A DNA stretch of 64,000 nucleotides, taken from the NCBI GenBank assembly GCA_030697165.1, contig JAUYQQ010000022.1:310001-374000 (forward strand). Direction: 5' to 3'. A program made the translations under genes and the position numbers. Shown one piece after another: positions 1 to 64,000 of the stretch. The notes under the pieces are model-generated. The model was not told the DNA's origin. It did not search any database and saw only the letters and a list, made by a program, of their open reading frames with translations. Each line of letters starts with the position of its first letter. Within the stretch, counting starts at the first letter, position 1. The stretch is from Acidobacteriota bacterium (GTDB lineage Bacteria > Acidobacteriota > Vicinamibacteria > Vicinamibacterales > UBA2999).

Positions 1-1
1 G

Positions 2-955
2 CGCATTGGCCTGAACAACCCGGAGTTGATCGCCTCGTGGGTGGCCGGGCCGATGATCGCGTTGTCGCGCATCGGCGCACCTGCCGTGGCGTTGCTCACG
101 GCCTCGACCAACCTGGTGCTGCGCGTGTTCGGGATCAAGGGCAACGCCGAGCCGAACCTCACCGAAGACGAGATCAAGGCGCTGATCAGCCAGGGGGCCG
201 AGACCGGCGCGGTTGGCGCCACCGAAGAGAACATCGTGCAGCGGGTGTTCCAGCTGGGCGACCTGCGCGTGGCCGCGATCATGACCCCGCGGCCCGACAT
301 CGAATGGATCGATGTCGATGCGACGGAAGAAGAGCTGCGCGAGTTTCTCGCCTCGCACGCGCACACCCAGTTCGTGGTCTGCCACGGCGGCCTCGACGAA
401 GTGCTCGGCATTGTCCGCTCCGCCGACCTGCTGCCCATGGCGTTTCGCGGCGTGAACATCGACCTGCGCACGCTGACGCGGGAAGCGTTGTTTGTGCCCG
501 ACTCGATGCCGGCAGTCCAGCTGCTCGACTCGTTCCGCGGCTCGCACAAGCACGTGGCGCTGGTCATGGACGAGTACGGCGCCGTCGAAGGCCTGGTCAC
601 GGTCACCGACCTGCTGACCGCGATTGTCGGCGAACTGCCCGGCGATGCGGCCGAGGCGATTGGCGAGTTCGTCTCGCGCGGCGATGGCTCGTGGCTGGTC
701 GATGGCTCGGCCTCGATGGAAACCGTGTCAACCCACTTCGGTCTCGAACCGCTGCCCGAGGAAGAAGCCGGCGCGTACCACACCATCGGCGGGTTCGTGA
801 TGGCGCGGCTCGGCCGCGTGCCGAAGACGGCCGACCAGTTCGAGTGGGGCGGCATGAAGTTCGAGGTCATGGACATGGACGGCCGGCGCATCGACAAGGT
901 GCTCGTCATCAGAACCAGCCGGGGCGACACCGCGGGCCGGGGAGGCACCACCTGA
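2..955 (+). CDS. CorC/HlyC-type CNNM-CBS domain protein (5' end outside window)
   Basis: The reading frame is open from the first complete codon, so the N-terminal membrane domain (CNNM/DUF21) lies outside the window; 317 codons remain. Visible parts are the tail of the membrane domain, a pair of CBS domains (the first opens with the MTPRPD signature that follows QRVFQLGDLRVAAI; the second contains HVALVMDEYGAVEGLVTVTDLL) and the C-terminal CorC/HlyC domain (YHTIGGFVMARLGRVP). The family is linked to divalent cation (Mg/Co) efflux or membrane integrity; CBS pairs usually bind adenine nucleotides. The old 'hemolysin' label is historical. The stop overlaps the probable CTG start of the next gene, so the two are likely co-transcribed. 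Confidence 0.9.
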   Translation, partial: RIGLNNPELIASWVAGPMIALSRIGAPAVALLTASTNLVLRVFGIKGNAEPNLTEDEIKALISQGAETGAVGATEENIVQRVFQLGDLRVAAIMTPRPDIEWIDVDATEEELREFLASHAHTQFVVCHGGLDEVLGIVRSADLLPMAFRGVNIDLRTLTREALFVPDSMPAVQLLDSFRGSHKHVALVMDEYGAVEGLVTVTDLLTAIVGELPGDAAEAIGEFVSRGDGSWLVDGSASMETVSTHFGLEPLPEEEAGAYHTIGGFVMARLGRVPKTADQFEWGGMKFEVMDMDGRRIDKVLVIRTSRGDTAGRGGTT

Positions 956-2319
956 CGGGACGGCACTTCCTGACGGGACTGACCGCCGCGCTGCTCGTGG
1001 CGCCCACGGGGGCTCACGCGCTCCAGCAGCTCGGCGTGCTTCGCGTCACGGTCGCCGTGACTGCGGCCGACCAGCGGACGATGGCGGTGCCGCGGTACGC
1101 GTTGCTCATCAGCGACAACCCGGCCAGTGCGCCACCCCGCCGCATCCTGACCTCGGCCGATGGCGCCATCGAGATCCGGCTTGCCCCTGGCAGTTACACC
1201 GTAGAGTCGGATCGGGCGCTCGCGTTCGAGGGACAGGCGTACGTGTGGACGCAGATGGTGGATGTCGTCGCGGGCCGTGACACGGTGCTCGCGTTGAGCG
1301 GCGGCAACGCCGTGGTCGAGGCGGGAACGGCCGATGCGGTGCCGTTGGTCGAGCCTCCGGCGGCGTCGCCGGCGGCGGAGCGCAACCGGGCCGCGGCGGT
1401 CACCATCTGGACCCCGCTCACGCGCGCGACCGGGACGGTGATCGGCACGAACGGGTTGGTGCTCACCGATCACCAGGCCATCACCACCGGGGGTGGCGGC
1501 AAGCCCATCGTGGGGTGGCCTGTGACAGTGCAGCTCACGGCGACGTCGGCCATCAAGGTCGCGGCCACCGTGCTGGTGTCAGATGCCGCGCGCAACGTCG
1601 CCATTCTCTGGATCGATCCGGCGACGGCGGCATTGGTCGAGCCCGCGCCGCCCGGCTGTGGCGAGGTGTGCGATCTGGTCGCGATCGCGGAAACGAAGAT
1701 GCAGGGCATGGCACCGCCACCAGGCACGCGCCTGCTGGTGGAGCCGGCCGCCGGATTCACCGCCGCCGCCTTGAACGATGCCCTGCGCGGTCCCGCCGGC
1801 CGCCAGCCGCCGTACCAGATGCCGGCAACTGATTTCGACATTTCCCTGATCACGCCGCTGCAGCTGTACGCCGCGCAGAATTGGCGGGCGCCCATGGACT
1901 TCAAGAACTGGGCCGGCTATGTCTCGGCGATCCCGCCCGTGCTGCTGGTGCGGGTCACGCCGAAACTCGCGGAGGGTTTCTGGACGAAGGTCGCGCGTGG
2001 CGCGGCGCAGACCCAGGGCATTGCCGTGCCGCCGATCCTGCGCCCCAAGTCCGGGTTCTCCCACCTGCGCGCGTACTGCGGCGAGACCGAGGTCGCGCCG
2101 ATACACCCGTTCAAGCTCGAGCAGCACCTGTCGCCCACCGAGACCATCTACGAGGGCCTGTATGTGTTCGACCCGGGCGCGTTCCCGCCGGCCTGCGGCA
2201 GCGTCAAGCTCGTGGTCTATTCGGAGAAAGAGCCCAACCAACCCGATCCCCGGACCGTGGCGCCGAAAGTGGTCCAGCAGATCTGGCAGGACTTCGCGCC
2301 GTTACGGGACCGGCCCTAG
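952..2319 (+). CDS. Secreted protein with degenerate trypsin/HtrA-like fold
   Basis: This is about 455 aa if started at CTG 952, which has GGGGAGG six bases upstream and overlaps the previous stop; no ATG lies in the N-terminal part, and GTG 997 is the alternative. Residues 1-22 form a signal peptide ending in GAHA. A small beta domain follows (about 30-125, carboxypeptidase-regulatory-like flavour). The segment GTVIGTNGLVLTDHQAI then resembles the S1C protease region around the catalytic His. The following ARNVAILWID block has Asn where HtrA-type proteases keep the catalytic Asp, and no GNSGG serine motif is visible. It may be a protease relic or a non-catalytic periplasmic binding protein. 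Function is not assignable. Confidence 0.6.
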   Translation: MTGRHFLTGLTAALLVAPTGAHALQQLGVLRVTVAVTAADQRTMAVPRYALLISDNPASAPPRRILTSADGAIEIRLAPGSYTVESDRALAFEGQAYVWTQMVDVVAGRDTVLALSGGNAVVEAGTADAVPLVEPPAASPAAERNRAAAVTIWTPLTRATGTVIGTNGLVLTDHQAITTGGGGKPIVGWPVTVQLTATSAIKVAATVLVSDAARNVAILWIDPATAALVEPAPPGCGEVCDLVAIAETKMQGMAPPPGTRLLVEPAAGFTAAALNDALRGPAGRQPPYQMPATDFDISLITPLQLYAAQNWRAPMDFKNWAGYVSAIPPVLLVRVTPKLAEGFWTKVARGAAQTQGIAVPPILRPKSGFSHLRAYCGETEVAPIHPFKLEQHLSPTETIYEGLYVFDPGAFPPACGSVKLVVYSEKEPNQPDPRTVAPKVVQQIWQDFAPLRDRP

Positions 2320-2320
2320 C

Positions 2321-3571
2321 ATGCCTCGAACGTCGCGCCCGGTCCTCGAGCGGTTTCTTCGCTACGTCACCTACGACACCCAGTCGCGCGAGGGTGCCAG
2401 CACCTATCCCAGCACACCAGGGCAGCTCGTCCTGCTTCGTGACCTGGCCGCGGAACTGCACGCCATGGGCATCGCCGACGCGGCGATCGACGAGCATGGT
2501 TATGTGATGGCCACGATTCCCGCGACCACGCGCAAGCCGGACGTGCCGGTGATCGGCTTCATCGCTCACGTCGACACCTCGCCCGAGATGAGCGGCGCCG
2601 GCGTCAAGCCAATCGTTCACCACGCTTACGACGGCCGCGACCTCGTGCTGCCGGACGACCCCACCGCGGTCCTGCGAGTGGCGGACCTGCCCTACCTCGG
2701 CGAGTGTCTCGGCCACGACCTCGTCACCGCCTCGGGCACGACACTGCTGGGGGCCGACAACAAGAGCGGCGTCGCCGAGATCATGACGGCGGCCGAGTGG
2801 CTGATCGCGCACCCCGAGATTCCGCATGGCGCGATCCGCATCGGCTTCACGCCGGACGAGGAAGTGGGGGAGGGCACGAAGCATTTCGACGTCGCCCGCT
2901 TTGGCGCGCGCTACGCCTACACCATGGACGGAGGGGCGCGCGGCGAGCTGGAGTTCGAAAGCTTTTCGGCCGATGCCATCACGTTCACGTTCCTCGGTTT
3001 CAACACCCACCCCGGCTATGCCAAGGGGCACATGGTCAACGCCATCAAGCTGGCGGCCCGGTTCATCGACCGCCTGCCGGCCGATCGCCTGTCGCCCGAG
3101 ACCACCGATGGCCGCGAGGGGTTCGTGCACCCGTATGTCGTCGAGGCGGGTGTCGACCGCACCTCGGTGAAGTTGCTGGTGCGGGATTTCCGGACCGAAG
3201 GACTGGCGGAGAAGGAGCAGTGGCTCCGCTCGCTCGCGGCCGAGGTCGTGAGTGGCGTGGCCGGCGCGGCGTTCGAGGCCGTGGTCGAGGAGTCGTACCG
3301 CAACATGCGTGAGGTGCTCGACCAGCATCCGCTGGTCGTCGAGCGCGCGCGCGAGGCCATGGCCCGGGCCGGCGTGCGCGTGCGCGAGCGGCCCATCCGC
3401 GGCGGCACCGACGGCTCGCGACTGTCGTTCATGGGCCTGCCGACGCCTAATATCTTTGCCGGCGAGCAGAACTTCCACTCGCGCCTCGAGTGGGTGTCGG
3501 TCCAGGACATGGCCAAGGCGGTGGACACGATCGTGGAACTGGCCAGGGTCTGGGAAGAGCACGCGGAATGA
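2321..3571 (+). CDS. pepT: Peptidase T (tripeptide aminopeptidase, M20B)
   Basis: The 416-aa product is normal for PepT, a cytosolic di-zinc aminopeptidase that removes N-terminal residues from tripeptides. Metal and catalytic motifs are in place: HVDTS (H83, D85), GADNKSG (bridging D146), DEE at 179-181 (general base plus ligand), the MDGG segment, and the C-terminal ligand His in NFHSRLEW (H386). The dimerisation domain contains the PepT-typical NTHPGYAKGHMVNAIKLAA stretch. ATG 2321 begins one base after the preceding stop. The TGA overlaps the ATG of the next gene (ATGA), indicating translational coupling with the tRNA-modifying enzyme downstream. Confidence 0.93.
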   Translation: MPRTSRPVLERFLRYVTYDTQSREGASTYPSTPGQLVLLRDLAAELHAMGIADAAIDEHGYVMATIPATTRKPDVPVIGFIAHVDTSPEMSGAGVKPIVHHAYDGRDLVLPDDPTAVLRVADLPYLGECLGHDLVTASGTTLLGADNKSGVAEIMTAAEWLIAHPEIPHGAIRIGFTPDEEVGEGTKHFDVARFGARYAYTMDGGARGELEFESFSADAITFTFLGFNTHPGYAKGHMVNAIKLAARFIDRLPADRLSPETTDGREGFVHPYVVEAGVDRTSVKLLVRDFRTEGLAEKEQWLRSLAAEVVSGVAGAAFEAVVEESYRNMREVLDQHPLVVERAREAMARAGVRVRERPIRGGTDGSRLSFMGLPTPNIFAGEQNFHSRLEWVSVQDMAKAVDTIVELARVWEEHAE

Positions 3572-4590
3572 CGCTCGACGAGTTGCTGCGGGGACCCGCG
3601 CCGATCCTGGCGCTGGCGCCCATGCAGGAGGTGACCGACGGTGCGTTCTGGACGCTGGTCCACCAGTACGGCGGCGCCGACGTCTACTGGACCGAGTATT
3701 TTCGCGTCCACACCACCTCCACGCCCGAAAAGTGGATCGTCGAGTCGATCGCCAAGAACACCACCGGCCGGCCGGTGATCGCGCAGATGATCGGCAACGA
3801 CATCCCATCGCTCGTGCGCACCGCGAAGTTCCTGCAGCAGCTGCCGGTCGCCGCCATCGATCTCAACCTGGGCTGCCCGGCGCCGATCGTCTATCGCAAG
3901 TGCGCCGGCGGCGGCCTGCTGCGCGAACCGCAGCGCATCGACGCCATTCTCGGCGCGCTGCGCGACGCGGTGCAGGTCAAGTTCACAGTCAAGACCCGCC
4001 TCGGCTTCGCGGCGGTCGAGGAGTTTGATCAGCTGCTCGCGATTTTCGCGCGGCACTCGCTCGACGCGCTGACCGTGCACGCGCGGACGGTGGCGCAAAT
4101 GTACCGGCTGCCCGTGCACTACGATCGCATCCGCCAGGCGGTCGAGACCATGCCGTGCCCGGTGATCGCCAACGGTCACGTGTATTCGGCGGCCCAGGCG
4201 CAAGCCTTGCTGGTCGAGACCGGCGCACGCGGCCTGATGATTGGCCGCGGCGTCATCCGCAGCCCGTGGCTGTTCAACCAGATTCGCCAACAGTTGCGCG
4301 GCGAAGCCGTGACGTTGCCGACGGGCCGCGAGGTCAACGCGTACATTCGCGCGCTCTGGGACTCGCAGGCCGGGGTCGGCCGCGCCGAGCACAAGCAGTG
4401 CGAGCGCATGAAGAAGTTCCTCAACTATCTCGGCGAAGGCGTGCCCGGGACGTTCCTGCACCAGATCCGCCGGTCGCAAACCGCCGACGAGTTTCACGGT
4501 ATCTGCCGGGAGTTTCTGGACCACGACCGGCCCATGCCCCTGTTGCCGGCCGAACCGCAGGCGGCCGATCTGGTCAGCGGAAGGCTGTAA
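3568..4590 (+). CDS. dus: tRNA-dihydrouridine synthase
   Basis: The 340-aa product is an FMN- and NADPH-dependent enzyme reducing uridine to dihydrouridine in tRNA D-loops. It starts with the family's LALAPMQEVTDGAFW flavin-binding strand, has DLNLGCPAP with the catalytic Cys at about 103 followed by KCAGGGLL, then VKTRLG, DALTVHART, IANGHV and a LMIGRGVIRSPWLF phosphate-binding segment, and ends in the small helical tRNA-binding domain. It is nearest to the DusC/DusB type by length; assignment to a subfamily is not attempted. It overlaps pepT by four bases. Confidence 0.9.
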   Translation: MTLDELLRGPAPILALAPMQEVTDGAFWTLVHQYGGADVYWTEYFRVHTTSTPEKWIVESIAKNTTGRPVIAQMIGNDIPSLVRTAKFLQQLPVAAIDLNLGCPAPIVYRKCAGGGLLREPQRIDAILGALRDAVQVKFTVKTRLGFAAVEEFDQLLAIFARHSLDALTVHARTVAQMYRLPVHYDRIRQAVETMPCPVIANGHVYSAAQAQALLVETGARGLMIGRGVIRSPWLFNQIRQQLRGEAVTLPTGREVNAYIRALWDSQAGVGRAEHKQCERMKKFLNYLGEGVPGTFLHQIRRSQTADEFHGICREFLDHDRPMPLLPAEPQAADLVSGRL

Positions 4591-4617
4591 CTCACTTGCT
4601 CCAGGCCCTTCGAGCAT

Positions 4618-4652
4618 GGCCATGATATATATCAATGATATATACTATGGCC
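4618..4652. promoter_or_regulatory. 35-bp palindromic operator of vapBC
   Basis: This is a near-perfect inverted repeat centred on A4635. The outer arms GGCCAT/ATGGCC and inner arms TATATATCA/TGATATATA are separated by one mismatched dinucleotide pair, and the AT-rich core stands out from the GC-rich surroundings. A -10-like TATACT (4641-4646) lies inside the right arm. A GGAGG ribosome binding site (4654-4658) follows immediately, eight bases before the GTG start of vapB. Position and symmetry fit the autoregulatory operator bound by VapB/VapBC complexes. Confidence 0.75.
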
Positions 4653-4665
4653 TGGAGGTCATCCC

Positions 4666-4905
4666 GTGAACAAGCTCGCCAAACTGTTTCTGAACGGCCG
4701 CAGCCAGGCGGTGCGCCTGCCGCTCGAATTCCGCTTTCCGGGCACCGAAGTGCGGATCACCCGCCACGGCAGCGGCGTGCTGCTCGAACCGGTGGTGTCG
4801 AACGTCGACGACTGGTTTGCTGAACTCGATCGCTACACCGACGAACCGTTCCTGCCCGGCGGCCGGAACCAGCCGCCGGCGACGCCACGTCCAGGCTTGT
4901 CGTGA
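4666..4905 (+). CDS. vapB: VapB-type antitoxin (AbrB/SpoVT fold)
   Basis: The 79-aa product starts at GTG with GGAGG upstream. The N-terminus MNKLAKLFLNGRSQAVRLP matches the swapped-hairpin AbrB-like DNA-binding fold typical of VapB/VagC antitoxins (NGRSQAVRLPxEFRF). The C-terminal third, with Trp and acidic residues (VDDWFAELDRY), would be the toxin-neutralising tail. The stop overlaps the toxin start by four bases, the usual stoichiometric coupling. It probably represses its own promoter through the palindrome at 4618-4652. Confidence 0.88.
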   Translation: MNKLAKLFLNGRSQAVRLPLEFRFPGTEVRITRHGSGVLLEPVVSNVDDWFAELDRYTDEPFLPGGRNQPPATPRPGLS

Positions 4906-5324
4906 TCGAGTACACGCTCGACACCAACGCCTGCATCGCGTTGATTAACGGATCATCCGTTCCCGTCCGGCGTCGATTCAAGCAGGTGCTGGCCGAGGGA
5001 TCTGTGGTGTGCGTCTCGACTGTCGCCGTGCACGAGCTGTGGTACGGCGTGGCGAAGAGCGAGCGGCGCGACTACAACACCGACCGGGTCAACGCCTTCC
5101 TGTCGGGGCCCATCCACCTGCTGCCGTTCGACGAGGCCGACGCCCGGGCAGTGGGCGAGGTGCGCGCCCTGCTCGAACAGGAACGCCGGCCGATTGGGTC
5201 GTTCGATGCGCTGCTGGCCGGCCAGGCTGCGCGGCGCGGCATGACGCTGGTCACCGCCAACGTCCGCGAGTTCGAGCGCGTTGACGGCTTGATGTGGGAA
5301 GACTGGTCGGTCGCGCGCTCGTAG
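4902..5324 (+). CDS. vapC: VapC-type PIN-domain ribonuclease toxin
   Basis: The 140-aa product starts at GTG within the vapB stop (GTGA). PIN acidic residues are visible: D7 in YTLDTNA, E45 in VHELWYG and D102 in GSFDALLAG, with the conserved VTANVREF segment near the C-terminus (Asn120 in the fourth-acid region). These residues coordinate Mg2+ for endoribonuclease cleavage of RNA, commonly initiator tRNA or rRNA loops in characterised members; the target here is unknown. It looks intact and active. It is followed by a dead gene fragment, suggesting an insertion-prone spot. Confidence 0.9.
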   Translation: MIEYTLDTNACIALINGSSVPVRRRFKQVLAEGSVVCVSTVAVHELWYGVAKSERRDYNTDRVNAFLSGPIHLLPFDEADARAVGEVRALLEQERRPIGSFDALLAGQAARRGMTLVTANVREFERVDGLMWEDWSVARS

Positions 5325-5326
5325 GA

Positions 5327-5545
5327 TCAGCGGAACAGGCGATCGAGCGTCACCGACCAACCAGGTAACAGCGGCGTCTCCAGGGTGTCGTGCCCCTCGC
5401 GCGAAAGACTGGCGAACACCGGGAACGAACCATCGGCGGCGCGCCTGTGAATGGTCACCACCCCCAGGTCAGGATCCACCAGCCAGTACGAGGGCGCAGA
5501 ATCGTTATAGAAGCGGTGGCTCTGCCATAGCTTTGCCTGATTCAG
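5327..5545 (-). pseudogene. C-terminal remnant of a Uma2-family (DUF820) endonuclease-like gene
   Basis: On the minus strand a 72-codon open stretch, bounded upstream by an in-frame TGA, reads ...RFYNDSAPSYWLVDPDLG... and ends ...DTLETPLLPGWSVTLDRLF. The YWLVDP strand and the PLLPG-F-type ending match the last third of Uma2 restriction-endonuclease-fold proteins (about 190 aa when complete). The N-terminal half is missing and no start is evident, so this is a truncated relic lying tail-to-tail with vapC. The remainder of the gap to 5757 shows no gene or structure that I can support. Confidence 0.6.
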
Positions 5546-5757
5546 TCAACGCGAGGGTCAATCTGGGCAGAAGCGCGGTAACAAAGTCACCTTCACGGTG
5601 GCCTTCCTCTTGCAGTGTCCCGCTTCGAGGCCTCGGCCCGCCGGTCGAGCCTCAACTAGCGTTTGTCGCGATGCGCCGGGGTGCGTCCGTGACCGCTGTC
5701 AACATCTCCATCGTCGGGCGCCGAAGGCCTCGGCGCAACGACTCGAAGAAGGGCCAT

Positions 5758-6966
5758 ATGACTGCCAGATGTACTACTTCAATCAAGCGCATAACACTCG
5801 GCGCCGGGCTGGCCGCTGCGGTCATGCTAATGTCGGTTTCGGTCGCGACAGCCCAGTCGGCGCGTGACGCCGACGGCTATCGTGATGCCCGCCGCCTGGG
5901 CGGCACGACGTCTTTCTACAGGCCAGCGCTGACCAACCATGAGAGCGTCAAGCGGATGGCGAATACCAAGGGCATCGGGGACGACATCCGCAAGATCCTG
6001 GGTGACGCGGGCATCCCGGAGACGTCGAACGCCGTCATTGCGATGCTGTCCAGCGGCTTGCCCGTTACCGTGATGGCGTCGTGCGCCGACGCGGCGCCGG
6101 CCGACGGCGTGATGGTCGAGTGCGACTTTCAGCGCGGCGCGACGCTCGAGTGGATGGCCTATCGGCCCAACATTGGCCGTGGCGATCGCACGCCCGGGCG
6201 CATCGAGAAGTTCCGGTGGGCCGGACGCGAGTCGTTCGACGCCTTCCTGTTCCGAGTGACGGACAACAATCGCATCTACACGTTTGTCGTTCCCAAGGAA
6301 TGCGGCAACCTGTCGCTGATGTCGGTGCAGGAGATCCGTCGCGAGACGCCGCCGCCCCCCGCCGCTGCGCCCGTGGTCACGCCTCCTCCGCCCACGCCGC
6401 CGGCGGTGATTCCGCCGCCACCCCCCGCGCCGCCCGTCCAGGCCGAGGTCGCTCCCGCGATCGCCTCCGTCAAGGCGTCGCCGTTCTTCTTCGACGTGCT
6501 CGCCGGCAAGGATCGTCGCGTGCGCCCCACCGACGGCCGCGAGACCGTTGACGGCTTCGCGCCGTTCGCGAACGCCGGCCCCGGCGAATACGCGCAGTGC
6601 TCGCCGCTCGTCGGCTTCAAGCTCGGCATGGCCAAGCGGTTCGACAACGATGTGGAACTTGCCGGTGCCGTGGGCATCGCCCTCAGCCTCATCCAGGAAG
6701 GCACCTACGTGCGCGAGCACCAGGTCTTCGCCGATGTTGAGCTGAACAAGTATGTCGGTGGCGGCTCGTTCATCGGCACCGGCGTCTCACTGTGGGACGT
6801 GACCCACAGCGACACGATGACGCCCGCATGGATGCTGCACTTCGGCATTCCGCTGACCCAGGCCCAGAAGGTCTACTTCGTGGGCCAGGCTCGCATGTAT
6901 CTGGACAACGCTGACGACGTCAAGAACAACTACCTGCTCTGGGGCGGCGTGCGCGTGAAGTTCTAA
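5758..6966 (+). CDS. Secreted protein with proline-rich linker and C-terminal outer-membrane barrel-like domain
   Basis: The 402-aa product is best started at ATG 5758 (GAAGAAGGG upstream, then a clean signal peptide ending TAQS at about 34); the frame is open further upstream but that part is not protein-like. Residues 35-195 form an unrecognised globular domain with two Cys pairs (MASCADAA...VECDF and PKECGNL). Residues 198-228 are a proline-rich linker. The last 170 residues show alternating hydrophobic strands and end in an aromatic-terminated strand (GGVRVKF), as in outer-membrane barrels. Function is unknown; it is probably surface anchored. Confidence 0.7.
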   Translation: MTARCTTSIKRITLGAGLAAAVMLMSVSVATAQSARDADGYRDARRLGGTTSFYRPALTNHESVKRMANTKGIGDDIRKILGDAGIPETSNAVIAMLSSGLPVTVMASCADAAPADGVMVECDFQRGATLEWMAYRPNIGRGDRTPGRIEKFRWAGRESFDAFLFRVTDNNRIYTFVVPKECGNLSLMSVQEIRRETPPPPAAAPVVTPPPPTPPAVIPPPPPAPPVQAEVAPAIASVKASPFFFDVLAGKDRRVRPTDGRETVDGFAPFANAGPGEYAQCSPLVGFKLGMAKRFDNDVELAGAVGIALSLIQEGTYVREHQVFADVELNKYVGGGSFIGTGVSLWDVTHSDTMTPAWMLHFGIPLTQAQKVYFVGQARMYLDNADDVKNNYLLWGGVRVKF

Positions 6967-6987
6967 GAGTCGATTTATCCGCGTGGC

Positions 6988-7407
6988 CTAGCGCCCGAAC
7001 CGGGCGAACAACTGGGTCACGCGGATCTCCGTCGCGGTCATCGCGATGCCGACACCGAGGTGCGTGTAGCGCCGGTTCATGATGTTGGCGCGATGCTCGC
7101 GGCTGGCCATCAAGCGGGCGATCGCCTCGTTGGCGACCGCCGCCAGGCTGGCCGCGGTCACCGGTCCCGAGCGCATCCACAAATTCTCTGCCGTCTCACC
7201 GGCGGTCCACCGCAGCACGGCATTGATCCGATCGGCCGGACCGAGGCCGTCGGGATTGCGATGGGCGAAGAACCGTCGTCGCAGCATGTCCTGGCTGTGG
7301 CGCTGCGCCGTGAGCGTCAAGGTCTCGGCTTCAAGGAGCGGATCGATCCGGCCGCGCCTGCGCTGCTCGTTTGTCAGGAGGAAAAAGCGCCGCTCGATCT
7401 CGGTCAC
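6988..7407 (-). CDS. CAP/SCP-like domain protein
   Basis: The 139-aa product has the cysteine-rich secretory/CAP fold: LLTNEQRRRGRIDPLLEAETLTLTAQRHSQDM, FFAHRNPDG, ENLW, and HRANIMNRRYTHLGVGI with the paired His/Glu positions of the family's cavity. No signal peptide is visible from the GTG start. The GTG overlaps the stop of the upstream ABC-F gene (GTGA), so it is translated from the same message. Bacterial CAP proteins are poorly characterised; coupling to a ribosome-associated ATPase is unusual. Confidence 0.85.
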   Translation of the reverse strand: MTEIERRFFLLTNEQRRRGRIDPLLEAETLTLTAQRHSQDMLRRRFFAHRNPDGLGPADRINAVLRWTAGETAENLWMRSGPVTAASLAAVANEAIARLMASREHRANIMNRRYTHLGVGIAMTATEIRVTQLFARFGR

Positions 7408-9041
7408 GTATGAATGCCGGGTGCCTCGTGACCAGTGCGTTCGACGTACTCGATGTACGACCCCGGATAGGCGTGCGGGTGCGTGTCCGTGCCGGATTCG
7501 CCGCCCAGTTCCAGCACGCGATTGCTGATGCCGCGCAGGAACGCGCGGTCGTGCGAGACGAAGATCATGGTGCCGTCGAACGCCTTCAGCGAATCAACCA
7601 GCATTTCCTTGGTCGCCAGGTCCAGGTGGTTGGTCGGCTCGTCCAGCACCAGGAAGTTGGGCGGATCGAACAGCATCCGCGCCATCGCCAGTCGTGACTT
7701 CTCGCCGCCCGACAGCGCCCGAATCTTCTTGTCCACGTCGTCCCCCGAGAACTGGAACGCGCCGGCGAGCGAGCGCAGCGCGCCGATGCCCTCGCGCGGA
7801 AAATCCTTCTGGAGCTGCTCGAAGACCGTGAGGTCGGCGTCCATCGTGTCGAGTGACTGCTGGGCGAAGTAGCCCATCTTGAGACTGGCGCCCAGCCGCA
7901 CCTCGCCGGCATCGGGCGCCAGCGCGCCCGCCAGCATCTTGAGCAGCGTCGTCTTGCCGGCGCCGTTCCTGCCCATCACCGCCCAGCGCTCGCCGCGGCG
8001 AATGGTCAGGTTGAAGTCTTCGTAGATCACGCGCTTGCCGTAGGCCTTGCCCAGGCCCTCGATCACCGCGACCTGGTCGCCTGAGCGGGGTGGATCCTTG
8101 AAGGTGAACTTCACGACGACGCGTTGCTTGGGGAGCTCGAGCTTTTCGATCTTGTCGAGCGCCTTGATGCGGCTCTGCACCTGCGCCGCCTTGGCGGCGT
8201 GCGTCTTGAACCGCTCGATGAAGCGCTGTTCCTTGGCCAGCATCGATTGCTGCCGCGCATACGCGGCTTCCTTGTTGGCCTCGCGGGTGGCGCGTTCGCG
8301 CTCGTAGAAGTCGTAGTCGCCGGAGTAGACGGTGATCTCGCCGCTGTCGATCTCGGCAATCTTGGTGACGATGCGGTTCATGAACTCGCGATCGTGCGAG
8401 GTCATGAGCAGCGCGCCCTCGTGCGCCTTGAGGAAGCTTTCGAGCCAGATGATCGATTCGAGGTCGAGGTGGTTGGTCGGCTCGTCCATCAGCAGCACGT
8501 CGGGCTTGCCGAGCAGCACGCGGGCCATCGCCACGCGCATCTTCCAGCCGCCCGACAGCGCACCGACGTCGCCGTCAATCCGCTCATCGTCAAAACCAAG
8601 TCCGTGCAGCACTTCGCGGGCCTGGCTTTCGAGGGCGTAGCCGCCAAGGTGGTCGTACTCTTCCTGCACCTCGCCGAAGCGGGCGAGGATCTTGTCCATG
8701 TCATCAACGCGGGCCGGGTCCGCCATGGCGTGCTGCAGCTCTTCGAGTTCGTGGTGCAGGTCGCCGGCGCGGCCGCTGCCGGCAATGGCCTCGTCCAGCA
8801 CCGAGCGGCCCGACATCTCTTCGACGTCCTGGCGGAAGTAGCCGATCGTCAGCTTCTTCGGCACGCTGACGTCGCCTTCGTCCGGGGCCTCTTCCCCCAC
8901 GATCATGCGGAAAATGGTGGTTTTTCCCGCGCCGTTGGGCCCGACCAGCCCCACTTTCTCGCCCGGGTTGAGCTGGAAGCTGGCCTCGACGAAGAGCAGT
9001 TGCTTGCCGTACTGCTTGTTGATGTTCGCAAACGCAATCAT
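7404..9041 (-). CDS. ABC-F family ATPase (ribosome-associated type)
   Basis: The 545-aa product comprises two ATP-binding cassettes without membrane segments. NBD1 has GPNGAGKTT, LSGGWKMR and MDEPTNHLD; NBD2 has GRNGAGKTT, LSGGEKSR and LDEPTNHLD. A basic, helical linker (RQQSMLAKEQRFIERFKTHAAKAAQVQSR) sits between them, as in EttA/YbiT proteins that act at the ribosomal E site. ATG 9041 (MIAFANINKQYG) matches where these proteins begin; a GTG seven codons earlier is possible. The stop is shared with the following CAP gene. The exact ABC-F subfamily is not resolved. Confidence 0.88.
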   Translation of the reverse strand: MIAFANINKQYGKQLLFVEASFQLNPGEKVGLVGPNGAGKTTIFRMIVGEEAPDEGDVSVPKKLTIGYFRQDVEEMSGRSVLDEAIAGSGRAGDLHHELEELQHAMADPARVDDMDKILARFGEVQEEYDHLGGYALESQAREVLHGLGFDDERIDGDVGALSGGWKMRVAMARVLLGKPDVLLMDEPTNHLDLESIIWLESFLKAHEGALLMTSHDREFMNRIVTKIAEIDSGEITVYSGDYDFYERERATREANKEAAYARQQSMLAKEQRFIERFKTHAAKAAQVQSRIKALDKIEKLELPKQRVVVKFTFKDPPRSGDQVAVIEGLGKAYGKRVIYEDFNLTIRRGERWAVMGRNGAGKTTLLKMLAGALAPDAGEVRLGASLKMGYFAQQSLDTMDADLTVFEQLQKDFPREGIGALRSLAGAFQFSGDDVDKKIRALSGGEKSRLAMARMLFDPPNFLVLDEPTNHLDLATKEMLVDSLKAFDGTMIFVSHDRAFLRGISNRVLELGGESGTDTHPHAYPGSYIEYVERTGHEAPGIHT

Positions 9042-9082
9042 GTAAGCCCACAAGCGTAGCACGCACGGTATAAACTATTCCT

Positions 9083-9255
9083 GCTTAGGGTGCCCACGAG
9101 GGCCTAACAGGGAAGTCCGGTGCAACACCGGCGCGGTCCCGCCACTGTAAGGAAGGAACGCCCGCTTCGTTCAACCACTCGGCGTGTTGCCGGGGAAGGT
9201 GAAGCGGGTTGCAGCGCACGCTGCATCCTCCAAGCCAGGAGACCTGCCCCAAGCT
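9083..9255 (+). ncRNA. Cobalamin riboswitch
   Basis: The leader contains the conserved core of the B12 aptamer. The AGGGAAGTCCGGTGCAACAC segment is followed by GCGGTCCC, then the B12 box GCCACTGTAA (9141-9150), and the 3' conserved AAGCCAGGAGACCTGCC block. It lies directly upstream of a TonB receptor with a ribosome binding site GGGGAGG at 9274-9280, which could be sequestered when adenosyl- or methylcobalamin binds. A -10-like TATAAA is at 9069-9074. It predicts repression of the receptor and the PepSY gene by cobalamin. Confidence 0.93.
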
Positions 9256-9288
9256 TCATCCATCGACTTGCCCGGGGAGGCAACCGTC

Positions 9289-11745
9289 ATGCGACTGCCG
9301 ATTCGTTCTGTACTTGTCTGTTTTTTCCTGTTCACCTTCAACGTCGCGATCGGTCCGGCTAAAGCCGGACACTACATGGATCGGGCCGCGTCCATCACCA
9401 ATGTGGCGTCCGGCTTCTTGGGCGCCGTAGCCTTGGCGGAGGCGGCCAGCCGGACCGACGTGGTCATTCAAGGCGTTGTCTCAGACAGCTCCGCGGCCGT
9501 GATCGCCGGGGCCACGGTGGATGCGATCGTCGCCGGACGGTCGGTGTCGCGGGTCACGACCGGTGCCGATGGCCGATTTCGTGTGGTCGTGCCGGCCGGT
9601 GTGCCGGTGGAACTGCGTGTGGCTCGCGAGGGGTTTGCCGACCAGGTAATCGCGCTTGCCGGCAGCGACGCGCTCGTGACGCAGAACGTCACGCTGCAGG
9701 TGGGGGGCGTCTCCGACTCGCTGGTGGTGACCGCGTCGCGCGGAGCGGCAAGCCGCGCCGCCGTCACCGAGTCGGTGACCGCGTTTGCCCGCGCCGACCT
9801 CGACGCGCTCGGCGCCGCGTCGCTGGCCGACGTGGTGCGGTTCGTGCCGGGGGCGTACGTCGAAAGCATCGGCCGCGAGGGGTCGGTGACCTCGATGTTC
9901 ACGCGCGGCGGCGAATCGGACTACAACCTGGTACTGATCGACGGCGTGCGGGTCAACCAGAGCGGCGGTGTCTTCGACTTCAGCCGCATCAGCGCCGCCG
10001 AGATCGATCGCGTCGAAGTGGTGCGAGGCGCGCAATCGGCCCTGTGGGGATCGGACGCCATGGGATCGGTGGTGCAGATCTTCACTCGCCGTGCCGGGGC
10101 CGCCGACCGGCCGCAGGTGTCGGGCTCGGCCGAAGGGGGATCGTTCGGCGCCGTCCGCGGCGATGCGCGCCTGATGGGCGGCGCTTCCAGCCGCGTTGAT
10201 TACTCGGGCGGGCTGTCACGCCGCCAATCGGGCGGCGCCTTTGCCGAGTTGCTGCCGGAGGATGATGAGTTCGAGCAGACGGCGTTCGACGCGGGTGTCG
10301 GCGCCAGCTTCGGCCCCCGCGTCGCGCTGCGCGCCGGCGCGCGCTCGACGACGGCCGAGGGCAAGTCGGTTGGCGCCATTGTCTACGGCGCCCGCAACAC
10401 CGGCGGCGTCTACAACACGCGCGATCGCTCCGGTCACGTTGACCTGTCGCACGCCATCGGCAGCCGGCTGACGGGTATCGCGAGCTTCAATTACTTCCGC
10501 TATACGAGTGAATCGGCCGACACCATTGCCGACCCCCCGTTTACGACTTATGCCGTGCTCGAGGGCACCCCGAACGCGATCTACCCGAATGGCACGCGCC
10601 TCGTGCGGCTGGTGGATGCGGCCGAGTTTGCGACGCTGGTCGCCGCCGGCGCCACTCCCGGCCCCGGCCAGTTCCTCGCGTCGCGGCAGTCGTCGAATTT
10701 CCCGTTCACGAGCAAGTCAGAGTTCGAGCGGCCGGCGTTTCGCTATCAGGCCGACTACGCATGGTCGGGGCAGCGTCTGAGCGCCGGCTACGAATGGGAG
10801 CGCGAGACCAACGTGCTGGTGGCCGGCGTGCAGTTCGACAACCAGGCGGTGTTTGCCCAGCAACAGTTCAGTGGCCGCGATCGCTGGTTCGCCACGGTTG
10901 GCGGCCGGTTCGATCGCAAGGACGGCTCGTCGTTCTTCAGCCCCAAGCTGTCGGCCGGCGGTTACCTGGTGCCCTCCAGGAACGGCGCGGTGTCGTCGCT
11001 CAAGGTGTTCGGCAACCTCGGCCACGGCATCAAGTCGCCGTCGCTCGGCGAGCGCTTCGGCGGGCGGTTTACCGACCCGGCGCCCGACCTGAAGGTGGAG
11101 CAGGCGCGTACCAGCGACCTGGGCGTCGAGGCGACGTTCGCCGATCAACGCTTCCGCGCGCTGGTGACCTATTTCAACAACGACTACACCGATCAGATTG
11201 CTTATCGAGGCGGGGTGGCCGGCGACGGCATTCCCGAGTACATCAACATCGATGGCTCGAAGGCCGACGGGTGGGAACTCGAGTGGGTGCTGCAGCGGCC
11301 GGTGGCCGGCCTGACGGCGTCGGCCAGCTACACGCATGTGGACCACCGCGTGGTCACCAACGTCAGCACCAGCCAGCAGTTCCAACCTGGCCAGCCGCTG
11401 TTGCGCCGGCCGAAACACTCGGGAAATGTGCGTGCCGCCTGGGTGCGCGATCGCGTGTCGCTGAACGCCAGCGCCCGGATCGCGGGCGATCGCCATGACC
11501 ACAGCTTCCTGTCGTTGCGCACGGTGCCGAATGCCGCGCGCCCGACACCCATCACGACCGACATCACCGTCAATCCGGGCTACCTGGTGGTGAACCTGGG
11601 CCTGGACGTCCGCGCGCACGAGATGATCACGCTATTCGTGCGCGGCGAGAATGTCGCGGACGAAGCGTACGAGAGCGTACTCGGTTACCCAGCCATGCCG
11701 CGAACGGTGATGGCCGGCGCGCGCTTCACCTTCGGCACGCGGTAG
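9289..11745 (+). CDS. btuB: TonB-dependent receptor, BtuB-like (cobalamin/corrinoid uptake)
   Basis: The 818-aa product is an outer-membrane receptor under a cobalamin riboswitch. Order: signal peptide, an unusual segment at about 20-60 encoded by two dispersed-repeat units (9352-9377 and 9400-9456), a carboxypeptidase-regulatory-like domain (about 60-145), a plug domain (LADVVRFVPGAYVES, TRGGESDYNLVLIDGVRVN, RVEVVRGAQSALWGSDAMGSVV), then the 22-strand barrel ending in ARFTFGTR. The plug wording (ESIGREGSVTSMFTRGG.SDYNLVLIDG) is typical of BtuB. ATG 9289 is chosen for its GGGGAGG site and hydrophobic leader. The PepSY gene starts two bases downstream. Confidence 0.88.
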   Translation: MRLPIRSVLVCFFLFTFNVAIGPAKAGHYMDRAASITNVASGFLGAVALAEAASRTDVVIQGVVSDSSAAVIAGATVDAIVAGRSVSRVTTGADGRFRVVVPAGVPVELRVAREGFADQVIALAGSDALVTQNVTLQVGGVSDSLVVTASRGAASRAAVTESVTAFARADLDALGAASLADVVRFVPGAYVESIGREGSVTSMFTRGGESDYNLVLIDGVRVNQSGGVFDFSRISAAEIDRVEVVRGAQSALWGSDAMGSVVQIFTRRAGAADRPQVSGSAEGGSFGAVRGDARLMGGASSRVDYSGGLSRRQSGGAFAELLPEDDEFEQTAFDAGVGASFGPRVALRAGARSTTAEGKSVGAIVYGARNTGGVYNTRDRSGHVDLSHAIGSRLTGIASFNYFRYTSESADTIADPPFTTYAVLEGTPNAIYPNGTRLVRLVDAAEFATLVAAGATPGPGQFLASRQSSNFPFTSKSEFERPAFRYQADYAWSGQRLSAGYEWERETNVLVAGVQFDNQAVFAQQQFSGRDRWFATVGGRFDRKDGSSFFSPKLSAGGYLVPSRNGAVSSLKVFGNLGHGIKSPSLGERFGGRFTDPAPDLKVEQARTSDLGVEATFADQRFRALVTYFNNDYTDQIAYRGGVAGDGIPEYINIDGSKADGWELEWVLQRPVAGLTASASYTHVDHRVVTNVSTSQQFQPGQPLLRRPKHSGNVRAAWVRDRVSLNASARIAGDRHDHSFLSLRTVPNAARPTPITTDITVNPGYLVVNLGLDVRAHEMITLFVRGENVADEAYESVLGYPAMPRTVMAGARFTFGTR
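9352..9456. repeat. Dispersed hairpin repeat units inside the btuB-like leader
   Basis: A short unit (GGTCCGGCTAAAGCCGGACA, 9352-9371, continuing to 9377) is followed by a long-loop unit in the opposite orientation (9400-9456, stem GTCCGGCT/AGCCGGAC around a CGTAGCCTTGGCGG loop). Both are read in frame and supply the region between signal peptide and regulatory domain. The long-loop unit is homologous to units at 19022-19078 and 21499-21555. Confidence 0.8.
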
Positions 11746-11747
11746 CC

Positions 11748-12803
11748 ATGAGGCGCCTGCTCTTTCAGCTCCATCTCTGGGTCGGGCTGCTGACGGGGCT
11801 GTACGTCGCCATCATCTGTCTCACTGGTGCAGCGCTCGTGTTTCGCATCGACATGCAGCGGGCGCTGCATCCGCACCTCTTCAACCCGAGCGCCGCCGGT
11901 CCGCTGGCGGATCCGGTGGCCGTGATGGAGAGCGTCAGCCGCGCCTATCCCCAACACCGATTGTCCGGCGTCGATGCGCCGACGACGGTGAGGCCGACGT
12001 ACTTGGCGTACGTCACGAGCGACGCCGAGTTCCGCACCGTGCTGATCGACCCGGTGACGACCGCGGTGCTCGGTGAGCTGCCGGAACATCCGGCGATCCG
12101 CACCCTGCAACAACTGCATTACAACCTGCTGGGGGGCCGCACGGGCCGCACGATTAACGGGATTGGCGCGTTCGGCATCCTGATCCTCTGCGCCACCGGG
12201 CTCGTGATTTGGTGGCCCGGCGCCAGGATTTGGCAGCGCGGGTCCCGCAGCCAGTGGCGGCAGTTGCATCGCGCCATTGGCGCATGGAGCGCGGCGTTCA
12301 TCCTGATGTTCGCCGTCACGGCGCTGTCGTTCGTGTTCCCCGCTGGATTTCGCGCAGTGGTGAACTCGCTGTCGCCCGTCACCGTAGCGCGATCGCCCCA
12401 GTCGGGTGCTCCGTCGGGGAATCCTACGCCCTCGTGGCCGCAGATGCTCGATCGCGCCAAGTCTTTCGCACCAGGCCAGCCGGTGGCGCGCGTGGTGTTG
12501 CCGTTCGGCGAACGCGGAGCCTTCCTGGTGATGTTCGCCAAGCGCAGCCCCACACCGGCCAGCACCGGGCTCACGCCGGTCTATCTCGATCAATACACCG
12601 GCGACCGGCTCGCGTCGGACGGGAAGGCGCGCAGTTGGGGCGATGCGCTGATGGCGCGCATGACGCCCTGGCATGTGGGCGGGGTCGGCGGCCAGGCGGG
12701 CCGCGTGATTTGGTTCGTGTTCGGCCTGGCACCGGCCGTGTTGTTCGTGACCGGCCTGACGACCTGGTGGCGCCGCGGCCGCGGAAAGACAGCCACCGAT
12801 TAG
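11748..12803 (+). CDS. PepSY-associated TM (iron-regulated membrane) protein
   Basis: The 351-aa inner-membrane protein has four predicted membrane segments: at the N-terminus (LWVGLLTGLYVAIICLTGAALVF), around 130-155 after QLHYNLLGGRTGR (INGIGAFGILILCATGLVIWW), around 175-200 (AIGAWSAAFILMFAVTALSFVF) and at the C-terminus (VIWFVFGLAPAVLFVTGLTTWWRR). A PepSY-like region lies between the second pair. Conserved His residues at LHLW, LHYN, LHRA and WHVGG are candidate heme or metal ligands. Relatives commonly sit beside siderophore receptors and are thought to reduce or process the imported ligand. Here it starts two bases after a B12-riboswitch-controlled receptor, so it is probably in the same operon. 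Confidence 0.85.
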   Translation: MRRLLFQLHLWVGLLTGLYVAIICLTGAALVFRIDMQRALHPHLFNPSAAGPLADPVAVMESVSRAYPQHRLSGVDAPTTVRPTYLAYVTSDAEFRTVLIDPVTTAVLGELPEHPAIRTLQQLHYNLLGGRTGRTINGIGAFGILILCATGLVIWWPGARIWQRGSRSQWRQLHRAIGAWSAAFILMFAVTALSFVFPAGFRAVVNSLSPVTVARSPQSGAPSGNPTPSWPQMLDRAKSFAPGQPVARVVLPFGERGAFLVMFAKRSPTPASTGLTPVYLDQYTGDRLASDGKARSWGDALMARMTPWHVGGVGGQAGRVIWFVFGLAPAVLFVTGLTTWWRRGRGKTATD

Positions 12804-13027
12804 ACGCAGATTAGACACCGATCCACGAGGACCCGCGTCGCCGGGCTACGCCCGGCTAACCAGTGAGGTCACCGGCGCGAATTCGAGAGACGTGTGTTCG
12901 GGGCTGTCTCTCGGATTCGTGCCGGCGACCTCACTGGCCGGCCGAAGGCCGGCGCGGGTCCTCTCGTGTCTGGTTCGCGCGGGTTTGCCGTCGCTGAATC
13001 TGTGAAATCTGTGCAATCTGTGGCTGT
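12788..13027 (+). repeat. Cloverleaf-like structured element, copy A
   Basis: The core is 12825-12967. The outer stem ACGAGGACCCGC (12825-12836) pairs with GCGGGTCCTCTCGT (12954-12967, two-base bulge). Hairpin 1 is GCCGGGC-TAC-GCCCGGC (12840-12856). A central 32-bp arm joins 12860-12891 to 12906-12937 with two G:U wobbles and one mismatch. Hairpin 2 is GCCGGCC-GAA-GGCCGGC (12937-12953). The flanks add an outer inverted pair (ACAGCCAC near 12788 and the AATCTGTG tandem ending GTGGCTGT near 13026). It lies between the PepSY gene and the PLP enzyme. The wobbles favour an RNA read from the plus strand. Confidence 0.8.
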
Positions 13028-13050
13028 ATTCTTTGTGGCCAGGAGCCAGC

Positions 13051-14289
13051 ATGAACAGCAAGTCCTCTACGTCTCGTCGAGCGTTCCTCGCCGCATCAGC
13101 CGCCACGGCCGCGCACGTCTGGGTTCCGCGGCCCGTGAAGGGCTACTCGGTGTCGGAGGTCATGGCGCCGGTGAAGCCCATGCCCGCGGGTATTTCCAAG
13201 TGGGACCTCGATACGCCGGCGCTCTGTGTCGATCTCGACAAGCTCGAACAGAACATCGCAAAGATGCAGCGGTCGCTCGTGGCCAATAAGCTGGGCAGCC
13301 GCCCGCACGCCAAGACCCACAAGTGCGCGGCCATCGCGAAGCTGCAGATGGCCGCCGGGGCGTTGGGGATCTGCACGGCCAAGCTCAGCGAGGCCGAGGC
13401 GCTGGCCGGCCAGGGGCTCGACCGCATCTGCATGACGACCGGCAACCTGTCGAGGTCGAAGATCCGCCGGGCCATGCAGCTGCGCAAGCGGACGCCGCAG
13501 TTCATTCAGGCGGTGGACTACGAGCCCAACGCGCACGACCTGAACGCGGCGGCGAAGGAAGCTGGCATCGTGGCCGACGTGGTCATCGACGTGGCGGTCG
13601 GCACGCGCAGCGGCGTGCCCGCCGGCGACGCAGCGTTGGCGCTGGCCCAGGTGGTCGACCGGCTGCCGAACCTGAAGCTGCGTGGCTTGTTGTCGTACGA
13701 CGGCGGCGCGCAGCACATCATCGGGTTCGCGGCGCGCAAGCAGCGCGCGCTGAAGAACATTGAAGCCAACGCGCTCACGTATGAGGCCATGACGAAGGCC
13801 GGCCTCAACACCGAGATCTTCAGCGGGGGCGGCACCGGCACCTACAGCATCCAGCACCTCGTGTCCGGATTCACCGACGTGCAGGTGGGCAGCTACCTCT
13901 TCATGGACATGCAGTACCTGGCCATTGGCAGCGAAGACGGCAACCCCGTCTACGCGGACTTTGCTCCGTCGCTCACCGTGCTCGCGACCATCGTCAACAA
14001 CCGCTTCCCGGGCCGCCTCACCACCGATGCCGGCGCCAAGGCCCTGACGCTCAACGTGCCGCGTCCAGGCGTGATCGGCGAGCCGGGCATGGAGTACAAC
14101 CCCGGCTCGGACGAGTTCGGTGTCATCACGTTCAAGGAAGCCAGCAAGACCTACCAGATGGGCGATCGCCTGGAGATGATCGTGCCGCACTGCGATCCGG
14201 TCGTGAATCTCTACGACTACCTGTATGGGATTCGGAAAGATCGCGTCGAGGCGGTGTGGCCGATCACCGCGCGCGGCCACTCGCAGTAG
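13051..14289 (+). CDS. Tat-exported DSD1-family PLP enzyme (D-threonine aldolase/D-serine dehydratase-like)
   Basis: The 412-aa product starts at ATG 13051 with AGGAG upstream. The N-terminus carries a twin-arginine signal (SRRAFLAASAATAA). The rest is the alanine-racemase-type TIM barrel plus beta domain: DTPALCVDLDKLEQNI, RPHAKTHK with the PLP Lys, GTCTAKLSEAE-like (GICTAKLSEAE), VDVAVGTRSGV (as IDVAVGTRSGV), FSGGGTGTY, and the C-terminal metal ligands His and Cys in IVPHCDPVVNLYD. Family members cleave or dehydrate D-beta-hydroxy amino acids with a divalent metal. The periplasmic location suggests degradation of external D-amino acids. It is bracketed by two structured repeat elements. Confidence 0.87.
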   Translation: MNSKSSTSRRAFLAASAATAAHVWVPRPVKGYSVSEVMAPVKPMPAGISKWDLDTPALCVDLDKLEQNIAKMQRSLVANKLGSRPHAKTHKCAAIAKLQMAAGALGICTAKLSEAEALAGQGLDRICMTTGNLSRSKIRRAMQLRKRTPQFIQAVDYEPNAHDLNAAAKEAGIVADVVIDVAVGTRSGVPAGDAALALAQVVDRLPNLKLRGLLSYDGGAQHIIGFAARKQRALKNIEANALTYEAMTKAGLNTEIFSGGGTGTYSIQHLVSGFTDVQVGSYLFMDMQYLAIGSEDGNPVYADFAPSLTVLATIVNNRFPGRLTTDAGAKALTLNVPRPGVIGEPGMEYNPGSDEFGVITFKEASKTYQMGDRLEMIVPHCDPVVNLYDYLYGIRKDRVEAVWPITARGHSQ

Positions 14290-14359
14290 CTACTGTTTGC
14301 CCGCGCCAGTCTTCACGGGCCACAGACTTGTCCCGCCATAGCGCGACGCGCGACGGCGG

Positions 14360-14590
14360 ATTCCGCAGACTAACGCAGAGACACGAGGACCCGCCTCGCC
14401 GGGCTTTGCCCGGCGAGCACAGCGAGGTCACGACCACGAAATCGAGAGACACTGGGTTATCTGCGGTCTCTCGATTCTCGTGGTCGTGACCTCGCGAGCC
14501 GGCCGCAGGCCGGCGCGGGTCCTCTCATGTCTGGTTCGCGCGAGGCTCGCCTGATTTGAATCTGTGTAATCTGCGTAATCTGTGGCTGTC
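14360..14590 (+). repeat. Cloverleaf-like structured element, copy B
   Basis: It has the same architecture as the element at 12788-13027. The outer stem pairs 14383-14394 with 14515-14529. Hairpin 1 is 14395-14417 (10-bp stem, TTT loop). The central arm joins 14422-14450 to 14466-14495 with a single bulge. Hairpin 2 is GCCGGCC-GCA-GGCCGGC (14498-14514). It is followed by TGTCTGGTTCGCGCG (conserved with copy A) and an AATCTG tandem. Central-arm sequence differs from copy A but pairing is kept. It occupies the gap between convergent genes (14290-14602), where it may also act as a terminator. Confidence 0.8.
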
Positions 14591-14602
14591 TTTGGACCAG
14601 CG

Positions 14603-15505
14603 TCAGGCGCCAGCACGTGTGAGCAAGGCGCTTGGCGGATGCGCCGTCAGGTGCATGGCCGCGCCTGTGAGCGGATGGACAAACGCCAGGTGTTCGGCGT
14701 GCAAGAGGTAGCCGCCGTCGCCCGGCAAGCCCGGACTTGCTTTGATCACCCCGCCCACGTCATAGAGCGGATCGCCCACCAATGGATGCCCGGCGCAGGC
14801 CAGGTGAATGCGAATCTGGTGCGGCCGGCCGGTCGTGATCGCAACACTGAACAGCGTGTGATCGGCGCGGCGTTCGAGCACCGTCGCCACGCTGTGCGAA
14901 GCCTTGCCGTCCGCCGAGGCGGCGTACACGCGGCCCAGTTGCGGGTGTGGCACCGGGCCGATGGCGGCATCGATCTCGATCCGGTCGGCGTTGGCGACGC
15001 CACTGGCCAGCGCGCGATACGTCTTCTTCACCTCGTGGTCGCGCCACGCCTTGGCCAGCGCCGCGCCGGCCGCGTGGGTTCGCGCAAACAGCACCAGGCC
15101 CGACGTGCACCGGCCGAGCCGGTGCAGCGGGCTGGCTTCTGGAAGCCGTTGCCGCAGCAGGTTCATGAGCGTGTGTTCGAGGAACCCCCCGGCCGGCATG
15201 GTCGGCAAGCCGCTCGGCTTGTCCACGGCGACCAGACTCTCGTCTTCGTGGATGATGGCGAACTGGGTGGGAACGGCCGGTTCAGCCCATGGGGGACGAT
15301 GCCAGACGATGGTGTGGCCGAGTTGAAGGACGGCGGCCGGTTCGGCCCGCGCGCCGTCGATTTCAACTTCGCCCCGCTCGAACCGATCCGCCCACTCAGT
15401 TGCCGTTGAGTGAGTGCGCGACGTCGCGAGGTAATCGAGGGCGGTCAGGCCGGCCGCAGCGGGCCCAACCTGCTCTCGATACGACCAGCCCCGATTCAAT
15501 GCCAC
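14603..15505 (-). CDS. RluA-family pseudouridine synthase lacking the catalytic Asp
   Basis: The 300-aa product has an N-terminal S4-like/binding region and the RluA catalytic domain (FAIIHEDESLVAVDKPSGLPTMP, TGRPHQIRIHLACAGHPLVGDPLYD). The family signature HRLDxxTSG reads HRLGRCTSG here; Gly replaces the aspartate that attacks the uridine. The codon (GGC) was read directly from the sequence. Everything else is well preserved, so this is not a decaying gene. It may be a non-catalytic RNA-binding paralogue or use another residue. The start is GTG 15505. Confidence 0.82.
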   Translation of the reverse strand: MALNRGWSYREQVGPAAAGLTALDYLATSRTHSTATEWADRFERGEVEIDGARAEPAAVLQLGHTIVWHRPPWAEPAVPTQFAIIHEDESLVAVDKPSGLPTMPAGGFLEHTLMNLLRQRLPEASPLHRLGRCTSGLVLFARTHAAGAALAKAWRDHEVKKTYRALASGVANADRIEIDAAIGPVPHPQLGRVYAASADGKASHSVATVLERRADHTLFSVAITTGRPHQIRIHLACAGHPLVGDPLYDVGGVIKASPGLPGDGGYLLHAEHLAFVHPLTGAAMHLTAHPPSALLTRAGA

Positions 15506-15513
15506 GTCGACAT

Positions 15514-15544
15514 CAATGTGGCGTCCGGCTTCAGCCGGACCGTC
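15514..15544. repeat. Dispersed hairpin repeat (short unit)
   Basis: The unit is ATGTGGCGTCCGGCTTCAGC followed by CGGACC. The GTCCGGCT/AGCCGGAC stem fills the short space between the RluA-like start and the M20 peptidase stop, reaching into the stop codon of the latter. Confidence 0.75.
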
Positions 15545-16949
15545 ACCGGGCCCTTGCGAGTTCCAGCACGAGGTCGTAGTTGAAGCGCACGAAGCGGTGC
15601 AGTTCGCTTTCGAGAATGCGCTCCTGGTCGCTGTGCGCGCCGAAGCCCTTGGGGCCGTCCTCCGTATCGATGGCCGGGCCGATGCCGTAGCACTGGATGC
15701 CCTTGGCCCGGATGTTCGACATGTCGGTGGCGCCGGTACCCATGGTCGGCAGCACCACGGTGTTGTAGTGCTTCTTGACCTGCGCCTCGATCGCCGCGAA
15801 CGCCTCGGTGTCGATCTTCGAGCCGCCCGCCGGCCGATACCGCTCGCGGCCCCATCGCACTTCGACGCTGGGATCGTTGATCACCTTGCGGACCTGATCC
15901 AGGAAGGCCTCCTGATCCTCGTCGGGATGCAGGCGCACGTCGATGGTGGCCTTGGCTTCCGACGGAATCACGTTGTAGCGGAAGCCGCCGGTGACGATGG
16001 TCGGCACGAGCGAGGTGTGGAGCATTGACCAGTGGTTCGGCTGGTTGTCGAGCAGCCAGTCGGCAGCCGGCTTCGACAGCTTCGGATCGGGGCTGAGCAC
16101 GTCCCGGTATTTCTGGGCGACGTCCGCGGGCACCATGGTTGCCAGCTTCTTGAAGTAGGCCCCGGTGGTTTCGTTGATGCGTAGCGGCGGCGTCCACTCC
16201 GCGACCTTGCCGACCGCGGCCGACAGCTTGGTCACGGCGTTGCCGCGCGACGGCACCGAGCCATGGCCGGCGGGACCGCGTGCGACCAGTTCGACGAACC
16301 GAGGTTCCTTTTCGGTGGTGCCGACATTGGCCTGCACCACCTGGCCGCCGCGGCGGACCACACCGCCGCCCTCGGCGAGGCAGAACTCGGCGTTGATGGC
16401 GTCGAGGTGGTTGTCGGCCATGAACTGGGCGCCGATATCGGGCGCGCCTTCCTCGCCGGCCTCGGCCAGCAGGATCACGTCGCGGTCGAGCGGCGTGCGG
16501 TCGCGATGCAGCCGGAGAATGACCATCAGTGCCGCCGCGAGGTTGTCCTTGTCGTCCACGGCGCCGCGGCCATACACGTAGCCACCGTCGCGGACCGCGC
16601 CAAACGGCGGGAACGTCCACTTCTTCTCGTCCACGGTGACCACGTCGGTGTGGCCCATCAGCAGGATCGGCCGTTTCTTGCCGTTGCCCTTGATGCGCGC
16701 GACCAGGTTGGCGCGCTGCGGATCCTTGGCAAACACCTGGTAGGGGATGCCTTCCTTGTCGAGCACCTGCTTGAGGTACTCGACCACGCGGGTCTCGTTG
16801 CCCGGAGGGCTCTGTGTGTCGAGCTTGAGCAGCGCCTGGAAATGCTGCAGCGTCTCGGCTTCGATGGCGGCCGTGCCGGCCGGGGCTTGTCCCTGGACGG
16901 GCGCAACCAACAACAGCAGGGTGAGGGCGGCAAGAACGCGCTTGGTCAT
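15543..16949 (-). CDS. Secreted M20 family metallopeptidase
   Basis: The 468-aa product has a signal peptide (MTKRVLAALTLLLLVAPVQGQA). M20 di-zinc motifs: MGHTDVV (His and Asp), GRGAVDDKD, EAGEEGAP (catalytic Glu plus ligand), LAEGGG, and the C-terminal His in GFGAHSDQER. The central dimerisation lid is present (PAGHGSVP...). Closest in feel to dipeptidases/carboxypeptidases such as CPS1-like and ArgE/DapE-like hydrolases. The periplasmic location suggests peptide scavenging. No neighbouring gene specifies a substrate. The stop codon lies within a repeat hairpin. Confidence 0.88.
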   Translation of the reverse strand: MTKRVLAALTLLLLVAPVQGQAPAGTAAIEAETLQHFQALLKLDTQSPPGNETRVVEYLKQVLDKEGIPYQVFAKDPQRANLVARIKGNGKKRPILLMGHTDVVTVDEKKWTFPPFGAVRDGGYVYGRGAVDDKDNLAAALMVILRLHRDRTPLDRDVILLAEAGEEGAPDIGAQFMADNHLDAINAEFCLAEGGGVVRRGGQVVQANVGTTEKEPRFVELVARGPAGHGSVPSRGNAVTKLSAAVGKVAEWTPPLRINETTGAYFKKLATMVPADVAQKYRDVLSPDPKLSKPAADWLLDNQPNHWSMLHTSLVPTIVTGGFRYNVIPSEAKATIDVRLHPDEDQEAFLDQVRKVINDPSVEVRWGRERYRPAGGSKIDTEAFAAIEAQVKKHYNTVVLPTMGTGATDMSNIRAKGIQCYGIGPAIDTEDGPKGFGAHSDQERILESELHRFVRFNYDLVLELARAR

Positions 16950-17066
16950 GCGATGAGAATACCCTAGAGCCGAATTGCTGGTACGCTAGGGGGTTCATCC
17001 ACACCCTTAGGGGAGCGTCTGGGCCGACCTGCCGGTTCCGGGCACTATCGCTCAACGAAGAAGCTG

Positions 17067-17089
17067 GGGATGTTCCGTAGGAACATCCC
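17067..17089. repeat. Perfect 10-bp hairpin upstream of uup
   Basis: GGGATGTTCC and GGAACATCCC are separated by GTA, 21 bases before the uup start. It could be a leader-RNA hairpin or another dispersed repeat. No other copy was noticed in the window. Confidence 0.5.
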
Positions 17090-17109
17090 GTGTTAGTCGT
17101 CCAACCGTT

Positions 17110-19021
<1,912 letters not shown>

Positions 19022-19032
<11 letters not shown>

Positions 19033-19110
19033 CCGCCTACGCCAAGGCTACGGCGGGTCAAGAAGCCGGACGCTACATCGATGTGAGGTCCGCCTTTAGG
19101 CGGACCTCAC
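19022..19110. repeat. Long-loop plus short hairpin repeat units after uup
   Basis: The long unit 19022-19078 has stem GTCCGGCT/AGCCGGAC and supplies the final Ser-Gly and stop of uup. A short unit 19083-19110 is a perfect 12-bp stem (GTGAGGTCCGCC/GGCGGACCTCAC, TTTA loop). The long unit is an inverted copy (about six differences in 57) of 21499-21555. Confidence 0.85.
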
Positions 19111-19153
19111 GAAGGAGTACCCCGATGGCACGGCCGTTGCTGTAGTCAACGGT

Positions 19154-20773
19154 GTGCGCATCATCTATCTCCTGATCGTGTCGGCCGTGCTCGCCACTGG
19201 TGCCATTACGGCGGGGTGCACCGGCGCCGCCGACGAGCATGAGGTCACGCCCGCCCTCAAGCAAGTCCTGGATGGGCAACCGATTCCCCCGGTCGAGCCG
19301 GCGGTTTGGACAGATCTGCGCGCCTTCTACACACAGCGCGCCGACCGTCCGGCGTGGGTGAATAGCCGCAGGCCCACGGAAAATGCCGCGGACGCGTTGA
19401 ACGCGCTCAATACCGCGCGCCAGCACGGGTTCGACGCCAACGACTACGGGGCCGGCGAGCTGCTCGCCCTGAGCCAGGCCGTGGAAGACATTGACCGGAA
19501 GTCACCGGAGCGTTTGCAGCGCGTCGCGGAGTTCGACGTGCGCATGACGGCGGCACTGTTCGCCTTCGGCCGCGATGTGGCCATGGGGCGCACGACGCCC
19601 AAGTCGCCCGACGGCAGCTGGAAGGCGCATCGTACCGCACCGGACTACGCCGGCACGTTCAGCCAGGCGCTCGACGATCCGCTGAAGTGGATCGAGTCGC
19701 TGAGGCCGCCGCATCCTGAGTACGCCGCCCTGCAGAAGGCGCTGGACGATCTCCATGGGCAGAAAGAGAAGGGCGGGTGGAGTAGCGTGCCTGCGCTCAA
19801 GCCGGGCGCATCGGGCGCGGCCATCGTTGCCCTGCGGCAGCGCCTGGCGGCGGGCGGCCACCTGGAGGCGCCGACCGAGCCCTCGAGTCAGGTCGATGGC
19901 GAACTCGAGGCGGCGGTGAAGGCGTTCCAGAACCTTCACGGAATCAAGGCCACCGGCGTCGTCGATAAGGCGACCCTGGTCGCGCTGAACGTTCCGCTCG
20001 ACCGCCGCATGCGCCAGGTCGCGCTCAACCTCCAGCGATGGCGCTGGATACCGGATGACCTCGGCGAGCAGCACATCATGGTCAACGTTCCGCAGTTCAC
20101 CATGGTCGCGCGCGAGAACGGCAAGACCGTGATGGACATTCGCGTCGTCGTGGGCACGCCGGCCAACAAGACGCCGATCTTCAGCGATGAGATGGAGACG
20201 GTGGTGCTCAGCCCCTACTGGAACATTCCCGACTCGATTGCCGAAGGTGAGACAGTGCCGGCGATTGCCAGGGACCCCGGTTACCTGGAGCGGCAAAACA
20301 TCGAAGTGCTGCGCCGGTCGGGCGACGGCGTCACCGCGGTGAAGGCCTCGGACGTGAACTGGGATGACGAAGGCTCGCTGGAGGGACTGGTGTTTCGTCA
20401 GCGGCCGGGTGCCAGGAACGCGCTCGGACACGTGAAGTTCCTGTTCCCGAACTCCTACAACGTGTACCTGCACGATACGCCCGCCGACGATCTGTTCGCC
20501 AGGCCGGGCCGCGCCTTCAGCCATGGCTGCGTGCGCGTGGAGGAACCGGAGAAGCTGGCCAAGTATGTGCTCCGCGATTTTCCGGAATGGGACGAGCCGA
20601 CGCTGTTTGCCGCCATGCAGTCTGGGGTGGAGAAGCACGTCAAGCTCAAGGAGAAGATCCCGGTCCACCTGGTCTATTTCACCTCGTGGGTGAACGAAAA
20701 CGGGGGGCTGCACTTCCAACCCGACGTCTACGGCTACGACCGGGTGACAGAAACACCCTCAACGCAGAGGTAG
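19154..20773 (+). CDS. L,D-transpeptidase, YcbB/LdtD type, lipoprotein
   Basis: The 539-aa product starts at GTG 19154 and opens with a lipoprotein signal (lipobox TAGC at about 22). It contains an N-terminal scaffold domain, a peptidoglycan-binding domain (about 215-275, GASGAAIVALRQRLAAGGHL...AVKAFQNLHGIKATGVVDKATLVALN) and a YkuD catalytic domain. The catalytic motif is HDTPADDLF...RAFSHGCVRVEEPEKLA with His-Gly-Cys near residue 458. Such enzymes make 3-3 (mDAP-mDAP) cross-links. A second YkuD-like gene follows 32 bases later. Confidence 0.9.
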   Translation: MRIIYLLIVSAVLATGAITAGCTGAADEHEVTPALKQVLDGQPIPPVEPAVWTDLRAFYTQRADRPAWVNSRRPTENAADALNALNTARQHGFDANDYGAGELLALSQAVEDIDRKSPERLQRVAEFDVRMTAALFAFGRDVAMGRTTPKSPDGSWKAHRTAPDYAGTFSQALDDPLKWIESLRPPHPEYAALQKALDDLHGQKEKGGWSSVPALKPGASGAAIVALRQRLAAGGHLEAPTEPSSQVDGELEAAVKAFQNLHGIKATGVVDKATLVALNVPLDRRMRQVALNLQRWRWIPDDLGEQHIMVNVPQFTMVARENGKTVMDIRVVVGTPANKTPIFSDEMETVVLSPYWNIPDSIAEGETVPAIARDPGYLERQNIEVLRRSGDGVTAVKASDVNWDDEGSLEGLVFRQRPGARNALGHVKFLFPNSYNVYLHDTPADDLFARPGRAFSHGCVRVEEPEKLAKYVLRDFPEWDEPTLFAAMQSGVEKHVKLKEKIPVHLVYFTSWVNENGGLHFQPDVYGYDRVTETPSTQR

Positions 20774-20805
20774 ATCGGGTCGGGAGGCTGCTATGCTGGT
20801 CCGGC

Positions 20806-21498
20806 GTGCATCCCAGACAATTTCTGTCGACCTGCCTGGCCGTCGTCGTCGCCTCGGTGGCCCTGGCCGCTGGTAGCGCTGCGACCAACAGCGGCGTCGC
20901 CTTCTCGCGAGCCAACTTCGCGGGCGCGTCGTTCGGTTCGCTCGAGCCCGGCGTGCTCGATCTGGCCCTGAACGCCGCGAGTTGCGCCGTTCGCACGGGC
21001 GCGGTCACGAATCCGCAGACGCTGACCGTGATCGACTACTCGCGGCCATCCAGCCAGGAACGGCTGTGGGTGATCGATTTGAGGACCCGCGAGTTGCTGT
21101 ACGAGGAGTTGGTCGCCCACGGGCAGGGCAGCGGCGCCGCGACCGCCACCGTCTTTTCGAACGAGCCCGACACGCACCGCACGAGCCTGGGCCTGTTCAG
21201 GACCGACAACACCTACGTCGGCAAGAACGGATACTCGCTGCGGCTCGATGGCCTGGACGCGGGGATTAACGATCGGGCGCGCGAGCGCGCCATCGTGATG
21301 CACGGCGCGCCCTATGTCAGCGAGCAGTTCGTGCGCGACAACGGCCGGCTGGGACGCAGCCACGGCTGCCCCGCCCTTCGCAGCGAGATTGCCCGGCAGG
21401 TGATTGATCGGGTCAAGGGTGGCGGCCTGGTGTTCGCGTATCACCGGGATGCCGGCCTGACCAAGAAGTCGAAGTTTCTCAGCAGCAGCTGCGCCTGA
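20806..21498 (+). CDS. Secreted L,D-transpeptidase catalytic-domain protein (YkuD_2-like)
   Basis: The 230-aa product starts at GTG 20806 and has a signal peptide (FLSTCLAVVVASVALAAGSA). It belongs to the murein L,D-transpeptidase catalytic-domain family: LTVIDYSRPSSQERLWVIDL, GLFRTDNTYVGKNGYSLRLDGLD, IVMHGAPYVSE and the catalytic LGRSHGCPALRSE. No peptidoglycan-binding domain. Paired with the preceding LdtD-like gene, it probably acts on cell-wall cross-links or lipoprotein attachment. The stop is immediately followed by a long-loop hairpin repeat. Confidence 0.85.
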   Translation: MHPRQFLSTCLAVVVASVALAAGSAATNSGVAFSRANFAGASFGSLEPGVLDLALNAASCAVRTGAVTNPQTLTVIDYSRPSSQERLWVIDLRTRELLYEELVAHGQGSGAATATVFSNEPDTHRTSLGLFRTDNTYVGKNGYSLRLDGLDAGINDRARERAIVMHGAPYVSEQFVRDNGRLGRSHGCPALRSEIARQVIDRVKGGGLVFAYHRDAGLTKKSKFLSSSCA

Positions 21499-21555
21499 AC
21501 GTAGCGTCCGCCTTCTTGACCCGCCGTAGCCTTGGCGAAGGCGGTCAGGCGGACC
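21499..21555. repeat. Long-loop hairpin repeat (inverted relative to 19022-19078)
   Basis: The stem GTCCGCCT/AGGCGGAC (a compensated variant of GTCCGGCT/AGCCGGAC) encloses the loop core CGTAGCCTTGGCG. It touches the stop codon of the upstream transpeptidase and includes the stop of the response-regulator remnant on the other strand. Confidence 0.85.
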
Positions 21556-21763
21556 CCTCTTCGGGAAGAACCTTGTGCAGCGCCCGCTCGAGCTGCGACA
21601 GGGTTGACGGCTTCGACAGCAGCGGCGCGCCCAGCGCCCGAATCCGCGCCTGGGCCTCGGGCACGGCGGTAAACCCAGACATCAGAATCACCGGCAGGTC
21701 CGGCCGCGCCATGCGGCCGGCGTCGGCCAGGTCAATGCCGTTCATGCCGGCGCCGAGCATCAC
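21545..21763 (-). pseudogene. Response-regulator receiver domain remnant
   Basis: The 72-codon frame reads GMNGIDLADAGRMARPDLPVILMSGFT...ALGAPLLSKPSTLSQLERAL, which is the second half of a receiver domain (the TG/SGF strand and conserved LSKP lysine). The phosphoacceptor Asp and first half are absent. Upstream sequence switches to a plus-strand fragment, so the gene was broken by a rearrangement near 21765. Confidence 0.6.
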
Positions 21764-21770
21764 ATCCGTC

Positions 21771-21860
21771 GACTGGTGGGCGCGCTACCGCGAGTCGCTG
21801 GAGGATCGCTTCGGCCAGGAAGAAGTGCACGCCCGGGCGCTGGCGATCGAGCGCATCTGA
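21771..21860 (+). pseudogene. Short C-terminal gene fragment of unknown family
   Basis: A 29-codon stretch DWWARYRESLEDRFGQEEVH... ends in a stop and has protein-like composition rich in Trp, Arg and Glu. It abuts the receiver-domain remnant head-on and has no start, so it is probably the tail of a lost gene. I do not recognise the family. Confidence 0.3.
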
Positions 21861-21880
21861 AGCTGGGACACAATAGAGCC

Positions 21881-23824
21881 GTGTTGCCACTCGGCTGCCT
21901 CTTTGCCATCCTGTTAGCCGCGCCCGCCATCGCGCAACAACCAGTCCCACCAACCCCACCCGCCCCAGTAGAACTGCCCGAGGTGGAGGAGTTCGTGGAG
22001 GTGTCGGCCACCCGCACCGGCAAGCGCCTCGAAGATCAGCCGATGCGCGTCGAGGTGCTCGAGCGCGAAGAGATCGAAGAGAAAATGCTGATGACCCCCG
22101 GCGACATCGTCATGATGTTGAACGAGATGGGCGGCATGCGCGTGCAGGCGACCTCGCCGTCGCTTGGCGCGGCTAGCGTGCGCATCCAGGGCATGCGCGG
22201 CCGCTACACGCGATTTCTGTCGGACGGCCTGCCGCTCTTTGGCGAGCAGGTCGGGGCGCTGTCGTTGTTGCAGATCCCGCCGATGGACCTGTCGCAAGTG
22301 GAAGTGATCAAGGGCGTGGCCTCCTCGCTGTACGGCGCCGGCGCCATGGGCGGCGTGGTCAACCTGGTCGCGCGGCGGCCGGCGGCTGAGGCCCAGCAGG
22401 AGTTCCTGGTCAATCGCTCGACCCGTGGCGCCACCGACGCGGTCGCGTGGCTCGGCCAGCCGCTGTCGCACGGCTGGGGCTTCACCCTGCTGGCTGGCGG
22501 CCACTGGCAGGACCAGGCCGACGTGAACGACGATGCCTGGGCCGACCTGCCGGGCTACTCGCGCGGCATCGTCCGTCCGCGGCTGACGTGGGACAACGGC
22601 AAGGGGAGTACCTTCTTCGCCACGAGTGGCGTGACGATTGAGAATCGGACCGGCGGCACCATGCCTGGCCAGGGCCTGCCCTCTGGCGCTGGCCCGTACG
22701 TCGAAGCGCTGGACACCGGGCGATGGGACGCCGGCGCCGTGGCCCAGACGCTGGTCAAGGACCGCTTCCTGCTGAGCGCGCGCACGGCGATCGCGCAGCA
22801 GCGTCATGACCACCAGTTTGGCGAGACCCTCGAACGCGATCGTCACGACACCGTGTTCGGTGAGGTCACGCTGCGCGGTTCAGCCGGCCAGCACACCTGG
22901 GTCGCCGGTGCCGCGATCGAGCGCGAGGCCTACCGCGCCGCTGACCTGCCCCGGTTCGACTTCACCTACATCGTGCCCGGCGTCTTCGTGCAGGATGATG
23001 TGACCCTGACCGACTGGATGTCGATCAGTGCGAGCGCGCGGCTGGATCATCACAGTGAGTACGGCACCTTCGTCAGTCCACGCGTGTCGGCGCTGGCGCG
23101 GGCGGGGGCGTGGAACGCGCGCCTGTCGGCCGGCACCGGCTTCTTCGGGCCGTCGCCGCTCACCGAAGAAACCGAAGCCGCCGGCCTGTCGCGCCTGCAG
23201 ATTCCCCGGTCCCTGCAGGCGGAGGAAGGGCGGAGCATGTCGTTCGACATTACCCGCACCGACGGTCCCGTGTCCTATACCTTCACGCTCTTCAACTCGC
23301 GCGTGGACCACCCCATCCACGTGGACTACGGTGAGAACAGCCTGGTGCTGACCAACCTGGCGGAGCCCACGAACAACACCGGCGTGGAGCTGCTCGGCAC
23401 GCTGCGGCAGGAACCGTTCTCGCTGACGGGCAGCTACACCTACGTGCGCGCGCGTGAGCAGGTGAGCGGCGTGCTCGATGACGTGCCGCTGACGCCCCGG
23501 CACAGTGCGGGGGTGGTCGGCATGTGGGAACGCGACGACGTTGGCCGCGTCGGCGTCGAGTGGTACTACACCGGCGTCCAGCGCCTCGAACACAACCCGT
23601 ATCGCACCACGAGCGAGCCGTACATGCTCGTGGGACTGATAGCCGAGAAGCAGTTCGGCCGCCTCCGGGTGTTCGTGAACGGCGAGAACCTGACCGGCGT
23701 GCGCCAGACCACGTGGGACCCGCTGCTGCGCCCCGGCCGCGCGCCCGATGGCCGCTGGACCGTCGATGCGTGGGCGCCGCTCGACGGACGCACGGTCAAT
23801 GGTGGCGTGCGGCTGATGTTCTAG
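21881..23824 (+). CDS. TonB-dependent receptor
   Basis: The 647-aa product starts at GTG 21881 with signal peptide LPLGCLFAILLAAPAIAQQ. A plug domain (EEFVEVSATRTGKRLEDQPMRVEVLEREEIEEK, GGMRVQATSPSLGAASVRIQGMRGRYTRFLSDGLPLFGEQ, VEVIKGVASSLYGAGAMGGVVNLV) is followed by a barrel ending in NGGVRLMF with terminal Phe. It lacks the carboxypeptidase-regulatory extension of the other two receptors. Plug wording resembles siderophore/vitamin-type receptors. The substrate is not indicated by its neighbours (htpG downstream). Confidence 0.85.
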   Translation: MLPLGCLFAILLAAPAIAQQPVPPTPPAPVELPEVEEFVEVSATRTGKRLEDQPMRVEVLEREEIEEKMLMTPGDIVMMLNEMGGMRVQATSPSLGAASVRIQGMRGRYTRFLSDGLPLFGEQVGALSLLQIPPMDLSQVEVIKGVASSLYGAGAMGGVVNLVARRPAAEAQQEFLVNRSTRGATDAVAWLGQPLSHGWGFTLLAGGHWQDQADVNDDAWADLPGYSRGIVRPRLTWDNGKGSTFFATSGVTIENRTGGTMPGQGLPSGAGPYVEALDTGRWDAGAVAQTLVKDRFLLSARTAIAQQRHDHQFGETLERDRHDTVFGEVTLRGSAGQHTWVAGAAIEREAYRAADLPRFDFTYIVPGVFVQDDVTLTDWMSISASARLDHHSEYGTFVSPRVSALARAGAWNARLSAGTGFFGPSPLTEETEAAGLSRLQIPRSLQAEEGRSMSFDITRTDGPVSYTFTLFNSRVDHPIHVDYGENSLVLTNLAEPTNNTGVELLGTLRQEPFSLTGSYTYVRAREQVSGVLDDVPLTPRHSAGVVGMWERDDVGRVGVEWYYTGVQRLEHNPYRTTSEPYMLVGLIAEKQFGRLRVFVNGENLTGVRQTTWDPLLRPGRAPDGRWTVDAWAPLDGRTVNGGVRLMF

Positions 23825-23884
23825 GCGCCACGGACCGGCGCGCCTCGGCGTGTCAGAGCGTGCCGTCGTCGCTACAATAGTGGG

Positions 23885-25798
23885 ATGGATAGAGCGACGG
23901 CACGTGAAACCCTCGGGTTCCAGACGGAGGTCAAACAACTCCTCCACCTGATGGTCCATTCTCTCTACGGCAACAAGGAGATTTTCCTGCGCGAGCTCGC
24001 GTCGAACGCGTCGGACGCCGCCGACAAGCTGCGGTTCGAGGCGATCAGCGAACCCGCCCTGTTCGAAAACGATCCCGACGTCGGCATCCGCGTCACGTTC
24101 GATGTCGCGGCGCGGACCATCACCGTGTCGGACAACGGCATCGGGATGTCGCGGCAGGAGGTCATCGACCAGATCGGCACCATTGCCAAGTCCGGCACGC
24201 GCGAGTTCGTCCAGCAGCTCACGGCCGACCGCGCCAAGGACGCCAACCTGATCGGGCAGTTCGGGGTCGGCTTCTATTCGGCCTTCATCGTGGCCGACCG
24301 CGTGACGCTGCTGACGCGCCGCGCCGGCACCGCCGCCGGCCACGGCGTGAAGTGGGAAAGCACGGGCGAGGGTGATTACTCGATCGAGCCGATCGAGAAG
24401 GCCACCCGGGGCACCGACGTCATCCTGCACCTGCGGCCGGACGAGGACGAGCTGCTGTCAGGCCCGCGACTGCGCCAGGTCCTGCGCAAGTATTCGGACC
24501 ACATCACCGTGCCCATTCTCATGAAGAAGGAGGCGTGGGACGGCGACGCCAAGAGGCAGGTGCTGACCGACGAGGACGAGCAGGTCAACCAGGCCTCTGC
24601 ACTGTGGGCCAGGCCCAAGTCGGAGATCACCGGCGAGCAGTACGACGAGTTCTACAAGCACATCGCCCACGACTTCGAGCCGCCGCTGGCGCGAGTGCAT
24701 GCCAGGGTCGAGGGCCGCCAGGAATATACGCAGCTGTTCTTCATCCCGGCCCGGGCGCCCTTCGACTTGTGGGAGCGCGATCGGCGCCACGGCGTCAAGC
24801 TCTACGTTCGCCGCGTCTTCATCATGGACGATGCGGAGGACCTGATGCCGGCGTACTTGCGGTTCGTCCGCGGCATCATCGATGCGACGGACCTGCCGCT
24901 GAACGTCTCACGCGAGATCCTGCAGCAGTCGCGCGACGTCCAGAACATCAAGTCGGCATCCACCAAGCGCGTCCTCGGCATGCTCGACGACCTCGCGGCG
25001 AAGGAGCCGGACAAGTACACCACCTTCTGGGCCACCTTCGGCCGCGTCCTCAAGGAAGGCACTGCCGAAGATCCGGCCAACCGTGACCGCATTGCCCCGT
25101 TGCTGCGCTTTGCCTCGACCCACGACGGCAGCGAGGCGCAAACGGTGTCGCTGCCCGACTATGTCGGCCGGATGAAAGAGGGCCAGGCAGCGATCTACTA
25201 CATCACCGCGGACGGCTTCGCCGCCGCGAAGAACAGCCCGCACCTCGAGATCTTCCGCAAGCGCGGCGTCGAGGTGCTGCTGATGTACGACCGAATTGAC
25301 GAGTGGACCGTGTCGTCGCTCACGCAGTTCGCGGGCAAGCCGCTCCATTCGGTCGCGAAGGGCGATCTCGACCTGGGCACGCTTGGCGGCGAGGCGGCGA
25401 CGGAGGAGGCCGCCAAGCCGGCGGCGGACGAGCAGCCGCTGCTCGATCGCATGCAGACGGCGCTGAAGGATCGCGCCCGTGCCGTGCGCACCACCGCACG
25501 GCTGACCGAATCGCCGGCCTGTCTCGTCAGCGACGAAGACGGCATGAGCATGAATCTCGAGCGAATGCTGAAGGCGGCGGGCCAGCCCGTGCCAGGCACC
25601 CATCCAGTGCTCGAGATCAACCCGGGCCACCCCATCATCAAGCGCCTCACGGCCGAGGCCGACGAGGCCCGCTTCGCCGACTGGAGCCACATCCTGTTCG
25701 ATCAGGCCATGCTGGCCGAAGGCGGACAGCTGGAGGACCCGGCCGGGTTCGTCAGGCGGCTGAACGGGCTGATGCTGACGCTGGCCGGCGAGGGCTGA
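23885..25798 (+). CDS. htpG: Molecular chaperone HtpG (Hsp90)
   Basis: The 637-aa product has the N-terminal GHKL ATPase ([18 protein letters not shown] with the Mg-binding Asn, [43 protein letters not shown]), the middle domain ([18 protein letters not shown], the conserved Arg loop) and the C-terminal dimerisation domain ([20 protein letters not shown]). Length and domains are complete; the eukaryotic MEEVD tail is absent as in bacteria. ATG 23885 begins [20 protein letters not shown]. Confidence 0.96.
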
Positions 25799-25944
25799 TC
25801 GGGCGAGCCGCCATTGACCGAGACGATCGTGAGGGGAATGGTCGGCAGAGTGATTCGCACTGTGGACGGCGCGCAGCGCCGGACACTCGGCCCGAATCCT
25901 TGCTCGACGCCAATCGAGCGAGACGCGAGTTGAGAGTTGAAGAT

Positions 25945-26034
25945 TGGCGGAGAGAAAGGGATTCGAACCCTTGGTACAATTTCTTGTACACACGCTTTCC
26001 AAGCGTGCTCCTTCAACCACTCGGACATCTCTCC
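25945..26034 (-). tRNA. tRNA-Ser (anticodon GGA)
   Basis: The minus-strand sequence starts GGAGAGATGTCCGAGTGG. The acceptor stem is GGAGAGA/TCTCTCC, the anticodon loop TTGGAAA (GGA) sits on the CACGC/GCGTG stem, there is a long class-II variable arm (TGTACAAGAAATTGTACCA), and the T-arm carries GGTTCGAATCC. The CCA end is encoded. It reads serine UCC/UCU codons. Confidence 0.97.
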
Positions 26035-26165
26035 GTTCGACTTGCGCCGATACCTGCCGCTCGCTCACGCCAGGCCGTTCAAGTGGGGGATTAACAGCTT
26101 ACCGTGAGGAAACAAGTCGGCTCAATGACGAAAGGCGGGCGTTCCGGCCGATTGTTGACCGCTGT

Positions 26166-26199
26166 GCCCAAATCGGGCATGATTAAACCCATATTGGGT
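26166..26199. promoter_or_regulatory. Twin palindromic operator-like sites ahead of the MNT/HEPN pair
   Basis: GCCCAAATCGGGC (26166-26178) and ACCCATATTGGGT (26187-26199) have centres 21 bp apart, two helical turns, and end directly at ATG 26200. The downstream protein begins with a winged-helix domain, so self-repression is a natural reading. Confidence 0.5.
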
Positions 26200-26820
26200 A
26201 TGTCTGTCGGACCACCTCGAACACGGCGAAAAAGCCTGGCGGATGCGCTGTTTACCAAGACTCAGCAGCGCGTCATGCGTGTGCTGTTCAGTCAGCCTGA
26301 GCGGAGCTTCTATGCCTCCGAACTGATTCGCGATGCTGGTACGGGCTCGGGCGCCGCGCAACGCGAATTGGCGCGGCTTGAGGCGAGCGGGCTAATCGTC
26401 GCCCGACGAATTGGGAATCAGAAGCATTATCAGGCCAACCCAGCCTCACCGCTGTATTCGGAATTGCGGAACATCGTGTTGAAGACGGTGGGCCTGGCCG
26501 AACCGCTGCGCGATGCGCTCAAACCGTTGGCGGCGGCCATTCGCGCCGCTTTCGTCTATGGTTCTGTGGCCAAGGCCACCGATCAATCGGCCAGCGACAT
26601 CGATCTGATGATCGTCAGCGACGGTCTCACATACGGCGACGTCTTCGGGGCTCTCGAGAAGGTCACGCGCGCGGTGGGCCGGAAGGTCAACCCGACGGTG
26701 TATACCGCCTCCGAATTCTCAAAGCGCGCACGAGCGGGGGACGCATTCATGACGCGAGTGCTCGAGCAGCCGAAAATCTGGGTGATTGGATCCGAGGATG
26801 ACCTCACCCTCGCCGCTTGA
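26200..26820 (+). CDS. Winged-helix plus nucleotidyltransferase (MNT) antitoxin-like protein
   Basis: It is 206 aa from ATG 26200; the frame is open back to 26104, with further ATGs at 26125 and 26179, so the start is uncertain. Residues 15-85 form an ArsR/MarR-like helix-turn-helix (RVMRVLFSQPERSFYASELIRDAG...RELARLEASGLIVARRIGNQKHY). Residues 95-205 carry a minimal nucleotidyltransferase core (FVYGSVAKATDQSASDIDLMIVSD; GS and DxD metal motif). The fusion combines a possible operator-binding module with an AMPylase-type domain. It overlaps the HEPN gene by 23 bases. In known MntA/HepT pairs the nucleotidyltransferase inactivates the HEPN RNase by AMPylation. Confidence 0.8.
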   Translation: MSVGPPRTRRKSLADALFTKTQQRVMRVLFSQPERSFYASELIRDAGTGSGAAQRELARLEASGLIVARRIGNQKHYQANPASPLYSELRNIVLKTVGLAEPLRDALKPLAAAIRAAFVYGSVAKATDQSASDIDLMIVSDGLTYGDVFGALEKVTRAVGRKVNPTVYTASEFSKRARAGDAFMTRVLEQPKIWVIGSEDDLTLAA

Positions 26821-27226
26821 GCGCCTCGCGGGTCCCGGGAATGTCCTCGCCAGGGAGGCGCCGGATGCGAAGGAGTTTGCCGGCCTGGTGCGTTCGGGAC
26901 TGGCGCGGTTGAAGGACGCCGAGAACGATGCGAACGCGCTCGACAGCCGGTTCGATCTCGCCTACAGCGCCGCTCACGCGCTGTGCCTGGCGGCACTCAG
27001 GCATCACGGATTCCGGCCATCGAAACGGTACATCGTGTTTCAAGTGCTGCCCGACACCCTTGGGCTGGGGCCGGAGGTCTGGCGAATTTTATCGAAGTGC
27101 CACGACCTGCGGAATCGGACCGAGTACGAAGGCGTCCTGGACGTAGACGATCGGCTGGTCTCCGACTTGGTCGACGCCTGTCGAAAGGTGGCTGCGAAGG
27201 TTCAGGGGCTGCCGACCTTTGGGTAA
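26798..27226 (+). CDS. HEPN-domain protein, probable RNase toxin partner
   Basis: The 142-aa all-helical protein starts at ATG 26798, inside the preceding gene. The pattern FDLAYSAAHALCLAALRHHGFRPSK followed by KCHDLRNRTEYEG matches HEPN proteins. The RNRTEY segment corresponds to the R-x4-6-H catalytic motif with Tyr at the His position, as in some MNT-linked HEPN proteins. It probably forms a toxin-antitoxin pair with the upstream nucleotidyltransferase. RNase activity is not certain because the His is absent. Confidence 0.75.
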   Translation: MTSPSPLERLAGPGNVLAREAPDAKEFAGLVRSGLARLKDAENDANALDSRFDLAYSAAHALCLAALRHHGFRPSKRYIVFQVLPDTLGLGPEVWRILSKCHDLRNRTEYEGVLDVDDRLVSDLVDACRKVAAKVQGLPTFG

Positions 27227-27275
27227 CGCTGCTTGACGCAGCCGACCAAACCAAGGCGACTGTTGTTGAGTTTCT

Positions 27276-27431
27276 TTAGTGGAAAGTAAGGTCGACGCGT
27301 GGCGCGAACGGGGCGTCCGCACCGCCGATACAGGAGGCCAGCTGGATGGCGGCCAGCGTCGCGGCCGGCAGCTCCTCGAGCCGCGTCATCATGAGGTCGA
27401 CGACCGCTTCGCGTGCTCGCGTCAACCTCGC
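27276..27431 (-). pseudogene. AAA-ATPase/hybrid sensor kinase remnant
   Basis: On the minus strand, 51 open codons read AREAVVDLMMTRLEELPAAT, then LAAIQLASCIGG. This is the conserved 'VVDLMxxKLxxLPxxTxxxLxxAACIG' region seen in the large serine/threonine kinase-AAA-sensor proteins. An in-frame TGA precedes and a TAA follows. It is a short relic between the HEPN gene and terC. The rest of 27227-27421 holds nothing I can support. Confidence 0.5.
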
Positions 27432-28513
27432 TCACGCCGCCTGGCCAACAGCGAGGCCACGACGCCGGCGGCCAGGATGAACAGGACGACGGCGAGGAGG
27501 TAGAGATTGAAGTACTGGCCCACCAGTTCCTTGAGCCAGACGTGGGTCATCATCTTTGCTCCCACGAGCATCAGCACCAGCGCGAGCGACACCTTCAGGT
27601 ACCGGAACTCGTCGATCATCCCCGCCAAAGCGAAGTAGAGGCTGCGCAGCCCAAGAATCGCGAAGACGTTGCTCGTAAAGACCAGGAACGGGTCGCCCGT
27701 GATGGCGAAGATGGCCGGGATCGAGTCAACCGCGAAGATGACGTCGGTGAACTCGACCATGACGAGGGCCAGGAACAGCGGGGTGGCCAGCAGGGCCCCC
27801 GCCGGCGCCGCGTCCACGACCCGGTCCACCTCCACGGCCGCGCCGGGCGTGGCCGCCTCGTGGGACGAGGCCGAACCCGCGCGGACGAAAAAGTGCTGGC
27901 CGTGGAAGCGCTCGGTCACCGGGAAGAGGCGCCGCGTCAGCCTGACCAACAGGTTGCGACTCGGGTCGACCTCGTCCGTCTTCAGCAGCAGCATCTTGAT
28001 CCCAGTCAGGATCAGGAACGCCCCGAACACGTAGATGATCCAACCGAAGCGCTGGATGAGCTGAGCCCCCACGGCGATCATGGCGCCACGCATGAGGAGG
28101 GCGCCCACGATCCCCCAGAACAGCACGCGGTGCTGGTACATTGCGGGGACGGCGAAGAAGCCGAAGAGCATCGCGATCACGAAGATGTTATCCACGGCGA
28201 GCGACTTCTCGACCAGGTACCCGGTGAGGTACTTGATCGCCGCGGTGGCGCCATCGTTGTACACGAGCCCGACGCCCTCCACGGTCTGCGGGGCGACCGT
28301 CATGAGGTCGGGGGTCAGGCCCAGGCCAAGCCAGTGGCGCTCGTAGCCGACATAAATGAACACCGTGAAGGCGAGACCGAGGCCAATCCAGAACGTGGAC
28401 CACCCCAGCGCCTCCCGAACGGACACCACGTGCGCGGTCCGGTGAAAGACCCCAAGGTCGAGGGCCAACAGGAGCAACACGAGGGCGAGGAACCCGACAT
28501 ACATCCAGAGCAT
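27422..28513 (-). CDS. TerC/Alx-family integral membrane protein
   Basis: The 363-aa product begins at ATG 28513 (GGGAAG seven bases upstream); the longer open frame overlaps the upstream UspA gene. Multiple membrane helices with the family acidic motifs: KSLAVDNIFVIAMLF, VEFTDVIFAVDSIPAIFAITGDPFLVFTSN, and GLRSLYFALAG. TerC/Alx proteins are linked to tellurite resistance, Mn2+ homeostasis and alkaline stress, and to metal loading of exported enzymes. It lies 85 bp after a tandem UspA gene, suggesting a stress operon. Confidence 0.92.
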   Translation of the reverse strand: MLWMYVGFLALVLLLLALDLGVFHRTAHVVSVREALGWSTFWIGLGLAFTVFIYVGYERHWLGLGLTPDLMTVAPQTVEGVGLVYNDGATAAIKYLTGYLVEKSLAVDNIFVIAMLFGFFAVPAMYQHRVLFWGIVGALLMRGAMIAVGAQLIQRFGWIIYVFGAFLILTGIKMLLLKTDEVDPSRNLLVRLTRRLFPVTERFHGQHFFVRAGSASSHEAATPGAAVEVDRVVDAAPAGALLATPLFLALVMVEFTDVIFAVDSIPAIFAITGDPFLVFTSNVFAILGLRSLYFALAGMIDEFRYLKVSLALVLMLVGAKMMTHVWLKELVGQYFNLYLLAVVLFILAAGVVASLLARRRERG

Positions 28514-28598
28514 CAGACGACTTCCCAGGGAGCGCGCTGCGCCGCCCGCCGACGATCCATGCGTATCCCTCTCAAAAGACCTGCTGAAGAGTGCCGCT

Positions 28599-29528
28599 TC
28601 AGGAGTGTTCCGGCCGTGCACCGACCGTCACGACCGGGCACGCGGCGCGCCGCACGACGTGGTTCGTAGTGGATCCAAACAGCGCTAGATCGACGGGACC
28701 ACGCCCACGCACGCCCATCACAATCAAGTCGATCGCGCGTTCTTCCGCCATTCGAAGAATCTCGAGGTAGGGCCTGCCGAGCGTGACGGCGTTGGTGATC
28801 CGTGTCCCGCCAGCACGTGCGGCGTTGCTCTCCTCCAGGAAGCGAAGCTCCGTGTCGCACCGCCGCTGCTGCAACTCAGTCATCGTCCTCGACAGTTCCG
28901 GCCGAGTGTCGATCGTCTCGACTACGTGCAATGCCGTGACGGCCGCATCGGCGCGAGCGGCCAGGGACAGCGCGAAGTCCATCGCGTGTGCTGAACAGGT
29001 TGAGAAGTCCGTTGGACACAGAATCTGCCGCACCGAGACATCGCGAGCGGTGCGGGCCATGCCGGGCGGGATGGTCAAGACCGGGCAAGGCGTTTTCCGG
29101 AGCACTTTCTCTGCCACCGACCCTAGCGTGAGTCGATCGAACCCGCTGCGGCCATGCGTGCCGAGCACGACGAGGTCGACTTCGTGTTCCGCGGCATGGC
29201 GGACGATTTGCGCCGTCGCGTTGCCCTCCGCCACCTGTGTTCGCAGCGTGACGCCCGCCGAAGAGAGCGGCGCCAGCAGCAGATGCAGTTCGTCCGCGAT
29301 CGACTTCCGTGCGTCGGGCACTGGCAGCAGCGTCGGCGAACCCGCCGGCGGCCCTGCGGTCGCGGCGACGTGCAGCACGGTCAGTTCGCTCCCGAACAGC
29401 TTGGCGAATGCCGTGGCGTAGGCGAGCACGGAGGCCGAGAACTCTGACAAATCGACCGGGCAGAGAATCCTGCGAATCTCCATCCCGCCTGCCGTGGTCA
29501 TCTGTTGGTTCGCCATAGTTGCCGCCAT
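28599..29528 (-). CDS. Tandem universal stress protein (two UspA domains)
   Basis: The 309-aa product starts at ATG 29528 with GAGGGAA upstream. The two UspA domains are at about 16-155 (RRILCPVDLSEFS...VLGTHGRSGFDRLTLGSVAEKVLRKTPCPVLTI) and 165-305 (RQILCPTDFSTCS...VMGVRGRGPVDLALFGSTTNHVVRRAACPVVTV). Both keep the G-x2-G-x9-G(S/T) ATP-binding pattern. It probably works as an ATP-binding stress sensor. The terC gene follows on the same strand. The sensor-kinase operon is divergent from it. Confidence 0.92.
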   Translation of the reverse strand: MAATMANQQMTTAGGMEIRRILCPVDLSEFSASVLAYATAFAKLFGSELTVLHVAATAGPPAGSPTLLPVPDARKSIADELHLLLAPLSSAGVTLRTQVAEGNATAQIVRHAAEHEVDLVVLGTHGRSGFDRLTLGSVAEKVLRKTPCPVLTIPPGMARTARDVSVRQILCPTDFSTCSAHAMDFALSLAARADAAVTALHVVETIDTRPELSRTMTELQQRRCDTELRFLEESNAARAGGTRITNAVTLGRPYLEILRMAEERAIDLIVMGVRGRGPVDLALFGSTTNHVVRRAACPVVTVGARPEHS

Positions 29529-29864
29529 CGCACGGTTCCCTCGCCGGTCAGCTCAACATAGCGCGGCCGGTTTCAATCGGGAAAATAGGTATTACGGCGC
29601 TTATACTGCCACTTTTCCGATGCATCACGTGGGCGCTCGGGATAGCACACCACCTGTCACGCCGGAAGGGCGAGCGTCCGCAGACTCGTCGGGAGGTGGT
29701 GTGCCAAACGGCACAGTTATACCCATGGAGCGTCGGCAATAGTCGATCTAGCGCCTTAGGCCCAGGAACCATCAGGCGAGGTCCATGAGCTGGCCACAGC
29801 ACGGCGGTCTGTGGCCGAGCTTTGGCACAGCTGAAAACTGTTAGACTCGCTTGCCTTGGCGGTC
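29529..29864. other. Intergenic region with inverted repeats, no gene
   Basis: This 336-bp divergent region between uspA and the sensor operon holds an inverted pair GCACACCACCT (about 29645) / AGGTGGTGTGC (about 29696) and a second one GGCCACAG (29792-29799) / CTGTGGCC (29809-29816). A TATACT-like box lies near 29602. These could be regulator sites for either side. No ORF with protein-like character is seen. Confidence 0.45.
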
Positions 29865-30413
29865 ATGAGAGGTTTGGGTGGGTCCACGGTGAAGCAGGAT
29901 TTGACTTTCGCGGAGTTGGACGTCCCCCTCGAACGGGACGTGTTTCTCAGGACGCTGTTGCGGCACCTGGCCGGGACGTTGCAGGAGGTCGTGGGCCTCG
30001 ATGAAGCCTCCGGTTTCGTGAGCGTCGTCGGCCAACGCATCGGCGGGGAGCTCAACGCGGCGTACACGTCCGCCCTCTCCGTGGAACAACTCACCCGCGA
30101 GCAGGTCGCCGAGGTGCTGGTCGACTTGAAGCGCCGGATCCAGGGCGATTTCTTCGTCATCGAAGAAGACGACGAGAAGATCGTGCTCGGGAACCGCGCG
30201 TGCCCGTTCGCCGAAAAGGTGATTGGGCGCCCCGCCCTCTGCATGATGACGTCGAACGTGTTCGGCAGTATCGCCGCGCAGAACCTCGGATACGCGAAGG
30301 TCGTTATCGAACAGGCTATTGCCCGTGGCGACAGCGGCTGCCGCGTGGTCGTCTACCTCACCCCGAATGAAGCATCGCAGCAGGCCGACGGCCGGGAATA
30401 TTTCAAGTCCTGA
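29865..30413 (+). CDS. Methanogen-output-domain-1-like regulatory protein
   Basis: About 182 aa from ATG 29865; GTG 29889 ([10 protein letters not shown]) is an alternative. The C-terminal half ([83 protein letters not shown], cited in part) fits the 'methanogen output domain', a heme- or ligand-sensing type fold carrying conserved Cys residues ([19 protein letters not shown]). It lies 21 bp before a hybrid histidine kinase and is presumably its signalling partner. The role is inferred from domain and context. Confidence 0.6.
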
Positions 30414-30434
30414 CGCGCGCCGTCCGGGTGGTCG

Positions 30435-32027
30435 ATGTTTCAGACGTTAACGGATCTCCTCCCTGAGATGATGGTGCTGGTCACGCCCGCGGGCGTGATC
30501 CGCGCCGGCAACCTGGCGTTCCTGAAAGTCGTCGGCCACACTCCCGAGACCATCGACGGCAAGACCCTGATCGAGGTGGGCTGGACGCGTGCCGACGGCT
30601 GGCCCGAGTACCTGCGGCGCTCGGCGGGCACGCGAACCTTCGTCCTCGCGGCTGCCGCCCATCACACCGGCGACGGCACCCCCACGTCGTACCGATGTGA
30701 CGGCGCCCTGTATGAGCCTGGTTCCGGCGATCGGGAACCGACGGTGCTGCTGCGGCTGATTCCGCATGAGTCGTCGTCCGCGCGCTTCGTGGTGCTGACG
30801 CAGAAGATCGAGGAGCTGAGCAGCGAGATCACCAGGCGCCGGCGAGCCGAAGTCGAGTTGCGACTCGCGCAGGGCAAGGAAACCGAGGCGCGGCGCGCCG
30901 CCGAGGCCGCCAGTCTTGCGAAAGACGTGTTCCTGGCGACGCTGTCGCACGAACTGCGGACCCCGCTCAATGCGATGCTGGGGTGGGCGCGGATGTTGCG
31001 AAGCGGGGTTCTGAACGAGGCGCAGCGGTCACACGCGCTGGTCGTGATCGAACGCAATGCCGACATGCAGGCCCGGCTGATCGACGACCTGCTGGACGTC
31101 TCGCGGATCATGGCCGGCCAGTTAAGCCTGCAGTATGAGCCCGTCAACCTGCGACGGGTCATCGACGCGGCCCTGGATGCGGTCCGGCCGGCCCTGGACA
31201 GCAAGGCCCTTCAGGTCTCGACCACGATCGACGTCGACCAGGCGCTGTCCGGAGACCCCGCGAGACTGCAGCAGGTGGTGTGGAACCTCCTGACCAACGC
31301 GGCGAAGTTCACCCCCGCGAATGGGCGAATCACCCTGAGTGCCATTCAAACAGGAGACCTCGTCCGGATCGTGGTGACCGATTCAGGCCAGGGCTTCCCG
31401 GCGAGCTTCAAAGCCCGGATCTTCGAACCGTTCACGCAGGCGGACGCCTCGCTCTCCAGGCCCCATGGCGGCCTGGGCGTCGGCTTGACGATCGTGCGCC
31501 GCCTCGTCGAGGCGCACCACGGGCACGTCGAGGCCGACAGTGCCGGTGTCGGACTCGGCGCGACGTTCACGGTGGCTTTGCCAATCGGCATCCCGGCCCC
31601 GGCGGCCACGCCGCGGCGATGGCCCGCGAGCGGCGTCGATATCACCGGTGTCCGCATCCTCGTCGTCGAAGACGACCCCGATTCAGCGGAGCTGACGAAG
31701 ATGCTCCTGGAAGCGGCGGGCGCCGAAGTCGCCGTGGTCGACAGCGCCCAACAGGCACTGGATCTGCTCGAGCACGGGTCCACGGATGTGCTCGTCTCCG
31801 ACATCGGCTTGCCGTATCAGGACGGCCTGTGGCTGATCGAGCAGGTGCGGGGGCGCGAGGGTGCGGGGCGTCGTCTTCCCGCGCTCGCCGTCACGGCCTT
31901 TGCGACGCCCCAGGACCGGCAAGAGGCGCTGGCCGCCGGCTACGACGAGCATGTTCCGAAGCCACTGGATTTCCAGCTTCTCCTCCAGCGCATCGGGCAG
32001 GTCCGACCCAGACCGGCGCGCTCGTGA
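30435..32027 (+). CDS. Hybrid sensor histidine kinase with C-terminal receiver
   Basis: The 530-aa soluble kinase comprises a PAS domain (about 5-120), a coiled coil (125-165), and HisKA with H-box LATLSHELRTPLNAMLGW (phosphorylated H172). The HATPase domain has N-box VVWNLLTNAAKFTP, DSGQGFP and GGLGVGLTIVRRLVEAHHG. The receiver domain (about 405-525) has acidic pair VVEDDPDS, phosphoacceptor D456 in VLVSDIGLP, and VPKP lysine. No membrane segment. The kinase probably senses cytosolic redox or ligand through PAS and the upstream output-domain protein. No DNA-binding output is encoded alongside. Confidence 0.93.
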   Translation: MFQTLTDLLPEMMVLVTPAGVIRAGNLAFLKVVGHTPETIDGKTLIEVGWTRADGWPEYLRRSAGTRTFVLAAAAHHTGDGTPTSYRCDGALYEPGSGDREPTVLLRLIPHESSSARFVVLTQKIEELSSEITRRRRAEVELRLAQGKETEARRAAEAASLAKDVFLATLSHELRTPLNAMLGWARMLRSGVLNEAQRSHALVVIERNADMQARLIDDLLDVSRIMAGQLSLQYEPVNLRRVIDAALDAVRPALDSKALQVSTTIDVDQALSGDPARLQQVVWNLLTNAAKFTPANGRITLSAIQTGDLVRIVVTDSGQGFPASFKARIFEPFTQADASLSRPHGGLGVGLTIVRRLVEAHHGHVEADSAGVGLGATFTVALPIGIPAPAATPRRWPASGVDITGVRILVVEDDPDSAELTKMLLEAAGAEVAVVDSAQQALDLLEHGSTDVLVSDIGLPYQDGLWLIEQVRGREGAGRRLPALAVTAFATPQDRQEALAAGYDEHVPKPLDFQLLLQRIGQVRPRPARS

Positions 32028-32030
32028 CGG

Positions 32031-32420
32031 TTACGCCTTGCGGGTGGCGCGAATGATCGCGTCCATGTGGTCCAGGTATTTCTCGAGCGCGCGGCGGCCG
32101 GCCGCGGTCAGCTTGTAGCCGGTGCGCGGCGTGCGTCCTTCAAAGCTCTTGCTGCACGACAGGTAGCCGGCATCCTCGAGCTTGCGCGCGTGCACGCTCA
32201 GGTTGCCGTCGGTGGCGCCAAGCGCCGCCTTGAGGTCCGAGAACGACAGGTCGTCGCTCGCCGCCAAGGCGCTGACAATGCCCAGCCGCATGCGGTCGTG
32301 CAGCAGGCGGTCGAGTTCGGTGGCAATGCCGCCGGCGTGCTTGGCCGGCCGCTCGGCGGCCGGCCGCGCGGTGACCGGCGTGTCGATTCTGATTTTCCGT
32401 GCCGCGTTGCTCTTAGCCAC
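32031..32420 (-). CDS. Winged-helix transcriptional regulator (MarR/ArsR-like)
   Basis: The 129-aa product starts at GTG 32420, overlapping the stop region of the membrane-protein gene upstream by eight bases. The fold reads LDRLLHDRMRLGIVSALAASDDLSFSDLKAALGATDGNLSVHARKLEDAGYLSCSKSFEGRTPRTGYKLTAAGRRALEKYLDHM (cited in part), typical of the 'transcriptional regulator' wHTH_27 family that pairs with a small integral membrane protein. It probably controls its own operon. Confidence 0.87.
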   Translation of the reverse strand: MAKSNAARKIRIDTPVTARPAAERPAKHAGGIATELDRLLHDRMRLGIVSALAASDDLSFSDLKAALGATDGNLSVHARKLEDAGYLSCSKSFEGRTPRTGYKLTAAGRRALEKYLDHMDAIIRATRKA

Positions 32421-33015
32421 CGTGGTTCCTCGCTATGTAAACGCCGAAGCCGATTTGCAGCCCGCCAAAACCCGCGGCGAGCCAGAGGTTGCCCCACTCG
32501 GGCGGGGTCACGATGGCGAGCATCCCCAACGTCATGAAACACGCGCCGATCCATCGCACCGCCGGCACGCTGAAGATGCCGCCGGTCAGCAACCCCGCGC
32601 CGTAGAGCAGCAGCCAGGCCGGCGCCATTACCGTGAACTGGCCGACCGCCCACAGCGCGTAGGTAATGGCGGCGCCGGCCACGAACGGTGCGGCGAGGCC
32701 GGCGGCAAACCGGCGTGCGATGGCGCCGGTCAAGGGCGCGCCGGCGCGCTGTGCCTTCCGCGCCATGGCGGCCATGCCCACCAGCGACGCCAGGACTGCG
32801 GCGGCCAGCCACGTGAACAGCCAGCGCTCGCTGGTCGGCTGCCACGACCCCATGAGAGCGGCGGCCAGGGCAATGGCACCCATCACGCACCCGCCCAGGC
32901 CCGGCACCGCGGTAAAGGTGGTGCTGCGCTCCATGGCCTGGCGAATGAACGTCAGGTTGTCGGCGGCGTGCCCGCTGAGGGACGCCGGCGGCGCGTCGGG
33001 GCGTCCGGTTGGCAC
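32413..33015 (-). CDS. Multi-pass membrane protein of unknown function
   Basis: The 200-aa product starts at GTG 33015. Six or so hydrophobic segments occur (GGCVMGAIALAAALMG, WLFTWLAAAVLASLVGMAAM, and four more towards the C-terminus). The N-terminus DNLTFIRQAMERSTTFTAVPG is a recurring head of proteins that pair with this type of wHTH regulator. No catalytic motif is visible. It is coupled to the downstream regulator gene and may sequester it at the membrane. Confidence 0.75.
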   Translation of the reverse strand: MPTGRPDAPPASLSGHAADNLTFIRQAMERSTTFTAVPGLGGCVMGAIALAAALMGSWQPTSERWLFTWLAAAVLASLVGMAAMARKAQRAGAPLTGAIARRFAAGLAAPFVAGAAITYALWAVGQFTVMAPAWLLLYGAGLLTGGIFSVPAVRWIGACFMTLGMLAIVTPPEWGNLWLAAGFGGLQIGFGVYIARNHGG

Positions 33016-33073
33016 TGCAGCTATCTTAGCGTGGCGGCGGGTGGCTCTAAAGAACTTTGTAATTGAGAGTCTA

Positions 33074-33150
33074 GGTCTCCTGATCTCCTGATCTCCTGTT
33101 GTATAATTCAGACAACCCGCCGCGGTTCTCCGCCGGCGGGTTTTGTTTTT
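33074..33150 (+). promoter_or_regulatory. asd leader: GATCTCCT repeats, -10 box and terminator-like hairpin
   Basis: A tandem of (T)GATCTCC units (33074-33098) is followed by a consensus TATAAT (33102-33107). Then comes a GC stem CCCGCCG (33116-33122)/CGGCGGG (33134-33140) with a T-rich tract (33141-33150). This reads as a promoter followed within about 10 bases by an intrinsic terminator, ahead of asd. It could be an attenuator, or a terminator for other transcription. Confidence 0.5.
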
Positions 33151-33183
33151 CAGGGATCAGGGATCAGGGATCGGGGATCAGGG
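33151..33183. repeat. GGGATCA 7-bp tandem repeat
   Basis: About four units of GGGATCA/GGGATCG lie eight bases before the asd ATG. The same unit recurs at 38305-38396 and, inverted, at 38531-38560. Confidence 0.85.
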
Positions 33184-33191
33184 TAATTGCG

Positions 33192-34229
33192 ATGAGCGAG
33201 ATCGAAGTGGGCGTCCTCGGCGCGACCGGTGTGGTCGGCCAGCAGTTCGTGTCGCGGTTGGCGCGGCACCCGTGGTTCAAGCTCACGTGGCTTGCCGCCA
33301 GCGAGCGGTCCGAGGGCAAGGCGTACCGATCGGTGGCCCCGTGGCGGCTGGCCACGCCCATGCCGGACGAATCTGCCGGCCGCGTGGTCGAGGCATGCGT
33401 CCCTGGCCGCGGACCGAAAGTGGTGTTCTCGGGTCTCGACGCGTCGGTGGCGGGCGAGATTGAAGGCGCGTTCGCGGCCGCCGGCCACATCGTGGTCAGC
33501 AACGCGCGCAACTTCCGCATGGACCCGCTCGTCCCGCTGCTCATCCCCGAAGTCAACGCTGACCATCTTTCGCTCCTCCCCGAACAACGCGCCGCCAAGG
33601 GCTGGCCGGGCGCCATCGTCACCAACCCGAACTGCTCGACCGTGGTCCTCGCCATGGCACTGGCGCCGCTCTGCCAGTTCGGCATTCGCAAGGTGATTGT
33701 CTCGACCATGCAGGCCGTCTCCGGTGCCGGCTATCCCGGGGTGCCCTCGCTCGACATTCTCGGCAACATCGTCCCGTTCATCGGCGGCGAAGAAGAGAAG
33801 ATGGAGACCGAGACGCAGAAGATCCTGGGCGCCAATGGCGGCCGCACCCCGCACGCCGCGGCGATCAGCGCGCACACCAACCGCGTGCCGGTACTCGACG
33901 GCCACACCATGACCGTGTCGGTGGACTTCGAGCGCCAGCCATCGATGGCCGATCTCGCCCATGCGATTCGCACATTTTCCGGACGGCCGCAGGAGTTGAA
34001 GCTGCCAACGGCGCCGCAGCCGCCGCTCATCCTGATGGACGAACCCAACCGCCCGCAGCCGCGGCTCGATGCCGACCTGGGCGGCGGCATGGCCGTGGCC
34101 ATCGGCCGCCTGCGCGTGTGCCCGGTGATGCAGGCGAAGTTCGTCGCGCTGGGCCACAATACAGTGCGCGGCGCAGCCGGCGCGGCGATCCTCAACGCCG
34201 AGCTCATGCGCGCCGAAGGCATCTTCTGA
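33192..34229 (+). CDS. asd: Aspartate-semialdehyde dehydrogenase
   Basis: The 345-aa product reduces aspartyl phosphate to the semialdehyde, the branch point to lysine/DAP, threonine and methionine. Features: GATGVVGQQFVSRL (NADP loop), the catalytic Cys in TNPNCSTVV (about 142), QAVSGAGYPGVPSLDILGNIVPFIGGEEEKMETE and the substrate His in HTNRVPVLDGHT. The wording matches the archaeal/fungal-type Asd branch rather than the E. coli one. The start ATG 33192 follows a tandem repeat, and no strong ribosome binding site is visible. It is the first gene of the DAP operon. Confidence 0.93.
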   Translation: MSEIEVGVLGATGVVGQQFVSRLARHPWFKLTWLAASERSEGKAYRSVAPWRLATPMPDESAGRVVEACVPGRGPKVVFSGLDASVAGEIEGAFAAAGHIVVSNARNFRMDPLVPLLIPEVNADHLSLLPEQRAAKGWPGAIVTNPNCSTVVLAMALAPLCQFGIRKVIVSTMQAVSGAGYPGVPSLDILGNIVPFIGGEEEKMETETQKILGANGGRTPHAAAISAHTNRVPVLDGHTMTVSVDFERQPSMADLAHAIRTFSGRPQELKLPTAPQPPLILMDEPNRPQPRLDADLGGGMAVAIGRLRVCPVMQAKFVALGHNTVRGAAGAAILNAELMRAEGIF

Positions 34230-34230
34230 A

Positions 34231-34313
34231 ATCTGGCTTCTGGCTACTGGCTACTGGCTTCTGGCTACTGGCTACTGGCTACTGGCTACTGGCTACTGGA
34301 TACTGGCTACTGA
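34231..34313. repeat. CTACTGG 7-bp tandem repeat between asd and lysC
   Basis: About eleven imperfect units of (G)CTACTGG/CTTCTGG fill the asd-lysC gap and end two bases before the lysC ATG, leaving no recognisable ribosome binding site. Confidence 0.9.
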
Positions 34314-34314
34314 C

Positions 34315-35826
34315 ATGAAGGTAATGAAGTTCGGCGGGACGTCGGTGGCCGATCGGGCCGCGATCGAACGCCTGATCGCGCTGGTGCGGGCCGAGCGGCA
34401 GGCCGAGGCGCAGACCGAGGGCGGTGATGCGCGCGGGCCGGTGGTGGTGGTGTCGGCCCTGTCGGGCGTCACCGATCGCCTGCTCGGCGTCGCGGCGCTG
34501 GCGCGCGAAGGGGATGTCGAAGGCGCGCGCACGAGCCTGCAGGACCTGCGGAAGCGTCACCTCACGGTGTCGGAGGTCATTACCGACGAGACGTTGCGCG
34601 CGCCGGTGGTGGCGGCCCTCAACCGTGAATTCGATGAACTGGAGCGCGTCGTTTCGGCGCTGGCCGTGTTGCAGGAAGTCTCGCCGCGTTGGCTCGATAC
34701 CCTCGCCGCCACCGGCGAGGTGCTGAGCAGCCAGATCGTGGCCGCCGCCTTGACTGCCCACAAACTGCAGGGCGCCTGGGTGGATGCGCGACTGGCCGTC
34801 GTCACCGACGGGGAGCACACCGCGGCGGCGCCGTTGTTCCAGGAGACCACCGCGGCGCTGATGACGTACGCCGACCCGCCCCTGGCGGCCGGCCGCATTC
34901 CGGTGCTCGGCGGCTTCGTCGGCGCTACTGCCGGCGGCGTGACCACCACGCTCGGCCGCGGCGGCTCGGACTTCTCGGCCGCGATCGTCGGCGCGTGCCT
35001 CGGCGCCGACGAAATCCAGATCTGGACCGACGTGGACGGCATGCTGACGGCGGACCCGCGCCTCGTGAAGTCGCCGCAGGTGGTGCCACACCTCTCGTTT
35101 GCCGAAGCCTCGGAGCTCGCCTATTTTGGCGCCAAGGTGCTGCACCCGGCGACCATCCAACCCGCGGTCGCCCGCAATATCCCGGTGCGCATTCTCAACT
35201 CGCAGCGCGCGCAGGCCCGCGGCACGCTGATCACCGCGGCACGGCCCAAGAGCGATCGGCCGCTGACGGCGGTGGCCTCGAAGAAGGGCGTGACCGTCGT
35301 GGACATCACCTCGACGCGCATGCTGATGGCGCACGGCTTCCTGCGCCGCCTGTTCGAGGTGTTCGAGCGCCACAAGACACCGGTGGATGTGGTGACGACC
35401 TCCGAGGTCAGCGTGTCGGTGACCATCGACGATGCGCGGCGGCTGCCGGCGATCATCGAAGGCCTGTCGGGGTTTGCCGAGGTCGAGCGCCAGGACGACA
35501 TGGCCATCATCTGCGTGGTGGGCGACGGCCTGCACGACGACCCGACGCTGGCGTCGCAGGTGCTGGGCTCGGTCGGCGACGTGCCGCTGCGCATGGTGTC
35601 GCAGGCGGCGTCGCGGCGGAACATCACGTTCGTGATCAGCGAAGCGGAACTGCCAGTGGCGCTGTGCCGTCTGCACGACCGTTTCTTCGGTGAGGCTCAC
35701 ATGGTCCGGCTAAAGCCGGACGCCACATCTGAGCCGGACGGTCTGGCTAAAGCCGGACGCCACATCATGAAGCCGGACGGCACAACGAGGCCGGACGCCA
35801 CATCCAAGCCGGACGCCACATCATGA
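34315..35826 (+). CDS. lysC: Aspartate kinase with repeat-encoded C-terminal tail
   Basis: The 503-aa product phosphorylates aspartate. Kinase domain: MKVMKFGGTSVAD, VVVSALSGVTDRLL, GGFVGAT..GVTTTLGRGGSDFSA, TDVDGMLTADPR, EASELAYFGAKVLHP. Regulatory ACT pair at about 320-455 (VTVVDITSTRMLMAHGFLRRLFEVFERHKTPVDVVTTSEVSVSV). The normal end is near residue 462. The last 41 residues ([12 protein letters not shown]...KPDATS) come from a hairpin repeat array and look non-functional. The stop overlaps dapB (ATGA). Confidence 0.93.
   Translation: MKVMKFGGTSVADRAAIERLIALVRAERQAEAQTEGGDARGPVVVVSALSGVTDRLLGVAALAREGDVEGARTSLQDLRKRHLTVSEVITDETLRAPVVAALNREFDELERVVSALAVLQEVSPRWLDTLAATGEVLSSQIVAAALTAHKLQGAWVDARLAVVTDGEHTAAAPLFQETTAALMTYADPPLAAGRIPVLGGFVGATAGGVTTTLGRGGSDFSAAIVGACLGADEIQIWTDVDGMLTADPRLVKSPQVVPHLSFAEASELAYFGAKVLHPATIQPAVARNIPVRILNSQRAQARGTLITAARPKSDRPLTAVASKKGVTVVDITSTRMLMAHGFLRRLFEVFERHKTPVDVVTTSEVSVSVTIDDARRLPAIIEGLSGFAEVERQDDMAIICVVGDGLHDDPTLASQVLGSVGDVPLRMVSQAASRRNITFVISEAELPVALCRLHDRFFGEAHMVRLKPDATSEPDGLAKAGRHIMKPDGTTRPDATSKPDATS
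35701..35822. repeat. Array of hairpin repeat units at the lysC 3' end
   Basis: At least four complete or partial GGTCCGGCTAAAGCCGGACG-type units and AGCCGGACGCCACAT fragments are stacked here. They are read through as the lysC tail and end at the dapB start. Confidence 0.85.
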
Positions 35827-36536
35827 GGATCCTGCTGCTGGGGCACGGGCGGATGGGGCAGTTGGTGGAGTCGTTGGCGCCTTCTTACGGTGCCACCATT
35901 GCCGGCATCATCGACGAGCGATCCGGCGAGCGCGCCATTGCCAACGGCGACTTCGGCCACGTGGACGTGGCCATCGACTTCACGCTGGCCGATGCGGTGG
36001 TGAAGAACCTGCCGCAACTGGCGGTTCGCAAGATCAGCGTGGTGATTGGCACCACCGGCTGGCACGCGCACGAGGCCGCCATGCGCGAGGTCGCCGCCGC
36101 GGCCGGCATTGGGGTGCTGGCGGCATCGAACTTCTCGATCGGCATGAACGTGTTTCAGCTGGCGGTCGAAGAGGCCAGCCGCCACTTCGCGAAGCAGGCC
36201 GAGTTTGGCGCGTGGATTCACGAGTCACACCACGTGATGAAGAAGGACGCGCCGTCGGGCACCGCGCTCACGCTGAAGGCGGGCATGGCCGGCGCCGGTT
36301 ACGACCGCCCGATCGATGTCTCGTCCACCCGCGTGGGATCCGTTCCCGGCACTCATACCATTGGTTTCGACGGCCCATCGGAAACCATCGAGCTCACGCA
36401 CACGGTTCGTGACCGGGCGGTGTTTGCCCGCGGCGCCCTCACGGCGGCCGCCTGGCTGGTGGGCAAGCCGGGTTGGTTTTCAATTCGCGACATGTTGAGC
36501 GAGTCTTCACAGGAGACCAAGAGATCAGGAGAATAG
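35823..36536 (+). CDS. dapB: 4-hydroxy-tetrahydrodipicolinate reductase
   Basis: The 237-aa product has the dinucleotide loop LLLGHGRMGQLV, VDVAIDFT, IGTTGW, ASNFSIGMNVF and the substrate/catalytic motif ESHHVMKKDAPSGTAL (His-His and Lys). It closes with IGFDGPSETIELTHT and RDRAVFARGAL. It is slightly shorter than E. coli DapB, as in related short forms. It overlaps lysC by four bases. Confidence 0.94.
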   Translation: MRILLLGHGRMGQLVESLAPSYGATIAGIIDERSGERAIANGDFGHVDVAIDFTLADAVVKNLPQLAVRKISVVIGTTGWHAHEAAMREVAAAAGIGVLAASNFSIGMNVFQLAVEEASRHFAKQAEFGAWIHESHHVMKKDAPSGTALTLKAGMAGAGYDRPIDVSSTRVGSVPGTHTIGFDGPSETIELTHTVRDRAVFARGALTAAAWLVGKPGWFSIRDMLSESSQETKRSGE

Positions 36537-36561
36537 TTTTTCTCATGATCTCCCGATCTCC
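36521..36561. repeat. Inverted GAGATCAGGAGA repeat between dapB and dapA
   Basis: GAGATCAGGAGA (36521-36532) and TCTCCCGATCTC (36550-36561) form an 11-of-12 bp stem around a TTTTTCTCATGA loop. It spans the dapB stop and uses the same GATCTCC unit as the asd promoter repeat. Confidence 0.65.
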
Positions 36562-36588
36562 TGTTTGTCATTCGAGACGAGGAGCAGT

Positions 36589-37473
36589 ATGAGGACGCAG
36601 TTTACGGGGGTTGGGACCGCACTCGTCACGCCCTTCACGAAGAGCGGCGCGGTTGATGAGCCGGCGGTCAAGCGGCTGGCGCGCCGGCAGATCGACGCGG
36701 GCGTTCACTTCCTGGTGCCCTGCGGCACGACCGGCGAGACGCCGACCTTGTCGGGCGCCGAGCGCCGTCGCGTGGTCGAACTGGTGCTCGAAGCCGCCAA
36801 CGGGCAGGTGCCCGTGATGGCCGGCGCCGGCGACAACGACACCAGGGCCGCCGTCGCACTGTCGAAAGAAATGCACGCCATTGGCGTGCAGGGCCTGCTG
36901 CAGGTGACGCCCTGGTACAACAAGCCGACGCCCGAGGGGCTGTTCGCGCACTTCTCGGCCGTCGCCGAGGCGACACCGTTGCCGGTGATGCTCTATAACG
37001 TCCCGGGCCGTACCGGCTGCAACATCGACGCGGCCACGCTCACGCGGCTGGCGACCATCCCCAGCGTGATCGGCGTCAAGGAGGCTTCCGGCAACATCAC
37101 GCAGATGATCGAGATCTGCCGCGCTGTTCCCGAGACGTTCCTCGTGCTGTCGGGCGACGATGCGATGACGCTGCCGTTGATGGCGATTGGCGGGCGGGGA
37201 TTGATCTCGGTGGCGTCGAATGCGCTGCCCGCAGAAATGGCGCAGCTCGTCGAGGCCGCCGAGCGTGGCGACTACGCCACCGCGCGCCAGCTGCATCAGC
37301 GGCTGGTGCCGATCATGCTGGGCAACTTCATCGAGTCGAACCCCGGTCCGGTGAAGTACGCCATGGCGGTCATGGGTCTGTTGGAAGAGAGTTACCGGCT
37401 GCCGATGGTGTCGCCGCGCCAGGCGTCGAAAGACAAGATGAACGGCTGGCTCAAGGAGTTGGGCTCGCTGTGA
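36589..37473 (+). CDS. dapA: 4-hydroxy-tetrahydrodipicolinate synthase
   Basis: The 294-aa product starts at ATG 36589 with a strong GACGAGGAG site. TIM-barrel aldolase: GVGTALVTPFTKSGAVDE, PCGTTGETPTLS (Thr pair), VTPWYNKPTPEGLFAHF (triad Tyr), LYNVPGRTGCNI (catalytic Tyr), VIGVKEASGNI with the Schiff-base Lys. Condenses pyruvate with aspartate semialdehyde. The stop overlaps the dapD start (GTGA). Confidence 0.96.
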   Translation: MRTQFTGVGTALVTPFTKSGAVDEPAVKRLARRQIDAGVHFLVPCGTTGETPTLSGAERRRVVELVLEAANGQVPVMAGAGDNDTRAAVALSKEMHAIGVQGLLQVTPWYNKPTPEGLFAHFSAVAEATPLPVMLYNVPGRTGCNIDAATLTRLATIPSVIGVKEASGNITQMIEICRAVPETFLVLSGDDAMTLPLMAIGGRGLISVASNALPAEMAQLVEAAERGDYATARQLHQRLVPIMLGNFIESNPGPVKYAMAVMGLLEESYRLPMVSPRQASKDKMNGWLKELGSL

Positions 37474-38303
37474 CGCTTCAAGAAAATATTGAATCGCTGG
37501 TGGCGGCGGGCACCGGCGCCAACAAAGCGGCCGCTCGCGCCGCGTTCGACGAACTGAAGGCCGGGCTCGAGGCCGGCACCATTCGCTCGGCGCAGCCCGA
37601 CCTCTCGATGCCCAGCGGGTGGCGCGTCAACACGTGGGTGAAGCAGGGCATTCTGCTCGGCTTCCGCTTCGGCGACATCGTGGACATGTCGGCCGGCCTG
37701 CCGTTCTTCGACAAGGACACCCAGACGTTGCAGAGTCCAGGGGTGGCGGCCGGGATCCGGATCGTGCCGGGTGGCTCGGCCATTCGCGGCGGGGCGTTCG
37801 TGGCCCGCGGCGTGATCTGCATGCCGCCCATGTATATCAACATCGGCGCGTACGTCGGCGAAAGCTCACTGGTCGATTCACATGCGCTGGTGGGTTCATG
37901 CGCCCAAATTGGCGCGCGGGTTCACATCAGCGCCGCCGCACAGATTGGCGGCGTGCTCGAACCGGTCGGCGCGCTGCCGGTGATTGTCGAAGACGATGTG
38001 CTGGTGGGTGGCAACACCGGCATTTACGAAGGCGCGGTCATCAAGCAGCGGGCCGTGATTGCCGCGGGCACCGTGCTGACCGGTTCGACGCCGGTCTACG
38101 ACCTGGTCAACAGCGTGATCATCAAGCCGGCCGCCGGGCAGCCACTGGTCATTCCCGAGGGCGCGGTGGTCGTGCCAGGGGCGCGCGCGGTGACCCACGG
38201 CGCGGGCAAGGACTGGGGCCTGTCGCTCGCCACGCCCGTGATCGTCAAGTACCGCGACGACAAGACCGACGCCAGAACGGAACTCGAACAGTGGATCCGG
38301 TGA
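37470..38303 (+). CDS. dapD: Tetrahydrodipicolinate N-succinyltransferase
   Basis: The 277-aa product starts at GTG 37470. It has a helical N-terminus then a left-handed beta-helix of hexapeptide repeats (IRIVPGGSAIRGGAFVARGVICMPPMYINIGAYVGESSLVDSHALVGSCAQIGARVHISAAAQIGGVL, cited in part). It carries the DapD-specific SWRVNTWVKQGILLGFR-like segment (SGWRVNTWVKQGILLGFRFGD). Produces N-succinyl-2-amino-6-ketopimelate; implies the succinylase branch and so a DapE desuccinylase, likely the next gene. Confidence 0.94.
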   Translation: MTLQENIESLVAAGTGANKAAARAAFDELKAGLEAGTIRSAQPDLSMPSGWRVNTWVKQGILLGFRFGDIVDMSAGLPFFDKDTQTLQSPGVAAGIRIVPGGSAIRGGAFVARGVICMPPMYINIGAYVGESSLVDSHALVGSCAQIGARVHISAAAQIGGVLEPVGALPVIVEDDVLVGGNTGIYEGAVIKQRAVIAAGTVLTGSTPVYDLVNSVIIKPAAGQPLVIPEGAVVVPGARAVTHGAGKDWGLSLATPVIVKYRDDKTDARTELEQWIR

Positions 38304-39445
38304 ATCAGGGATCAGGGATCGGGGATCAGGGATCAGGGATCGGGGATCAGGGATCAGGGATCAGGGATCAGGGATCAGGGATCGGGGATCAGGGTCCGGT
38401 GGATGTTGTGGGCCTTGCCCGGCAATTGATCGACATCGAATCGACCACTGGGAACGAAGGTGAAGTCGCAGCATGGCTGGCGTCGTTTCTGCGCGGCCGC
38501 GGCTATTCAGTCCTGGAACAGCCGCTGGCCCCGATCCCTGATCCCCGATCCCCGGTCCCTGCGAAGCCTCGCACCAACGTGATCGCCGCGGTCGGCGAAC
38601 CCGAAGTGGTGTTCTCCACGCACTTCGATTGCGTGCCGCCCTTCTTCCCCAGCCGCATTGAAGGCGGACTGCTGTACGGGCGCGGGGCGTGCGATGCCAA
38701 GGGCATTCTCGCCGCGCAGGTGGCGGCCGCCGAGCGGCTGCGCGCGGCCGGCGAAACCCGCATTGGCCTGGTGTTCGTGGCCGGCGAAGAGCGGGGCAGC
38801 GACGGCGCCAAGGCCGCCAACAAGATCGCGTCGAAGTCGCGGTATCTGATCAACGGCGAGCCCACCGACCTGCGCCTGGGCGCGGCCACCCGCGGCGTGT
38901 TCCGCGTGCGCCTCACCGCCGCCGGCAAGGCGGCCCACTCCGGCTATCCCGAGCTTGGCGAGTCGGCGATCGAGAAACTGATGGATTGCCTCATGGCGTT
39001 GCGGACGGCTGACTGGCCTGCGGATCCGCTCATGGGCCAGACGCACTACACGGTAGGGCTGATCAACGGCGGCGTCGCGCCGAACGTGATTCCCCCGAAC
39101 GCTGAGGCTGAAGTGTTTTTTCGCACCGTCGGCGAGCACGATGCGTTGAGGGCGACGCTGGCGGCCACGCTGCAGGGGCGCGTGAGCGTTGAGGAGATCC
39201 TGGAACTGCCGGCCGTTCGCATGCACACCATTTCCGGGTTCGAAACGGCGGTGTTTTCCTACTTCAGCGATGCGCCCTACCTGTCGAACTGGGGCACGCC
39301 GCTGCTGTTTGGTCCCGGATCCATTCACGTCGCCCACACCGATCACGAGCACGTGGCGATCGCGGAGCTGGATCGCGCGGTGGCGATCTACGCGCAGCTG
39401 GCGACGACGCTGCTGGCGAGCGCATCGACCAGCCGCACTTCGTAG
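38300..39445 (+). CDS. dapE: M20 deacylase, probable succinyl-diaminopimelate desuccinylase (DapE/ArgE-like)
   Basis: It is 381 aa from GTG 38300, which overlaps the dapD stop; GTG 38399 (348 aa) lies after the tandem repeats and may be the ancestral start. With the first start residues 2-33 are GSGIGDQ repeats. Catalytic motifs: STHFDCVPPF (His, Asp), GRGACDAKG, AGEERGSDG, and C-terminal His in HTDHEHVAIAEL. A second, inverted repeat tract encodes PIPDPRSPVPAK at about 78-90. Position after dapD supports DapE activity; motif wording is also compatible with acetylornithine deacetylase-type enzymes. The 3' end overlaps the convergent HD-GYP gene by 58 bases. Confidence 0.8.
   Translation: MNQGSGIGDQGSGIGDQGSGIRDQGSGIGDQGPVDVVGLARQLIDIESTTGNEGEVAAWLASFLRGRGYSVLEQPLAPIPDPRSPVPAKPRTNVIAAVGEPEVVFSTHFDCVPPFFPSRIEGGLLYGRGACDAKGILAAQVAAAERLRAAGETRIGLVFVAGEERGSDGAKAANKIASKSRYLINGEPTDLRLGAATRGVFRVRLTAAGKAAHSGYPELGESAIEKLMDCLMALRTADWPADPLMGQTHYTVGLINGGVAPNVIPPNAEAEVFFRTVGEHDALRATLAATLQGRVSVEEILELPAVRMHTISGFETAVFSYFSDAPYLSNWGTPLLFGPGSIHVAHTDHEHVAIAELDRAVAIYAQLATTLLASASTSRTS
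38305..38396. repeat. GGGATCA tandem repeat, long array at the dapE-like start
   Basis: About thirteen 7-bp units (GGGATCA with GGGATCG variants) lie between two candidate GTG starts. The array is translated without stops in the annotated frame. Unit length is not a multiple of three, so gain or loss of one unit would shift the frame from GTG 38300. Confidence 0.9.
38531..38560. repeat. Inverted GGGATCA tract inside the dapE-like gene
   Basis: CCGATCCCTGATCCCCGATC continues to CCCCGGTCCCT. It is the reverse complement of the 38305-38396 unit and encodes IPDPRSPVP in a surface loop before the HFD metal motif. Confidence 0.8.
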
Positions 39446-40479
39446 TGGCGGCCGGCGTGCTCGCGCAGCACCGCCATGGCCACTTCGGCGCTCCGGGCCT
39501 TGCGATACGGGCGATTGTTGGTGATGGCATCGAAGGCGTCAGCCACCGCGACAATGCGGCCGGCGATCGGAATGTCCGTCCCGCTCAGCCCGCTCGGGTA
39601 GCCGCTGCCGTCCCATTTTTCGTGATGTGAGATCGCAATCGTTTCGGCCAGCTGCAACAGCGGGCTGTGACTCTTGCCCAAGATGCGGGCGCCAATGGTG
39701 GAGTGCGTGTGCATGACCCGCAGTTCGCCGTCGGTGAGCGGTCCCGCCTTGCGCAGCAGCGCGTCGGGAATCCCGATCTTGCCGATGTCGTGCAGCGCCG
39801 CGGCGCGCCGCAACAGCCCGGCTTCTTCGGGCGTCGTGCCGATGCGCAGCGCAATCTGCGCCGACAAGTCGCCGACCCGGAGATTGTGCGAGTTGGTCTG
39901 ATCGTCGCGGTACTCGGCGGCCAGGGCGAGGCGCTCGATCATCTCGACCCGCGTGAACTCGAGCTCGCGATGGGTGCCCCGGACCGAATCGAGCAGCGCC
40001 CGGTTCTGCTGGCGCAGGTCCTGGAACAGCAGCCGGCTTTCAAGCAGGTTTCGGACCCGCAGCAGCACCTCGACCAGGTCGAACGGCTTGGTGACGAAGT
40101 CTTTGGCGCCGTGGGTCAGCGCCTGCTGGCGGGCATCCCGCGAGCCGTCGCCCGTGATCACCAGCACGGGCAGGCGCTCCTGGTTGATGAGGGGAGCCAG
40201 CTGCTCGAGCACCCAGAACCCGTCGCGATCGGGCATGTGCAGGTCGGTAATCACCAGGTCGGGCGGCGAACTGGTCAACAGGCCTGGCAGGGCGCTCGGG
40301 TCGGTGATGCCCGTGACCGACTGGAATCCGGATCGTCCGAGCATTCGCTGCAGCAGCTCAACATTCGTCAGCTCATCGTCGATGACGACGATGTGCGCGG
40401 CAAGGCTGAGCAGGGTGATTCTCTCGGGTTCGCCGAATAGTTCGGTTTCGCCGTGATCGGCCGGGGGAAAGTGAATCAT
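39388..40479 (-). CDS. Response regulator with HD-GYP phosphodiesterase output (RpfG type)
   Basis: The 363-aa product starts at ATG 40479. Receiver domain (about 25-140): VVIDDELTN, phosphoacceptor in LVITDLHMPDRDG, VTKP. HD-GYP domain (about 180-345): RAAALHDIGKIGIPDALL, H-HSTIGARIL, ISHHEKWDGSGYPSGLSGTDIPIAGRIVAVADAFDAIT. The metal-binding HD and GYP residues are intact, predicting hydrolysis of cyclic di-GMP. The C-terminus overlaps the convergent dapE-like gene. No kinase is adjacent. Confidence 0.92.
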   Translation of the reverse strand: MIHFPPADHGETELFGEPERITLLSLAAHIVVIDDELTNVELLQRMLGRSGFQSVTGITDPSALPGLLTSSPPDLVITDLHMPDRDGFWVLEQLAPLINQERLPVLVITGDGSRDARQQALTHGAKDFVTKPFDLVEVLLRVRNLLESRLLFQDLRQQNRALLDSVRGTHRELEFTRVEMIERLALAAEYRDDQTNSHNLRVGDLSAQIALRIGTTPEEAGLLRRAAALHDIGKIGIPDALLRKAGPLTDGELRVMHTHSTIGARILGKSHSPLLQLAETIAISHHEKWDGSGYPSGLSGTDIPIAGRIVAVADAFDAITNNRPYRKARSAEVAMAVLREHAGRHYEVRLVDALASSVVASCA

Positions 40480-40625
40480 GGCTATCCCTGATATAGCAAG
40501 ATGCGGGCCGTCGTCGCGGGGGATGTCAGATGCCATGAGCGCAACGACTTACCAGACGCCTCGCCGGTGGGCATGGTCGTGCCGTGAGGGCTGCACACTC
40601 TGCACGTGTAGGTGTTACACTGAGG

Positions 40626-40731
40626 GTTCGGCCCGGAACCTCGGCAATCTCAGGGCGGCGAATCGCGTCAGGGCCGGAAGGCAGCAGCGCTAAGTCGTTT
40701 CCGTGATGTGTTGAGGACCTCCGGGCCGAGT
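40626..40731 (+). ncRNA. ffs: Bacterial small SRP RNA (4.5S)
   Basis: A terminal stem TCGGCCCGGA (40628-40637) pairs perfectly with TCCGGGCCGA (40720-40729). The apical domain contains the conserved GTCAGGGCCGGAAGGCAGCA (40667-40686), the GGAA tetraloop and symmetric loop bound by Ffh. A T-rich TTTCCCTT follows. Position just upstream of dnaX matches the classical ffs-dnaX-ybaB-recR order. Confidence 0.93.
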
Positions 40732-40742
40732 TTCCCTTCCAA

Positions 40743-42542
40743 ATGGCCTATCAAGTCCTAGCCCGCAAGTGGCGACCGCAAACGTTCGAGGATGTGCTCG
40801 GGCAGCAGGCGGTCACGCGCACCCTCAAGAACGCCCTCAAGAGCAAGCGGATCGCCCAGGCGTTCGTGTTGTCGGGGCCGCGCGGCTGCGGCAAGACGAC
40901 GACCGCGCGCATCCTGGCGCGGGCGCTCAGCTGCGTGAAGGGGCCGACGCCGGAACCGTGCGGCACGTGTGACGCGTGCATCGAGATTGCCGAGGGCCGC
41001 GACATCGACGTGCTCGAAATCGACGCCGCCACCCACACCGGTGTCGACAACGTCCGCGAAGTGATCGTCGAGGGCCTGGCCATTGCCCCGGTCCGCAACC
41101 GCTACAAGGTATTCATCATCGACGAGGTCCACATGTTGTCGGGCTCGTCGTTCAACGCGTTGCTGAAGTCGATCGAAGAGCCGCCGCCGCACGTCATCTT
41201 CATGATGGCGACGACCGAGCAGCACAAGATTCCCGACACCGTGCTGTCGCGATCGCAGGTTTACGAGTTCCGCACCATCTCGGCCAAGGTCGTGTCCGAC
41301 CGCCTGCGGATGATCGCGGGCGAAGAGCAGATCCAGATCCCCGAAGCCGGCCTGTTGCTGCTGGCCCGCGCGGGCGAAGGCAGCATGCGCGATTCGCTGA
41401 GCGCCTTCGACCAGGTGCGGGCCTTTGCCGGCGACGAGATCACGGTGGAAGACGTGGTCACCGTGCTCGGCCTGGTGGGCCGCGACCTGGTGTTTGACAT
41501 GCTCGAGGCGGTGGTCAGCGAGGATGCGCCGGCGGCGTTTGCCCTGGTCGAGCGCGCCATCGAGCGCGGCTACGACTTGCGCCTGCTGTGCCGCGAGCTG
41601 GCGCGCGCGACCCGCGACCTGCTGATCCTGTCGGTGGATCCGAAGCGCGCCTCCGATCCGGACGTGGCGGCGGATGCCGAGAAAGAACGCCTGTTGGCCA
41701 TGGCCGGCCAGTGGTCGCGCGAAGACCTGCTGCGCGCGTTCGACCTGCTGACCCGCACCGAGCAGGAAGTGCGCGTGTCGGATCAGCCCCGCTACAACCT
41801 CGAGATGGGGTTGCTGAGGTTGATGCATCTTCGCAAGCTCGTCCCGCTCGGGGAGTTACTCGGGCTCGCCGACAAGACACCTGCTCGGCCAATGGTGCCT
41901 AAAGTGCCTACGGTGCCTAATGTGCCTAAGGTGCCTAATGTGCCTAAGGTGTCCGCGGCCGGAGGCCGCTACGGCGAGACCTCGCCGAAGCTCGCCCCGC
42001 CTCCGAAGGCGAGCGAAGGCGGGCAAATGCCTGCCTCGGTTGCCGAACCGCCGGCCGCTGCGAGCGCACTCAAAGTCCAGAGCACCCCAGGCACCCCAGG
42101 CACCTTAGGCACCGATCCCGCCCTGAAAGATCGCTTTCTGGCGGAGGTCAAGACGCAAAAGAGTACGTTCTACAACCTTGTCGTAGCCTCCGCGTACGCG
42201 ATTGACGTCACCGCCGACCGCATCGTCTTTTCATTCCAACCGAACAAGAAGAACGCCAAGCTCCAGTGCGAGGATCAGAAGGCGTGGCTGGCGACGATTG
42301 CCGAGAAGGTAGCGGGACGTCCGACGCCCGTGACGGTGGTTACCGCCGCGGCGGATGCGGCCCCGGCGCTGGCGCCTGGCACCCTGGGTTCGCCGGTGGC
42401 CGCGCCGAAGGGCCTGTCCCCCGAAGCCTTGGCGAAGGGGGGCAACCAAGACGATTTGAAGGCCGAAGCGATGGCCAACTCCACGGTCCAGGCCGTGCTC
42501 GAGATTTTCCCCGTCGACAAGACGACGATCGAGGAACGATGA
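40743..42542 (+). CDS. dnaX: DNA polymerase III subunit gamma/tau
   Basis: The 599-aa clamp-loader subunit has AAA+ Walker A GPRGCGKTTTAR, zinc module CVKGPTPEPCGTCDAC, Walker B FIIDEVHML, sensor 1 MMATTEQHKIPDT and SRSQ, and domain III to about 365. A linker (about 375-455) is largely composed of tandem-repeat peptides (VPKVPTVPNVPKV and STPGTPGTLGT). A C-terminal tau-like domain (DRFLAEVKTQKSTFYNLVVASA...) follows. No obvious A-rich programmed frameshift site was seen. The stop overlaps ybaB. Confidence 0.94.
   Translation: MAYQVLARKWRPQTFEDVLGQQAVTRTLKNALKSKRIAQAFVLSGPRGCGKTTTARILARALSCVKGPTPEPCGTCDACIEIAEGRDIDVLEIDAATHTGVDNVREVIVEGLAIAPVRNRYKVFIIDEVHMLSGSSFNALLKSIEEPPPHVIFMMATTEQHKIPDTVLSRSQVYEFRTISAKVVSDRLRMIAGEEQIQIPEAGLLLLARAGEGSMRDSLSAFDQVRAFAGDEITVEDVVTVLGLVGRDLVFDMLEAVVSEDAPAAFALVERAIERGYDLRLLCRELARATRDLLILSVDPKRASDPDVAADAEKERLLAMAGQWSREDLLRAFDLLTRTEQEVRVSDQPRYNLEMGLLRLMHLRKLVPLGELLGLADKTPARPMVPKVPTVPNVPKVPNVPKVSAAGGRYGETSPKLAPPPKASEGGQMPASVAEPPAAASALKVQSTPGTPGTLGTDPALKDRFLAEVKTQKSTFYNLVVASAYAIDVTADRIVFSFQPNKKNAKLQCEDQKAWLATIAEKVAGRPTPVTVVTAAADAAPALAPGTLGSPVAAPKGLSPEALAKGGNQDDLKAEAMANSTVQAVLEIFPVDKTTIEER
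41894..42114. repeat. GTGCCTAA tandem repeats in the dnaX linker
   Basis: 9-bp units (GGTGCCTAA, AGTGCCTAC) occupy 41894-41950. Inverted units (AGGCACCCC, AGGCACCTT) occupy 42083-42114. Between them lies a short GCCTCCGAAGGCGAGCGAAG palindrome-like stretch. All are in frame. Confidence 0.8.
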
Positions 42543-42835
42543 ACATCCAGAACATGATGAAGCAGGCGCAGGAAATGCAGGAGCGCCTGCAGCAGGAAAT
42601 GTCACAGTTGAGCGTGCAGGCCACTGCCGGCGGCGGCATGGTCACCGTCACGGTGAACGGCCACAAGCACCTTCAGAAGATCGTGATCGACCCCGAGGTC
42701 GTCTCGAAAGACGATGTCGGCATGCTGCAGGACCTGATTGTCGCCGCGGTGAACGACGCCCACCGCAAGGTCGATGACGCCATGAAGAACAAGATGGGCG
42801 GCATGCTCGGCGGCATGGGCCTGCCCGGACTGTAA
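42539..42835 (+). CDS. ybaB: YbaB/EbfC nucleoid-associated protein
   Basis: The 98-aa product reads [24 protein letters not shown] (coiled-coil arm), then a beta sheet ([25 protein letters not shown]) and a helical C-terminus with Gly-Met tail. Dimeric DNA-binding protein often found between dnaX and recR. It overlaps dnaX by four bases and recR by one (TAATG). Confidence 0.95.
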
Positions 42836-43431
42836 TGTCACTGCCTGCGTCGCTTCAGGAACTGGTCGATCAGTTCAAGCGGCTGCCCGGCGTCGGCGCC
42901 AAGAGCGCGCAGCGGCTGGCGTTTCACGTGCTGCGCACGCCGCGCGAAGATGCCGAGCGGTTGTGCCAGGCGATCCGCGACGTCAAGGACCGGGTCACCT
43001 ATTGCACGACCTGCAACAACATCACCGACACCGATCCGTGCCTGATGTGCGGCGACGAGACCCGCGACCACCGCGTGATTTGCGTGGTGGAAGAGCCGCA
43101 GAACGTGAACGTGGTCGATCGCACCGGCGGGTTCAAGGGCGTGTTCCACGTGCTGATGGGCGCGATCTCGCCGTTGCAGGGCATCGGGCCCGACGACCTC
43201 AAGATCAAGGGGTTGTTGGCCCGCATTGGCGTGGACGGCGTCGATGAAGTGATCCTGGCCACCAATCCGACGGTCGAGGGCGAGGCCACGGCGATTTACC
43301 TGGCCCGCCTGCTGAAGCCGCTCGGGATTCGGGTCACGCGGATCGCCACCGGCATCCCGGTCGGCAGCGATCTCGACTATGCCGATGACCTGACGGTCGG
43401 GAAAGCCATGGACGGCCGCCGGGAAGTGTAG
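42835..43431 (+). CDS. recR: Recombination mediator RecR
   Basis: The 198-aa product has the helix-hairpin-helix [18 protein letters not shown], the C4 zinc finger [17 protein letters not shown], a Toprim domain ([46 protein letters not shown]) and the C-terminal Walker-like helix. RecR acts with RecO/RecF to load RecA at gaps. Start TAATG is shared with ybaB. Confidence 0.96.
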
Positions 43432-43445
43432 AATTCGCCTACCCC

Positions 43446-44090
43446 ATGCTCCCCGCCGCATATCAGCTGCCAGCGGCCGCCGTCCTGATGGCCGGCGGCT
43501 TCGTCGCGTGTTTCTTTGGCTACCGCCTGTTCAAGGTGGTGCTGGGCATCTTCGGCTTCATCATCGGCGCGCTGGCGGCCAGTTCGGTGTTCGGCGCCAC
43601 TGACACCACCCCCATGGTGATCGCCGCCCTCGTTGGCGGCATTGCCGGCGCGGCCTTGCTGCTGGCGGCCTATTTCGTCGGCGTCGCGCTCGTCGGCGCC
43701 GGCATCGGCGCCCTCATCGTCAACTTGATCTGGACGCAGATCGAAGGCGACCCACACCCGGCCGTGGTGATCCTGTTCTCGGTCGCCGGTGCCGTGGGGG
43801 CGACGTGGCTGCAGCGCTACGTGATCATCCTGGGCACCGCGTTCGGCGGCGCGTGGACGTTGCTGGTGGGCGGCCTGGCCGTGATGGGCGACAGCGGGCC
43901 ACTCAAAGCCGCCGCCCAGGGCGACGTGTGGGTGGCGTATCCGCTGAACCCGGCGCCCGGCATGACCTGGCTGCCGTGGGCGTGGGTCGGACTTGGATTA
44001 GTCGGCACGGTGGTGCAGATGTTCTGGACCGGCGGCGACAAGGGCCGGGTCGTGAAGGCCAATAAGAAGAAAGGCCTGCCCAAGGACTAA
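43446..44090 (+). CDS. DUF4203/TMEM198-like multi-pass membrane protein
   Basis: The 214-aa product has seven hydrophobic segments with a repeating Gly-rich pattern (AAVLMAGGFVACFFGYRLFKVVLGIFGFIIGALAA; ALVGGIAGAALLLAAYFVGVALVGAGIGALIVNLIW, each cited in part) and a basic C-terminal tail KANKKKGLPKD. Function unknown. Its stop codon is the edge of a 19-bp inverted repeat shared with the convergent gene. Confidence 0.75.
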   Translation: MLPAAYQLPAAAVLMAGGFVACFFGYRLFKVVLGIFGFIIGALAASSVFGATDTTPMVIAALVGGIAGAALLLAAYFVGVALVGAGIGALIVNLIWTQIEGDPHPAVVILFSVAGAVGATWLQRYVIILGTAFGGAWTLLVGGLAVMGDSGPLKAAAQGDVWVAYPLNPAPGMTWLPWAWVGLGLVGTVVQMFWTGGDKGRVVKANKKKGLPKD

Positions 44091-44187
44091 CCACGAAGGA
44101 CACGAAGGAAACCGCGAAGCACGCGAATGCTTATTAGGTCAGGCTCCTTCGTGTCCTTCGTGATTTGACTTCGTGTCCTTCGTGGTT
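44089..44187. repeat. Inverted CCACGAAGGACACGAAG element between convergent genes
   Basis: The AACCACGAAGGACACGAAG arm (44089-44107) is perfectly inverted at 44169-44187; inside lies another CTTCGTGTCCTTCGTG copy (44147-44162). The right arm is translated as the FAD oxidoreductase tail (TTKDTKSNHEGHEGA). It may double as a bidirectional terminator. Confidence 0.85.
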
Positions 44188-45170
44188 GCGTTGGCTGCGG
44201 CAAGCCCGCTCAGAAACGCATCCTCAATTCGCGTCCCCAGGCACCAATCCCCACACACCGTGATTCCCGCGTGATGGAACGCGCCCACCGCCAGCGGCGG
44301 ATCCGCGAGGGCGTAGCGCCAGCGGTGCGCGGTGGCGTAGAACGCGCGTGGCAAGCCCTGCGGGATGAGGTCGTGAAACGCCTCCATCAGGAACGAACCG
44401 ACCACTTCGGGATCGTCATCGAGATGCGCGGCGCTCCACGACGCCGTGGCGTGCAGCACCCACGCCTCGACCTTCCACTCGCGCTTCGGCTTCGACTGGT
44501 TGCGCGCCACCCACCCAAGGGGACTGCCGTGCACGAACGCCGCGTCGAACCGCGCCGGCACTCGCTCTTCGAAGGCCGCCAGCACCGCCCAGCACGGACG
44601 CATGGCGACCGGCGCCAGGGCCGCGGCCAGTTCAGGAATGTCCGCCACCAGCGGTTTCGCTTGGTCGGCCGCGACGGCGAGAATCACGCGGTCGAACTTA
44701 CCGAGGTCAGGTTCCAGGATCAATGTGGTGTCCGGCTTTAGCCGGACCTGCTCCACGCGTTGCTCGTAGCGCACCTCGACCCCTGCGGCCAGTGACGCCG
44801 CGAGCGCGCTCATGCCGGGAATGCCGACGTACCGCGCGGTCGTGGCCGGCACGTCTTCCCACCCTTCGCTATCGAAGCTGACGATGCGTCCGTCCCACTT
44901 CGCGGCGATGCGCTCGCGCAGCCAGCCGTCGACGACGACTTGGAATCGCGGGTCGCGGACGGTGAAGTACTGCGCGCCGTGATCGAAGGCGAGCGTGGCG
45001 CCACGAGCGCTCTTCGGCATCTCGATGCCGTCCACCCGCCGCGTGGCCGCGCGCCCACCAGCCCCTCGCGCGCGCTCGAACACCACGACCTGGTGGCCGC
45101 GTTTGCGAAGTTCAGCAGCGGCCGACAGCCCCGCAATGCCTGCACCAACGATCGCGCACTTTAACGCCAT
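44139..45170 (-). CDS. Renalase-like FAD/NAD(P)-dependent oxidoreductase
   Basis: The 343-aa product has the N-terminal Rossmann dinucleotide motif VGAGIAGLSAAAELRKRGHQVVVFERARGAGGR, FDHGAQYFTVRDPRF, and the C-terminal FAD motif GITVCGDWCLGTRIEDAFLSGLAAA. This matches amine-oxidase/renalase-type small flavoproteins. An internal loop contains VRLKPDTTL (codons in 44721-44750) from a dispersed hairpin repeat, and the last 15 residues come from another repeat. Both lie outside the motifs. Confidence 0.85.
   Translation of the reverse strand: MALKCAIVGAGIAGLSAAAELRKRGHQVVVFERARGAGGRAATRRVDGIEMPKSARGATLAFDHGAQYFTVRDPRFQVVVDGWLRERIAAKWDGRIVSFDSEGWEDVPATTARYVGIPGMSALAASLAAGVEVRYEQRVEQVRLKPDTTLILEPDLGKFDRVILAVAADQAKPLVADIPELAAALAPVAMRPCWAVLAAFEERVPARFDAAFVHGSPLGWVARNQSKPKREWKVEAWVLHATASWSAAHLDDDPEVVGSFLMEAFHDLIPQGLPRAFYATAHRWRYALADPPLAVGAFHHAGITVCGDWCLGTRIEDAFLSGLAAANATTKDTKSNHEGHEGA
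44721..44750. repeat. Dispersed hairpin repeat inside the FAD oxidoreductase
   Basis: CAATGTGGTGTCCGGCTTTA then GCCGGACCTG. The GTCCGGCT/AGCCGGAC stem is read in frame as QVRLKPDTTL on the minus strand. Confidence 0.85.
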
Positions 45171-45195
45171 GACGCCGTCGCGATCCTCTGCTTCT

Positions 45196-46563
45196 TCAAA
45201 TCCCTGCGAACCGGGCGGTGAAGTGTCTCAGCACCTTGGGCGCCGAGACCATCCGGTAGCCACGCAGCCGATCCTTCGCGCGCGCCACCTCCAGTACGGC
45301 CTCGGCCACGTAATCGATGTGCGACTGCGTGTAGACGCGCCGGGGGATCGCCAGCCGGACCAGGTCCATCGCCGCGGCGGTCTCCGAGCCGTCCGGACGC
45401 AGCCCGAACATCACCGTCCCGATCTCGACGCTGCGGACCCCGGCTTCGAGATAGAGGGCGTTGGCGAGCGCGATTCCCGGGTAGGCGAGCGGCGGAATGG
45501 CGGGCAGCAGCGCCCGGGCGTCGATGTAGATGGCATGGCCGCCGGCCGGCTGGATGATCGGCACCCCGCCCGCGATCAGCTTCTCGGCCAGGTACTCCGT
45601 AGAGCGGATGCGGTAATGCAGGTACGGCTCCTCGACCACTTCCTCCAGGCCGCGCGCGATCGCCTCGAGGTCGTAGCCGGCCAGTCCGCCGTAAGTGGGG
45701 AAGCCCTCGGTGAGGATCAGCAGGTTCCTGGCGTTCTCGGCCCACGCCTCGTCGTTCATCGCCAGGAAGCCGCCGATGTTGGCCAGGCCGTCCTTCTTGG
45801 CTGACATGGTGCAGCCGTCGGCCAGCGAGAACATCTCCTGCGCGATCGCCTTCGGCCTCCGTCCCGACTGCCCGGCCTCGCGGGTCTTGATGAACCACGC
45901 GTTCTCGGCAAACCGGCACGCGTCGAGGAAGAACGGCTTGCGGTAACGGTCGCAGAGCGCGCGGACGCCGCGCAAGTTCTCGAGCGAGACGGGCTGGCCG
46001 CCGCCGGAGTTGTTGGTGACCGTCACCATGACGAGCGGGACGCGGTCGCCGTGCTCGTCGAGCAGTTGCTCCAGGAGGTCCAGGTCGAGGTTGCCCTTGA
46101 ACGGGTGGATCAGTGACGGCACCCGGCCTTCGGCGATCACCAGGTCGCGTGCTTCCGCGCCTTCGACCTCGATGTTCGCGCGGGTCGTGTCGAAGTGGTT
46201 GTTGTTCGCAACGATGTCGCCGGGTTTCAGTACGGTGTGGAACAGGATGCGCTCGGCGGCGCGGCCCTGGTGCGTCGGGATGATGTGCCGCAGGCCGGTC
46301 AGGTCGCGCACGGCACCCTCGAACCGGTAGAACGAGCGGCTGCCGGCATAGGACTCGTCGCCCTGCATCAGCGCGCCCCACTGGGCCGACGACATGGCGC
46401 CGGTCCCCGAATCGGTGAGCAGGTCGATCAGCACGTCATCGGCGTGCAGCCCGAACACGTTGTAGCCGGCGGCCTCGAGTGCCGCCTCGCGCTCGGCCCG
46501 GGTCGTGAACTTGATGGCTTCAACCGACTTGATCCGGAACGGCTCGATGATGATGGAGCGCAT
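45196..46563 (-). CDS. tnaA: Tryptophanase / tyrosine phenol-lyase family PLP enzyme
   Basis: The 455-aa product starts at MRSIIIEPFRIKSVEAI (ATG 46563). Family landmarks: LLTDSGTGAMSSAQWGALMQGDESYAGSRSFY, THQGRAAE, TVTNNSGGGQPVS, LDACRFAENAWFI, the PLP Lys in TMSAKKDGLANIGG, and LRHFTARF at the end. The EAGVRSVEIG stretch follows tryptophanase (EIG) rather than tyrosine phenol-lyase (ERG with the substrate Arg), so an indole-forming tryptophanase is favoured. No tnaC leader or tnaB permease is adjacent. Confidence 0.82.
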   Translation of the reverse strand: MRSIIIEPFRIKSVEAIKFTTRAEREAALEAAGYNVFGLHADDVLIDLLTDSGTGAMSSAQWGALMQGDESYAGSRSFYRFEGAVRDLTGLRHIIPTHQGRAAERILFHTVLKPGDIVANNNHFDTTRANIEVEGAEARDLVIAEGRVPSLIHPFKGNLDLDLLEQLLDEHGDRVPLVMVTVTNNSGGGQPVSLENLRGVRALCDRYRKPFFLDACRFAENAWFIKTREAGQSGRRPKAIAQEMFSLADGCTMSAKKDGLANIGGFLAMNDEAWAENARNLLILTEGFPTYGGLAGYDLEAIARGLEEVVEEPYLHYRIRSTEYLAEKLIAGGVPIIQPAGGHAIYIDARALLPAIPPLAYPGIALANALYLEAGVRSVEIGTVMFGLRPDGSETAAAMDLVRLAIPRRVYTQSHIDYVAEAVLEVARAKDRLRGYRMVSAPKVLRHFTARFAGI

Positions 46564-46627
46564 GGACCGATTGTGGCACTTCTTGCCTGCTATACTCCGG
46601 CCCGATGACAGGGGCCCGGTCCTGACC

Positions 46628-48118
46628 ATGCCACCGCCGGTCCTCGAGATGCGCGGAATTCGCAAGCGGTTTCCCGGCGTCGCCGCCCTGGACGAAGTCG
46701 ACTTGACGGTCCACGCCGGCGAAGTGCACGTGTTGCTCGGCGAGAATGGCGCCGGCAAATCCACGCTCATCAAGATACTGAGCGGCGCTGAGCGCCGCGA
46801 TGCGGGCGAGATTCGCTGGCACGGCGAGGCGGTCGACATTCCTCATCCGGGTGCCGCGCTCGACCTCGGCATTCGCGTCATCTACCAGGAGCTGAACCTG
46901 GTGCCGCAGCTGTCGGTGGCCGAGAACATGTTTCTCGGCGCCATCCCCACCCGGTGGGGGGGCGTCATCGACTGGCGCGAACTGCACCGCCGGGCGGCGC
47001 GGCTGCTGGCCGAGTGGGGAATGGCGATGGCGCCCGATACCCCGTTGCACCGGCTTGGTCTCGGGCAACGCCAGATGGTCGAGATCGCCAAGGCCCTGGC
47101 CACGGAGGCCTCGGTGCTGGTCATGGACGAGCCGACGTCCGCCCTCACGTCGACCGAAGTGGACCAGCTGGCCGCCCTCGTGGCGCGTCTGGTCGCGCGC
47201 GGGGTTGCCGTGATCTACATCACCCATCGGCTCGACGAGGTCTACCGCATCGGGCATCGCGTGACGGTCTTGCGCGACGGCCGCCGCGTCGCGACCAGCT
47301 TGCTGACCGACGTGACGCTGCCCGAACTGGTGCGGCAGATGGCCAACCGCGACATCGGCGAGCACTTCCCGCGGGTTCGCACGGCGCCTGGCGCCGAGCT
47401 GTTGCGGGTCGAGGGCCTCGGCCGTCGCGGCGCCCTGGCCGACATCAGCTTCCACGTGCGGGCCGGAGAAGTCGTCGGCGTCGGCGGGCTGCTCGGCGCC
47501 GGCCGCACCGAACTGGCGCGCGTGCTGGCGGGGGCCGACCGCGCCGACCGCGGCCGCATGTTCGTGGACGGCCGCGAGGTGAGCTGCCGGACGCCGGCCG
47601 CCGCGATTACCCACCGCATCGGGCTGCTGCCGGAGGATCGCCAGGCACACGGCCTGATCGGCGGGTCGACGATCGCCCGAAACATGGCGCTGCCGCATGC
47701 CGGCCGGCTGGCGCCGTACGGGTTCCTGCCTGGGGGCTGCGAGGCGGCCCTTGCCGCCCCGCTCGTGGCGCAACTGCGCATCAAGGGCACGGCCACCCAG
47801 CCGGTGCGGTTGTTGAGCGGCGGCAACCAGCAGAAGGTCGTTCTCGGCAAGTGGCTGGCCGGCGACGCGCGGATCTTCATTTTCGATGAGCCGACCCGCG
47901 GCGTCGATGTGGGCGCGAAGGTCGAGATCTACCACTTGATGAACCAGCTCACCGCCGCGGGCGCCGGCATTCTCATGATCTCGTCTGAACTGCCCGAGTT
48001 GCTCGGCATGAGCGACCGCATCCTGGTGATGCATCGGGGGCGCCTGCACGCCGAATTTCAATCGGCCGACGCCACAGAGGATCGCGTGGTGTCGGCCGCC
48101 CTGGGACTGGCCTCGTGA
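46628..48118 (+). CDS. Sugar ABC transporter ATP-binding protein (RbsA/MglA type)
   Basis: The 496-aa protein has duplicated cassettes: NBD1 GENGAGKST, LGLGQRQMVEIAKAL, MDEPTSAL; NBD2 with the degenerate Walker A GLLGAGRTEL, LSGGNQQK, FDEPTRGVDVG. This asymmetry is typical of CUT2 (ribose/galactose/inositol) importers. The permease starts within its stop (GTGA). ATG 46628 is chosen; the open frame upstream is not protein-like. Confidence 0.93.
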   Translation: MPPPVLEMRGIRKRFPGVAALDEVDLTVHAGEVHVLLGENGAGKSTLIKILSGAERRDAGEIRWHGEAVDIPHPGAALDLGIRVIYQELNLVPQLSVAENMFLGAIPTRWGGVIDWRELHRRAARLLAEWGMAMAPDTPLHRLGLGQRQMVEIAKALATEASVLVMDEPTSALTSTEVDQLAALVARLVARGVAVIYITHRLDEVYRIGHRVTVLRDGRRVATSLLTDVTLPELVRQMANRDIGEHFPRVRTAPGAELLRVEGLGRRGALADISFHVRAGEVVGVGGLLGAGRTELARVLAGADRADRGRMFVDGREVSCRTPAAAITHRIGLLPEDRQAHGLIGGSTIARNMALPHAGRLAPYGFLPGGCEAALAAPLVAQLRIKGTATQPVRLLSGGNQQKVVLGKWLAGDARIFIFDEPTRGVDVGAKVEIYHLMNQLTAAGAGILMISSELPELLGMSDRILVMHRGRLHAEFQSADATEDRVVSAALGLAS

Positions 48119-49059
48119 GCCGTCCCGGCCCCCTGTCGCGCGCCCGCCAATACGGCACCGTGCTCGCGCTCGTGGGCCTGTCGGCGGCGCTGTGGGCGCT
48201 GACCCCCTACTTCCTGACCGTGCCCAACCTGTTGAATATCGCCGAGCAGACCAGCATCAACGCGATCGTCGCGGTCGGCATGACCTACGTGATCGTGTCG
48301 GGGGGCATCGACCTCTCGGTGGGGTCGATCGTCGCGCTCTCGGGCGTGGTTCTGGGCGTGTCACTGCAGGGCGGATTCCCGCTGCCGGTCGCGCTCGCCC
48401 TGGCGCTCGGCGCCGGCGCGGCTTGCGGCCTCGTGAATGGCGCCCTCGTCAGCCTGGGCCGCCTGCCGCCCTTCATCGTCACTCTGGGGATGATGAGCAT
48501 AGCTCGCGGTGCCGCGCTGGTGTTCACCGAGGGCCGGCCGGTGTCTGGCTTCGATCCCGGGTTCCGCGCGGTGGCCACCGGCGAGGTGCTGGGAGTCCCG
48601 GCCCCAATCGTGGTGACGGTCGTCGTGTATCTGATCGCGCACGCCGTGCTCACGCGCACGACGTTCGGGCGCTACGTCTACGCGATTGGCGGCAACGAAG
48701 AAGCCACCCGCCTGTCCGGCGTCACCGTCCGGCTCCACAAAACGATCGTCTACGGAGTGTCGGGCCTGGCGAGCGCCGTGGCGGCCGTCATCCTCACGGC
48801 CCGGCTGAACTCGGCCCAGCCGATCGCCGGCATGATGTACGAACTGGACGCAATTGCCGCCACTGTCATTGGCGGCACGAGCCTCATGGGCGGCGAGGGG
48901 AGGCTGGCCGGAACCCTGGTCGGCGCCCTCATCATGGGGGTGCTTCGCAACGGCCTGAACCTGCTGGGCGTGTCGTCGTTTCTCCAGCAGATTGTCATCG
49001 GCGTCGTGATCATTGCTGCCGTACTGGTCGATACCGTGTTAAAACGCCACAGGAACTGA
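48115..49059 (+). CDS. CUT2 ABC transporter permease (RbsC-like)
   Basis: The 314-aa product starts at GTG 48115. About eight to ten membrane helices and CUT2 motifs: NIAEQTSINAIVAVGMTYVIVSGGIDLSVGS, RTTFGRYVYAIGGNEEATRLSGV (EAA-like coupling loop), AIAATVIGGTSLMGGEGR. Forms the channel with the preceding ATPase and the lipoprotein-type binding protein that follows. Confidence 0.94.
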   Translation: MSRPGPLSRARQYGTVLALVGLSAALWALTPYFLTVPNLLNIAEQTSINAIVAVGMTYVIVSGGIDLSVGSIVALSGVVLGVSLQGGFPLPVALALALGAGAACGLVNGALVSLGRLPPFIVTLGMMSIARGAALVFTEGRPVSGFDPGFRAVATGEVLGVPAPIVVTVVVYLIAHAVLTRTTFGRYVYAIGGNEEATRLSGVTVRLHKTIVYGVSGLASAVAAVILTARLNSAQPIAGMMYELDAIAATVIGGTSLMGGEGRLAGTLVGALIMGVLRNGLNLLGVSSFLQQIVIGVVIIAAVLVDTVLKRHRN

Positions 49060-49062
49060 TCC

Positions 49063-50010
49063 ATGCGCACCCGGACCGTGCTCGTCGTGGCCGCCCTGGC
49101 GGCCGTGTCGTCGTCGTGCAACCGCGAAGCGCCGGGCGGCGATGCCAGGCCGAAGGTGGCGCTGGTGCTCAAGACGCTGAACCATCCGTTCTTCGTCGAG
49201 ATGCGCAGTGGCGCCCAGGAAGCGGCCGACCGGCTGGGCGTTCAGCTGGAAGTGCAGGCGGCCGAGCGCGAAATCGACGTCGAGAAGCAGATGCAGATCG
49301 TCGAAAACCTGATCCAGGCGCGGATCCAGGCCCTGGTGATCGCGCCGAGCGGCTCGCGCGAGATCGTCGCCGCGCTCGTGAAGGCCCGCGACGCGACGGT
49401 CCCGATCGTGATCGTCGATACGCGCCTGGACGAGGCGACGGCCGAGGCCGCCGGTGTCAGGCCCGCCACGTTTGTCGGCTCCGACAACTACGAAGGCGGC
49501 AAGCTCGCCGGCGCGTTCCTGGCCGCGGCCGCCGGCGGCAAGGCGCGGGTGGCGATTCTCGAGGGCATTCCCGGCCACGAAACCGGCGATTCGCGACTGC
49601 GGGGGTTTCGCGACGCGATCAAGAATTCGCCGGGCATCACCATCGTGGCGTCGCAGCCGGCCAACTGGGAACGCGACCAGGGGTTCTCGGTCTTCCAGAA
49701 CATGATGCAGGCACAGGCCGACATCGACGCGGTGTTCGCGGCCAGCGACCTGATGGCGCTTGGCGCCATCGAGGCCATCGCCGCCGCCGGCAAGACCGGC
49801 ACCATCCGGGTCGTCGGGTTCGACGCGCTCGACGATGCGAAGAAGGCGATCGCGCAGGGAACGATGCTGGCGTCGGTGGCACAGTTTCCCTTCGAGATGG
49901 GCCAGGTTGCCGTCGAGAGCGCGGTGAAAGTGATGCGGGGAGAGACCGTGCCGGCCAGCATCATGGTGCGGCTGGAAATGGTGACGCAAGCATCGTTGTC
50001 GCGGCCGTGA
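49063..50010 (+). CDS. CUT2 substrate-binding lipoprotein (RbsB-like)
   Basis: The 315-aa product has a lipoprotein signal (lipobox SSSC, Cys at about 19). Periplasmic-binding-protein type 1 fold: VALVLKTLNHPFFVEMRSGAQEAADRLG, NLIQARIQALVIAPS, FVGSDNYEGGKLAGAF, GHETGDSRLRGFRD, FAASDLMALGAIEAI, VVGFDALDDAKKAI. Membrane-anchored binding protein in a didermal cell. The substrate is probably a pentose, hexose or cyclitol. Confidence 0.92.
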   Translation: MRTRTVLVVAALAAVSSSCNREAPGGDARPKVALVLKTLNHPFFVEMRSGAQEAADRLGVQLEVQAAEREIDVEKQMQIVENLIQARIQALVIAPSGSREIVAALVKARDATVPIVIVDTRLDEATAEAAGVRPATFVGSDNYEGGKLAGAFLAAAAGGKARVAILEGIPGHETGDSRLRGFRDAIKNSPGITIVASQPANWERDQGFSVFQNMMQAQADIDAVFAASDLMALGAIEAIAAAGKTGTIRVVGFDALDDAKKAIAQGTMLASVAQFPFEMGQVAVESAVKVMRGETVPASIMVRLEMVTQASLSRP

Positions 50011-50040
50011 GCGGCCGGCGCGAAAAACGCTGAGGGACGC

Positions 50041-51060
50041 ATGGCGAGATTGAACGTGGGAGTGATCGGCGCCGGCCGGCTGGGCAAGGTCTACGTCCGC
50101 GACCTGGCCGGTCGCATTACCGAGACCCGCGTGGTTGCGGTGGCCGACCGGGTCGAGGCCCTGGCCCAGTCGATTGCCGCCGAGTTCGAGGTGCCGAGGG
50201 CCTATACCGACCCGTTGGACCTGATCGCCGATCCGGCGGTTGACGCCATCGTGATCGTGACGCCAACCCATACCCATGGGGCACTCGCGATCGCGGCGGC
50301 CGGGAGCCGGAAGCCGACGTTTTGCGAGAAGCCGCCGGCGTTGTCGCTGCAGGAAATCGCCGCGATGAAGACCGCGATCGACCGGTCGGGCGGGTTCTTC
50401 CAGATGGGGTTCATGCGCCGTTTCGATCCCGGCTATGCCGCCGCCAAGCAACAGATCGAGGCCGGCCGCATCGGCATGCCCCTGGTGTTCAAGGCCACTT
50501 CGCGTGACCCGTTCCGGCCGAGCCTCGAGTATGCCAACCCGGCGAGCAGCGGCGGCATGCTGATCGACATGGGCATTCACGACTTCGACCTGGCGCGCTG
50601 GTTCATGGGCGAGGTCCGCTCGGTGGCGGCGATCGGCGCGACCATCGCCTATCCCGAACTGGCGACCGTCGGGGATATCGACAATGCCATTGCCAGCCTG
50701 ACCTTCGCCAGCGGCAAGCTGGGGGTCGTGGACCTCACGCGCAGCGGCATTTACGGCTACGACATTGCCACCGAGATCCTCGGCCTGGAGGGCACCATAC
50801 GGATCGGTTACCTGCGCGAGACGCCGATCACGATCATGACCAAGGCGCACGGCGTGTCCCACGACACCGTGCCGTATTTCATCGAGCGTTTCCGCGACGC
50901 CTACACGAATCAACTGCAGAACTTCGCCCAGAACGTGCTGCTCGGCCGGGACGCGCCGGTCACGATCGACGATGGGATGGAAGCGCTGCGGGTGGGCCTG
51001 GCGGCGACGCGCGCGCGCGAAACGGGCGCCACCGTCCTGGTGTCCGAGGTTACGAAATGA
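50041..51060 (+). CDS. Gfo/Idh/MocA oxidoreductase, inositol 2-dehydrogenase-like
   Basis: The 339-aa product has the N-terminal NAD fold GVIGAGRLGKVYVRDL, CEKPPAL (catalytic Lys), and the C-terminal EKP-following MRRFDPGYAAAK and SSGGMLIDMGIHDFDLARW (catalytic Asp/His). The GIHDFDLARW wording resembles IolG/inositol dehydrogenases. It lies 30 bp after the transporter genes, which suggests oxidation of the imported sugar or cyclitol. The substrate is inferred only. Confidence 0.88.
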   Translation: MARLNVGVIGAGRLGKVYVRDLAGRITETRVVAVADRVEALAQSIAAEFEVPRAYTDPLDLIADPAVDAIVIVTPTHTHGALAIAAAGSRKPTFCEKPPALSLQEIAAMKTAIDRSGGFFQMGFMRRFDPGYAAAKQQIEAGRIGMPLVFKATSRDPFRPSLEYANPASSGGMLIDMGIHDFDLARWFMGEVRSVAAIGATIAYPELATVGDIDNAIASLTFASGKLGVVDLTRSGIYGYDIATEILGLEGTIRIGYLRETPITIMTKAHGVSHDTVPYFIERFRDAYTNQLQNFAQNVLLGRDAPVTIDDGMEALRVGLAATRARETGATVLVSEVTK

Positions 51061-51197
51061 GGCCGCTCGGCCTGGCCGTCGGCAGTCTGTCGTCGCAACG
51101 TTACACTTTCGACCGAACCGGCGATGTATAACTGGCCTGTAAATCGTCGGCGTTCACGAGTTCCCTCGGGCTCGGCCAGAAGATTGAGGACAAATCA

Positions 51198-54100
51198 ATG
51201 AGACACGCGCTGTTGGCACTGTTGACCGTGCTTGCGATGGCGAGCCCGGCTTGGGCTCAGTTCGAAACCGCTACCGTGGTCGGCACGGCTCGCGACAGCA
51301 CCGGGGCCGTGGTGCCGGGCGCGAAGGTGACACTCACCAACACCGCGACCGGGGTCGCGGCCGAGCGCACCAGCGATGCCAACGGCAATTACGAGTTCTT
51401 CACGGTGCGAATCGGCAGCTACATCCTCACGGCCGAGAAGCCGGGCTTTTCGATTGCCCTGGTCGACAACATCCAGGTGACGGTGGGTGCCCGGCAGCGG
51501 GTGGATCTGAACATGGCCGTCGGCCAGCTGACGGAAACGGTGGAGGTCAGCGCGCGGGCGGTGCTGCTGCAGACCGACTCGAGCGACCGCAGTCAGGTGA
51601 TTTCGGCCGAACAGACCAAGGCGCTGCCGCTCAACGGCCGCGAATATTCCGCACTGGCGCTGCTGTCGCCCGGGGTGCGGCTGTCGGCCCTCAACACCGG
51701 TGGCTTTACGCCGCGCGAGGGGTCGTTCAACGTCAACGGGCTCCGCTCGACCTTCAACAACTTCCTGATCGACGGCGTCGACAACAACGCCTACGGCACC
51801 AGCAACCAGGGCTTTTCGAACCAGGTGATGCAGCCGGCGCCCGACGCGATCGGCGAGTTCAAGGTCGTGACCAACAACATGAGCGCGGAGTACGGCCGCT
51901 CGGCCGGCGCCACCATCAACGTCGCCTATGCCAGCGGCACCAACACCTTTCGTGGCTCGGCCTGGGAGTTCATGCGGCGGACCGAGCTCAATGCCACCGG
52001 CTTCTTCCGTCCCGCCAGCGGCATCAAGCCCGATTTCGACCGGGATCAGTACGGCGGCGTGATCGGCGGCCCGATCAAGAAGAACAAGGCGTTCTTCTTC
52101 GCCGACTTCGAGATCTTCGACCAGCTGCGCGGCCAGGCGGCCTCGACCACCATTGCCACCCTGGCGCAGCGCACCGGCGTGCTGGCAGTCGACGTCCGCA
52201 ACCCGTTGACGGGCGAGACCTATGCTGCCGGCACGCCGATTCCCATGACGGCCTTTGCGCGCAAGGTGCTAAACGATTTGCCTGCGCCCAGCACCGCCGG
52301 CACCGCCAACAACCTGCAGATTCTGCAGCAGTTCACCAACCGCACGCCGAAGGCGGGCGGCAAGGTCGACGTCCAGATCAGCCCGCGGCTGTCGTTGTTT
52401 GGTCGTTACGGCTGGCGCGATGCCGACATCTTCGACCAGCCGAACATCTCCGGGCCTTCTGGCGGCGCCGGCAACGCGCGCACCTATGTCAACAACAAGC
52501 AGTTCTCGAGCGGCCTGACCTATACCCCGGGCGGCACGTCGCTGTTCGAGGCGCGGTTCGGCTGGTCGAAGACGCGGGCCGGCAAGGACCCGGCGGCGCT
52601 CGTGGCCGGCGAGCCGCGGGCCGAAGCCGCCTATGGCATCACGGGCCTGCCGACCGACCCGCGCGTCGCCGCGGGCCTGCCGACCCAGCTGATCACGGGA
52701 TTTTCCGATCTCGGGCGCCAGGCGACCAATCCGCAGTGGCAGTACCCGACAGTGATCAACCCGAAGATCAACTACACCTGGCTCCAGGGCCGGCACTCGC
52801 TCAAGACCGGCTACGAGTACCAGCGTGTGCTCACCGAAGTGCAGGACGTGAACCCGCTCTACGGCCGCGATTCGTATGCCGGACAGTTCTCGCGTCCCGC
52901 CGGAGCGGCCGCCAGCAACCTCTACAACCTGGCCGACTTCATGTTCGGCCTGCGCTCGACCTACGCCCTCAGCAACCTGCTGGTCGCCGAGCTCGAGCAG
53001 GACATGCACTTCGTCTACTTGCAGGACGACTGGCGCGTGAGCGACCGGCTCACGCTCAATGCGGGTCTGCGATACGAGTACGCCACGCCGTGGGTCGAGA
53101 AGAACAACATCCTGTCGAACTTCGACCCGGCGACCCGCACCCTGGTGCTGGCCAAGGACGGGTCGCTCGAGGATCGCTCGACGCTCACGCCCGATCGCAA
53201 CAACTTCGGCCCGCGGATCGGTCTGGCGTTCACGCCGGCCGATCGCACGGTGCTGCGGGGCGGCTACGGCGTCAGCTACGTCCACTTCCACCGCGCCGGC
53301 GGCGCCAACGTGCTGCCCATCAACGGTCCCCAGGTGGTCAACGCCGTCGTGGTGCAGACGCCGGCGCAGGCGGGTTTCCGCACGACACAGGAGGGCTACC
53401 CGGCGGGCTTCACCGACCCGGCACGCTTCAATCCGCTCGCGGCCAACATCACCTACATGCCGAAGGACTACCGCTCGACCAGCGTGCAGAGCTGGTTTGC
53501 CTCGGTGCAACGGGAGGTGTGGAGCGGCGCCCTGCTCGATCTCGCCTACGTCGGCAATCGTTCGGACGGCATGCTGCTGTTTGCCAACTTCAACCAGGCC
53601 GCCCCGAACAACGCCGCCGGCACCATCCCGCTGCAGCAGCGCCGCCCGATTCCGGAGTACGCCGACATTACCTACTCGTTCAACGGCGGCAAGTCCCGGT
53701 ATCACTCGTTCCAGACCAAGTTCGACTGGCGCATCGGGACGAGCATGACGTTCATGAGCTCCCTCACGCTGTCACAGACCAAGGACAACGGGGCGGGCTC
53801 GCTCGAGAACCCGAACGGCAATTTTCCAGCGCCGCAGGACTTCCGCAACCTGGACGCCGACTTCGGCCTCTCGGGCTACCACCAGCCGTACAACAGCACG
53901 ACCAGCTTCGTGGTGGACCTGCCGATCGGCCGCGGCCGCCGCTACCTGGGCGACGCCAACGCCGTGGTTGACGCCATTCTTGGCGGCTGGCAGATCGCCG
54001 GCATCAACACCGTGACGCCAGGCGAACGGGTGACGCTGACGTACACCCCGTCGGCGGCGGCGCAGGTGTCGGGCATTCAGCAGGACTTCCGCGGCGCCAA

Positions 54101-54458
54101 TAACTACCGGCCCAACGTCAACGGCGACCCACTGGCGCCGTCTGGAGAGCGGACCATCGACAACTGGTTCAACAGGGCCAATGTCGTCGTGCCGACCGAT
54201 CTCAGCCAGCCCTTCGGAAACGCCGAGCGCAACAGCGTCAGCGGGCCGCTCACCTGGACGGTCGACCTGGTCACGTCGAAGCGCTTCCGGATGCCGTGGC
54301 GGAACGGCAACTTCGAGTTGCGTGGCGAGTTCTTCAATTTGCTCAACCGCACGAACTTCCGCGCGCCGAACGGAAACCGCACGGCGGCGGCATTCGGGAC
54401 CATTCGCAGCACTTACGACCCGCGCATCATCCAGATCGGTTTGAAGTTGAGTTTCTGA
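51198..54458 (+). CDS. Oar-type TonB-dependent receptor with carboxypeptidase-regulatory domain
   Basis: The 1086-aa product has a signal peptide (LLALLTVLAMASPAWAQ). A carboxypeptidase-regulatory-like domain (about 22-105, TVVGTARDSTGAVVPGAKVTLTN...NYEFFTV) and plug (LPLNGREYSALALLSPGV, FNVNGLRSTFNNFLIDGVDNNAYGTSNQG) follow. The very large barrel ends RIIQIGLKLSF. This architecture is greatly expanded in Acidobacteriota and used for polymer or oligosaccharide uptake. Location next to the sugar transporter suggests a shared substrate. A 137-bp gap before it could hold its own promoter. Confidence 0.88.
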   Translation: MRHALLALLTVLAMASPAWAQFETATVVGTARDSTGAVVPGAKVTLTNTATGVAAERTSDANGNYEFFTVRIGSYILTAEKPGFSIALVDNIQVTVGARQRVDLNMAVGQLTETVEVSARAVLLQTDSSDRSQVISAEQTKALPLNGREYSALALLSPGVRLSALNTGGFTPREGSFNVNGLRSTFNNFLIDGVDNNAYGTSNQGFSNQVMQPAPDAIGEFKVVTNNMSAEYGRSAGATINVAYASGTNTFRGSAWEFMRRTELNATGFFRPASGIKPDFDRDQYGGVIGGPIKKNKAFFFADFEIFDQLRGQAASTTIATLAQRTGVLAVDVRNPLTGETYAAGTPIPMTAFARKVLNDLPAPSTAGTANNLQILQQFTNRTPKAGGKVDVQISPRLSLFGRYGWRDADIFDQPNISGPSGGAGNARTYVNNKQFSSGLTYTPGGTSLFEARFGWSKTRAGKDPAALVAGEPRAEAAYGITGLPTDPRVAAGLPTQLITGFSDLGRQATNPQWQYPTVINPKINYTWLQGRHSLKTGYEYQRVLTEVQDVNPLYGRDSYAGQFSRPAGAAASNLYNLADFMFGLRSTYALSNLLVAELEQDMHFVYLQDDWRVSDRLTLNAGLRYEYATPWVEKNNILSNFDPATRTLVLAKDGSLEDRSTLTPDRNNFGPRIGLAFTPADRTVLRGGYGVSYVHFHRAGGANVLPINGPQVVNAVVVQTPAQAGFRTTQEGYPAGFTDPARFNPLAANITYMPKDYRSTSVQSWFASVQREVWSGALLDLAYVGNRSDGMLLFANFNQAAPNNAAGTIPLQQRRPIPEYADITYSFNGGKSRYHSFQTKFDWRIGTSMTFMSSLTLSQTKDNGAGSLENPNGNFPAPQDFRNLDADFGLSGYHQPYNSTTSFVVDLPIGRGRRYLGDANAVVDAILGGWQIAGINTVTPGERVTLTYTPSAAAQVSGIQQDFRGANNYRPNVNGDPLAPSGERTIDNWFNRANVVVPTDLSQPFGNAERNSVSGPLTWTVDLVTSKRFRMPWRNGNFELRGEFFNLLNRTNFRAPNGNRTAAAFGTIRSTYDPRIIQIGLKLSF

Positions 54459-54530
54459 AGGTTGGCGGGGGCCCGGCGCAAGGCGCCGGGCCCCGCCTTC
54501 TAACCACGCACCTGGTCGACCGGCATCGGA

Positions 54531-55691
54531 CTATCGTCCCGACAGAACGCGACCCAGGCTGCCGAAGTAGCCGGTCATCTCCAGATAGCCGGCGCCGGTG
54601 ATCGGCTGGCCCGCGCGCATGCCGCTGACGTCGATGGTGCCTTCCCAGTACGCCACGCCCGTCGAGCGCTCGAGCGACAGTTCCTGGTCGGCCATCGGCG
54701 TCGTGATCTTCAGGTCGAGCTTCTCGCCTGGGATGCTGATCGCCCACTCGATTGGGTAAACCGCGCCGTTCTTCGACTTGAAGGTGGCGCGGCCGGGGGT
54801 GAGCGTGAACGCGTTGACGTCGAGGTGCTTCGTTTTGCCGTCAGTCGCCACCAGCGTGCCGCTCGATCGCGGGTCCCGGCTCCCATCGTCTCGCCGCAGT
54901 TGGTAGAGCATCAGCTCGCGGCCGTCGGACAGCTGCATCGACAGCCAGTCCCAGCCGCGCTGGCCAGGCTCGAGAAAGCTGGTGCCGAACTCGTGATCCA
55001 TCCAGCTGTCGCCGGTGACCTCGAAGCGCTCGCCATCAACGGTGAGCGAGCCGCGCGTCGGCATGCGCGTCAGCGAGTAGTAGTGCGACGCGTTGCCGGC
55101 CTCGGCGCCCTTCTGGCTGATGCCGCCCACGCCGTGAATGATCGGCGCCTTGCCTTCGTCCAACGCGAGATCAATCGCGGCCTGAGGGCTCACGGCTTTG
55201 AGGAGGTGTCGACTCCCGATCCGACTCCCGACTCCCGACTCCCGACTCCCGTCAAGAGTCGCCGACCAATCGTCGTTCCACACATGGTAGCGATCGCTGG
55301 CTGCGCCAGCCAGTCCTGGGCCGCCGCGCGACAGCTTCTCGGCGTAGCGATAGCGCCGGCCCGAAGGGTCGCTGATGGCCAGGTGGGTCATGAACAGATC
55401 GCGAACGGCCCACTTCGAGGGGTTGGTCGGCGCCGGATCGATGCCGACGCGGAAGAACGTGACCTGGTAGCCGAACCGCCGTCCGTCTTTCGTCTTGACG
55501 TTGCCGGTGTAGTACCACCACTCGATCTTGTAGTCGGGATGCGACGCATGATCGCGCGGGAACGCGTAGGTATAGCCGGCCGTCGCGTCCTTCCAGGCCG
55601 TTTGCGCCGACAGCGCGTGCCAGGAGGGCGCCCCTTTAGGGGCGCCGACGACGACCATCGCGATCACCAGTATGAGGAGCCTATTCATCAT
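54531..55691 (-). CDS. AttH/CrtC-like lipocalin-fold secreted protein
   Basis: It is 386 aa from ATG 55691, overlapping the permease stop by 11 bases. Signal peptide to about 30. The AttH signature is clear: [86 protein letters not shown] loop at about 145-160 ([13 protein letters not shown]) comes from GACTCCC tandem repeats, and VGAPKGAPS at about 12-20 comes from a GGCGCCCC hairpin. Third gene of an AttEFGH-like operon; probably handles an exported lipid or hydrophobic product. Confidence 0.87.
55209..55254. repeat. GACTCCC tandem repeat in the AttH-like gene
   Basis: About six 7-bp GACTCCC units with GATCC interruptions lie inside the coding region and encode a Ser/Arg/Gly-rich loop. Confidence 0.85.
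55627..55646. repeat. GGCGCCCC-TTTA-GGGGCGCC hairpin in the AttH-like signal region
   Basis: A perfect 8-bp stem with a four-base loop is translated as GAPKGAP at the end of the signal peptide. Confidence 0.6.
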
Positions 55692-58302
55692 GCGACAACA
55701 CCAACTGCGCTGCCCGGCGGGCGGGGTAGACGCCGGCAATGGCGGTGGCGACCACCACCGCGATCGACGACTGGATCAGGAACGCCGTCGGCAAATGAAA
55801 CTGAATCGTCCACCCAAAGCTCTGCACGTTAATCACGTAGATCAACACCAGCGACAACGCCAACCCCATCGTCAAACCAATGCCCTGGCTGACCGCGCCG
55901 ATCAGCGCCGCCTCGATGATCACCATCTTGCGCACCTGTTTGCGATCGGCGCCGGTCAGACGCAACAGCGAGAGTTCGCGCCGCCGCTCGAGCACGAGCG
56001 TCAGCAGCGTGCCGGCCACGCCGAGCATGGCCACGATGATGGCGATCAGTTCGAGGGCGTAGGTGATGGCAAAGGTGCTGTCGAAGATGCGCAGGACTTC
56101 GTTTCTTAGCGTCCGGTTGGTAAAGACGAAGGCGCGGTGGCCTTCGTCCATCGACGCCAGGATCTCTTGCCGCACGACGTCGGGATCCGCGCCCTCCTCC
56201 AGGAACGCGGCCAGGCCGCTCGGCGCGAGGTCACCGAAGTAGCGGCGGAAGGTGCCCACGTCCATGATCACGACCCCGCGATCGTTCGAGTAGTCGTAAT
56301 AGACCGCGGCGACGCTGAAGTCGCGCAGGCCCTGCGGCGTTGGCAGCGAGAGGGTGTCGCCTTCCTGCTTGTCGAACTTGTTTGCGAACGCTTCCGAGAC
56401 GATCACCGCGTCCTGGCCAATGGCCTGCCGCACGGCCTCGCGGGCATTGGCGGGGCTCTTGAACAGGAGGGCGCCGTGCTCGAGCACCACGCTGAAGGTG
56501 CCGGCGCCGAGCACCGTGAGCCGGTCCTGATACACGAGGTCGAGATTGCGGAAGCTGTCGATGGCCGCGACGCTCGGATGCCGCTGCACCGCGTCGATCA
56601 CGTCCGGCGATAACGTCTGTTCCTGGCCGACCGTCGGGCGAATGCCGGGACCCACGAACAGGTCGGCCTGCAGCGTTTGGCCCACCCAGTAGACGACGGT
56701 GTCGCGGAAGCTGCCGATCATGATCGCGATCGCGACCATCATTGACAGGCTGACCGCCAGGGCGGCGACCGAGATCGACAGGCGGGGAATGGCGGCGGTG
56801 AGGTTGGCGTGTGCCAGCAGGCCCTCGACGCCGAAGCGTCGTCTCAGCAGCCCGCGGCCGGCGCGGGCCAGGCCGTACATGATGACCGGCACCAGCAGGC
56901 CGGCGCCGATCACGATCGCAAACGACGACAGGTAGCCGTAGATCGGCCGCCCGTTGACCGGGCCCAACTGCGCGAGGCCGAACGCGAGCGCCAGGACGGC
57001 CAGCGGCGCAATCACCATGACCGGCCGCAGCCGGAGCCGCATGTCGAGCGTGTCGTGCCCGCGCATGGCGGCGGTCGGTTGCACCCGGCTGGCTTCAAGC
57101 GCCGGCACGGCCGCCGCCAGCAGCGACAGCGGCAGGCCGACGAGCGCCGCCAGCCATACGTGACCCCAGTTCATGTCGGGCGGCGCCGAGGCGGTGGCAA
57201 TGTAGATGGTGCTGACCGTGGCCGCGGTCATGCCCACCGCGACGTCGGCCAGCAGTCGCGCCAGGCCCAGGCCAATCACGATGCCGGCAAGCGCCAGCAC
57301 CGCTGCCTCGCCCAGGAACAGCAGCAGCGCCTTCCGGCGCGTCAGGCCGAGCGCCCGCAAAGTGCCGATCTCCTGCCGCCGCGCCACGACCGAGATGGTG
57401 ACGGTGTTGTAGACCAGGAACAGGCCGACCACCAGCGCGATCCACGAGAGCGCGGTCAGGTTGGCGTGGAACGCCGCGAGCATGGTTTCCACCTGCTCGC
57501 CGCGCCGCGACGGCCGCTGCGCGGTCAGGCCGTCGGGCAGGCGCGCCGAGATGGCCGCGAGCGAGGCCGGCAGGTCTGCGCCCGCCGGGAGCAGCACGTC
57601 GAGCCGGTCGAGGCGTCCGAGGCGGTCGAACGCCACCTGCGCGGCGGCAATGTCCATCAGGATGAAGTTGCCGTCGAGCACGCGCGCCGGCCCCTCGTCT
57701 TTCAGCAGCCCGCGCACGACGTAGGTGCCGACGCGGTCGCCGAACATCATCGGCATCTCGCTGCCGATGGTGTAGCCGCGCCGCCGTGCTAGCTTCTCGC
57801 TGATCACCACCGACCGTTCGTCGGTAAGAATCTCGAGAAACTTCTGCGCCGTGATGTCTGTGCTGTCAGGTGGAGGCAACCCCTTCTTGGGGTTGCCTGC
57901 TGGCTCGCCGACATCCAGCAACTGATAATCCCGGAACGGCATGTCGCGCAGGATGTCGATGCCGAGCACGCGCACCGCTTCGAGGTCCCGCCGCCGCAGC
58001 GAGGCGTCGCCGCCGCTCAGTGCGGCGTTGCCTTCCACCACCGGACTGACGATGCCGTATTCCCGCAACCAGCCGAGCGACGGCAGCACGTCCTCGTTTA
58101 CGCCACCGGTGCCGACAATCTCCACCGCGGTCTTGCCGGCGACCGTCTCGAGCGCCGTCTCGAACCCGCGCACGGAACTGTCGTTGGTCAGCTGAATGGC
58201 GACGACCACGGCAATGCCCAGCGCCACGCCGAGGATGGTGGTGGCGGTCCGGACCTTATCGCCGACCAGCGGTCGAAGGATGAACTGGGTAAAAAGTCTC
58301 AT
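55681..58302 (-). CDS. Large FtsX-type ABC transporter permease (AttFG-like)
   Basis: The 873-aa product has two FtsX/MacB-like halves. First: TM1 at 20-40 after [29 protein letters not shown], periplasmic domain, and three TM helices around [52 protein letters not shown] (cited in part). Second: TM near [30 protein letters not shown], periplasmic domain, and C-terminal FtsX helices with [24 protein letters not shown]. It combines two permeases in one chain. The peptide NPKKGLPPP in the first periplasmic domain comes from the 30-nt hairpin repeat. Starts within the lolD-like stop (ATGA). Confidence 0.9.
57869..57898. repeat. 30-nt hairpin repeat within the ABC permease
   Basis: GGTGGAGGCAACCCCTTCTT followed by GGGGTTGCCT is identical to 59217-59246 and to the complement of 18721-18750. 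It is read in frame as [11 protein letters not shown] on the minus strand. Confidence 0.9.
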
Positions 58303-58973
58303 CGCGATTCGAACTGGCCATCTCGCATCCGCAAGACTCGCGTGGCCGCTGCCGCAACCTCGGCGGCATGGGTCGCCAGCAATACCGTGACGCCCATCTC
58401 GCGATTGAGCTCAGACAGCAGCGCCAGCACTTTCTCGCCATTGTCGGAATCGAGGTTACCGGTGGGCTCGTCGGCCACGAGCAGGGCGGGCTGATGCACC
58501 AGCGCGCGGGCGATGGCGGCGCGCTGCATTTCGCCGCCCGAGACCTGTTGCGGGTAGTGACCCAGTCGATGCGCGATGCCGACGCGGTCCGCGAGCGCCT
58601 GCGCGCGCGCGTCGGCCTCGACGCCCTTCATGCCGGCCAGCAGGCACGGCAGGGCAATGTTGTCGGCAATGGTCAGTGTCGGCAGCAGGTTGAAGAACTG
58701 GAACACGAACCCGACCTGTTCCCGTCGCACGTGCGTGAGGTCATCGTCTCCGAGTGTCGCCAGGTTCTTGCCGTTCAGGAGAATGCTGCCAGACGACGCG
58801 CGGTCCATGGCGCCGCAGATGTGCAGCAGCGTGGACTTGCCGCAGCCCGAGGGACCCATCAGGGCGACGAAGTCGCCCTGCTCGACGGCGAAGGTAACGC
58901 CGGCTAGCGCCGTGACGTTGGCGTCACCACTCGTATAGGTCTTCTGGAGATCTTCAGCGACGAGAACAGGCAT
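58299..58973 (-). CDS. LolD/MacB-type ABC transporter ATP-binding protein
   Basis: The 224-aa product has Walker [11 protein letters not shown]-loop, signature [15 protein letters not shown], Walker [14 protein letters not shown] and the H-loop TH. The length and the 'DEPTGNLDS' wording fit the MacB/LolD/FtsE family that powers FtsX-type permeases. First gene of a three-gene operon with the large permease and the AttH-like protein. Confidence 0.93.
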
Positions 58974-59006
58974 CTGACTTCCATTATGACGCCCGCCTCC
59001 AGCTGT

Positions 59007-59090
59007 AGGGTCCGGCTTTAGATGTGGCGTCCGGCTTTAGCCGGACCGTTGCAATGTGGCGTCCGCCTTTAGGCGGACCGTGCCACGGCA
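59007..59090. repeat. Three hairpin repeat units upstream of the lolD-like gene
   Basis: One partial and two complete units (GTCCGGCTTTAGCCGGAC and the compensated GTCCGCCTTTAGGCGGAC) are separated by ATGTGGC spacers. The last one supplies the stop of the P450 remnant. Confidence 0.85.
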
Positions 59091-59552
59091 TTCATCGTCA
59101 ACCCCTTCGGCCTCAGGGTGATCCTCGGTTCGGTGGCCGGCGCCGGATGCGCGCCCCTGGCAAACCGCCATCGCTGCGCGATAGTGGCCAGCAGCATCGA
59201 GATCAGATCCGGCTTCGGTGGAGGCAACCCCTTCTTGGGGTTGCCTGTTCGTCGCTCAGCAATCACGCGATGAATCACGCGATCCAAACGCTCGCGCGCC
59301 GTGCGCATCCTGACGAACATGGGTAGCGGCAGCTTCTGCCAGTAGTCCAGGCCCGGAATGAACGCGTAGGCGAAGTTCGCCACGGCGTCGGTCAGCGCCT
59401 CGGCGAAGCCTTGCACGTGCTGGCGGTGAGGTGCGCGCGGTGCCGGTGAAGAAGGCGAGGGGGTCCGTGCGCAATGCCCAGTACGCACCGCCAGGGAGCC
59501 AGGTCGAGGGACCAGGCACCGACGAGCGGTCGGGTGCGAACAAGGCCGCCAT
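59072..59552 (-). pseudogene. Cytochrome P450 remnant with internal deletions
   Basis: The minus strand keeps the P450 N-terminus (MAALFAPDRSSVPGPSTWLP, then GGAYWALRTDPLAFFTGTAR) in one frame. After a deletion/frameshift it keeps a mid-region (FAYAFIPGLDYWQKLPLPMF...RVIHRVIAERR...DLISMLLA) and the C-terminal IAQRWRF...EPRITLRPKGLTM in another. The heme-binding Cys region and I helix are missing. A 30-nt hairpin repeat (59217-59246) interrupts RVIAERR/DLISM. Clearly inactive. Confidence 0.75.
59217..59246. repeat. 30-nt hairpin repeat within the P450 remnant
   Basis: It is identical to the copy at 57869-57898, in the same orientation, and read as [10 protein letters not shown] in the remnant's frame. 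Confidence 0.9.
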
Positions 59553-59606
59553 CAGTTGATTCTATTCCTCCGATCAGGCTTGGAACCGACCGGACGAGGC
59601 CGCGCG

Positions 59607-60719
59607 TCACAGCAGCCTGCCGAGCAGCAGTCCTCCCGTCCCTGCCCGGACCCACTTTGCGGCGCCCGGCTGGTGCTGCTTGCACCAGCGCCAGGCGCAG
59701 GCGAGCGCGGCCATTGACACCCACATCACCGCCACCGCACCGAGCGCCGGCAGGATGGTCAGGCTGGGCCCGACGAGCTGCCGCAGGCCCACGTTCCAGA
59801 CCGAGCCGTAGACGAGACACAAGTGGACGGCGTAGATCGTGAGCGACTCTTGTGCGAGTGCCTGAACGGCGTAGGGCGGCTTCGACACAGATTGGCTGAT
59901 GAGCGACACGGCGCTCAGAACCACCAGTACCAGGCCGGTGCGAAGGAGAAACTGGGTGGGGCTGGTCGACCAGAAATGCGCCGCCCCGAACGGCGCGATC
60001 GGAATCGAGATGCTGATCAGGGCGAGGGCCAGTAGTCCCACGCCGCCGAGCAGCCACACAGAATCGCCAACGCCGGCGGCCGGGTCGATGTTGCGCTGAA
60101 TCTGGAGATGACCGAGGGCCGCTCCGAACAGGACGTAACTACCCCAGGGAAACAGCGGAAACAGTGAGCCGGTGGCGGGTGAGAGATAGGCCGCGATTAC
60201 CAGGGGCAGCCGCGCCGCCCAGTCGATGCCCCACATGGCCGGTGTCAGCGCGACGATCGCCACGCAGCCGAGCACCACTACACCGGCATGGCGCCCACGC
60301 GTGCGTACCACCCACACCAACACTTGCAGAACGATCAGCATGACCGCGGTGCACTGCAGCACGTCAACCGCGAGGAAGCTCCGCCAGCGCTCGTCGCCCA
60401 TCCCCGGCAAGTGCCGGAACTTGGCCATCGGAAAGTGCAGGGCGTAGCCGAGCAGCAGGAAGAATCCGAACCGGCGCAGCCGCCGAGTGATGGTGGCCGG
60501 GGAAGTTACATGCCCTGTCCACTGGCGATCCGTCGCGAGCGTGAATGCCAGCCCGGACAGGAGCAGAAACATGCAGGCGGTCAGCCCGCGCAGGAAGGTC
60601 CACAGGTCAAACGCCGTTCCCGCGCGCGCCTCGACGGCCAGAACCGCATCCAGGGTGTGGCCCTGGAGCATCATCAGGATCGCGAAGGCGCGCGCGAGAT
60701 CGAGGAACGCGGACCGCAT
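59607..60719 (-). CDS. Acyltransferase-3/DUF1624-like membrane acyltransferase
   Basis: The 370-aa product begins MRSAFLDLARAFAILMMLQGHTLDAVL, the conserved RxxxxDxxRaxAIxxMxxxH opening, with the catalytic-type His at about 21. About ten membrane helices follow. A late ESLTIYAVHLCLVYG motif matches acyltransferase-3 enzymes. It likely O- or N-acylates a cell-surface glycan or lipid. No sugar-biosynthesis genes are adjacent to specify the acceptor. Start ATG 60719. Confidence 0.82.
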   Translation of the reverse strand: MRSAFLDLARAFAILMMLQGHTLDAVLAVEARAGTAFDLWTFLRGLTACMFLLLSGLAFTLATDRQWTGHVTSPATITRRLRRFGFFLLLGYALHFPMAKFRHLPGMGDERWRSFLAVDVLQCTAVMLIVLQVLVWVVRTRGRHAGVVVLGCVAIVALTPAMWGIDWAARLPLVIAAYLSPATGSLFPLFPWGSYVLFGAALGHLQIQRNIDPAAGVGDSVWLLGGVGLLALALISISIPIAPFGAAHFWSTSPTQFLLRTGLVLVVLSAVSLISQSVSKPPYAVQALAQESLTIYAVHLCLVYGSVWNVGLRQLVGPSLTILPALGAVAVMWVSMAALACAWRWCKQHQPGAAKWVRAGTGGLLLGRLL

Positions 60720-60722
60720 CCG

Positions 60723-61286
60723 CTATTTGTCGGTGATGATGAAATGCCCTCGCCGGTTCTGCTGCCAGCACGCTTCGGATGACTCGCTACAAAAGGGCGC
60801 CTCTTTGCCCTTGCCCACGGCCTCGACGCGGTCGCGCGGCACACCCAGATCGACCAGGTACGCCCGCACCGCCTGCGCGCGCCGCTCGCCAAGCGCGAGG
60901 TTGTACTCGCCGGTGCCGCGCTCGTCGCTGTGGCCCTCGACCGTGATGCGCGTGGAGGGCCAGCGCCGCAGCCACGCGGCGTTTTGCTGCAGCACCTCGC
61001 GCGCCTGTGACTGGATGGCCGACTGATCGAGGTCGAAGAACACGTCGCCAAGCGGCCGTTCGGCGTTCAGCTCGGCCAGCGTCTTGCGCGCGAAGAGCTC
61101 CTCCTCCGAGAGGACCGGCGCTGGTGCCGCTTCTGCCGCCATCGGCGCCGGCGGCGGGGGCGGCGGGGTCTCGACCGTGGACGCCGGCGGTGGCTCAACA
61201 CGGCTCACCGGCTGCGCCCGTTTAGCGCACCCGGCAACCACAATGGCGCAGAGCGCCGCGACTACGATCAACCGTGCGTGTGTCAT
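60723..61286 (-). CDS. pal: OmpA/Pal-like peptidoglycan-associated lipoprotein
   Basis: It is 187 aa from ATG 61286 (MTHARLIVVAALCAIVVAGC, lipobox VAGC). A proline-rich spacer lies at about 30-55. The OmpA-like domain (GDVFFDLDQSAIQ...ITVEGHSDERGTGEYNLALGERRAQAVRAYLVDLGV) has the mDAP-binding Asp and Arg residues. Ends with an unusual Cys-containing segment FCSESSEACWQQNRR, which is common in Pal proteins. Anchors outer membrane to peptidoglycan. No tolB is adjacent. Confidence 0.9.
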   Translation of the reverse strand: MTHARLIVVAALCAIVVAGCAKRAQPVSRVEPPPASTVETPPPPPPAPMAAEAAPAPVLSEEELFARKTLAELNAERPLGDVFFDLDQSAIQSQAREVLQQNAAWLRRWPSTRITVEGHSDERGTGEYNLALGERRAQAVRAYLVDLGVPRDRVEAVGKGKEAPFCSESSEACWQQNRRGHFIITDK

Positions 61287-61333
61287 CCTGTTGTCCTTTT
61301 CCTTCGCGGGTGTCACCGTGGCCCCGCGCCCCA

Positions 61334-62797
61334 TCAGTGGTCAGTGCCGCCGCGTCGCGGAGGCACCGCCGGTTCCCGTTGCAGCCGGGCTTGCTCGAAC
61401 AATTGCGCGATGCGCCCGCTCGAACGGAACTCCGCCAGGATCTGCGCCTGGCGGTTCGAACGCCGCTCCTCCAGCACGTATGCCAGTGTCGTCGCCATGA
61501 CGGCGCCCTCTTCGGTCGCGGTCGCCTCGAAGCGCGTCCGGAAGCGGCTGAGCACCGCGTCGAACGACGGGCTGTCCCAGCGTTCGATCGAGGCGTCAAG
61601 GCTGGTGAACTCGGTGAGCAGGGATGAATAGGCAGCGACCGGCGGCCGATGCCAGAACGCCACGTCGCGCCCAAACGCCGCGACGTGCCGCGGCAGGTAG
61701 AGCGTGCCCCGCGCCGGCACGCGCGACACCAGTGCCGGATTGAATCGACGAACCTCAGCGGCTGTCAGGCCGGTGCTGCGGACGATGTCGGTCACGGCCA
61801 GGGCACGCGGGGTCCGCATCGCGTAAATCTTCGATTGTGGCGTCGTCGCCGTCAGCTGCGCGACTGCCGCCGCATTGCCGAAGACCATTTCGGCATAGAG
61901 AAACGAGCGTGGGCCGTAGGTCCCGTAGAGATCGCTGAAGGCGCCAGGCGCGGCCGCGCGCAGGTCGCGGGCGAACTCGGCGCCAATGAAATAGCGTTCG
62001 CGGACATCGGCGCCGCCCAGCCGCTCGCCGTTGATCAGGGTGCGACCGACGTTAGCGCCACCCGTGTGGTGCTCCGACAGTGCCGGGATGAAGCTGTGGT
62101 ACTTCGTGGCGAGAATCGACAGATAGGCGGCGCAGTATGGCGCCTGCGTCGTTTGGTTGTGCCCTTCGACGACGTGCGGTGCCAGCTGCTTGAGGCGATT
62201 CCAGTTGCGGTCCAGCCATTGGCAGAAACCGACGGCCCGTGCCTCGGAGCGGATGGTACCGTTGAACCCGGACTCGACCAGTGCTTGTGCCAGCCCGATT
62301 TCCGCCGGCACTCCAAAACGCTCGTAGATGGCACCCCATTCGCCCAGGAAGGCGCCATACCGGGGGAGGTTCGGAAGCACCGACAGCCCGCGGGTCGGGT
62401 TATGCAACACCGGGCCGACCGCCGGCTCGAGCAACTCCGCCACCGTCTCGCGACGCTGCCACAGATCGTCCGGCAGACGGTGATCGATCGTGAATGTGGC
62501 GAACGAATTGTCCCGCCACACCCCGTCCCGTGCCCAGTCTCCCCGGACCGGGAAGGTGGCCAGCAGGCGGCCGTCAACGGCGCTGCCAAACGCGATCGCG
62601 CCGTCGGGTACGACGAAGATGTGCTGCCAGAAGGGGAAGGCCGGACGGAAGCGCGCCATGGCCGCGTGGTCGCGCTCGACGCGCACGCCTACAGACGGCG
62701 GCAAGGGCCGCCGTGCGGCTTGCGCCCACAACTGGCCGGTCATGGCGAGAACGCAGATCCCCGCCGCGCCGAACCTCAGGATTGAGTGTTGCTTCAT
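61334..62797 (-). CDS. MltD-like lytic transglycosylase domain protein
   Basis: The 487-aa product has a signal peptide (FGAAGICVLAMTGQLWAQA). An SLT-like segment GVPAEIGLAQALVESGFNGTIRSEARAVGFCQW, with the catalytic-type Glu in ESGF, is followed by SILATKYHSFIPALSEHHTGG and later a LysM-like stretch (AVTDIVRSTGLTAAEVRRFNPAL...LYLPRHV). The typical MltD 'GxMQF' is replaced by VGFCQW. Predicted murein hydrolase in the same direction as the Pal-like gene; their frames are 47 bp apart. Confidence 0.78.
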   Translation of the reverse strand: MKQHSILRFGAAGICVLAMTGQLWAQAARRPLPPSVGVRVERDHAAMARFRPAFPFWQHIFVVPDGAIAFGSAVDGRLLATFPVRGDWARDGVWRDNSFATFTIDHRLPDDLWQRRETVAELLEPAVGPVLHNPTRGLSVLPNLPRYGAFLGEWGAIYERFGVPAEIGLAQALVESGFNGTIRSEARAVGFCQWLDRNWNRLKQLAPHVVEGHNQTTQAPYCAAYLSILATKYHSFIPALSEHHTGGANVGRTLINGERLGGADVRERYFIGAEFARDLRAAAPGAFSDLYGTYGPRSFLYAEMVFGNAAAVAQLTATTPQSKIYAMRTPRALAVTDIVRSTGLTAAEVRRFNPALVSRVPARGTLYLPRHVAAFGRDVAFWHRPPVAAYSSLLTEFTSLDASIERWDSPSFDAVLSRFRTRFEATATEEGAVMATTLAYVLEERRSNRQAQILAEFRSSGRIAQLFEQARLQREPAVPPRRGGTDH

Positions 62798-62809
62798 GGC
62801 CAGCGAGCC

Positions 62810-63511
62810 CTACAGCTTCGACTCCTCACGTCCCCATGACAGCCACATCAGAAACAGCACGGCGGCCAGGGCCATGACCCACACGGCGCTGCGACTGAGC
62901 CACGCGACCATCGCCTCGAGGTTGCCAATGCGACTGCCCGACGCGTGCCCGACCACGAGCATGGCGGGCACCCAGAGCGCCGCACCCAGGAGGTTGTAGC
63001 GGAGAAAGCGCCACCCAGGCACGGCCCGCACGCCGGCGGCCAGGAACACCATCGCGCGGGTGCCCGGCACGAGCCGCGCGATGAACACGAGTCGATCGCC
63101 GACGCGATCGAACCACCCCGACGCTCGCGCCAGGCGCTCGCGGGAGAGCAGCTGGTTGTCGCCCCCCCGCATCGAGCGCCACGCCAGATGCCGGCCCGCG
63201 CTGAACAGCATCACGTCGCTGATGACCACGCCGGCGACACCGATCGCCAGCGCCGCCGGCCAAACGAAGACGCCGCTGAATACCAGGTACCCGGCGGTGA
63301 GCAGCAACAGGTCCTCGGGGATCGGCGATCCCACCCCAGTAAGAACGAGCAGCACCAGGAGCGCCGGGTAGCCCCACAGACTGAGAAAGATCGAGAGGCT
63401 GTCAGGATCCACCACCTTCGCTGACGATACCCGCGGATTGGCGCGGAGTGAATACATCAGCTGGTACACCGCCCTATATCCTTGGACATAGCGGAGGTCG
63501 GCGGACGGCAT
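62810..63511 (-). CDS. DedA-family membrane protein
   Basis: It is 233 aa from ATG 63511 (GGTGAG upstream). The DedA core starts at about residue 38, so ATG 63457 or GTG 63412/63415 are alternatives. Features: TGVGSPIPEDLLLLTAGYL, GVVISDVMLFSAGRHLAW, FDRVGDRLVFIARLVPGTRAMVFLAAGV and GWRFLRYNLLGAALWVP. DedA/VTT proteins act as lipid scramblases for undecaprenyl phosphate or phosphatidylethanolamine in characterised members. Confidence 0.88.
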   Translation of the reverse strand: MPSADLRYVQGYRAVYQLMYSLRANPRVSSAKVVDPDSLSIFLSLWGYPALLVLLVLTGVGSPIPEDLLLLTAGYLVFSGVFVWPAALAIGVAGVVISDVMLFSAGRHLAWRSMRGGDNQLLSRERLARASGWFDRVGDRLVFIARLVPGTRAMVFLAAGVRAVPGWRFLRYNLLGAALWVPAMLVVGHASGSRIGNLEAMVAWLSRSAVWVMALAAVLFLMWLSWGREESKL

Positions 63512-63526
63512 GGTACGCTCACCGCG

Positions 63527-64000
63527 GTGTCGGAACCGCTGTACGTCCCACGCATGCGACCTGAACGGCTGATCGCGGCCGGCCGCGTCCTGCTGGCGGT
63601 TGCGTCACTGTTCGCCGTCTGGCTGGACCCGGCAGAGCCGATCCGCTATGCCACCGTCGCGTACAGCGTCCTGGTGGCCTACGTGGTCTACGCCGCGGCC
63701 GTGGCCGTGCTCCTGTGGGGGGTCGAGGCCGTGCCGCGCTGGTGGCCGGTGGTCACGCACGCCGTTGATCTGGCGTGCTTTTCGTTGTTCATCTTTTTCA
63801 CGGATCCGGCGAGCCCGTTCACGGTGTATTTCGTCTTCGCGCTGCTGGCCGCGACGTTGCGGTGGCAGGTGCGAGGGACACTGTGGACGGCGACGATCGT
63901 GATGGCCGTGTTCTTCGGGTTTGGCATCTACTTCGGCATCGTCCTCCACGACCCCGAGTTCGACCTGCGGGGGTTCATCATTCGCAGTGTCTATCTGTTC
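63527..64000 (+). CDS. N-terminal membrane region of a sensor protein, probably histidine kinase (truncated by window end)
   Basis: The frame is open from GTG 63527 (ATG 63554 possible) through the last base: 158 codons. It encodes at least five hydrophobic segments (RVLLAVASLFAVWLDP, ATVAYSVLVAYVVYAAAVAVLLW, VTHAVDLACFSLFIFF, TVYFVFALLAATLRW, TATIVMAVFFGFGIYFGIVL). The arrangement PxxPFTVYFVFALLAATLRWQ is typical of the membrane sensor of histidine kinases. The catalytic part lies beyond the window. Divergent from dedA with only 15 bp between annotated starts. Confidence 0.65.
   Translation, partial: MSEPLYVPRMRPERLIAAGRVLLAVASLFAVWLDPAEPIRYATVAYSVLVAYVVYAAAVAVLLWGVEAVPRWWPVVTHAVDLACFSLFIFFTDPASPFTVYFVFALLAATLRWQVRGTLWTATIVMAVFFGFGIYFGIVLHDPEFDLRGFIIRSVYLF

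Follow-up and report, generated by a model that had tools for sequence, protein, structure and literature searches.

Two cloverleaf-forming elements, copies A and B, lie on either side of a gene in the window, the 64,000-nucleotide stretch of an Acidobacteriota genome (the source genome) that was analysed. We consider them probable gene-less modules of a putative mobile element that acts as DNA. In its fuller form, this element would consist of inverted tandem iterons, a cloverleaf, a gene for a GxxExxY protein, a second cloverleaf and again inverted iterons.

Structure of copies A and B

Both copies fold into a four-way cloverleaf with an outer stem, a hairpin, a long central arm and a second hairpin. 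The core of copy A (12827..12963) contains the outer stem (12827-12837/12953-12963), hairpin 1 (12840-12856), the central arm (12860-12937) and hairpin 2 (12938-12952), while that of copy B (14385..14524) is built from the equivalent parts at 14385-14394/14515-14524, 14395-14417, 14422-14495 and 14498-14514. The initial annotation had placed the elements at 12825-12967 and 14383-14530, bounds that are right to within a few bases, and the four shared parts it described, including the GCCGGGC/GCCCGGC and GGCCGGC-type hairpins, were all found in both copies. The compensatory change it reported in the central arm is confirmed, with CCGGC/GCCGG in A corresponding to CGACC/GGTCG in B. A covariance model built from seven sequences, A and B both among them, scores the cores at 121.9 and 135.2 bits on the plus strand and at 69 and 74.9 bits on the minus strand, in agreement with the common orientation assigned earlier. 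The element is close to strand-symmetric, and in each copy the two strands fold alike. RNA folding with flanks gave z-scores of -12.1 (A) and -11.9 (B), and DNA folding of each strand of each core gave values from -11.3 to -13.4; none of 200 dinucleotide shuffles folded as well as A or B in any of these cases, RNA or DNA.

An AATCTG tandem had been reported 3' of each copy. It is present, as AATCTGTG units at 12995..13030 in copy A and AATCTGTG/AATCTGCG units at 14557..14592 in copy B (direct repeat D3). However, it is not merely a following repeat, as a left end in reverse complement had been overlooked. In copy A, this left end is a tandem of C.GATTA units at 12785..12822 and reads as the right iterons in reverse complement (inverted repeats I7 and I17); in copy B, it is degenerate and was placed at about 14359..14380 from the sequence, the alignment and a weak match to the iteron pattern. 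Since the right end is matched by the left reverse complement, the tandems represent a terminal inverted repeat.

The gene between the copies (13051..14289, plus strand) contains Ala_racemase_N and D-ser_dehydrat domains by Pfam, which agree with its earlier DSD1-type label. Its neighbor is the pseudouridine synthase gene in genome G002 too, where no cloverleaf was found, and it is, therefore, probably a bystander. A composite of A, gene and B, carrying the DSD1-type gene as cargo, was rejected on the basis of this synteny.

Synteny comparison of the A and B sites reveals that a cloverleaf is present in some species and absent in others. The A site of G006 retains iteron remnants and is, therefore, not a clean empty site. 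Eight records of plasmid copies, all below 60% identity, included none recent enough to show an empty site. The B copy of G008 has lost most of its central arm, a loss that long palindromes often suffer. Different cloverleafs occupy the same two sites, and at least one copy looks inverted.

A family of cloverleafs with hypervariable, paired arms

Copies were compared from the source genome (23), from its relatives (21) and from G150 (17), a genome that belongs to the same order but to a different family. The source-genome copies were gathered by DNA similarity and the iteron pattern, followed by the covariance model, and the cloverleaf fold was found in all 17 of those first examined in full. 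The range of the family is patchy: at least 10 of 162 genomes of the order have matches, in a survey that scored the best 20 candidates per genome with stricter filters than an earlier search of 84 candidates per genome, in which G013 had a match that is not listed under the stricter filters. All copy numbers are lower bounds (one search scored 150 of 11031 candidates), and badly broken copies are under-counted because copies were found by fold or model.

The 44 elements from the source genome and its relatives have 44 distinct central arms. Two elements cut by contig ends (L041 and L048) and the arm-deleted G008 copy were excluded from this set, which also does not include two matches in G007 (C9 and C27) and the cloverleafs found later beside GxxExxY genes (L279, L283, L287 and L295). 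Paired positions of the central arm are Watson-Crick in 94.4% of cases within an element and in 31.6% when arms are swapped between elements, the former figure being high by construction since paired positions were defined by the fold itself, with single mismatches added. The positions in G150 were defined in the same way but without added mismatches; each arm region of 80-84 nt holds 31-35 pairs, and arm-swapped pairing is 50.0%. The swapped figures and the pair counts thus carry the weight of the comparison. The covariation first noticed between two copies extends to many more, which keep their pairing through sequence change, and the earlier suggestion of a MITE-like repeat family is supported, the family retaining its structure under changing sequence and having inverted-repeat ends.

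The initial annotation went further and took the covariation as already arguing for selection on structure. This is too strong, because such a pattern also arises, with no selection, when the arms of an extruded palindrome are corrected against each other. In such a neutral process, a long quasi-palindrome would be extruded or become single-stranded, and mismatch repair or template switching would copy one arm onto the other, with no function of the fold required. We regard this as a serious possibility, although we would place it at less than an even chance. It agrees with the near freedom of the central arm in sequence, with mismatches that lack a strand bias, with the G008 copy that lacks most of the arm, and with the transition-rich arm differences in G150 (1070 transitions vs 692 transversions, counted over pairs of copies, so that the events are not independent). 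However, the outer stem and hairpins of the G150 copies are more conserved (93%, the identity of the outer stem with hairpin 1, and 76%) than the central arm (50%), and the three-armed plan is common to all 44 elements, a count in which badly broken copies are under-represented. More than palindrome correction, therefore, seems to maintain the plan.

DNA or RNA

The mismatches of copy A had been described as mainly G:U when read as plus-strand RNA. This is true of copy A, where two of three single mismatches are of this kind, but fails across the family: the 44 elements contain 28 G.T, 38 A.C and 14 other mismatches, beside 2344 Watson-Crick pairs, and the G150 copies contain 6, 7 and 9, respectively, beside 929. 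Judged by eye, the mismatches within a single element seem to share one type more often than expected, which could reflect strand-biased mutation or an overlooked strand preference.

The initial proposals had included a new structured RNA and a terminator-antiterminator. In favor of a transcribed structured RNA, whether a regulatory RNA, a terminator or an antiterminator, the fold is very stable, and most of the 44 copies are flanked by genes that run in the same direction (26) or converge (8), the others being flanked by divergent genes (5) or unclear (5), with gene direction being a composition-based guess. However, the transcribed strand in the 26 codirectional intervals, assigned by the same guess, has no excess of G.U (15, vs 28 A.C), and the complementary strand folds equally well. 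The repeat family is not in Rfam: every Rfam match over the elements stays below the gathering score of the family concerned, and four of the eight sub-threshold matches are microRNA hairpin models. Moreover, copies lie inside inverted iterons and some are beside a nuclease gene. The RNA reading is thus not supported and appears very improbable. Three features together favor an element acting as DNA: strand symmetry, mismatches among which G.U does not outnumber A.C, and links to inverted iterons and to a nuclease gene.

Association with the GxxExxY gene

The partner gene encodes a 132-residue protein of the GxxExxY family (TIGR04256/PF13366, PDDEXK_3), with scores of 132.4 and 126 bits compared to the TIGR04256 cut-off of 35. 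Residues E35, D75, E84-x-K86 and Q98xxxY102 are invariant in an alignment of 11 sequences. They correspond to the E, D and ExK residues and the later QxxxY that are conserved in PD-(D/E)XK nucleases. The family names (TIGR04256, PF13366) say nothing of iterons or cloverleafs. A role in anti-phage defense was considered and rejected, as no PADLOC model matched.

A cloverleaf is located within 500 bp of 9 of the 33 GxxExxY genes in cloverleaf lineages, where about 0.14 would be expected; the Poisson probability of seven or more, at the copy density of the source genome, is about 2e-10. In four of the nine (L068, L289, L294 and L279), a cloverleaf stands on each side of the gene, and at L068, L109, L122 and L279 cloverleaf and gene lie together inside inverted iterons. 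Adjacent cloverleafs are often directly beside the GxxExxY gene, inside the gene's own iterons.

The remaining 24 of the 33 genes have no cloverleaf within 500 bp. The covariance model found none at 105 other GxxExxY loci (0/94 and 0/11; L149, which is the G002 locus again, was excluded), and G155 is a cloverleaf-bearing genome with no GxxExxY match. A strict structural scan gave one hit at 79 GxxExxY loci, by eye an ordinary chance fold, while cloverleaf-like folds in a loose scan were rarer near GxxExxY genes (16 in 105,557 bases) than in control sequence (59 in 232,783). On the results of the model and the two scans, the idea that GxxExxY elements generally include a cloverleaf was rejected. 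Since both the 24 genes and the loci of other phyla lack it, the element as a whole does not require the cloverleaf.

The cloverleaf and the iteron/GxxExxY element might, alternatively, be two independent parasites that share intergenic sites, with the nuclease inert on the cloverleaf. That cloverleafs accompany several iteron words, and that GxxExxY loci of other phyla lack cloverleafs, would fit this arrangement. On the other hand, 9 adjacent cases among 33, four of them two-sided, are much for coincidence against the expected 0.14, a value that a shared intergenic preference would raise. We consider independence unlikely.

Inverted iterons and the nuclease lineage

Iterons flank 18 of the 23 source-genome copies on both sides and five on one side, in a loose count (at least two units of a five-letter pattern with one free letter) that two units will now and then satisfy by chance. 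The words found with cloverleafs are AATCTG, CTCTGTG, CTTCGTG, CATGAAG and CGCGGAG, repeated with a period of 9-11 bp. The GxxExxY genes themselves are mostly enclosed by inverted tandem repeats, with one word occurring in 14 phyla. Flanking inverted repeats score at least 34 at 52 of 75 GxxExxY loci (and below this value at the other 23) but in none of 181 control windows, which are other stretches of the same loci and mostly coding. In cloverleaf lineages, 15 of 21 loci reach this score and six do not.

The iteron word follows the nuclease lineage. Words assigned by simple patterns change 10 times on the nuclease tree, vs 23.2 times with shuffled labels (minimum 20 in 200 shuffles), in a sample where loci L149-L228 had been picked for likeness to the AGAT-type nuclease, which favors one word. 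From 116 loci tried, 109 had the protein and flanks, 105 were long enough to enter the tree, 86 had a word and 84 had a phylum as well. On these 84 rows, phylum changes 32 times vs 50.7 when shuffled. The nuclease tree thus tracks phylum to some degree, and shared descent explains part of the link between word and lineage.

No excess of direct repeats was seen when the ends of 54 AGAT-type GxxExxY elements were examined. A standard transposon with target-site duplication is, therefore, unsupported.

Proposed mechanism and implications

We infer a homing-like route for the iteron/GxxExxY element, of which A and B would be gene-less modules. The nuclease, with or without host helpers, would cut after recognizing either the extruded four-way junction or the iterons, and homing-like repair would then copy the element into intergenic sites that bear iterons. 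Such copying would account for several observations: target-site duplication is missing, iterons are mixed and interleaved, different cloverleafs use the same two sites, and one copy or more looks inverted. Pairing of the central arm may be kept by arm-to-arm mismatch correction when the element is extruded or single-stranded, by the need of the junction to fold in order to work, or by both.

More tentatively, the elements could belong to an undescribed class of mobile DNA, in which a stand-alone small PD-(D/E)XK nuclease homes between tandem-word iterons in many phyla. Each iteron would combine a short constant CRC with a word of 4-5 nt that changes with the nuclease lineage. One lineage would have gained the cloverleaf, whose central arm would be rewritten on both sides in nearly every copy by DNA-level correction, keeping a Holliday-junction-like fold as substrate.

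If right, the proposed scheme would account at once for a repeat family of structured DNA, which would otherwise pass as RNA, and for the short tandem repeats of AATCTGCG, CTCTGCG and TTCGTG type that surround GxxExxY genes in many phyla. The little-studied GxxExxY family would gain a testable role together with ready substrates, as most genes have their own iteron word. The elements would also allow neutral palindrome correction to be told apart from structural selection in a natural setting, and illustrate a general trap, namely that covariation is taken as proof of a functional RNA.

Comparison with known systems

The structure model of the GxxExxY protein appears closest in fold to the Cas4/lambda-exonuclease branch of PD-(D/E)XK nucleases. 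Its best neighbor is SSO0001 (4ic1), with a Foldseek E-value of 3.5e-4, a TM-score of only about 0.5, and a VIA Z of 9.7 (rmsd 4.7, 103 residues). A four-cysteine iron-sulphur cluster is the defining feature of Cas4, whereas the 11-sequence alignment of GxxExxY lacks a conserved cysteine set for such a cluster. The archaeal resolvase Hjc also has a PD-(D/E)XK fold and acts on four-way junctions. Hjc (1gef) matches the model with a Z of 6.5 (rmsd 3.6, 85 residues), and many restriction enzymes have similar Z values; this tie with many other nucleases leaves a special likeness to Holliday-junction resolvases unsupported.

REPs are 20-40 bp palindromes that carry a GTAG or CGTC tag (PMC3733652), and their enzyme is a Y1 protein of the HUH class. 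The cloverleafs resemble REP/BIME and TnpA-REP (RAYT) systems (PMC8266576, PMC3733652) in being multi-copy palindromes tied to one small co-evolving enzyme gene and proposed as non-autonomous passengers. Spread of the cloverleafs by a RAYT-type Y1 transposase of the source genome, which has six Y1_Tnp genes, would accord with the mobilization of REPs by a co-evolving enzyme proposed in PMC8266576. Nevertheless, it is hardly credible, as none of the six Y1_Tnp loci (L061-L066, the gene with about 1.5 kb on each side) has AATCTG-type iterons or a model match, while some GxxExxY loci do, and as size and plan are unlike the tagged 20-40 bp REPs of PMC3733652. No Y1/RAYT partner was found beside the repeats. 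The cloverleaf elements differ from REPs in their core of about 135 bp with four helices, their hypervariable paired arms, their inverted tandem iterons and their PD-(D/E)XK protein.

MITEs are short, non-coding, multi-copy elements with terminal inverted repeats and an apparent gene-bearing relative. The cloverleaf elements are unlike MITEs in that their ends are tandem iterons, their interior is a cloverleaf, their partner is no known transposase, and no target-site duplication is seen in the gene-bearing GxxExxY elements. Like MITEs, however, they are short, non-coding and multi-copy with terminal inverted repeats, and they have an apparent gene-bearing relative, in which cloverleaf and GxxExxY gene lie inside inverted iterons and the gene would be the putative mobilizer.

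Two cloverleaf elements bounded by inverted iterons

The cloverleaf-like form proposed in the initial annotation is borne out for both copies in the window, whose folds are ~12 SD better than those of dinucleotide shuffles. The folded cores of copy A (12827–12963) and copy B (14385–14524) measure 137–140 bp and follow one plan: an outer stem, a hairpin, a long central arm whose tip is unpaired, and a second hairpin. The same plan is obtained from both strands of either copy, folded as single-stranded DNA. AATCTG tandems lie 3′ of both copies as annotated (12995–13030 and 14557–14592), but they are not merely following repeats, since their reverse complement is found to the left of copy A (12785–12822) and, in degenerate form, of copy B (~14359–14380). 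The whole element is thus bounded by inverted tandem iterons. The surrounding genes encode a PepSY-associated membrane protein, a pseudouridine synthase and, between the copies, a D-serine dehydratase-like protein, in agreement with the DSD1-type gene annotated there. The window also contains a cobalamin riboswitch (9071–9265, plus strand, 106.8 bits) that overlaps the start of an open frame (9184–11745), judged by eye to be TonB-receptor-like, as well as a bacterial small SRP RNA (40631–40729, plus strand) and a tRNA (25948–26034, minus strand).

Distribution of the element family

DNA similarity identified at least 31 matches in the genome containing the window (40 of 91 candidates scored), mostly 30–80 bp long and inside or adjoining iterons. 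A strict three-unit iteron pattern has 44 matches in this genome, compared to 8 for a reversed control pattern. All 17 copies read out in full adopt the cloverleaf fold. A covariance model built from seven of this genome's copies detected additional ones there, and a search of relatives, suggested in the initial annotation, extended the family to several genomes: at least 8 of the genus's 9 genomes, counting this one, at least 1 of 31 others searched and, across the order, at least 10 of 162 genomes at E no higher than 1e-5, including G150 and G155, which belong to another family. G150 has at least 19 matches at 17 places. These copy and genome counts are lower bounds, because candidates were scored only in part. 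In addition, two contigs of this genome (C8 and C10) end within a cloverleaf (loci L041 and L048), so such copies probably interrupt the assembly and escape a full count.

Four pairs of copies in this genome lie less than 3 kb apart, compared to 0.28 expected. Two cloverleafs on contig C21 (L103, 1028–1169; L015, 1325–1465), near-identical by eye, are separated by ~2.2 kb that includes coding sequence, an arrangement like that of copies A and B. Some loci from the strict-pattern or DNA-similarity matches (L011–L013, L017, L018, L025, L026, L032–L035) contain iteron blocks with no cloverleaf or nuclease gene nearby, which could be remnants or target sites. Further iteron words of cloverleaf lineages (AGGAGATC, CCCCAAG-type, AATCCCGC and CTGCCCCA) are seen at L013 (2802–2921), L067, L071 (51–110), L283 (2010–2100) and L288 (110–150).

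The A and B sites were compared in sister species. At the A site of G008, the cloverleaf scores better in the direction opposite to the flanking genes (112.4 vs 65.7 bits), and the cloverleaf at its B site has lost most of the central arm. In G007, one and the same gene has cloverleafs both upstream and downstream; their arms differ, and their iterons are different or interleaved. The A site holds only iteron remnants in G006 and half a cloverleaf (27 bits) in G003; the model finds no cloverleaf at the places compared in G002 and G004. Cloverleaf presence therefore varies among these species, and the same two sites are occupied by different cloverleafs.

Pairing is kept while sequence varies

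We compared 44 elements (23 from this genome and 21 from relatives) and, separately, 17 from G150. Counted over the central arm's first 20 paired positions, the 44 elements are 94.4% Watson-Crick paired within themselves, but matching the 5′ arm of one element to the 3′ arm of another (swapped) leaves 31.6%. Values within elements are high by construction, because detection relied on fold or model and the paired positions were read off the fold itself; swapped values and pair numbers are free of this inflation. The 5′ arm over these positions is unique to each element. The annotated pattern of central arms that differ yet stay paired thus extends beyond copies A and B. The hairpins and outer stem (98.4–99.6% within, 43–49% swapped; 38–42 of the 44 elements) diverge less than the central arm. 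This contrast between conserved and variable parts is sharper in G150, where identity between copies is 93% for the outer stem and hairpin 1, 76% for hairpin 2 and the outer stem, and 50% for the central arm; each copy forms 31–35 pairs in a central region of 80–84 nt, and central-arm pairing is 98.2% within and 50.0% swapped. Such covariation may be the product of neutral correction, its strongest rival explanation and one that is compatible with our main reading of the cloverleafs as DNA modules. The paired arms would be maintained by arm-to-arm correction or by selection.

The initial annotation had also considered a structured RNA. Selection on the RNA of one strand should tolerate G·U but not A·C, so elements were folded without G·U pairs and single mismatches were counted. 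The 44 elements contain 28 G·T, 38 A·C and 14 other mismatches beside 2344 pairs, and the G150 copies 6, 7 and 9 beside 929. On the transcribed strand of the 26 of 44 elements with codirectional neighbour genes, there are 15 G·U and 28 A·C; gene direction here is a guess based on base composition and open frames, and a rougher version likewise places A·C above G·U (29 vs 13). The RNA reading is not borne out, as G·U shows no excess over A·C and both strands fold alike. Over the elements, no Rfam model attains gathering score, consistent with the annotation, which had not recognised the family and had proposed this comparison. The cloverleafs appear to act as DNA rather than RNA.

Association with GxxExxY nuclease genes

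The genome containing the window has eight genes of the small nuclease family GxxExxY. At L068, the gene has a cloverleaf on each side, and inverted iterons enclose the whole; at L071, a cloverleaf and iterons are present on a single side. Further two-sided composites occur in G007 (L122, the L294 place) and G002 (L109, the L289 place; and L279, with CTCTGTG-type iterons). By eye, L109 seemingly shares its neighbour gene with L068, but the arm sequences differ widely. A cloverleaf on one side only is seen at L112 (the L298 place), L287, L283 and L295 of G150. Overall, a cloverleaf lies within 500 bp at 9 of 33 GxxExxY loci (25 from G001–G008, G013 and G150, and the eight of this genome; L293, a sub-threshold match, is excluded), seven by a strict structural scan and two more by the covariance model (L298 and L289). 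The expectation from copy density in this genome is ~0.14 (P of seven or more ~2e-10), assuming random placement; a shared intergenic preference would raise it. In G003, home to two of the 33 loci, the model detects no complete cloverleaf, and no GxxExxY match was found in G155. At GxxExxY loci elsewhere, the strict scan gave a hit at 1 of 79, judged by eye to be a chance fold, and the model at 0 of 105 (omitting L149, which is the G002 locus again).

Iterons accompany the nuclease in many phyla. At 80 GxxExxY loci from named genomes, the 500 bp to the left was scored against the reverse-complemented 500 bp to the right. A score of at least 34 is reached by 52 of the 75 loci that could be tested and by 0 of 181 windows taken elsewhere in these loci; iterons are still visible by eye at several loci below this line. 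Cloverleaf lineages pass at 15 of 21 testable loci. In the phylum of the window, GxxExxY is present in 21 of 60 genomes, and 18 of 24 loci with a word class have an assigned word (13 AGAG, 2 AAAG, and 1 each GAAG, GGAA and CAAG; AGAT in none of the 18), with 4 "other" and 2 none. AGAT occurs in 14 of the 17 named or kindred phyla on a tree of 105 nuclease proteins. This tree rests on few columns, and many of its forks are weak. For the 84 rows that carry both labels, the iteron word requires 10 changes on it, compared to 23.2 when labels are shuffled (minimum 20 across 200 shuffles), and phylum 32, compared to 50.7 (minimum 44). The iteron word follows nuclease lineage across phyla, and the nuclease itself is partly inherited with phylum. 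The ends of 54 GxxExxY elements show no excess of direct repeats. At L193, L173, L174 and L169, from other phyla, inverted complementarity extends beyond the iterons, so that the element would seem to lie mid-hairpin.

The nuclease and a possible mechanism

E35, D75, E84-x-K86 and Q98xxxY102, which we take to be a PD-(D/E)XK pattern, are kept in all 11 aligned GxxExxY proteins. AlphaFold models the nuclease confidently (mean pLDDT 91.2), and the closest fold is that of SSO0001, a Cas4 protein (4ic1; Foldseek E 3.5e-4, TM-score ~0.5). In VIA, this is the sole chain above Z 8 (Z 9.7, with an rmsd of 4.7 across 103 residues). At Z ~6–7 come restriction enzymes, Cas4-like proteins, AddAB/AdnAB and the Holliday-junction resolvase Hjc, likenesses that may reflect no more than a common arrangement. 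Motifs and predicted fold thus indicate a nuclease fold, but not which substrate.

We consider it somewhat probable that copies A and B are gene-less DNA modules of GxxExxY/iteron elements. The architecture, the association, the link between word and lineage, and the pairing are the demonstrated part of this model. The nuclease would cut at the iterons or at the four-way junction, and the element could spread by homing-like repair, a step that, taken alone, we regard as doubtful.

Comparison with known systems

If both homing and paired hypervariation hold, the cloverleaf/GxxExxY system would be a new class. We found no account of the element among the full-text papers listed under GxxExxY (PF13366, PDDEXK_3), the iteron word, or cloverleaf, cruciform, repeat or MITE, with subscription papers and preprints outside the search. 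Six Y1_Tnp genes of this genome (L061–L066) have neither AATCTG-type iterons nor cloverleaf model matches at the fetched loci. The nearest known kind is REP/RAYT, which in a somewhat similar way pairs one small enzyme gene with a palindromic passenger (PMC8266576, PMC3733652). The cloverleaf elements are not a member of it, because their enzyme, their ends and their fold are all different.
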